DNA of 64,000 bases from Branchiostoma floridae (taxonomy: Eukaryota > Chordata > Leptocardii > Amphioxiformes > Branchiostomatidae): NCBI RefSeq assembly GCF_000003815.2, contig NC_049990.1, forward strand, positions 11,458,985 to 11,522,984, in the 5' to 3' direction. Positions 1-64,000 of the stretch are shown here, piece by piece (position 1 is the stretch's first letter; each line of letters starts with the position of its first letter). The translations under genes and the position numbers were made by a program. The notes below the pieces were generated by a model. The model was not told the DNA's origin and ran no database searches. It saw only the letters and a program-made list of their open reading frames with translations.

Positions 1-32
1 TTAATTACATGGCCTTTTGAATTTTCCTACAG

Positions 33-3000
33 AACACAGTTTACGTCATGAAGGAGCTCAGGGTTGACGGGAACCGTGCGACCATTAGACGGGGCATCCA
101 GAAGGAACTGACGCAGGTATGTGTACTGCAGTTACTATCTATTGCTGCAAGGTGGCGCTGTGAAGCTGTCCCAAACATGGCTCCCCCCCCCCACACACAC
201 ACAAATGCACTCCAATTCTTATTAAACTGAAATGGTTTTCCATTGTAATGTAACAATTTTTCCTTGATGTACCCATACAGCTGTGTGAGCTGAACCATCC
301 AAACCTGGCCAGGATTTACGGCGCATGCCTAGAAGTTCCCAACTGCTGTGTCCTGATCGACCATTGCTCCAAGGGAAGTCTGCAGGTGACGTCACCCGTT
401 GTTTACTGTTGTTCGACCAATCGGGGCTTAATGTAGTCTGAGCCAATCAGCACTGTCCACAATTCTACGCAGCCAATCATATAACAGGGAAGTTCTTTAG
501 ATGGGATGACCCCATTGGTGCAAAAGTGAGTGATGTGTTATCGATAGCCAATCAGCACCAAGGAAAGAACATGCTAAATGCAGCATGAAGCCCATATGAA
601 AGCACTACTTGTAATAACACCCGTGATGTTTGCCAGTTGTGAAAAACACCACAAAGGATCTACAGTGTGTCATTATTGTGTATTTTCCCCTGACTTTAGG
701 ATATACTGAAGAATGAGTCCATCAAATTGGACTGGACATTTCGGTGGTCTCTTATCATGGACATTGTGAAAGTAAGTATTGTCCAAGAACACTTACTAGT
801 ACTTGCCTTTGTGTGAAATTTTGGAAACTTCTTTTGCTTTCATTGAAAATTACTCTCAAAAACATTGCCTTTATCATTATGGATAAAACTGTGCTAAAAT
901 TTTAATTTTGATTTTAATCTGAAAAGATCTTTTACGTTATAATCCAATCCATGATATACTGAACATATAGTTTTGAGCGTCGAAATGACCAATTTACACT
1001 GATTGTGAAACATATTTTTCGTGTGACTATAAGAAAATCAAACTAACTGGCACATGTATGTACGTAATGTATTACCGCTTTGGAGGCATATAAGCACAAT
1101 TTAGTCCCCGAAATGTTATTATTTATCAATACACAAGGGTCTGGAATACCTACACAACAGTTTCCTGAAATGCCACGGAAGCCTGAAGTCCACTAACTGT
1201 GTGGTGGACAGTCGCTTCGTGGTCAAGATTACGGACTTCGGCCTGTGGATGCTGAGAAAGAAGAAACGGATTTCTATGGAAGAGCCCAAGTTTGACGCGC
1301 TGCACCTCAACAATAATGCTGTTACTCTACTGAAACATGCACAAGGTAGTGTAGTAGGGTTTCAATTGTATTGTATTAACGTGTAGTATACGTATACCAG
1401 TATATATTTTACATGCACGATCAAAATTAGCGGATGATACACGCGACAATAGCAGTACCATTGTCGGTTATTCTTTGGGCTGTAACGTTATGCTAACAAT
1501 AGTGTGATTTATTGCAATTTCTTACCCGAAGGCTAACTGCGTTAACACGAAAGGGGCGCACAAATAGTTACATTTACAACAATTTAGAATGTGTCAACTC
1601 TAGTCCATTCTCCTACGCAGAGGGACCACAGCCGTGTCGAAACACATATGCGATTAGTCGGTTGGGGATCGTGCGTAGGAGGATGCTCTAGTCTAAAGGC
1701 TAACTATAGAGCTGAGGGGTGTAACTTGTTGAAAGAAAAGGGGTCCCACGTTTTCAAATTCTAGTATAATATTCAACTATGATTGCAATTTGTTAAATGG
1801 TGTCATACGTCATCATTGATGATAATGATAATATCAATAATAAGATTCTTAATTTGTTCAGATCAGCTCTGGACGGCGCCTGAGATCTTACGTGGTGGGA
1901 CGGAGAGATCTCAGAAAGCTGACGTCTACAGTTTTGCTCTTATTCTGCACGAAATTGCCTTCAGAAAAGGGGTGTTCTACCAAGAAGGGAGCCAGCTATC
2001 GCCAAAAGGTTTGTAGAAGAATATGAAACATTAATACTCTGACTACTGGTCAAGAGGTAGATTAAGTATCATTAGTCTTTCTATTGCTTAGAAACTATTT
2101 TTGTGTACGCCACCATTACGTACGCGTGATAAAGATATTGGATATCGTCTTCGAAATGTTGTTATGTTTTAGATGGTTGCTGAACAGAATCATTTGCGAC
2201 CAGGCCTAGGTATTCCACAAGGCACTATCATTGGACCTATACAGTATCGTGCTTTTCACGGTCTACAGATCATGCCTGGAGGAACCCATTGCGATTTACT
2301 AGCCTGGGTACCATCCGATTTCTACCGGGGCTCCTTACACTCGCTACCCTTAGACTAATAAAATATTTTTTAAGGAAGGAACCCCGGTAGAAATCGGATG
2401 GTACCCAGGCGTAGCGATTTATAAGACAAGGAGGGTGAAATGGTATAAAGTTTTAATGCTATGATTATTTTGCAGATATTATAACCCGTGTGGCACTGTC
2501 ACTGTCCGGAGTGCCATTCCGGCCAACAATTCTGGAGAAGGACTGTCCAGCTGGACTGTCCGGTCTCATCAAACAGTGCTGGGCGGAAACACCGGAGGAC
2601 AGACCGGACTGTAAGGTCATCGGTGCAGCAGTGAGAAGAATAAGCGGGTATGTCTCACGATAACCACGTTTTCATTTGTGATCATCATATAAGATAGCTG
2701 AAATTTAAGAAATTTTTATCAAGCCAAAAGGTCCCAAAGAAAAAAAATACTAGGCGCATTGCCATTTCATGTTTTCTCCATTTGATGCCCTGAATTATGG
2801 ACTTTGCATTCATTGGCATTCCAGGGGACCACATAGTTTTCAGCAGATCAGAAATCCGAACAATTACCCTAGCCATAAAACTGCTAACCATAAACCGAAT
2901 CAGAGGCTAGTGGACATTGTCATTGACCTTGACACCCAAGGTCAAAGGTACGTCAAGATACCCAAAACGTCCCCATACCCGTTCATGTTTGTTTAATTTT

Positions 3001-5540
3001 GTTTGAACTTTATTCATGAAAGCTCAAGTTCCCCGCAGGCCGCATTGAGGTCATGAAGGAAGAGGGAAGGGTCAAACAGAATATAAAACGGATTAACAGC
3101 TTACATCATCCTAATGCCATCTGTTTCAGCATGAAGAGTGAGAACATCCTGGATAACCTGCTGGCCCGGATGGAGCACTATGCGGATAACCTGGAGTCCC
3201 TGGTGCAGGAGAAGACGGCTCAGGTCCTGGACGAGAAGAAACGGGCAGAGGACCTGCTGGAACGACTCTTGCCAAGGTCAGATAGCACTGGAAATCGTTT
3301 CATGTTCATGTGTATTAATGTATCACCATGCACGTAACCGGACACAAATGCATACACCATATACATTATAACCCATCGAACATCAGAGACCATCGTCCCT
3401 AAGTCATAGACAGAGACGGGGGCCGATAGCGACTTCCGGATACCTTTGACCCATTGCTGACGTCACACTTCCACTCTGGTTACATGACATAGGCTTCGGG
3501 CTATTTAACATTGAGAAGGGTCAGATGACTACCCTGAAGTTTGTTGGTGAGTGCTGTACTATATTGTGTAAGGAAATAACAAGTAAAAACCTTAACAACA
3601 CAAATTGCAAGTGCAACACTACAGTTGCCTGTGCATTTTAACATAATGATAGATATCAGCCCGTTTCAATGCTAATGCCGTCTGTTATGCTGACTTGTTT
3701 TGTCTCTACCAGGACTGTGGCCAACCAACTCAAGCATGGAGGCACAGTCCATCCCGAGTCGTTCGACAGTGTGACCGTGTTCTTCAGCGATATCGTCGGG
3801 TTCACGGCAATGTCCGCTGACAGTAGCCCAATGGAAGTACGTGCCATTTGATTTTGCTTTTTCTCTTCGTGTTTTGTACGCTAAACTTTCTGCTATATCT
3901 GTTTCTAACAATTATTGTTATTTTCTATGATAACGAAAGATGGTGATACTATATCTAAGTTTACTATATATAAGTATTTTCAACCTCCTTAATATTCCCA
4001 AATGTAAGACTTGTCTCGTTTGTTTCTGTTTAGGTGGTAGACATGCTGAATGACCTGTACACATGTTTTGATGACATCATCGGTAACTACGATGTTTACA
4101 AGGTGTGTAGTTCAATTTGTCATTGTAATGACAATGTCATTCCAACAAACACTGATGTTCCTACATTTGCTGATTTTTCCATTGTCCGTTTTATTCAGTT
4201 CAGATCTTATTTCCGGTTAGTTAGTTTGTGCACCGTGTCATCACATCATCTGAGTGAATTCCGAAATACGTGACCTGATGGCTGTGCTTCCAGGTTGAAA
4301 CGATAGGTGACGCTTATGTCGTGGTGTCGGGACTACCAGAGAGAAACAGTAACCACGCGGCAGAGATAGCGCGGATGGCGCTGGAGATGCTCCGGGCAGT
4401 CCAGACGTTCAGGATAAGGCACAGGACATCGGAACAACTCAAACTCCGGATAGGCATTCACACTGGTTAGTTCCAAAAGTAAACCAACGTTTTACATGAT
4501 TAACTTAACAGAAGCTAATATACTCATTGAGTAGCTGCTTTTTGGCGATTTTACCAATGAGTTGCTTGAGAAAGGGGCTTTTTGGGGCAAAAAAGGTTGA
4601 AATTTTCGTTCATAGGAAATGAAAGGACGATTTTATTATTGAAAGGTAATATTTTGTTACATCATGGTAATACGCAAGAATCCTTATCGCGAAATCACGT
4701 CTTTTCCCCCCACATAACGCGAGATTATGACCGAGACTTTGACATTGCATGGCGTTTTCCCAGGTCCCTGCGCTGCCGGAGTTGTTGGTAGAAAGATGCC
4801 GAGGTACTGTCTGTTCGGGGATACCGTCAACACCGCGTCACGGATGGAGACATACGGAATGGGTAAAAAGTTTCCCTGATTTACTTAATGTTAGGTGAAA
4901 CATGAAAGGTCGCAAGGTATTTTTGGACACCTTTGGCAATTGTCTCTGTTGAAATCAGTCATAACATACTGTCGTTCAGTTGGCTTTTAAGCTGCAGCAT
5001 TTTTAGAGGACCGCTTTCTTTGTTTCAGGCATGCAAAATGTACCGCGTTATAGGTGAATACACGTGGTACAGTCTGCATCGCGTTTTTTTTATATACTTA
5101 CGCTGTTTTCCCAAATCTTCTTCTTGTACCAGGAAAAACGTAAAAGCAATACTTCTTCAATGGCGCATTTAACATTACAATGTCTTTTCATTGAACCCCC
5201 GTAGTTTTAAAAGAAATTGCTTATGGTTTGTGTCCACCAAGCCCTTAGAATCCACGTCAGTGAGACCACCTACCAAGCCCTGTGTCTGACGGAAAGGTTC
5301 CTGCTTGAGGCGAGGGGAGAGTTGGAGATAAAGGTAATGTGTACGAAGATATACATACTCAATACGTTTCATGTAAGAATACCAGTTGCAGTTCACTTAA
5401 ATTCCGCTAGATGTACCACTGACTGGTGACGAGTGAATGAGCTCGTACCATTTTTTGTCCCTACACAGGGCAAAGGGTCCCAGAGAACGTACTGGCTGCT
5501 CGGAGAGAAGGGTGGTATCGCGAAAGAAAGCTTCGTATGA
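33..5540 (+). CDS. Receptor guanylyl cyclase, natriuretic-peptide-receptor type (5'-truncated by window edge)
   Basis: Thirteen exons join in frame into 520 residues: 33-116, 281-385, 700-771, 1138-1345, 1862-2008, 2476-2647, 3130-3276, 3713-3836, 4034-4102, 4294-4465, 4764-4862, 5242-5333, 5469-5540 (stop TGA). Residues 1-263 are a kinase-homology domain: the VAIK-type lysine is kept (VYVMK), the catalytic loop reads HGSLKSTN, so the HRD aspartate is lost, and the magnesium loop is DFG. Residues 264-311 form the dimerisation helix. Residues 313-505 are a class III cyclase with [22 protein letters not shown] and [17 protein letters not shown], so both metal aspartates, the guanine-selecting Glu and Cys, and the Asn/Arg pair are present. 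Catalysis (GTP to cGMP at the inner membrane face) is therefore expected. The tail motif RTYWLLG favours the NPR group over retinal cyclases. The ectodomain and membrane segment lie to the left of the window. The order within the NPR group cannot be set from this half. Confidence 0.93.
1598..1696. repeat. Short fold-back (inverted-repeat) element in a cyclase intron
   Basis: The left arm (about 1600-1620) reads CTAGTCC then TCTCCTACGCA, and the right arm (1672-1694) is its reverse complement with a small insertion. About 50 bp separate the arms. It lies in the intron between the fourth and fifth cyclase exons. It could be a small non-autonomous DNA transposon; no coding capacity. Confidence 0.5.
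2191..2245 (+). mobile_element. Relic of a non-LTR retrotransposon reverse transcriptase
   Basis: The frame starting near 2191 contains [11 protein letters not shown], which matches the conserved reverse-transcriptase block usually written G-I/V-PQG-S-x-L-GP. It lies in the intron between cyclase exons 2008 and 2476, and the flanking exons join in frame without it (SPK to DIITRV), so it is not a cyclase exon. Only this one block is visible, so the assignment rests on a short motif. Confidence 0.45.
2303..2409. repeat. Hairpin-forming inverted repeat, 32-bp arms
   Basis: Arms at 2303-2334 and 2378-2409 are reverse complements with a single mismatch, separated by 43 bp. The element sits in a cyclase intron just downstream of the reverse-transcriptase relic. 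A fold-back insertion or a recent local inverted duplication are both possible. Confidence 0.8.
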
Positions 5541-5930
5541 CACCAAGTACAGCACAGCAAAATACCGCCAGGAGTCGCTGTTGAACATAAATGCGCATAT
5601 TGCATCTTTTGCCCAACTTGATATTCACTAGTTCTGTAAATAATCAGGACAGTAGATTAATTTTATAGTAAGTAATATTTGTAAATAGATTCTAGAATAG
5701 GTCTTTCGCAGAAAATCACACTGCTCCAATGTTAAGTCGAGCCAAGAAAAATACGCGGCTGTTTATTATGCAGATTAGGTCCGCAGATTTGAGGCATACG
5801 CCTGACCTACAAGTAGCATATAGAATTAGGATTTGACAGTTTTCACACATTTTGGCACTGATTATAATCATTATAGGGACAATGTAAATAGGAATAACAG
5901 ATTAGTAAACAGTCTGATTGTCAGAACGTC

Positions 5931-6412
5931 GTCCAACTTCGTCAGAAACGTAACCGTCCAACTTCGTCAGAAACGTAACCGTCCAACTTCGTCAGAAACG
6001 TAACCGTCCAACTTCGTCAGAAACCGTCCAACCTCGACAGAAACCGTCCAACTCCGTCAAAAGCCGTTCAACTCCGTCAAAAACCGTCCTACTTCGTCAG
6101 AAACCGTCCAACTTCGTCAGAAACCGTCCAACTTCGTCAGAAACCGTCCAACCTCGACAGAAACCGTCCAAAATCCGTCAGAAACCGTCCAACTCCGTCA
6201 AAAGCCGTCCAACTCCGTCAGAAACTGTCCGACTCCGTCAGAAACCGTCCAACATCGTCAGAAACCGTCCAACTCCGTCAGAAACCGTCCAGCTTCGTCA
6301 GAAACCGCCCAACTCCGTCAAAAACCGTCCAACTGCGTCAGAAACCGTCCAACTTCGTGAGAACTGAACCGTCCAACTGCGTTAGAAACCGCAACTTCGT
6401 CTCGTCCGTCCA
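5931..6412. repeat. Minisatellite, about 20-25 bp unit, more than 20 copies
   Basis: The unit GTCCAACTTCGTCAGAAACC is repeated almost without interruption. The first three copies carry an additional CGTAA and are 25 bp long; later copies are 20 bp with scattered substitutions (CTTCG to CTCCG, CCTCG or CTGCG). It follows the cyclase stop codon by about 390 bp and may be transcribed in its 3' untranslated region. Confidence 0.93.
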
Positions 6413-7278
6413 GACTATATAAAGCAATAGAGAACCTTGATCTATTGTAATTCAGACCATGTCACGCAAAGTAACGTCTGTAAAGATAATTTTATTTTCG
6501 TAAGATTGTACAGCAACAGCAGCATGATGCCTCTGAAGTACATGTTTGCATTTTGCACCGTTTGGTTATGCACAACTTTGATATTGTCATGGATCTAAGA
6601 GATGGACAAAAAGAAAGCCGTAATAAAAGTTTGTCCAAACAATGTTTGTTTTGGTCTTTTTTTAAGGCAAAAATGATCTTTTTGGTCCCTTTATGTGCCT
6701 GTGTTCAGCACATACATATAGACTTAGTATCCTATAAAAGGAATACTAAAATTTAGTACTCGTACGTGGTATTCCTACTACTAAGGCTATTCACGATAAT
6801 ATTAAGTCTATTGAACAAGAATGCATCCATCTAGATAACAACTTACGTCTTTTAGGCAACATATATATTTTTTTGAAAGTCATTTCGCACGTCATTCAAT
6901 GGATAGGCACTAAATATAACTTCATTTAAAGGATAGATACAAAACCTTACGTCACTCAAAGGCTAGACCTTAAACGTTCGTCATTCAAATGCTATGCGCT
7001 AGGCACAAAACATAACGTTACTTAATCCCGCTTTGGTACACATGCAGACATTTGTGTGAATAGAAGCTTTAATTTATTTCGTAGTCTCAAAGCCTTCAAA
7101 TCAAATTGTAACCTAAACTGAGCCAAAATCAAATTGTAACCCCTGAACTGACCCATACCAAAATGAAAAACAGTTGCTAGCCCTGACTGTCTTGATATAC
7201 TTAGCTAGCTATAGACAGGTAATTTTGCATGGCACAATGAACCATACACAATTGTACACACTCAAAGACATATACGTA

Positions 7279-7318
7279 CACACACACACACACACATACA
7301 CACACACGCATGCACAAA
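7279..7318. repeat. CA microsatellite
   Basis: Imperfect (CA)n tract interrupted by ATACA and GCATG. Non-coding, between the cyclase and BOK genes. Confidence 0.9.
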
Positions 7319-7550
7319 TACACACATCCCTACATTGCAGATTGCAGTCAGATAAGTTTTAAGATACGTGAATATAACCAACACAGTTGGTAAATATATT
7401 GCCAGGCAAATCTAATTCAGTAAGTTCCTTACCAATACGTTTCTTTTAAATCCAACAAAATACCAGACTGCACAGCTCTTTGGCTTTAGATGCTACTTTA
7501 GAAATTGCAGATGTAATGGGTCATGACCAAGCTGACCACGCCCACTTGGG

Positions 7551-10500
7551 TCAAAGGTCAATAACAAAGAAGGTTGCAGCTAGACCAATGGCTGCTCCGA
7601 TCCCGCTAATCGCCCAGAACATGTTCGTCCTCCCGTCTCCTCTGAAATGTTTCACTAGTCCGTACTGAAAAACAAATATAGCCAACTTAAACATTGGTGT
7701 TTGAAGACACGGACAAAAGGCATAACGAAATATGATGAACATTATTTCAAACATACAAAATCCTTGAAAATTATCATTTTAAACCAATGCTTTAAAATTA
7801 TTATTCTTGCAAACTTTTCAGCCCCAGATATTCGGCGTCCGGCCATTTTGTATATACTTCACCGCTGCCAAACGTGATAACAAAACAACAACAAAACAAC
7901 TTCCTCAACTTATTCAACTTTGACTGACATTATACTTCCTTAATACCTATCTCTCCCAAAATAAAAGTTGTCCTATGAACGAAAAAGATTAATATATGCG
8001 GTTTCAAGAGGAAGATGATAATGAAAGCATGAAGCATGGGTACAATTCTAAAGTATACATGTACGTCGGTGAAGGTTACCCAAACAACTGGAAATATAAT
8101 CTTGGAAAGGAACAGACATTTCAGATAACATCCGTCATCTTTCGTCAGTGGCACTGTGTCACTGACGAAAGATAGCGGATGTTATCTGAAACATCTGGCC
8201 GGTTCCAAAATCATATACCAGTTGCAAGTTGAGTAACTGCTATTGACGTATATTATTACATGTCAAACCATCCCAAGTACAAGGAATTAAAGATCGTTAC
8301 CCATCCTCCTTCCTGTACGAGCCATGAGGAAAGTTTCCTGTCGGTGAAGTCTACCACGATATCCACCAGACGGCGGGTGAACATGGGGTGTCCCTGGTGC
8401 ACACAGTCCACGGAGAAGGCCCCCGCCACCGCAAACATTGCCACGACCCGCGCCCACGTGATGCCCGTACTGAACAGTTCGTTAGCAACCGTCTGGAACC
8501 AAATAAGCCATTGTTACCACAGCTCCATAAAAAGGGAGGCTTAGTTTTTGTTGTGTCTGTCTATCTGTCTGTCTGTCTGTCTGTGTGTCCGGATATTTGT
8601 GGTCAGCATAATCTAGAACCTCTGGATGTATTATGATGATATTTGGTATGTGCCTCGGGGTTGGAAACACGAAGATCAAGGTCAATTTTGGTCCCCCTGG
8701 AATATGACCTTGGTACTGCAGCAGAAATTCCGCTTTTTGTATCTTATGACCTGGATGTGCTATGGTCCTCTTTCCTTTTGGTGGCAGATGGCTTCTGACG
8801 TAAGGAATACGCAAAGTATGTTAGGTCTTAGGTTTTCTTCCAGGGTTTCCTTTCGAATCCCCCTCCCCCTTTTCATATTTTGCCATTTTCTTACCTTTCA
8901 ATCCTTTGTGTTCTTCTTTTTGCGTTCTTTTGTTCAATTGTTCTATTCCTATTTGTTTCAATTTCTCTATTTTCCTAATCCACCTTGTTCAAATCACAAG
9001 TTCAGTGACCTTTAGTCGAATCTTACAGCAGAGAGAGAAATTAGTTTCGTTTGTTCCTGTTTCCCACAGCAGACTGCAAGCCCAGTAAGAATCTACGGAA
9101 TGCCGTCTTCCCTGTAGCTGTGAGAGAATGAGAAGTGTGTAGAACTGTGGTGATGATTAAATCTGAGAGAAAACCCCGACCTTTTCTTCCGGCCTGGAAG
9201 GCAATATCATAATTCTTTTCAGACGATAGTTAGGATGATTCATAGCATTTGAGGGGAGGGTGGCATTTGTCATATTGAAGCAGGCACTAAACGACTAGAG
9301 GTTAGTTGTCTCTAGAATGCCTTCGTCCTTCCTTCCCTCCCTCCTTCCTTCCTTCCTTCCTTCCTTCCTTCCTTCCTTCCTTCCTCCATTCCATCTTCCC
9401 TCCTTCCTTCCTTCCATCCTCCCTTCCATCTCTCCTCCCTCCCTTCCTTCCTTCCTTCCTTCCTCCTTCCATCCTTCCTTCCTTCATTTTATCTTTCATT
9501 TTATCCTTCGAATTCCTTCATTCCGCAAAACTAATGTGTTACGAATTCTGAACCAGATTCCAGAAACATTTATCCTCCTCCTTCTTCAGTATAAAATCGT
9601 ATTTTACAACTGGCTGGATTTTAAGGCTGCTACTTGATCCCCATTAAGTTCGAGAAGGTACATCTGGTACGGACCTCTCCTCAGGCCCTTAACAAGTCTT
9701 AAGGGTTCGGAAAAATCTGCCTAATAGTAACCAGACACTCCTCGTTATCTGAGAGGATCTCTGCGGAACACTTGGACTTCAGCCAAAGCGATGTTCAACA
9801 ACTCCTCTGGCTGATTCACTACATGCTCATTTTGTGGACTTGTGCAAAGTGTGTGGCAGGATCATTAGTTACTTTAGTAGTATTGGCACATTGACATTGT
9901 TGCACGAAGCAAACAACAAGACCATATAGAGCGAGTGCAGAATAAAAGATAAAGAAGCCGGTTCTGCTGCAGTACCAAGGATAGCCGCCAGGAGGTCCAA
10001 ATTTGACCTTTATCTTCCCAAGATCTAACCACATACCAAATTGAGACAGACAGTCAGACAGACTAATTTCATCAATGTACAAAAACGGTTATTGCACATG
10101 GCATCAAAGAATTTCCATGCTGCTTGGTTAAACCTAGTCAGACCTATATAAAGCGTATTCTCGAAGCAGATTTTGGGTCCCTGAGATAATAAAATTCCCG
10201 ACCACTACTATCTCCATGACACAACCTCTGCTTGGAAGATATATATAGTGCACGTTCATAATGTCACAAGCCGTGGCTAGTGTAGCTACACATGCTGACG
10301 ATTTCCATGTTTAACCATCCAGCATGGCGGACAGCACTTACGTCATAGTCACGTGAGTGCAAACACTGCATTGTGTCCAATGGCTAATAAGAATGATCAC
10401 GTTTATGTTTGTATTTGTTTAAGTTTGTTACAGCTTTTGTTTTCTACCTCATTTTTTATTTATGGAATCATTAATATTTCTGCTTTCATGTACTCATATG

Positions 10501-12096
10501 AGATCATTTGATATATGTGTATTTAAAAAGCAATTAGAAAAAGAATGATCACCTCAAAACTGGTCTCCAAGATGGACTCAGACGATAGTGTGATGTTGAT
10601 TTGTCTGGAGACGTCCCGGTACAGGTGTGGGTACATCCTCTCTAACTCCCCTCCCATCTTCTGCAGCTGGGAGGACACCTGTTGACAAACAAGTAAACAA
10701 GTAAGCAAACAAGGAAAATAATGAACACACCTTTCAGCCTTCTTGGTAAATAAAAGATCTACACTGTAGCTACACCTTCAAAGAAAATGACTGTGTGAAC
10801 TAGAAAGGCCGACATTTGCTCGTGAGCAAATGAATGTTCTGTAATGTTCAAAAGTATTCAAAATATTTTTCTAAGTCTGATATAATTTATCTATTACTTT
10901 AGTTCTACTTATTATTACTTGTTATGTGTTCAATCAAGTTGCAGTATTTATTAGTTGCCAATATTTCTTTTGTAGATTAGACAGAGGAGACTATGCAATA
11001 GACCAGGTTGGCCTTTGTCTCGCCTCAACACTTTGAATTTACATTAATTCTTGAAATTGCACTTTGTGATTTTAACCTGAGAGAAACAAAAATGATAATA
11101 TGAAAAATAAAAAGAACCTCAGAAGGCCTTCGTTTTGCATCGGGGAGTCTCCCGCGGGTGAGGTTGGATTTCTTCAGACGCCCGTTGATGTAGTCCCGTA
11201 TGAGCTGCCTGGACTCGTCGATAACAGACTTTTCTGTGGGTGTAGCTTGGGACCACAGCGACGCTGGAAACGACAAAAAACGTGATCAAGTAAGGCCACA
11301 CTGACATAATTCTATGGATGTCATCCACGCGCGCATTGATGTTCGCCTGTTCTAAAACAAATGTGCCACATGTCCCACAATAGCATCCCTGGACAATCAG
11401 AGTTTTATGCTTACCAGAGGACCTGCTCTCAATGGTAATGTGGCACATGGTTAGGGCTTTGGACCAGAGCGTCCTTGTTCCCTCTTAAACAAGGACGGTA
11501 ATATAAACATAAAACATAATTGAAATGGCGACTATTGTCTACCTCTTACAGTCTTACTGGAGGTAAACATAGGACAAACCAATCCTGGGAAAGAATGGAT
11601 GCTTGGTCCTCTTTTTTTAGAAGCATCTTTTTGCTGGGTTTTTCTTTTCTTTCGCCCTCACGCATTAGTTTTGGGGCTTCCGAAGGATGTCGTCCAGAAA
11701 ATTACGTCAGTGTGGCCTGAGAGGACATGTTGTCCAATTCTCTGAAACCGTGTTCGAACATCCGTATGTTTGCTATTGTTCTGCGTTGTATCAACACTCA
11801 GACAATGTTTATTAAACATCCCGTCAACCCTCAACCCACACCCCGTCAAACATGGTCCATCCCTCAGGGGGAATAGAGTGGGGTGTTCCACCTGGCTTGT
11901 AACGCTACATGTATATATAACAGTGCACAACGAATGCAGTGGAAAATGAAACACATTTCATTTGTGAACGTCCCCGATTCGATGCCAATAGAAACAGACT
12001 ATCAAGAACGAAATATACTATTTCTATACTGAGATCATAGAATCAACGTTAACCTATCATAGAAAATATGTTTTACTTTCAACTGCACTGTTCAAA

Positions 12097-12135
<39 letters not shown>

Positions 12136-12854
12136 AAGTAGTAGTACTAAGTAGTTTTCAAAGAAACCCCGCAATAGTAACGTAGGTTTAGAACCCTACC
12201 CTGTATACTGTATGTACATTCAATCACGTTATATTAGTGGTCATTAGTATATTAGAATTCAGATTGTTCATTTGTAATTAGCCCACATTCAATTACTTCA
12301 TGTAAGTACGTTAGTATTTTATTTCGTGCACTCGCAATTGGCCCCGTGGGCATGAATTTGTGATAAAAATCATAATAATAGCTTTATTGCGCAACAACTG
12401 TACAAGGTACAGATCATGGCATCTACTGGCACATATCAACAGTACTATAGGGTTAATCTTCTTAATACAAGAGTGCATAGAATGGGATGAAAAAAGGTCT
12501 TTTACAGTCATTGGATGAATTTCTAGCGTCTAAATATACATAACGATCCGCCCCCTTGCCTTTCTGCGCCACTTGTTCTGTATAACACTTGAGACTCGCC
12601 CACCTGACATAAAGTGGGGCGTGTTTGCAATATACACTGGGGGTCACCCCAACTCGTAACCATGCCAGGTATATTAGAAACAGCTTTTCGGTAACATAAC
12701 TGGAACATGAACAGAGCAATGCACCTAGAGAGTCGGAACAGTTCACTGACCGAGGCTTGAAACAGGATATTGGCATGCCAGCTATGTTAGTTTAGTACAA
12801 ACATGTCATCGTAGTCAACTTACCTCTCCTCGATCTGCGACGTGTACGTAACAT
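7551..12854 (-). CDS. BOK: BOK, Bcl-2-related ovarian killer orthologue (complete)
   Basis: Five coding exons on the minus strand: 12824-12854, 11118-11263, 10553-10678, 8301-8492, 7551-7664. They join in frame to 202 residues (human BOK has 212). The start ATG at 12854 is in a short exon encoding MLRTRRRSRR; the N-terminal helix PTEKSVIDESRQLIRDYI follows. The BH3 region (residues 59-76) reads EVSSQLQKMGGELERMYP; the usual Asp of the LGDE core is Gly69. BH1 is ELFSTGITWARVVAMFAVAG (106-125). BH2 ends in WLVQEGGW at 165, where an intron interrupts, as in other Bcl-2 family genes. A hydrophobic tail (about 180-200) should anchor it in ER or mitochondrial membranes. The family role is a pore-forming effector of apoptosis; BOK is known for acting without BAX or BAK. 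Introns hold microsatellites and inverted repeats. Confidence 0.93.
8083..8240. repeat. Palindromic copy of a dispersed repeat family
   Basis: Two arms of about 70 bp meet head to head around 8151-8159. Both contain the core TTTCGTCAGTG preceded by a TTTCAGATAACATCC block. The same block recurs once in inverted orientation at 26815-27012 and again at 51255-51370, so this is a dispersed family. It lies in the intron between BOK exons four and five. Confidence 0.8.
8551..8745. repeat. Dispersed repeat with TCTG microsatellite, left member of an inverted pair
   Basis: A (TCTG)n tract is followed by TTTGGTATGTG and, further on, CCTTGGTACTGCAGCAGAA. The same order appears on the opposite strand at 9905-10065. 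Both copies are in the BOK intron between exons three and four. Confidence 0.75.
9318..9500. repeat. CCTT microsatellite (polypyrimidine tract)
   Basis: About 180 bp of CCTTCCTT-type repeats with CCTCC and CCAT interruptions, all pyrimidine on the plus strand. It lies in a BOK intron. Long open frames across it are low-complexity artefacts. Confidence 0.95.
9905..10065. repeat. Dispersed repeat, right member of an inverted pair
   Basis: Its reverse complement contains TCTGTCTGACTGTCTGTCTC, then TTTGGTATGTGG and CCTTGGTACTGCAGCAGAA, matching 8551-8745. The two copies face each other 1.2 kb apart within one BOK intron. Confidence 0.72.
12098..12151. repeat. AGT trinucleotide microsatellite
   Basis: An (AGT)n tract with one AGA variant in the first BOK coding intron. 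Non-coding. Confidence 0.93.
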
Positions 12855-12949
12855 GGCGTCCGACTGAGATCCTCTAAGAACCGATTACAAACGCTGTTTA
12901 TACACACAAAACTATCATATCTGGTATCTGTACAAAATACATATTAACT

Positions 12950-13040
12950 GGGCTGCAAGTGGCAAACAGTCGGGAATTGAACCAGGAACCGAGGGCGTTG
13001 AACTGTTGAAGCCACACGTAACACCCACCTACCCCATGAT
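12950..13040 (-). mobile_element. Possible tRNA-derived SINE fragment
   Basis: On the minus strand the segment contains GGTTCAATTCC, a good RNA polymerase III B box, about 30 bases after a weak A-box-like GGTGGGTGTTACG. No tail is clear. It lies upstream of the BOK ATG, inside the presumed 5' untranslated intron. Confidence 0.35.
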
Positions 13041-15120
13041 GTGAAGAGTTGACTTGCAACTGAGCTTCTCTTCCTACGACGTGGCATTATAACGCACAGG
13101 TCACTGCACACGCTAACTGTCCCCTCGGGCGAACTCAGGAACCGCCCCACATGGCACAAGCGAGCATCGTCGGAGCCCTGGCCCTCTCACGGCCGTACGC
13201 AGGTGTTATAGTGCATGGCCTCTTTGTTGGCGGGATGTTTTCTCGGATAACTTGAGACCAAACCACTCCAAACAAAGGAGGTTGAGACCGCGTTGCTTAC
13301 ACACTTAGTAGTGTCACTCACTCTACGTTCTTTCTCTTATACCAAAAAGATTAGACAGTCTTAGTTGCTGTAGCGAAACAATCTTAAGATTACAAGGAGT
13401 TTTGGTAGACGGTGTTAGAGATGGTATTCTTTTGTACAGACGACACCCCTACCGTGTCATCAACATCTTATGCTTGACAAATGAGTACAACAATAAGAAA
13501 AGTCCTTATGATTCCAAGGTGTTTGGCGATTGTTTGCTCAGTAAACATAGAGACAAATTGGCAAAGAAGGCACTGAGAACACACCTCTGTTAACATGTCA
13601 AACATTTAGGACAACTGGCACATCAGCAGTTTGGATGGTTTGGTCATTCACTAAGTCATACTCTTCTGGGACCCTTCAAATGCTATCCAGTCAGAGTGAG
13701 AAACTGCAGACGACAACTTGTTATGTCAACCTACTTATAAGCTTCTCCTGGAAGATACCATCTGTAAAATGCACAAGGGGGGACCTTCACAAATAAAAGA
13801 TTTCTTTCATACTTTAACTAGTAGGCATGTCTGTTGCTGTCAGTGTACATAGTGTATATTTTACAGAAATAAATGTAAGATGATAGATAAAAGGACAGAA
13901 TTCATCAACCCCCGAGGATGACAGTGAACGGACATTGCGCTTTCAGTTTCTTACCCCGCCCCCGTCACACTTATTGGCTGGTCCCTTGACTATTTGAGCA
14001 AGTTCTTTGGCGGAGACTTTAATAGCCATGTTATTGAACTAAGTAAGATTATATGCAAAATGGTTATGGTAAGATTAATGAGGGAGGACGCTGTTATCTG
14101 GCAATTAGCAATGCCATAATTACCTTGTAACAGTACATCTAGTTACGTTATACCAAAGAAATCCTCTACAAGTTACAAGGAAAGCATTCGTGGACTTCTC
14201 TAATTGGTCTATTAGTGATGACATGAAAAGGGTACATTGTACATGTAGACTTGAAAGTTGGATCCGGTGGTTTCATCCGAACACAATGATAACATTTTAA
14301 ACACATGATGAAATACGTAGAATTTTTTACGAGAAATTAAATTTTCCTTGGGACTTTCCACCAATGAAACCGCCGAACCTACGTTGTTTTAAGAGGGGTC
14401 TGTGATAAAATAATCACACAAATATTATCAAATACTAGCTTCAACAAAAGAAGTAGAATCTACAAGCTTCAATCCAGATGTTTCTGACATATTTGATCCT
14501 ACAATTGAAACGAGGCCCAGTAACAAAGGTCGGCTTACCTTACATAACATATCATGATCTATGTCAGATTACTAGTAATTATGGAGAATTGAATTAGCAG
14601 TGCATTGCAATACGTACGCGATATTGCATTTCATGAGCGCTTGAATATTAACACAAACAACGACCTTGATTTGTTCTAATTCGGTGTTAGCAAAATGTAC
14701 TACATTCCAAAACATACAATGGCACACAATGAAATTATGGTAACGGGTAAATCCCATAGCCTTTTTGAGGTAGTCTCTACCAGACTGACTACGATTTGCC
14801 GGGGGCGTTTTTGCTACCAGAGGAGTTGGTCGGCCGCAGAGGGGAAACATAGACCTTAGCGTGGACTGACTCCCCTGGCCAATTTCACAAAATTTTTTTG
14901 GCCGAATTCTACGATCTCTGTACCCTGTAAGAAGGCCTGGTGGAGGCTAGTCTATCCCCCCATAGGAAGGCCTGGTAGAGGCTAACCTTTTAGCCATTCG
15001 ACACCACACCAATGGAGGAACGCTTTGAAAAACGACAACGTTCAAGCTCCTCCCAATGCAGCCCATCCCGCTCTCACGACACCAATGGCGGGAATAGCAG
15101 ACGTCTATATTTAAACTTAC

Positions 15121-15210
15121 CTTGAGACTCAGACGATAAAACAGCAGCCGCCGATTCACGATTGAGTTTTCCCGCCAAACCCGGCGACGTACGCGTTAGT
15201 TTCATGGCAA
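15121..15210 (-). other. BOK: Probable 5' untranslated first exon of BOK
   Basis: On the minus strand a CpG-rich stretch ends at 15121 in CTCAAG followed by a consensus donor GTAAGTTT. It has no ATG upstream of that donor. The BOK start exon has a plausible acceptor (TTCTTAG) with exon start at 12873, 19 bases before its ATG, so the two can be joined by a 2.2-kb intron. The exact transcription start is not visible. Confidence 0.45.
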
Positions 15211-15220
15211 ATCCAGCACT

Positions 15221-16817
15221 GAAAGTCTTCTGAATAGTTTCACAAACAAATGTCTTCGACTAGTTTTAACAAAGACAGTGGCTTGGTAGTATAATTCAGT
15301 ACAACTGACGGGGTAGCTTGTAGCGATAGTAGATCAGCTAGCTACCCTCGCTGAATAATGGAGTCCAAATCACGATCCAATACCCCCTTACAAGGACGAT
15401 TACCGTTACCACTAAATCAAATTAAAACCCCATTAGTGAGTGGTGGGGGTCACACGATATGCCGATATGAGTGTCACTTCAATGCCACTCGTACGGCTAC
15501 AGCCTATGCGCGAGATATGACGACCAAAAAGTATTATTAATATTCAATATCTCTTCAGAACGCAGACAATTAGGGAATATGGCATATGACCCTTGTGTGA
15601 ATTTTCAAGATAGGCGTAGGCGTGCCTTTTGAATTTATGTCCCTGAGTTGTGGACTATATATACTTAAGCCAGGTATCACTACAGGTGGTCACTGAAAAT
15701 CATTACACAAAAGTAGCCAGCGACTCATAGATATTTATAGGATAAAATTCGAACTTTAAGAAAAAATAGCGTTGATCGTAAAAAAATAAGTAGTAAGAAT
15801 TAGTATTGAATCATATTTATGTTGAATCCACCTCCTCAAGAAATGGGGAAAAATTGACACATGCACAAAATTCGATCATGATATTTTCCTGTCGCGTCAG
15901 GGTAGAGATAATGCATGTGCGTTACCGTCAAAATCCGCAAGATGTCAACACATTCCAGCACGCTTTAACTTCACATGCCGTGTACATAACCCCTCAGGCT
16001 TTACTACACCAGTTACAACAACTTGCCGTCTTCTATTATCAATGAATACACAAGCTGTTTTCACTCCGTGCTCCATTCATTGTTCGCATATCTGAGAATG
16101 GACAAAGCTTTCACAATGGACAACCTTCACCTAGCCTGAGTATCGTCCTTCGTAGTGACCGCTGGCTCACGACTTTCGCTTGCTCCGGATCCGTGGTTAG
16201 CAAGTGAAAGTCGCGAGCCAGGGGTCACTACGGAGGATGATACTCAGGCTAACCTTCACCCACATGTGTAGTATTGTTCCAGAGGGTGTGGTGGCCACGT
16301 CTATACTTCTAGAGCGTTTAAGTACTGGTACAATATCGACCCGAAATTGTAGGGTTTACATCCACTTACAGGTTAGATTACCATGGCTAAAGCAACATCA
16401 AAGTTTTGTGATATCTTGTGTTGTATTGTTTGGATTGATCTTACAAGACACGGTTGAGTGTTTTCGTAGTGTGTTTGTGTCATGGTAGATGAAACACGGC
16501 CTCTTTTTATCAAGGACGTTTGCCGCTCTGTTCTTTAAGTTGGAAGGGACGTTAGGATGTAGCATTCAATTCAGGATTCAGTAAGAAATAAAACGATGAG
16601 TACAAAGGTATAAGAGTATTAGAAACAGTTGGGTGGAATGATCATAGTTTTCAGCGATGGCAGACAATTGATTGTACGCAAACATTAGAGATACATTTCA
16701 TTTATGATACTTTGGAGGTGAATTTTCTCACGGTTTCGTAGACTTTTACTTAGACCTACGTCATATTTTCAAACCGGGGCCGGGCCGGGCAGCTTTTGAA
16801 ACGAAAAGTATGATTGA
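15221..16817. other. Intergenic region upstream of BOK; no gene seen
   Basis: Apart from a fold-back element at 16132-16250 this stretch contains no recognised coding segment. The open frames are short, without domains or splice-supported extensions. Confidence 0.5.
16132..16250. mobile_element. Fold-back transposable element with 10-bp target duplication
   Basis: Arms 16132-16184 and 16199-16251 are near-perfect reverse complements, about 53 bp each, with a 14-bp loop. The ends read TAGCCTGAGTATC and its complement. The element is flanked on both sides by AACCTTCACC (16122-16131 and 16251-16260), a 10-bp direct repeat expected of a target-site duplication. It has no coding capacity, so it would be a non-autonomous DNA transposon; a 9-10-bp duplication suits a Mutator-like source. 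Confidence 0.85.
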
Positions 16818-16917
16818 NNNNNNNNNNNNNNNNNNNNNNNNNNNNNNNNNNNNNNNNNNNNNNNNNNNNNNNNNNNNNNNNNNNNNNNNNNNNNNNNNNN
16901 NNNNNNNNNNNNNNNNN
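16818..16917. other. Assembly gap (100 N)
   Basis: A run of exactly 100 unknown bases, the conventional size for a gap of unknown length. It cuts the coding exon at 16918-17165. Confidence 0.99.
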
Positions 16918-17165
16918 TTTATAGTGTCGGGCACGTCCAACGCGTACTGTCGTAAATCCAGTGCTGCGTCCTTCACATTCCTAAGCCAGTCCTTAACGCT
17001 GAACTCCCGCAGGAATGTCCGTACACGTGCCGATACACCTCTACCCTCCTCTCCCGTACAGTCTGTACTCTCCTCTCCTTCTCCGCCGTCAGAATTGTGC
17101 TCTTCCTCCTCGTCCAGAGAAGACAAGGCATGGTCTATGCCGTCTTCCCCTCCTATGGGATCCAT
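16918..17165 (-). CDS. Unrecognised protein, first coding exon, cut by an assembly gap
   Basis: The minus-strand frame starts at ATG 17165 and runs 82 codons to the gap without a stop. Residues 1-45 are very acidic (LDEEEEHNSDGGEGEES). From about residue 46 a basic amphipathic stretch follows (VRTFLREFSVKDWLRNVKDA), then LRQYALDVPDTI at the gap. Composition and codon use look like a real exon. An acidic N-terminus followed by an amphipathic helix would suit a membrane-associated protein, but that is a guess. I do not recognise the family. The frame does not supply a missing N-terminus for BOK, which has its own ATG. A minus-strand donor (GACTGGACAG before GTATGT, near 18331) could end an upstream untranslated exon. 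Confidence 0.55.
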
Positions 17166-20100
17166 TGCACAGTCTTACAAACGTGCTTCTGAAACAACAG
17201 TCACTCGTCAGAAAGCTCCCGTGTCGTCTGCTATCTTAGAATCCAGGCTGGTCCGCCAATACAACATTCCTCTCTGAAGATATGCCCTTCCTCTAGCCAT
17301 ATATAGTTGTCGGCGTTTTCACGCGTTGTTCTGTCTTTACTTGACTGCGATCTCTCTTGACCCAAGCTGTAAAACTACAATATGAACGCTCTGGCTGAAG
17401 GCCCATTTACTCAAGTGTAGGGGTAGCAAAAGATCACTGAAGTATACTAAACGTACAGCGCCCACTGGAGGTATTGAGCCTAATTAACGACATGTACTCA
17501 ACAGTTGTCGTCCATGTAGGGCTCGTATCAGAGTTGGTTATCTTGGCAAACAGTAGTTGTTATGTTTGTATAGCGTCAGGGAGTAAAGGTCGAGTGCTAC
17601 CTGGGTGGCACAGAGGTCACCAGAACTTTGGCCAAATGCTTATTTTGTTATGGCCCCCAAAAAGCTCAGACGACTAGGTTACAGTGTTCTTGTATATTTT
17701 TTCTGATGAGTATTTAGCTACACCCACTCGAATAGCGACTTTTAAACCACAACCATCAATTTCGGCTTGTCTTAAATATTTTATGGCCTGCTGATATATA
17801 AGCTACTGTACTGCAACGTGGCTTTCCGGTAGTCTGGGATGTTTTATTTTGCTTTGAAACGTACCATTTGAAACGTACCATTTGAAACGAACCATTTGAC
17901 ATTCCACACAAGACAAAGTATGTAAAATAATGCTACTATTTACACTGACAGATACAGAGTCATAGTAATGATTTTAACGGCCGCCGATTTCTTACATCGC
18001 CTTCATAGACATCATATCCAGAAACGTGGTTGTTACTTTTGTCCCGAAGAAAACGTCACGAAAATATGCTTAGATAGTGAGCTATAAAGCACTTTATCCT
18101 TCAAATGTGTATAGACCGCGAGCCAGAATTGTGGTTGGGTCTTGGGCTTGATCATTAAACATTTCTGGCGTAATAATTCAATATGAATCGATTTTAAGTC
18201 ACCTATGTAAACAGGTAAACATTCTACAGACCACAGAAACTAAAGATCCAGCCCTGTTCGACTTACCTGTAGAACGTGGTAGCAACAATCAACAAGAATA
18301 CCACCAACAGGTGTGTTTACTAGTGACATACCTGTCCAGTCTAGGGCGTCTAGGTGTTGTCCTCCCTCTTCTTGCGTGTTAGTACAACTTGTAAAAATCA
18401 AGCAAATCTCGTATCCGGTGGAACGCACGCATTTAGACACGCGACGCACGGTTCACGTAGATGTTATGTTGACCAACTGTCACTGTTTCAATTTTTCAAA
18501 CTCTTGTTGTTGGGAGCAACTGTCAATATTAGCCCCGTGCGGGGGTGTGGGGTGTGAGAAGGGTAAGTGATAAGATTCCCCTTGTATGGTGGGTGTCACA
18601 CTATTTTTTTTTTCAAGACAACGCCTTAAACCCGAATGTATCTCCAAAAAAGATACAATTATAAACTACAATGTCAAAGTATTTTGAATGTTGAAATATA
18701 TATCTAGTGTGAAACGTTCATAGAGTTCTTACACAAAATATTTGTTTAATTCTATATCGCCAGAAAAAAAAAGCAGCTACGATTTTGACCGTCTACAACC
18801 ATTAAATTGTAATCTCTTCAACATCGTTTAAAACACACATTGAAAATTGATATCTAAAATGTTTTGGGGCCTCAAAACTATTCAAGGAATGACTATGAAC
18901 GTACACGTGTAGTGGCTTACAAAGTATAACGCTGTGTTGAAATAGCAAACGCTTGTTAAATTCTTCCATCAGAACTGAACATAATTTTTGATAAGAGAAG
19001 TTCTAAACATGTGAGACGACCCCGGCTTGTGTTCTCCAAACGTATACCGGTACCGACACATTGTGGTTTTGCAAACGCTTGTTAAAATCTTCCATCAGAA
19101 CTGAACATAATTTTTGCTAAGAGAACTTTTAAACATGTGAGACGACCCCGGCTGGTGTTCTCCAAACGTATACCGACACATTGTGTACGGATCCGTGTGT
19201 AGGGCGGCCCTACCACCAGCTGCCACTAGAAAAGGTACATGGCACAAACAAAGGGCGATGTGTGGATATTAGTTTGATGTGTTTTCGTTTGGACGTAAAT
19301 TGTCCGGAAGGCATTTGAGGGCTGAGTCAATATGCAAGTAGCTCTTTAGTCGTGACAAATTTCAGATTTCGTACGGACGCTGTCACGATTTTTTTTTGAC
19401 GCACGATTTTAATAAGGAAATGACAACTGGCGATTGACAAGGATTAAGGAAAACTTTTTCCGTCACAAGTCGACTAAAATTCAAACTTTGTACGACACAT
19501 ACTAGTACTCAATTGTCGTCAGTTTGTCGCTGTATGACGTATGTGTCATGGGCTTAACAGACTTCACGTTAATGGGCAAGAAAGCATTTTTGGCACGGGT
19601 TTCGGAGTATACAGAGGGAATATACAGAAGAAAGTGTCCGAAATGTTTATTGGCACGTGCCTACGGTAGCCTGACTAAAATCGTGGGAGAGGTTGTCACA
19701 ATAACACAAGCTAGTGCCTACGGCCGCAACTATTGCTGCAGTGCTGCACATTGTCCGCAAGGTGGCGCCTCTTAAACATTGCACATAAATGTGGCATTGC
19801 TATTCTGGAAATGTTAAAATAACATTGAAATGATTTGACCTTGTTCTATTGCTTTTGTGGTCTATTTGTTGTTTTGTCACTTCACTCGTTTTCTGTAAGC
19901 TACACATAATAGATTTTCCAAAACATAGAAGCAGACGTAGCCATAGACAAAATATTCACCTTTATTCTCACTGAGAACATTTTACTCTTACTTTACTATA
20001 CTATACAATTAAGTAATTACCACCTCCAGTGATACTGTATACTGCATAAGAATAGCAAGGATGAAATCTCATAATTCTAAGCTGGCAAGCAAAAATGGCT

Positions 20101-20562
20101 ATATTGTGTCGGGCTTTATTTGAACTGAGACCAATTGTAACAATTCAGAAAAAAACGATAACATTTTGTCCCTTAAGCCTTCATGTGTCAGTATGTGTTT
20201 GTATTGGATCGTGGGTACTAAAGGGTAGATCCATATGTAATAGTAAATCAACACTTCAAAGGGTTGAATTACTGGCAAGCTGGACAATTACACTTTAAGA
20301 AGAGCTATATACAGAAAGCTAACAGAATCTGAAAGCACTTTCAATACTTGAGGCACTTGCACAAAGTTCCAGTTCTATCCACCTCCTTACACTTGCCAAA
20401 TATTGTTTTTCTATGCACTATAAAAGCCACTTGAAAGGTCCTTAAATGTTTAAACCAAATTAATCCATCTCTATGAAGGATATTGCTGCACAGTGTAAAC
20501 AATAGCACTAGAAGACAACATTCTGTTCTGTTATTTCCTGTTTTGACCGTGATATCAATACA
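17166..20562. other. Intergenic region; tandem duplication, no gene seen
   Basis: The left part should hold the promoter of the unrecognised gene ending at 17165. The right end should hold the EPSTI1 3' untranslated region, with candidate polyadenylation signals on the minus strand at 20115-20120 and 19961-19966. Open frames at 18240-18570 and 19524-19775 show no recognisable domain. Confidence 0.5.
18948..19182. repeat. Two-copy tandem duplication, about 120 bp unit
   Basis: The segment starting GCAAACGCTTGTTAAA at about 18948 is repeated from about 19072 with only a few differences, ending in the same GTATACC and CGACACATTGTG. The first copy has an additional CGGTAC before the end. Confidence 0.92.
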
Positions 20563-23432
20563 CTAAACTTTAAGTAAGGCAATAGCTTCATCTAAGTCAC
20601 CATCAGTGCTTTGTAGGATTTCTGACAACATCTGTATGTCATAATTGGGGTAAAGGTCACGTAGTTCTGCAAGTGGATTTTCCTCCCCCTCAAAAGCTCC
20701 CTCCTCCTGCTCCTCTTCGACTACTTCCTTTCTGTCATGGCTGCCACCTGTAGGCAGAGATGTCAGTGTTTCGTCATTTTTTGTCATGTGCAAAATAACA
20801 ATCAAGTAATGCTGTTATTTAGTTCATTTGTGTATAGTATTGCCATGTATCTCAATTGGTAGTAGTCTCACTGTTGAGCTCCTGGTTCCAACAAGTACGT
20901 TCAGGTAACTGCGAGACCCTGTTTCGAATCCAGGGAAGATTATCCTGTTTGGAGCTGCACTGTCTTTCGGAAGGGACGTAAAATGGTGTGTGTGTGTGTG
21001 TGTGTGTGGTCTGTGTTCAAGGAGGTGCCTCGAATATGTTACAACAACCTCATTACTTAGATAGGTATCTACTGTGTGTAACAATACAACATGGTGACAG
21101 TTGTACTACTACTACTATGGTATATGAACAACTACCTGCAGTACTCCTGACACCTGCATGGGGTCTCCCTCCCTTCTGTTGTGCCTCCAGTCTATCCAGA
21201 AAAGCCTGATTCTTTCTGCAGGAGAGAAAAACAAAATTTCATTGGCATATAAAAGAACATGGCACCTATAACATCTCTTAAAACTACAACTATAACAAAA
21301 GTGTCCAGTTTTGGACAAATATTTGGAACATGAAATGCTGAAATCAAAAATAGCAAAACTAACAATGAGGATTGTAATTGACACTTACTGTCTGTGGTCT
21401 TCTGCCCACTTCTTTTCTCTTTCCTTGGTCTCTTTCTTTTGTCTTACTTCTTTCTTCTGAGCCTGGGATGACATGAAAAATAAAAATTTTCTTTTGATAT
21501 ACCATCATGTATGGCATATCAAAATTTGAACAATGAAACAAACAAACAAACAAACAAGCAAATAAATAGTTATTCATATCTGTAGTATCTTCTTTATAGA
21601 AAATGTTATATTTGTTATTGTTATTGTTTATTTGCTATACAATAGTTCATTTATGCTACATTCTCAACCTTTCTATGTACATGTACTTGTGAAATACTGT
21701 TATGCAGTGCTATGCAGTGCCATATAATTCTGCAAGGTGGGGTTCCTGCATATTGAAACCAGGAACATTACTGTTGGGATACTTAATGTGCTTATCTTAT
21801 ATCACTTTCCTACCTGTCCTCTGTAGTAGTCCTTTTTCATCTGTATTTGTTTATCTTCCTGTTGTTTCTGGGTTTGTCTATATTGTTCTCTCTTGTCCTG
21901 AAAATGTAAATACTATGAAATCACTTTCCACGCACTGGCAAAATAATATGTAACTAAGAAAAAGCCTTCTGAAAATACAATGTATTAGCATTAGAATGGA
22001 AACTAGAAGTTCTGAGAATACCGTGCACTCTTTGCCCTACTGCGTCCAGCTTTTAATTTTTTTGGTAACACTCATTGTTTGGGAGCGACACATTTATTTT
22101 CACATGTTATTTTGAGCTTACAAATATAACGTTACAACAACATTTTCATCTCACGGGAAAGGGCAGCGAAAACCTCCTTTGGGCTTAATTAATTTTCAAG
22201 ATCTGACTGCCTTGGTCTGCCAAAAATACCAGCTGGCACCCAGGGTCCTGGAGACAGACCTGCTGTCATCTGATGTACTCACCCTCATGTTCATCTTCTG
22301 CCTCCTGTCCTCCTGTGCTTGTTGTCTCCTGACTTCATCTTCAGGTATGTTTGGTCCACCTGTATATTTACAACAGGCTCTAACTTTATCCTTTTGTAAA
22401 TTTTTAACAAAATTTTAACATGGAATTATGAAAAACATCAAAATGGATGTGACATACTGCAATTCTATTCAAAGGCTGACCCTCAATCCAGCCTTTAAGA
22501 TAACATGTAACACTTACAGATTTGTCTTGTGATTTTCATTGAAAAAACAAACAAACATCATAACACAGCTTACCTACAGTACCAACATACGAGAAGTTTG
22601 CAGGTCTTCTGCTCTCTTTGTGCTTCTGGTAGGCTTCCAGTTCTTTCTGTCCTTCTGTTGATTTGAATATATAGAAGACAGACTGCATCATTGCATTGTG
22701 AAATACTTTTAACCTGCAGCTGCTTGCAACTTTCAAATAACTTAACAAGGCTAAATTGAAGGTGAGACTAAGAGATTAAAGTGAAGACCTATTGTGCACA
22801 TTTGAAATAATGTTGTGATTTCTTTAATATTGTTATATAGTTTTTACACACAGAAAATGAAAAATGAAACTTAACACTTGTTTTAAAGATGGTTTGAATA
22901 TCTTACGTTTTAAGACACTCTGCCTTTTCTTCTCATTTGGTACCACCAAGGTGTAGCCGTCTCCTCTGGAAAAAAAATTAACCCCCAAAGATCAGTTGAG
23001 ACATGAACGTCACAGTTTCAACAACAAACGGAGTTACCGGTAATAGAAAAATTCTCCGTCAAATCATATAGCTTTAGATAGATATCAACATAATATTTGT
23101 CTTGAAAATGATTCATGACACTTGGCGTCTGAGTCTATGCATGATGACTTTCGAAACCTGTAATTTCGCTCACACCTTTTGAACCTTTCGTCGGGTATTG
23201 CGTTGCCATTTCCCTCAGTCTGCTGACCAGTAGCCTCCTGGTGTCCAGTTCCTCCGGACACAGTTCTGTCCCTCGGTCTGGCCCCCTGTCCTATGTCTCG
23301 GTAGCTCGGTCCCTGGTTACCAGGCGCCCCCCTCCCCCTTCCTCTCCCCACACCGCGGCCAGGACTCGCCCCTTCCATACCCGGACGCTGTTGTTTAGCG
23401 TTCGTAGGCCGCACAGTGAACGATCGACTCAT
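20563..23432 (-). CDS. EPSTI1: EPSTI1-like coiled-coil protein with C-terminal CUE-like domain (complete)
   Basis: Eight minus-strand exons join in frame into 298 residues: 23176-23432, 22907-22965, 22574-22654, 22283-22359, 21814-21897, 21389-21462, 21136-21215, 20563-20747. Residues 1-85 are Gly/Arg-rich (GRGVGRGRGRG). The EPSTI1 signature follows: GDGYTLVVPNEKKRQ (87-101) matches the vertebrate YTLIAPN block. A charged coiled coil spans about 107-211, and KNQAFLDRLEAQQKGG (212-227) matches the vertebrate NNAFLDRL block. The last exon is acidic, then NPLAELRDLYPNYDIQMLSE through AIALLKV (261-298), which fits a CUE domain: LYP in place of MFP and a terminal di-leucine. Human EPSTI1 is interferon-induced and not known for a CUE domain. 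An upstream in-frame ATG at 23594 would add about 54 residues; 23432 is preferred because the additional part looks non-conserved. Confidence 0.85.
20846..21020 (+). mobile_element. tRNA-derived SINE in an EPSTI1 intron
   Basis: An A-box-like TCTCAATTGGTAGTAGTC (near 20848-20868) is followed about 55 bases later by the B box GTTTCGAATCC (20921-20931). After that comes a conserved-looking GTCTTTCGGAAGGGACGT block and a (GT)n tail. It is inserted between the last two EPSTI1 exons, antisense to the gene. Confidence 0.72.
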
Positions 23433-25887
23433 CTCAAACCTTTTGCGAGCCCCAGAAAGCGGAACAGAAACTCTGACGGGGCAGTTTCGGTGTAAAACTG
23501 GTTTGTTTACATCCAGGATGACGCCATCTTGAAAGTTTGGGAAAGTACCGAACACCCATAATGCACCGTACGGGTCAGCACAACAGGTGGCCAACTGGGA
23601 GTGTCGGATTTCAGTGTTTTAAAAATCAAAAATCAAAAACGCCAAAAGAAAACCAGGATTTTATATTGGCTGTACTGTCAATACGGACAGGTTTCTGTTT
23701 TAAAACAAATATAATCTATGCGGGGAAAACTGAGAAGATAGGCCTAAAATTTTAGCAGTATCAGGCGGGACCAATACCATTTTGACTTTCATAAATATGC
23801 AATTTGTCCCTCTTACTGTTAGTCTAAAGTTATCAAGCTATGCGGAAGGCTAACAAAGTACACTGGAGATCCTAGAAACAATTGCTGAATGGGAGAATTG
23901 GGCAAAACGTAGAGATAAAAGTACATGTTTAATAGCAAGATACCATGACAACGCCCTTGCAATTTTGATCTCTGTCATAACTACACCCGGACTTGCATAA
24001 ATCCAATCCGTTGCCTCACTAGTACATCTGTACCATAACAGCCGCCAAGCCACGTAGTGAATCGAACACGAATCGAACCGTTTTTATTTGCAGTTCGAAG
24101 TGTTCCGCGGTTCTTAGCAACGTCGTTGCTAAGGAAAGGCTTGTCGCGTGACAGTTGGATGAAATTTCACCCGACTTTAACAGCTCTTTTAAACCTACTT
24201 GGCGGCCATTTTACAAAGATTGCGTTATATGTACAGAAAGGGAACACCATGTGCTCTCTGTATAAACCGTTTTTGTGGGATTTTACGGCAATTTAAGTTA
24301 GTTTCATGGTCATATTTGTTACATAGTAAAATTAGCAAAAAGGCGGTGCCGTACGGGGCAAAAATTTCGACGAATTTCACATTGAGGGCATTTGCATTAC
24401 GCCCTCGATTCTATCTTTAATGACTAGTGAATTAGATTTGTCGAATCTTCGACTACAAGTCATGTGAAGATCCTGTTGGTTTGAAATTTGGAAAGGTTAG
24501 GAAGTCCATGTATATCGGGGTCACCTTATCGACTGTTTTACGCGCAAATACTGCAAGTTGTTGGTGTAGCTAATTCGAGTACAGCTGGCTTTTTAACACA
24601 AGTTGCGGTACCGATGGACATTTCCGTTATTGTCAGAGGACGCACATAGAATAAAACAGTGTTGAGACGGACTGAATTAGCAAATGCTACATTGGTCTTA
24701 CGACAATTAGGACGCAAATACGGCGGTGCGTGTCTGGCGCGGGCTCCGTAGAACTGGCGTTGACGCAAGGGAGGAAGCGTTCTTTTTTGAATGCCTTTGA
24801 TGAGGTGCCCTCGCGCGATTGGGAAAAAAGCCCATTACTACCGCGAAATGGATAGCATGCCATATACCTAATGAAAGAAGAGAATTCGGACTATTCTGTG
24901 CACTAAATTTTCCGTTTGTTTTCAAATCTGTCACGAGGTAAAAAAAGCGTTGGAAATTGCACTAAAATCAACTGATTTCAGGTTATAAAATCAAATGGAT
25001 ACAGCAAGACAAATCTGCTAAAAATCCAAAGGAGTGAAGTGAGAAGCTTTAAAGTTGTATATGCGATGAAATGATGAATATAGATAGTTGTAAACTCAAG
25101 CAGCAAGCTTTCTTGCAAGTGGTCCCAACACCCGGGGGTCATGGAACGTAGAACTGTCCCAAAACGGCGCGCAGTTCGCTACGGCAGTCAGTTATAACTT
25201 TTGAAGTTAGATTTATATCATCTCGGATTGGCATATCAACTTGAAAGTTGGAATTTATATACGGGGGACCACTGTTAGCTTAGTTCCGGTCAAAGATTTG
25301 ATATCTATGGGACGAAGACCTGTCCAGAGTCGATAATTACTGAAAAAGCAAATCGGGGGCGTTCTATTCTTGAGTCAAAATTATGACATGGCTTCGCGCG
25401 GATTGGCGGCATTTGCATTACGCCCTCAAAATCTATGATGAGTCTTATACCGACAGAAACTACAATGTTTGCTCTTTCTTGTGGTCCCAAATTCCTGTTG
25501 GTTTGAAATCTACAATAGGTAAAAAATATGAGGGGAAATTACACGAAAATCACGAGATTTCGGGCCGTATTTTTGACGGGAAAACGATACACTATCGATT
25601 CAAAAATCCGTAGACATACCAAATGAGTCTAAAATATTGTAAATAACTTGAAATTAGTAAGATAAAAGGTTATGTACTCCTGCGATAAGCTTTCCTGTAG
25701 GGGGTGTTGACGCCCGTAGTCATAGAACGGACTACTTTCTCTCGCGGAAGGAAAATAAAAAAGCCTCGAACTCTCGACGTGGCGTGATAAGTCCAATCTG
25801 TTCAAGCCGCTGAATTCACAGTCCACACCGTCGCATCCGACCACACTGTCGCAATCGCCAACGTTTTGTTGTGCAGTACCAAGTTCA

Positions 25888-26031
25888 TACTCTCCAAGCA
25901 GAGGTTGAATCCCGCAGATATAAACGTTAGTAGTAGAAAAATTACACGGGCGCTCTTCCTACTACTAAAATTACACGGGCGCTCTTCCTACTACTACTAT
26001 ATCTGCGCGAGTCAACCTCTGCTTGGAGAGC
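25888..26031. mobile_element. Fold-back element with 10-bp target duplication
   Basis: Terminal inverted repeats of about 30 bp start CTCTCCAAGCAGAGGTT at 25890 and end with the complement at 26030. The interior has two direct copies of a 28-bp unit containing TTACACGGGCGCTCTTCC. ACCAAGTTCA flanks both sides (25878-25887 and 26032-26041), consistent with a 10-bp target-site duplication, the same length as for the element at 16132-16250 though the terminal sequences differ. Confidence 0.85.
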
Positions 26032-26814
26032 ACCAAGTTCACACATCATGATCACGGTGGCCCAAAGTATAGATCGACCCTCAGCCTTCGATCTTCAGAA
26101 AGCCTACCCACATAGTAAATATCAATATGCATCTATAGCTAGTGCACGTGATTCTTGATTTATAATGACCACACATATCCGGAAATTCAAAACGCCGAGA
26201 CTCGCACACACACACACGCACGCGCAGGTAATAATCCACACTTGAACTGTGTCAACACTGCTACAATCAGCAGTTTGGTTTATTCGTACATAGAACCGTA
26301 AGTATGGCTGAGCAATACACTCTTACTTACAAAAAATGAACATGATCAATCTCAATAAAGGTGCAACAGTGAACAGTAGCAGCAACTGGCAGACATACTT
26401 CCAAAATATACGGCAAGGAACAGTACTGGTTCAGTCTTAGATCCAATCATAAGAAATTCTAGGCATCGTAGACTCATCCTGTTGTAATAAAGTGATGGCG
26501 TGTATTTTTCTCTTTTCTCTTCTTTTTTTTTAAACATTGAAAGTCTTTCGTGCACTTATGACTTTATACTAACTTTCTTATAAACGTACAAGACTCTTGT
26601 ACGCATAGAAAATACCTTATCCCCTTTCCCTCTGCAATTCTACATAGTAAAAGCATTCTTTAATGTATTTTTTTCAATTTTACCTTACTATATATTTACA
26701 TGTGGGTTTCCCCATAAAAGCCTCGTTTCTCCTTGCCGATTTCAAGAATGAAAATCTAGATCAATCAAATGATGATGAAATGACAGTCAGCGGCAGTTAA
26801 AAAAAACAAGCCCT

Positions 26815-27012
26815 TTCCCATATCTTGTTTCCTATTGGACATCCAAAATTGCCTTCATCTCTTTTGTATTCATTTTAGGGTATAAAAACAGTTTGTTCCA
26901 GATCTCTTTCTTGCCACTGACGAAAGATAGTGGATACTATCTGAAATGTCTGACCGTTTCCAAAACCATATCTAGTTACTTGAGTATGTAACTGCTTTTT
27001 GGAGCATCCTCG
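26815..27012. repeat. Dispersed repeat family, inverted relative to the copy at 51.3 kb
   Basis: Contains CACTGACGAAAGATAG, TATCTGAAATGTCTGACCG and, to the left, TTTCCTATTGGACATCC. The reverse complement of these blocks appears in the same order at 51255-51450, and the core also makes up the palindrome at 8083-8240. It ends close to the stop codon at 27025 and so may be in that gene's 3' untranslated region. Confidence 0.8.
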
Positions 27013-27024
27013 TAATATCGTTAT

Positions 27025-28365
27025 CTATGAATCAAACGTGACTCTTTTCTTGGCCTTGAGTCTGGTGACATCTAGCGGATCTCTGGTGTCCCACAGCTCG
27101 CCCCGCCTGTTGAAGGAGTCTCCGTAGCTGGTGCGGAAGGTCTGGTCGGGCAGCCCGTACACGTCCACCGTGTGGGGCCGTCTGACAGGGTCGCCGGGTG
27201 TCTGGGGCAGGGGCGCGGGGTTGGTGGGGTGAGCGTACTCCCAAGATGCCTCCTGAACAAGAAACAACACCACTTTCATTTCACAACTACACTTGCACAT
27301 GCAAAGTAATTTCTTACTCAATCTTTAACGATGACCGTTACGTGGTCAGTATAATGCTTATTCACATGTTGGCGTCGAAAGACAGATTTGCTTGCAATAC
27401 TATCTCTTACTGCCAGAGGGCGCAAACATACGCAGAAAAAGTCAAAGTTTAAAAAAAAAATCTTAAACCAGACTGAACTCCTTTTTCCTCCGTCTAGACT
27501 TAACATCTCTGGTCATCTCTTCCTAACGGTCCATCTCACCGATGAGGTTTAACCTCCTTGGTCTCAAAAACAGTAATTCTAGTGTAAATTGGAATATACA
27601 ATACAAGTGAATATCGCCAGGGCTACCCCATGAACTGCCTCTGTATTAGAATGTGAACGGATACCTACCGTATGGATCACGTTCTTGAACGGGTTTTCCT
27701 TGTCATGGGTGTAGGGTGCTCTCAATGTGAACTCGGGAAGAAATCTGTAAGGATTAGATAACATGTTAAGATAAATGTCCCTTGTCTCATTTGTGAAACT
27801 CGATACATATTTTACATGGATATGGGCAAACCATGAATGATTATGACCTACGGATGAGCTTTAGAAATAAAAACTGTCATTGACCCATATGTCGCCTATA
27901 TTGTGGATTACTATAAGTGGCATGCATGGTATCATACACAAGTTTTGTCATATAGCCCCACCTGTAACTCTGGTGCAAGGGAGCTTCTTTCATCTGGTAT
28001 GAGACCCGTCCGACCTGTCCGGGGTACAACCCTTCTACGGTTCTTCCGTATCTGTAATTACTGGAAATAAATCAAAACGAAATACAGTTAAATATGCGAC
28101 TGATCAAAATATTAGTCACTAGTACTATCCCCTTTTTATATTGAAAGTAAAAACAAAGCTTACAATACCAGAAAAACCAAATAGAATCAATACCTTCAGT
28201 CCTGTTAACTACTGGCCGTAACGAAACGTAGACAAGAAAGAGTACTAATGCATGAAAAAAATCAACAGAAGGAAAATTGACCGTCACAAACTGCGCAACT
28301 CACCTAGGGGTTGGATTCGCTACTGCAGATTTGAATTCCCTCAGTCGCGTTGTTGGGGCACTCAT
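27025..28365 (-). CDS. Small protein resembling axonemal (ciliary microtubule) proteins, 154 residues
   Basis: Four coding exons on the minus strand join in frame: 28304-28365, 27962-28060, 27669-27744, 27025-27252. The ATG at 28365 has an in-frame TAG upstream in the same exon, so it is the first usable start. A probable 5' untranslated exon ends at a GAG/GTAAGC donor near 29695. The protein is Pro-, Tyr- and Arg-rich with no signal peptide or membrane segment. It has short motifs such as NYRYGRTVEGLYPG (21-34) and, near the end, FRTSYGDSFNRRGE. Such evenly spaced aromatic/Arg/Pro motifs are common in small microtubule inner proteins of cilia, which is the basis of the call. I cannot match it to a named member. 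The upstream region has a GTTGCTAGGGC half X-box-like site near 29840, weak support for RFX control. Confidence 0.6.
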
Positions 28366-28428
28366 GTTGAGCTGATGTGTTCTTATTGCTTTGAAACTGT
28401 GACTGCAAACTGGCTAAGTTCTCAATAT

Positions 28429-31383
28429 CTGCAAAACAGAGCGTACATTAGCAAGGATAAACAGCTAGGGTTGCCAGACCTCTCGTTGGCCTATTGAAAT
28501 GTTTGTTTGTGATACCTTAGAAACAAGGGCCCATATGCCCTCAGGCGACAAGCAACATGTTACCGATATGTAGTCAAACCACCTGCCACCACATACTAAC
28601 AATAGCTTTTCAAGACTATTGGTTTTCTTTGCTCTGCGATAAAAAAAAATGCGCAAAATGATCGACGCTAAAACTTAAGTTTTAGATATTCAAAACATGC
28701 TTCAGACGGGATAAACACTTTTGTGAACAAAAATAGTAACAGAACAATGCATTAGCCAAGAGAGATGTTTACATAAACAAATACTGGCAACAAGATATCC
28801 TCACCATACCTAAATTTATAGATAGATACGACAGACTCTCTCCGTAGTGTATGGTTGTCTAGAATGAAATAAGCTTATTCGCCCCCCCCCCCCCCCCTCC
28901 TTTCTTGTGGAAGCCATTCACAAATTACAATGTAAAACTGTTAAGAAGCCATTGGGAACCGTCCATGCAGTGACCTGTAATTGGATAAGTACACAAAGAC
29001 TAGGTAATGATTATCTCCTGTATATCCTACTAGAAGAAACACCCAGAAATGGCCCCGAATATCCAACATAAAAACCGCTGGCCCCTTTTCAGGCAAATTG
29101 TGAATACACGAGCCGACAAAGGAACTGGAGACCAATATTTCATGAGTATAATGATTAATAACAAGGCTTGAGACAAGTACTACATAATTGTGTTACGTGG
29201 TAATTCACATGGGACTCGCACATAAACGAACGTGTGTCTATCTACACATTGATTATAAAAATGGTCAAACTCGAGTGGCTATACGCTACTTATTCATGTC
29301 CCCATAGAAATTTAAGGGCTCTAGATTATGTTGACTCTAGTACTCGCATTTTGTGTTGAAGAGAGTTGAATTACTAGTCATACACGGTTTTACATGTACC
29401 ATGTTGTCTTCGTGCGATGCGACAAAATAGTACAGTAACGAGAGTTATAATCATGATATAAGTAAGGGAGAAAATCTCAAAAATGTTCCAAACACACTTG
29501 CTTTCGCTGTTGCAAATGCAAAGAATATGAGGGTCAGTGGAAATATAGCGGGTGAGTTAGCCTGAAAATACTAGTACTGTGGATGCATATATGATAGGTT
29601 ACCTGAAATAACGATAACCCAAACCCTACTCTCAGTCAAAAGGCGGTGTATCTTTCCACACAATATACCTCAATTTAAAAAAAAAATATAGCCTGCTTAC
29701 CTCAGAATACTGTCTCAGACCTCCACTGATTTCCACGGCTTGTAATGCTGGCGTGTAGCGAACACCGGAAGCATGTCACCTATAAACACACCGATGGGCG
29801 GTACCTAGTTACGGGACGCTTAGCGCCATGGCGCCCTAGCAACGCAAACACCTGCCGAGATTACGTCGTCTGACAGGTATTACCGCCGTCGCTATGGGAG
29901 GGGTTTCAATAAGAAATTCTCCAAAATTCTCCCACAGTTTGTATCTTAAACTGTTTTTATCATAATAGGGTTTTCATACACATGATAGTTTTGCATACAT
30001 TGTCAAAAGCCCGTACGATATGTTGTAGCCATGGCGGGTTTAATTACACGTACATGTATAGCTTCAGTACAATACAATACGAACGTGAGAAATGGCTATT
30101 GCTATGACCGAATTTTGATGGCGCGTTTTCTTGTTGTATCGGTATGCTTATTACAATACTTTTGTTTGTAAATGGATTAGAATAAACACCCACCTTCAAT
30201 GCCTTCGTTTTGAAATGAAAGAGGTAAAAGGGCACTAATGGTTTTAATGACCCGTGAGGTCTATTGAAAGGTGCACAGAAGAAGACGTAAAACACCTAAC
30301 AGAGGCACCCACGGTCCACTTGCATTACTTTAAACAGTTGGTTGGCCCATTCAGGGGTTAAAAGCGTTCATTGGGAAGCTTTGGAGCGGGTGAAAGTGAC
30401 GACAAAGGATTTCACTAGTACTAGTTGTAGGGTATTGCAATGAACATGCATATGATGTATTACTTTTGTGTAGATTCATGGGAGGGGTTAAGAGTAGAAC
30501 CGGCAGGTGTCAATTAATTATTCTAGGGAACCAATCAAAGAATAAAGAACGAATCATGAGAACTTAAATGTGTGTGTGTATGAACATATTTTCTTGCCTG
30601 ATTTACTGTTTGTACCATGTCTTATAAGCTTTCCATAGCTATTTTCTCCCCATCTATGCCCTCCACATTCTTTCTAGTCTGTCTTAGTGGGGTTGTGTGG
30701 CTCATTTGGTAGGGTGTTTGATTCATGGCCCAGGGGTTATTGGTTTGAATACGTTGATGTGCCACCAACTTTCCTCACTTCAATCAGGTGAAAATGAGTA
30801 GCGCTACCTAGCTTTGAATAGGACGTCAAATTGAGGTCCCATGTTTTTATTGGTATCACATGTTAGTGTAACATATAATGTATTCATAAGTTAGTGTCTA
30901 CAACAACTTTATATGTATTATGGATTAACTTGACTTTAAGTAACTGACACTACAAATAAGTTGGGACTTACCCCAAATTTTCAGCTGACTCAGTCAGCCT
31001 TGTTCACAGAATGGACTCGTCTTCATTTGTTCAAATAAATAAAGGACACACTTCTTTTAACATTTCTTGTTCTTGAAACAAACAGCATTAAGTCTTGTAA
31101 CAAACACTCAAAACAGTATTGCGTCATGTAATTCTGATATGCAGAGAGTTTATGACTGTATGCTGTATTTTCTTTCATGAGAACCTAAATCTAATAAATA
31201 GCAGTGGCTTTTGACAAACATCTACACTGTAGAAAAACAGGTATACCTATTTGGACACCATCAAGTATATTAAAATGTGACATCCAATGGCATTCTTGCT
31301 TCATGCTACTTTCTTGACCTCATTGATCAAGCAGGTAAGGTTCCTTTGTCAGAGGTCTTCATTATCAAGTCCAATGTTCAAGG
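28429..31383. other. 5' region of the axonemal-type gene and 3' side of aprataxin
   Basis: Contains a likely untranslated exon with donor at about 29695, CpG-rich sequence around 29750-29890, a C homopolymer at 28881-28897, and a SINE at about 30690. No coding exon is recognised in the rest. Confidence 0.5.
30690..30880 (+). mobile_element. tRNA-derived SINE
   Basis: An A-box-like TGGCTCATTTGGTAG (about 30698-30712) and a B-box-like TGGTTTGAATAC (30741-30752) are about 40 bases apart, as in a tRNA. A non-tRNA body follows (GTCAAATTGAGGTCCCATG). It lies downstream of the aprataxin stop. Confidence 0.65.
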
Positions 31384-33445
31384 TCACTTCTTGTCTCCAG
31401 GTTTAGGAATATGTGACAAAATGTGAGCCTTGAGTTTGGGCATGTTGACCTGTTCCTTCTTACACACGTGACATCTGAAAAAAAAGAGTTGAGGACAGTT
31501 GATGAAATAAAGAGTGTAAGGGACAAGTATATACATTCATATTAGCATGTAACTATGAAGGAGGAAAGAAATAAAAGATGAAAAAATTGCTGATTTGGCA
31601 GTTTCACGTAGTCAAAATTAATCCAAGGAATCGTAAAAAAAAGAATGATTTTCTTCTTAATCTTATTTTCATCGTTTGTCAAAAAAAATTTATTTCTAAA
31701 GTACCTTACTTAAAAAAACTACAATTTTCAAAAGATTTAGAGCAAGTGAATAGAAAACTGTATAATACTAAAACTCATAGCTACATAGGTAACGTTACAT
31801 GTATGTGCAGTATAAAAGGTACAAATGGATGAATAGCATTACCTAGTGGGATGCATACCTCATTGGGGGTTTGCCAAAAATGCCTACCTTAGTGGATCTT
31901 TCAAGCGTTCATTTCTTGATCCTTTGTCTGCTATTTTCCCTTCTTTTTCTAATTCTTCCATAACATCTGAAAATGAAAGATGGACATAATGGATTATTCC
32001 ATTCATAAATCAAAGAAGGGGTGTCCTTTGTTAATATTGCCATCTATGTACTGTTCTAAACTTGCAATTTTTTCATCATGAAAAGTTCATTTGAACACCC
32101 CTACACCTGTTTAATGGATTAGCCCCAAGACATTTTATTCTTGCATACTGTAATTCTAGAAACTAAAAATACTTTAAATCTGAAACTCGGTGTCATTACT
32201 TCTGAAGTTTTGTTGTGACCTTGCCAAAATCACTAATGTGTCTTTCTTGTTTCACTACTGTACTACATAAAATCTGCAAGCGTGAATCTAGAATGCTGCT
32301 AAAGACTAGGAAAAGACCCTATTTTCCAACAAATGTAGAATAAAATCATTGCAAAAGTGATGGAATTTACCGTACAGACCTGTAGAGTCTATGAAGTAGT
32401 CTGTTGTGAAGGAGTTCCAATGTTTCTTATGCTTCAAGCAGGGAGAGTCAAAATCTTGACTGATGACATGGAGATGTAAGTGACTGTAAGAGAAATGTAG
32501 ATTGAACAGAATTATATTAAGATATTCTTTGTGGATCCTAATATCAAGATTAACAGAACACCATCACATTTCAATTATTTGTTCCCCCTCCTAAATTTTT
32601 TTATATCCTTAGAATATCCAACCCCTCCCCTTGTGAGATTATCTGACTGTATATTGACCAGTGTACTACAGAATACTTACTACTCACCTCATACTGGGGA
32701 TGGCATGGTAGCCCAGGCGGAAGGACAGATGTTTGGCATCTTCTGTTCTGAAATGTTAGAAATCAAAACAATGCAAAAGATGAACATCAACAAAAACGTA
32801 CTTTCATATGAAAGCTATATTAGCTATAGTAATTTCACACAAATTTGCAGTGGTTTTATCTCAGTGTTTAAAAAAACAAACCTATGGCTTTAAGCCATTA
32901 TGTAGACAATGCATACATGGGAGACATATTTGTCATGAAAAAGTCATGAAAATAAAACCACTAAGAAAGTTTCACAATTTACAGCACAACATACTGTACT
33001 TACTTGTCTATAAGCTCCTGTCCCTTCTTGTGCATGTGTTTGAGAAGGTCCAACTGTTTTGCTGACACAGCCTTTAGACTGGATATGTTCTCCTTAGGTA
33101 AAACTAACCAGTGGTACCTGGCCTGAGGATGGAATAAGAATAAATACAATAACGTTAATCTTTTCAATGATCCAACTGCTCATGCACACACATAAACAAA
33201 ACACATCTGTAACATACAAATAAACACACACATACAAAGACACACACTTAGTGACGTACACACACACACACCAAGGAGCTTTTATAAAAGCTCCTTGCAC
33301 ACACACACAAACACGTGCACATACACACACGCGTACATGTGCACACACCTACCTACCTACCTAGTCCCTTGACCTCCAGGTCGTTGGGGGGACAAGGTAG
33401 ACATGAAGATCGAGAGTTGCCTCCAGGTTCGTCTGTGCGCGCGCG

Positions 33446-33492
<47 letters not shown>

Positions 33493-33751
33493 AGACGAGA
33501 CGAAAACAAAGACAAGAGTTGGTGACGTGCCCTTTGACCTGACAACAAACCTTTGGGTATTTATCCTTGATAATGACCACTTTATCGTCCGAGTCGACCT
33601 TCAGTGCGGGATCCTCCATGGATGACAGCAGGCCCATGCTCCAGTGACCTTTCTTGGCCGGTTGAGCCGCTGTTTTCGCAGCTCCATCGGCTAATTTTCG
33701 CTTTTGTGCGTTCATCATCACAGAAAAGGCATTCCCTTTTGCCGCCATCAT
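31384..33751 (-). CDS. APTX: Aprataxin, HIT domain plus C2H2 zinc finger, without FHA (complete)
   Basis: Six minus-strand exons join in frame into 217 residues: 33551-33751, 33004-33122, 32688-32747, 32380-32483, 31888-31966, 31384-31474. The ATG at 33751 follows an in-frame TAG 18 bases upstream, so this exon begins the protein. Residues 1-35 are Lys/Ala-rich with [12 protein letters not shown] starts at [23 protein letters not shown] (68-76), [12 protein letters not shown] and [14 protein letters not shown] follow, with the catalytic HxHxH at 128-132. The zinc finger is C189-x2-C192-x12-H205-x3-H209. The family removes AMP from abortive 5'-adenylated DNA ends in the nucleus. Vertebrate aprataxin has an N-terminal FHA domain for binding XRCC1 and XRCC4; this model has none, as in fungal and several invertebrate forms. 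The first intron holds an alternating GC/CA tract. Confidence 0.93.
33180..33350. repeat. CA-rich microsatellite with a 26-bp perfect palindrome
   Basis: Imperfect (CA)n over about 170 bp in aprataxin intron one. At 33272-33297 it is interrupted by a perfect palindrome with half-site CAAGGAGCTTTTA. Confidence 0.9.
33435..33491. repeat. Alternating (GC)n(CA)n tract with Z-DNA potential
   Basis: About 16 bases of GC dinucleotides run directly into about 38 bases of CA dinucleotides with no break in purine-pyrimidine alternation. It lies in the first aprataxin intron. Confidence 0.92.
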
Positions 33752-34534
33752 TATTGGAAGCAGCCACTATTTCATTGGGGGTGTGTGTGATATTTTGTTC
33801 ATCATACTTTAATATTTTAGATATATAAAACTGTAATGATGTTAGTATAAATTCTTTCAATTAAATATTTGAATTATTTGATAATCATATCATTTTCTTT
33901 GTTGATAGAGAATGGGATAGATTTACTATCAAAGCTGGTAGTTTTACCTAATGTTAAGTGAGGCGTGCCGAAAATGTAACAGGGTGTTTCATTGGCTGCT
34001 TTTGTGAAAAATGAGCCAATTAAGCAAGGCGTGACAAACAGGCTGTTGGACTGTTCAAAATGTCAGCTGAGAATGCGAAAAATTGCTGAAATCGCCAGTT
34101 CTGAGGTAAAATGCGCAGTTTCTGCTCTGTATGCGACCTTAATTTGATGATCAAGCATAAAACAATGATGCACATGTTTGTTTGCGTGAAAACTGGGGCT
34201 TATTACGTACGGAAACGATTGGAAGGATATGTTTGGTTGTATGTTTTGATGGTGGTTATTTTGTGGTGTGGGAGGGGGGGCGGGGTAGAGGAGTTGGCAA
34301 TTTATTGATTTTATTCATGTCATCTAAAAATATGGACATGCTGATGTGAAGGGACAGTGGAGCATACAGAAATCTAGTCGTTGTGGAGTAAGGTGAATAA
34401 TATCATTTTTTTATGGCTGTATATTTTTCACTATTGACAAGATTTTCCTGTCAATTAGATTTTTTGACCACTATTGTCAGGATGTTCCTGTCAATAGTAT
34501 ATTTTCGCACTGTTGGCAGGGATATTCTTTTCAT

Positions 34535-35166
34535 CAGGGGTGCCTAAGCATTTGCACGAACCCAATGAAATTCGTACGAATATTATGTGATACACACGAA
34601 TCACTATGCGAAAACGCACGAATATTATGAAATTCGCACGAATCACTATGCAAAAACGCACGAATATTATGAAATTCGCACAAATCACTATGTGATTCAC
34701 ACGAACCTTATGAGATTTGCACGATCCTTATGCGAAATTGCACAACCACTGCCGGGGTCACGTGACAGACGGAGCGGGATTTTCAAGATGGCGGCTTCGA
34801 TCGGCGGCGACGGAAAATACGATGTAACACGTTGAAATGAAGCAAAACAGTAGCTCACAGGCTATTAAATACATCTTTGCGACGGTAAATGTCCATTCCA
34901 TACCTTGAAATATAAATATCACGGGTAGAAACGCTCAAAATCATGCCTCCTCCCGGCCGCCGTTTTCGCATAAGGATCGTGCAAATCTCATAAGGTTCGT
35001 GTGAATCACATAGTGATTCGTGCAAATTTCATAATATTTGTGTGTTTTTGCATAGTGATTCGTGCAAATTTCATAATATTCGTGCGTTTTTGCATAGTGA
35101 TTCGTGTGTATCACATAATATTCGTACGAATTTCATTGGGTTCGTGCAAATGCTTAGGCACCCCTG
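34535..35166. mobile_element. Large fold-back element (about 203-bp arms) with a promoter-like spacer
   Basis: Arms 34535-34737 and 34963-35166 are reverse complements with few mismatches. The termini read CAGGGGTGCC and its complement, and TTCAT directly flanks both ends (34530-34534, 35167-35171). Each arm contains direct sub-repeats of about 40 bp built on CGAATATTATGAAATTCG. The 225-bp spacer has a different composition: CpG-rich, with GTCACGTGAC (34757-34766) and CAAGATGGCGGC (34784-34795), plus a 15-codon open frame at 34788-34835. The CAGGGGTG end is hAT-like, but hAT elements usually leave 8-bp duplications, so the superfamily is open. Confidence 0.88.
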
Positions 35167-35309
35167 TTCATGATACCTTATTATCATCTATCGACCTGTA
35201 TTATATTCATAACCAAGGTCATAACTCTGAGGATGATCCAGGTGCAAAATTAAGACTTCAATGCTGACTTCCTAAGCAAGAACGATTGATTGATTACTGA
35301 ATGTATGCA

Positions 35310-35400
35310 AAACAATTAACCAGCGGGGTCTGAACCCCCGACCTTTGGAATGCTACACGAGCACTCTATGGTCTACCTTCTGCTGTTGGCCATTTCATGT
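35310..35400 (-). mobile_element. Possible tRNA-like SINE remnant
   Basis: The minus strand contains GGTCGGGGGTTCAGACCCC, close to a tRNA T-arm and B box. The A-box side is unclear. Low support. Confidence 0.3.
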
Positions 35401-36602
35401 GCCTTTTTAAATGAATATACTACTGATTTGAAGGTATCCCTGTGCTTCCAGTCAACGACACTTTTAATTTTTTTAATTTCACAATTGGCATGATGTTCCT
35501 GTCAATGACTGGTATAGCTGCAGTGTTTTTTGTTAGCCAACTAGATTGACACTCTGAAAGTCTGAAAACTTCCTGCCAATCATATCCAAATGATATTACT
35601 TTATAAGCTGTCTGAAAAATTTGTCAATCTGTTCTACTGAAGCATACTGCTAGGTGGAGCTGCAAAGTCACAGAAGTATTTCTCTGTCCCTCTCCATCTC
35701 ATCTCTGTCCATATAGCCAGTATAACCACTCTTCAGCCTGATCTATATAGCTGGTAAAATCACCCTGCGGCATAACACACCAGCTTCAAGTTCAAGACAT
35801 GGCAGCAGCTATATTATATTATACTGAACAACCTGTCACATAAAACCTTTGCACATCTGACTAGAAATGTTGTTTACACTAAAGCTATCTAGTCAGGATG
35901 CATCTACTGAACTTGATGGCAATGAGTTGAACTTCTTATCAAATTGTCATGATCATAAGTGATCCATTATTAAACGAAATGAAAAAACAATATCAACAAT
36001 ATCAATATAAGTTTGGTTCTCATTGGTTCAATTAATTGGATGAAACCAGCTGCAGCTGTGTAACGTTACTGCAAAGCTGGTACAAAATTGCACTTGCAAA
36101 TTATGTCGAAGGATGGTTATACATGAAATGTTTAATTGAACCGTTTAAATGCAACAAGGTACAAATATACCAGACATAACATAGAGGTCAGCATCTATTC
36201 CAGGCAGTAGTTTGTGCTGTGTAAGGTCAGTGTACATGTAATTGACCTCACTCCCGGGGTGCCAAATATCCCAAACTGCAAGCAGTTCAAATTTCTGTTA
36301 GGGGCCTGTTTGGGTTTGGAGACTTTGATTGGACTTTGCCATGTTTGGTAGATATGTACTTGTAGTTCATTGAACCAGGCAGTCCCACCGATTAAGGTAA
36401 AGGCTTGACTTTTATTTTCTTTGCGCTGTTTTGTCTTCATTAACAATGTACAGTAGCCATTCACTGCTGATTCAGTCTTTTTTTTCAGATTCAGATTATC
36501 ATTTATAAGTTAAGCAGTTACCAACAGTTTTTCTACTGTCATGTATATAATATTACACTATGTGTCATAGAGTTTGACTTTGGGGCATAGACATTTCTGG
36601 TA

Positions 36603-36813
36603 TACTGTAATTCCTGATTTTTTCAATTAACTGTAATGTTCACGGTTTTCACAGTAATGACTGTAACGTGAAATTATCATTACTGATAACAAATAATTCA
36701 TAGCCTTTTTTTATGTGCACTTGCTGCGACAGTAAACATTTAGTTCCAAGAACAAGTTAAATTTTCTCAGACCGTGAAAGTTTGGTACCGAGAAGAAAAA
36801 GTGAATTACAGTA
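36603..36813 (+). mobile_element. MITE with TA-flanked CTGTAATTC termini, copy 1
   Basis: The element starts TACTGTAATTC and ends GAATTACAGTA, so a CTGTAATTC inverted terminal repeat is bordered by TA on both sides, as for Tc1/mariner-type MITEs. A diverged second copy in the opposite orientation is at 49358-49555. No coding capacity. Confidence 0.85.
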
Positions 36814-37790
36814 TTGGTAGGCCATTACTAGTACTAGTGTAGCTTTAGATTTGTAAATTTTGTTATTTTCAAACTACTCTATGAATAAAGTGTACATCAT
36901 AGTTATAGCAAAAATTGACTGACTTTTGGATTTGATAGATGCAGGTCTTCTTTCTTTTGATTAGCTCAAAATATAGTACTCTGTACACGGACAAATTTAC
37001 TACTTGTATTTGAATGCCAGAGAATATCACCCCACTCAAGTTTCACATCGTTTTCACTCCAACCCACTTATGGTAGTCCAAGCCATTTATTTCCCGGAAG
37101 ACTGTCCCACTTTAAAATAGGGGTTGTTCTAATCAAATACAGTGTACATAAGTTATAATGTCATGCCACAGTTAATATGTTGTAACCCATCCTTTCTTCT
37201 GAATCAGTTGTATAATTTGCTATCGTGTGCATAATGTTTGGTCATTTCTTGTAACAGAAATAAAGTACATGCGTATAGTAACTGTATACCTGTTTGTTCA
37301 GTTATAGGTGGACAGCGTGATAGGATAACCTGTGTTATATAGAGCCAGAGTTTTGTTTAGCATGGAAAGAATTTCAGCTACTGTAGTGACCTGCTTTAAC
37401 CTCTTTCTTCCCAGGGCATTGACAGACTGCAATGTATATCATGTACAAATTGTAACAGACCTTTTCGGCTAAGAACATGTAAGGAGGCTTACATACCCTT
37501 TTCCATAAGGCAAAGGCAAGCTGTTTTGTTCTGAATTTTCAATTTCCTGTAATTCACGGAAAAAGCCATTTAATTTCATGTAAGTATATATATATATACA
37601 TTGATTACTTTGTAACCGATTATGATGACTTGAAGGATAATCAAACACTTGTATTCTTTGTTTTCCAGGTAGCACCGAGTGCAGTACAAATATCTTGCAA
37701 GAAAAACCTCTGTTGGTAGAGTGACAACCTTTTCGTTGTTGCTTGAACTATAGCAGATAAGAGCATAAAACTTTTTAAAAGAACATCACA

Positions 37791-59194
<21,404 letters not shown>

Positions 59195-62132
59195 CAATGA
59201 CAGGTACATGTAGGTTTGTTATCACTATTGGTGACAAGTTACAAAATAATCTATATCAACTATTTTTTGACAGAAATTATTCCAAAGCTTAGTTGAACAG
59301 TAATTATTAATTTTCATGTATTGGTTTGGCCAGGGCTGTCCAACTAGCCTGTGGCTATTACAAAGGGGATCTCTGCTGACACAGACAAAGACAATACATT
59401 GTCAATTACAAATGGAATTTGACATTGACAGGATAATAAGATACTGACATAAATTTTAGTAACAATATTCTTAGTAAGTGAAAAAACTGTATCTTCCAAC
59501 ACAAAAAGTTTTTACTGTCCAATACTGTCTTTGTCAAACAACCCACCGCTGCTTTGACATGACGTTTTGCAGATACTACAATTTTTGCGTCAGAATTATG
59601 GCCCTTCAATATAATTTTATTTTTGAGATTACAATAACTATACTGCATTTACTACCTGAGTTTTCTTACTTTGGAACCTTTGGTACAATGTGCATATTGA
59701 TTACATTAATTGAATATAACCAGTACGTGTCTAAACATGTTTTAGTTGAAAAGGCTGTACATTTAATGTAACAATTAAAGTAAGGTTTGCCTCCAGAAAT
59801 GCACCTGCTACGATAGCCGTGGTTGTCAATGTTATTTATTGTGACAAGTGCGGTAGACCAGCGGTGTTTTAATCTTTGAGGCAGCCAGCTTCCATTAATT
59901 TTGTTCTTGCTCTTTTGACAAGCCAAGCATTCTTAATACTGTAGATGTCTGCTTGTTCATTTAGGGTATGTTTTGAAACATCCTGCTTGTGTAAATGAGG
60001 TCACTAACCTCAGTTGAAAGAATTGGTGAAAACATGTACATCTAGACAAGCATCAAATCAAGTACTATATATTAGCAGTGAGCAGGAAGTGCACATGTCC
60101 TGTTTATTGTACCGATGCAAGTTTGCTAATGGTAACACTGTCAGATTCATTTTGGAAACCACTATAAAGCAGTCATCTTCTATAATTGAAGTGAAGCAAC
60201 ACTGCACCCCTACTTTCAATATATTAAAGACAAGTGTGTTGGTTTCTTTACATACAGTTTTTTTTCCAGGGACTCCTTATATACATAGGGCTGAGAGACT
60301 TCGTCCCTACAAAATCTATTTCTACACTGTTACTGTACTAATTTTAACGGAATGCTGTTTTCTTCCAGCTACCAGTAGGATAGAAAGGAGAGACAATCAG
60401 CAGTGACTTCAGAGGATAGGAGATTGTTGGTCTACTGACTTCACAGAGACACAAAGTCAACAGAGACATTTTGGCCAACCTCATATGTGCCATATCTGCA
60501 ATCCAAAATCTAAGCATCTTCTGACTCTCTACAAATCACTTCTTTTGTGAAGGATATTGTGCTTGCATGTGCTACACTTTCATACTACAATGTACACATA
60601 AAGTAGCTGTTACAACACTTGCTAGTGTTTCCTAGACACTCAGCATTACATGATTGTATATTCCAAGAAATTTAATATAGATAGCAACATAGCAACATGG
60701 AACAAACATCTGTATCATTATCGACTTTAGAGTTAAACAGATTTTACAGAGCAATCCTTTTAAATCAAGTTTTAAATTGCTGAGGATATATATATGAAAG
60801 TTAAAAGCCACAACTTCAAAGAACAAAATAGCCATCGGCAAAGCACAATTTGATCTTAGATACATGTAACTAGATTACATTGGCTTTTGCATGTTTTTTT
60901 TTTATATGCGTCACTGTAAAATGTAATAATTTAGGCCGTTATATAGGTTTGATGTCATAGGATTTTCAACCAGGCTGTTACAAAACCAACAGTTGACAAG
61001 GATCTAAGCGCCTTTTTGATAACAAGGCAGCTGAATTTTGTATGATGCCTGCATGGCTATCACTAGAAAACCTTCAGTTTGCAGTCATATTACAGTCGAA
61101 CAATAAATGTGACCAAGCCCATGATGGAAATGAAGCTGAGTGAACCGTGAAAAGCTGGTCAGTCAACAAACTGTAGAAACAATGGTTTTGTTTTAGAAAC
61201 CAAACGTTTTGATTAGCCACCACTGCAGACACCACCTGGTCATCATTTTTTTTTTCAATTTCATTGGTTTTCTGATGTTCAGTGGTTCCTCATTATTACC
61301 AGGTTCTGACAGCTGCCATATCCTGTCCACTGGCCTGCTTGTAAGTCCAAACTGATTTGATTATAATGATGACATCTTTCAGGTATCCCTAAACTGATGC
61401 AAATGTACAAAGAAAAAATTGGGCTAAAGACAACTTTAAAATCTAAGAGGTCAGGAAGGTTGAATTAATGACAGCAAACAGAATATGGTACTAATATACA
61501 ATGAATACTTAATTTTTGTCATTTCACAATTCCTCTTCTGGAACACAAAAATTGATGTGCATGGATGTCATTCGTATAATTAAATCAGTGTTGTCTAATT
61601 TAAAAAAAAGCTGTGGTCTGCAATGGGCTTAAAATTTTGATAATCATTTAAAATGCTGGTATCTGCAAATTGCATTAAGTTTTTTTAATTTTGAAAATGT
61701 TCCCATTGATAATGTATCCTTTTTTTAATACCAAGAATTTTGGAATGTAATAATAATTTTGTTTAGCTGGATAGATTGCTTGTACACTATAAGATTATTA
61801 GATGTTGTAAATTGCTAAATTCCTACTCAAGGACCTTGTCATTGTGTTTCTTGCACATTAGATTTGTGATATAGTGAACTGATAGCATTCTTCACACAGC
61901 CATGGATGTTTTACTGAGGAGATGATTGTCGTGAATGCTGTCATTACCTAGTTGGAATGTGACTAGATCATAGCTGTATCAGTCGTCTGTTTTCAATGCC
62001 TTTGTATCTTAAACCACTAGTCAAGATGCTCGAATGAAAGTTGTTTTGCTTTATTTGGGAGCAAGTTGGTGAAATGTATTTTAAATTTAATTGGATGCAA
62101 CATTTGTAAAAATCCAAAGGCAAACTAAAGGC

Positions 62133-62204
62133 AATAAACATCAACGAGTAAAATGTTGCTTTCTTGTCAAATACTCTTATTAGTATAAGAGGAAATTGAA
62201 TAAA
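62133..62204 (+). terminator. Candidate polyadenylation signals for RCBTB
   Basis: Two AATAAA hexamers, at 62133 and 62199, about 2.9 kb after the stop codon, with T-rich sequence following the first. Earlier weaker candidates exist (for example 61102), so the true end is not fixed. Confidence 0.4.
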
Positions 62205-62479
62205 TGTAGATATAAGATTTAAAGCATTTCAATTGAAACAAGAAGTTTACTTCAGCATCTGTTTTTATAGCAGCAATACATACATACATGTAAGTGTGCA
62301 ACACGATTTTGTTCCTTGTGGGACAGTTTATCATAGATTTTTATATTATTTCTATGACAATGACAACATGTATGGCACATGTTCTGCAGTTACCTTTAAT
62401 CTCATTTTAGGGACAGCCTTGACTTTTCACAATATCTGGTATTCAGGCATTCGAGGACTCTGAAGAGGCATCCATGCTT

Positions 62480-62585
62480 TCATTGAGGCCTCTGCACTGG
62501 CAACCTGTGCAGTTAGGTTTTCTTCGTATAGTGACATGTCATGGTGAGCACCTGCCTCTTACACGCTACTTATCACGCTAATCAC
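62480..62585 (+). mobile_element. Possible LINE reverse-transcriptase fragment
   Basis: One frame reads LHWQPVQLGFLRIV, similar to the LHWLPV-x-x-RI motif after the reverse-transcriptase domain of non-LTR elements. A stop follows after about 15 codons. Weak, single motif. Confidence 0.4.
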
Positions 62586-63422
62586 ATCATTATAGTGAAG
62601 TTCCTTTGTCAAGTAAAACCAAACAACATATTCATCGTTATATATATAACACGACTTACCGTTTGGGTGTTCTGAATAAGAAGTATATCATTAGTTTTAA
62701 TCATTTATATACATGTGACTAAAATAGCAATGTCTTTGTATTAGGAGCAACTGCTTGGACTTGGTTCTTAATGAGAAAAATACAATAAGAAGGCCGCGAG
62801 AATGGCATGATATCTGCCTGTTCAACTGCATTTTTTAGGAATGCTGATTTTCTTCTTTCAAACGGTGTTGGCTAGTTTGAACCCACCCTTAAACTGCCAA
62901 GCCCGGATATATCCGGCATAAAGATATATGCCCTATGTGCCGCATCCGGATATATCCAGGATACGGATAAAAATTCAGAACACCTTGAGTTGTTCTCTTT
63001 CAAACTCTGAATAAAAATGACCCATGCAGTTCCAAAAAAAAGTTAGTAGATGGCCCAAACATACACGACTTAATCTCCCCCCAAGCAGCTATCTACCACT
63101 AAACAAACCATGACCGTAGCAAGTCCGTAGCATGTCGAGAACACCGGAAATCAAAACCGGAATTTCCGTTGCAGTTCTTAAGAAAGTCTAGGGGGACCGA
63201 AATCTTGTTATTTCGTGGCCTCATCAAGACCTGCCCACATACCAAATATCAACACAATCCACCCGAGCATTCTCGAGATATCGTGTTCACTTACACGCAC
63301 AGACAAACACACACATTAATACACGCACACATACTAACGCATGCACGCGCTCACACAGATACACGTTCTTCAAAACACAACTTTCTTGGGTACAACTAAA
63401 CTTTAAAAGCGAAACTACTTCA

Positions 63423-63900
63423 GGACACAAGAAACTAGTAACATGATATTGTTATCAGAGATGTCGATGTTAAACCGAACAGATGTTACACAAGAACTTG
63501 AAACTACTACGTGACACAAGAAACTAGTATCGTGCACGGGCTAGGGGGGTATTAGCCATTATAGAGATGGCGATTTTAAACCGAACAGATGTTGCCCTTG
63601 AACTGGAAACTACTACATGACACAAGAAACTAGTATCGTGCACGGGCTAGCCGGGTCTTCGTCATTAGAGATGGCGATGTAAAACCGAACAGATGTTACA
63701 CAAGAACTTGAAACTACTACAGGACACAAGAAACTAGTATCGTGCACGGGCTAGCCGGGTATTCGACATTAGAGATGGTGATGTAAAAAAACCGAACGGA
63801 TGTTACACAAGAACTTGAAACAACTACAGGACACAAGAAACTAGTAACGGGCTGGCGGGGTATTCGGCATTATTCGGCATTCGTCCTAAACTACTTTAAG
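63423..63900. repeat. Tandem repeat, about 90-107 bp unit, at least five copies
   Basis: GACACAAGAAACTAGTA starts each unit at about 63423, 63513, 63619, 63723 and 63830. The units share TCGTGCACGGGCTAG and ACCGAACAGATGTTACAC. Similarity between units is high, suggesting recent expansion. Confidence 0.93.
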
Positions 63901-64000
63901 ACACAAGGAGCTAGAGACGTTCAAGGTCTATAAGGATATATTAAAAAAATGCAAAGGCTTCAGGACAAGGATTACACTTTCCTAAGGGCTTATTCTATTG

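Follow-up and report, generated by a model that had tools for sequence, protein, structure and literature searches.

The window, as the whole stretch analysed here is called, comprises 64,000 bases of a lancelet genome (C12:11458985-11522984) within an assembly of 513,431,437 bases in 431 contigs. It carries an EPSTI1-like gene of eight exons on the minus strand, at 23432-20563, the last exon of which encodes a CUE-like domain, together with neighbouring genes, open frames and repeats. An RCBTB1/2-like gene lies on the plus strand at 37815-59188, about 14 kb from the EPSTI1-like gene; it was located with a provisional query sequence, and RCC1 repeats were assigned to it by Pfam. An aprataxin-like gene occupies 32375-33649 on the minus strand, its first frame matching a solved aprataxin with an E-value of 1.5e-8; further exons were found with a provisional query, and an additional weak piece lies at 31411-31479 (E 0.22). 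Also on the minus strand, an open frame at 16761-17174 encodes an acidic protein start, MDPIGGEDGID..., and runs into an assembly gap; no Pfam family matches it at E up to 0.01. Five neighbouring frames were compared with Pfam at this same threshold, and a family was found for the RCC1 frame and for none of the other four (the query at 46160-46543 being approximate at its start).

Two repetitive features were recorded on the low-numbered side of these genes. A tandem array at 5925-6432, built mainly of a 20-base unit, keeps all three forward frames open over long stretches. At 16132-16251 an inverted repeat with two 53-base arms, 91% complementary and separated by a 14-base spacer, forms a hairpin and is perhaps a small mobile element.

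Structure of the EPSTI1-like gene

The exon structure was obtained by calculation (Table 1). The joined exons, separated by seven GT-AG introns, give a frame of 298 codons, that is 298 amino acids followed by a TAG stop, with no internal stop. The initial annotation had placed the terminal exon in phase and read its end as LDEAIALLKV, and the joined frame bears this out: exon 8 encodes NPLAELRDLYPNYDIQMLSE...LDEAIALLKV.

Table 1. Coordinates, in window numbering, of the EPSTI1-like gene, its candidate poly(A) signal and the CUE profile match
Feature	Position	Strand	Content and basis
Exon 1 (coding part)	23176..23432	(-)	Start codon (ATG) 23432-23430; residues 1 to 86, an N-terminus rich in Gly and Arg; codon 86 split
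Exon 2	22907..22965	(-)	EPSTI1-like core begins, RGDGYTLVVPN...; from the frame and comparison with the 307-letter human EPSTI1 form
Exon 3	22574..22654	(-)	EPSTI1-like core, KELEAYQKHKE; from the frame and comparison with the 307-letter human EPSTI1 form
Exon 4	22283..22359	(-)	Charged region begins, probably coiled-coil (type inferred, not computed)
Exon 5	21814..21897	(-)	Charged, probably coiled-coil region (type as for exon 4)
Exon 6	21389..21462	(-)	Charged, probably coiled-coil region (type as for exon 4)
Exon 7	21136..21215	(-)	NQAFLDRLEAQ; counterpart NNAFLDRLQGK in the 307-letter human EPSTI1 form
Exon 8	20563..20747	(-)	Acidic linker and entire CUE-like domain; stop TAG at 20565-20563
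Pfam CUE (PF02845) match, 33 residues	20572..20670 (C12:11479556-11479654)	(-)	Protein residues 264-296, profile positions 6-38 of 42
Candidate poly(A) signal (AATAAA) for the terminal exon	20115..20120	(-)	Starts 443 bases past the stop

The gene looks single-copy in its own genome. The whole protein gave eight matches there, all of them its own exons (all 26 candidates scored), the segment encoded by exon 1 matches only itself, and the DNA of exon 8 has a single match. In intron 7, at 20843-20995, a copy of a dispersed repeat was found with 74-85% identity to 39 other places on many contigs (among the best 40 of 385 candidates), and a tRNA-like box recognized by eye only suggests a SINE.

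Probable relationship of the protein body to EPSTI1

Pfam gave no family above its cut-off that names the body of the protein, and a search of NCBIfam returned nothing useful. Viral contigs were also searched for relatives and none was found, as expected for an animal gene. The identity of the gene was approached by comparison with human EPSTI1, for which a provisional 307-letter sequence, one form of the protein, was used. In BLAST the lancelet body matched this form with 46.2 bits over residues 85-220 and with 38.5 bits over residues 164-232; with the human form as query the match scored 44.7 bits, whereas 200 shuffles searched in the same direction gave 23.9 bits at most. Since shuffling loses the periodicity of a coiled coil, the charged part of this match weighs less. 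The YTL..PN..R region ahead of the charged repeats scored 69 against this provisional human form, the maximum of 5000 shuffles being 54. The lancelet protein and the human form used share the YTL..PN motif, the charged core and the FLDRL end segment, and differ in an extra internal stretch that the human form has ahead of its second FL..L segment.

The two proteins differ further at the C-terminus. The CUE tail scored no better against the provisional human form than many of its own shuffles (430 of 1000 score equally well), and thus has no counterpart in that form. An EPSTI1-like body and human isoforms with a different ending had both been proposed at the outset; the first is provisionally supported by the 307-letter form (44.7 bits), and the second likewise extends to that one form.

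Linkage is consistent with orthology to EPSTI1. In addition to the RCBTB-like gene of the window, one of six RB_A matches lies on the same contig at C12:15664049 (the other five are on C6), and NUFIP1 has a single match in the genome, at C12:19015902. The human genes RB1, RCBTB1, RCBTB2, NUFIP1 and EPSTI1 are all located in 13q14. From the provisional human sequence and this linkage, the gene is most readily taken as a lancelet relative of EPSTI1.

The CUE-like tail encoded by exon 8

The tail was matched by the Pfam CUE profile with 22.7 bits (E 7.9e-5) when its 41 residues were submitted alone, above the cut-off of 21.1, and with 17.4 bits (E 0.0034), below that cut-off, when the entire 298-residue protein was used; the 41 residues were excised on a prior lead, and the whole-protein figure is the more cautious of the two. 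A CUE match had been anticipated for the C-terminal residues, and it was found with this reservation as to score. When the tail was scanned with Pfam together with 60 shuffled versions of it (61 sequences), CUE matched the tail and none of the shuffles. A scan of the whole genome with the CUE profile gave 14 places at E up to 10, of which eight exceed the cut-off, and exon 8 ranks eighth with 20.8 bits (21.2 with its frame neighbours; E 0.199 for one genome). The places ranked above it include what we take, from their letters, to be clear TOLLIP- and gp78-type CUEs. The same scan of 14 control genomes gave a match in one, below the cut-off.

A CUE profile was also built from the same genome, using seven of the 13 other places (L015, L016, L018, L019, L021 and L023 were excluded as partial or of another type). 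This profile gave 16.7 bits for the tail and 11.8 for the entire protein; the best of 2000 shuffled tails reached 7.3 bits, so that none attained the score of the tail, and 984 other reading frames from the window scored 7.9 at most. Alignment of the tail by hhalign with an earlier version of the profile, which contained one wrong letter, gave a probability of 92.3. Among solved structures, the best phmmer match of the exon 8 peptide was SMARCAD1 (E 0.03), and seven of the 12 matches at E up to 10 were CUE- or ubiquitin-associated (SMARCAD1, USP25 and USP28 with two each, TOLLIP with one), the other five being unrelated; with the entire protein as query TOLLIP came first (E 0.43).

The fold of the exon 8 peptide was calculated with AlphaFold2 from the single sequence. 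The best model has a mean pLDDT of 78 and a pTM of 0.52 (74.8 to 78.0 in pLDDT over five models), and the blocks spanning residues 21-60 average 82, 92, 91 and 86. Three helices are predicted, at residues 24-31, 37-46 and 51-58. As a control, a TOLLIP-type CUE of the same genome was folded identically (pLDDT from 69.9 to 90.1 among the five models, 90 in the top one). Counted from the proline of the turn (P), the second helix extends from P+4 to P+13 in both models and the third from P+18 to P+25 in the tail and to P+26 in the control, and the first starts two residues earlier in the control than in the tail.

Foldseek comparison of the tail model with the PDB listed 90 matches with E-values of up to 10, all of them above 0.001; domains so small seldom reach strong Foldseek E-values. 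The top match is the human TOLLIP CUE (1wgl), which by the title of the structure lies in the C-terminal part of TOLLIP (E 0.51, probability 0.99, 32% identity, with 38 columns superposed at an rmsd of 1.6 A). The Cue2 CUE from its ubiquitin complex (1otr) superposes with an rmsd of 0.9 A over 34 columns at 35% identity, and CUE1 of SMARCAD1 at 0.9 A. The best 50 of the 90 matches contain the CUEs of CUEDC1, SMARCAD1, ASCC2, Cue1 and Cue2 with ubiquitin, as well as UBA domains and also unrelated proteins. The three-helix fold that had been suggested for the tail is thus recovered by prediction, with TOLLIP as its closest structural match, and the tail is likely to adopt a CUE-like fold. The CUE-like character of exon 8, as first observed, is confirmed.

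Possible roles of the tail: ubiquitin, VCP and other partners

Ubiquitin binding by CUE domains depends on two essential motifs, MFP (variants hFP and haP) and LL (variants iL and ih), which in Cue2p are M19-F20-P21 and L46-L47 (PMC6688830). The turn of the lancelet tail is LYP and fits the haP variant; 1wgl has MFP, SMARCAD1 CUE1 and CUE2 have an aromatic-proline turn like that of the tail, and a CUE match below the cut-off in the lancelet genome has MYP. The second motif departs from the canonical register. L46 and L47 of Cue2p lie at P+25 and P+26 from P21, whereas the di-leucine of the tail lies one residue early, at P+24 and P+25, and the canonical column, aligned without gaps, reads L25-K26. 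A terminal di-leucine in canonical register was accordingly rejected, so that of the CUE pattern originally read into the tail the turn stands and the di-leucine is displaced by one column. The same L-K pair occupies this column in SMARCAD1 CUE2, which also shares LKV with the tail, and in L020, and the gp78-type CUE of the lancelet genome (L012), once a one-residue gap is introduced to align it, has I-L at P+24 and P+25 followed by E at P+26; the TOLLIP-type L011 differs from the tail in having both MFP and a canonical LL. As SMARCAD1 CUE2, L020 and L012 depart at the LL column, LL at P+25/P+26 is not strict for the CUE fold, and since L012 has no hydrophobic residue at P+26, the spacing by itself leaves room for a functional LL in the tail. 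Judged by the predicted fold and one of the two motifs, the tail may bind ubiquitin, with a likelihood of little over one half. The proposal of an EPSTI1-like protein with a ubiquitin-binding CUE tail is in this way partly supported.

As to L020 itself, it is a CUE-like frame elsewhere in the genome (positions 1501-1602 of locus L020), below the cut-off, and its MYP and L-K make its departures much like the two of the tail.

EPSTI1 is interferon-induced and its product is reportedly a cofactor of VCP in the clearance of activated STAT1. Mouse Epsti1 loses VCP binding when residues 71-180 (the coiled coil) are deleted and binds STAT1 less well when residues 181-314 (the C-terminus) are removed, and Epsti1 knockdown decreases the VCP-pSTAT1 interaction and increases ubiquitinated pSTAT1 (PMC11234217). 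EPSTI1 and VCP have also been tied to IkBa degradation and NF-kB in a study cited in PMC4469844, and their interaction and NF-kB are cited in PMC8195604; another EPSTI1 paper (PMC4295872) does not mention VCP. The passages of these four papers considered here describe no ubiquitin-binding part in EPSTI1. A literature search with mostly open-access coverage found EPSTI1 and 'CUE domain' together nowhere (an automatic annotation of the tail may exist), and the matches listed (20 of 257 and 20 of 658) included no paper on EPSTI1 in invertebrates. Two papers mention ubiquitin binding alongside EPSTI1, once each; one mentions amphioxus alongside EPSTI1, and three mention amphioxus alongside a CUE domain.

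Bifunctional p97 cofactors combine ubiquitin-interacting and p97-binding domains (PMC5559722), and gp78/AMFR, one such cofactor, unites a CUE domain with a motif that binds p97 (PMC2811200, PMC5559722), a layout that matches the adaptor proposed here. We consider it marginally probable that the single-copy lancelet relative of EPSTI1, with its CUE-like C-terminal domain, is a two-handed p97/VCP adaptor that reads ubiquitin. By analogy with mouse Epsti1, the charged and probably coiled-coil core would dock on VCP; the CUE tail, held on an acidic linker at the extreme C-terminus, would recognise ubiquitin on a presumed client, and ubiquitinated clients would thereby be brought to the VCP segregase. 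Unlike the lancelet protein, gp78/AMFR is a membrane E3 ligase that carries a VIM; in the lancelet protein, pattern searches gave no VIM, SHP or VBM-like motif. A lancelet EPSTI1 relative of this kind would supply the missing ubiquitin-binding half of a VCP cofactor. Tentative, and somewhat doubtful, is the extension of this model to the ancestral chordate EPSTI1 as a p97 adaptor with a CUE tail, the last exon of which would have been replaced in mammals, so that the ubiquitin reader was lost and a new C-terminus, binding STAT1 directly, chose the substrates.

The CUE module may instead leave ubiquitin unread and bind a coiled coil, its own or that of a partner, for dimerisation, autoinhibition or the holding of a fixed partner, which we regard as unlikely. 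SMARCAD1 CUE1 keeps both motifs and prefers the KAP1 coiled coil, with a Kd of about 158 nM against about 952 uM for mono-ubiquitin, and which further CUE domains take ligands other than ubiquitin cannot be predicted (PMC6688830). SMARCAD1 is the best sequence match of the tail among solved structures, its CUE1 superposes closely on the model and its CUE2 shares the L-K column, and the EPSTI1-like protein itself contains a long charged region, probably coiled-coil. Unlike the lancelet protein, SMARCAD1 is a chromatin remodeller. Against this reading, the LYP turn fits a variant listed for CUE domains, and ubiquitin was previously the sole CUE ligand known, ubiquitin-homology domains aside (PMC6688830). 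If the tail did bind a coiled coil, it would add to the cases in which a CUE domain has taken on a different ligand.

A further alternative concerns the joining of exon 8 to the gene. Errors of gene prediction are frequent in lancelets and many domain combinations have been argued to be artefacts (PMC4967905), and a repeat copy sits in intron 7; exon 8 could then be misjoined, its CUE-like frame being part of another gene or left unspliced to exon 7, and the fusion an artefact of the raw genome. This is very unlikely in view of the canonical splice sites (donor of exon 7 GTAGTTGT, acceptor of exon 8 CTCTGCCTACAG), the branch-like CTGAC close to the acceptor and the phase kept across the join. 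Without exon 8, reading from exon 7 continues into intronic stop codons; AATAAA, ATTAAA, AGTAAA and TATAAA are all absent between the end of exon 7 at 21136 and the stop at 20563, and AATAAA is present beyond exon 8 at 20120, with additional copies beginning at 19966 and 19651. Exon 8 as a separate gene was rejected as less likely on the same grounds.

It is likewise quite improbable that the tail is a fortuitous amphipathic helical segment, or else a functionless, degenerate fold of the UBA-like type: its CUE scores lie close to the curated cut-off, the best Foldseek E-value is 0.51 and the helical hydrophobic moments are no better than shuffled (1938, 513 and 3386 of 5000 shuffles reach the values of the three helices), but none of the 60 or of the 2000 shuffles reaches it, the other frames of the window stay at 7.9 bits against 16.7, and a single sequence sufficed for a three-helix model in which helices two and three lie within one residue of the borders of a TOLLIP-type CUE.
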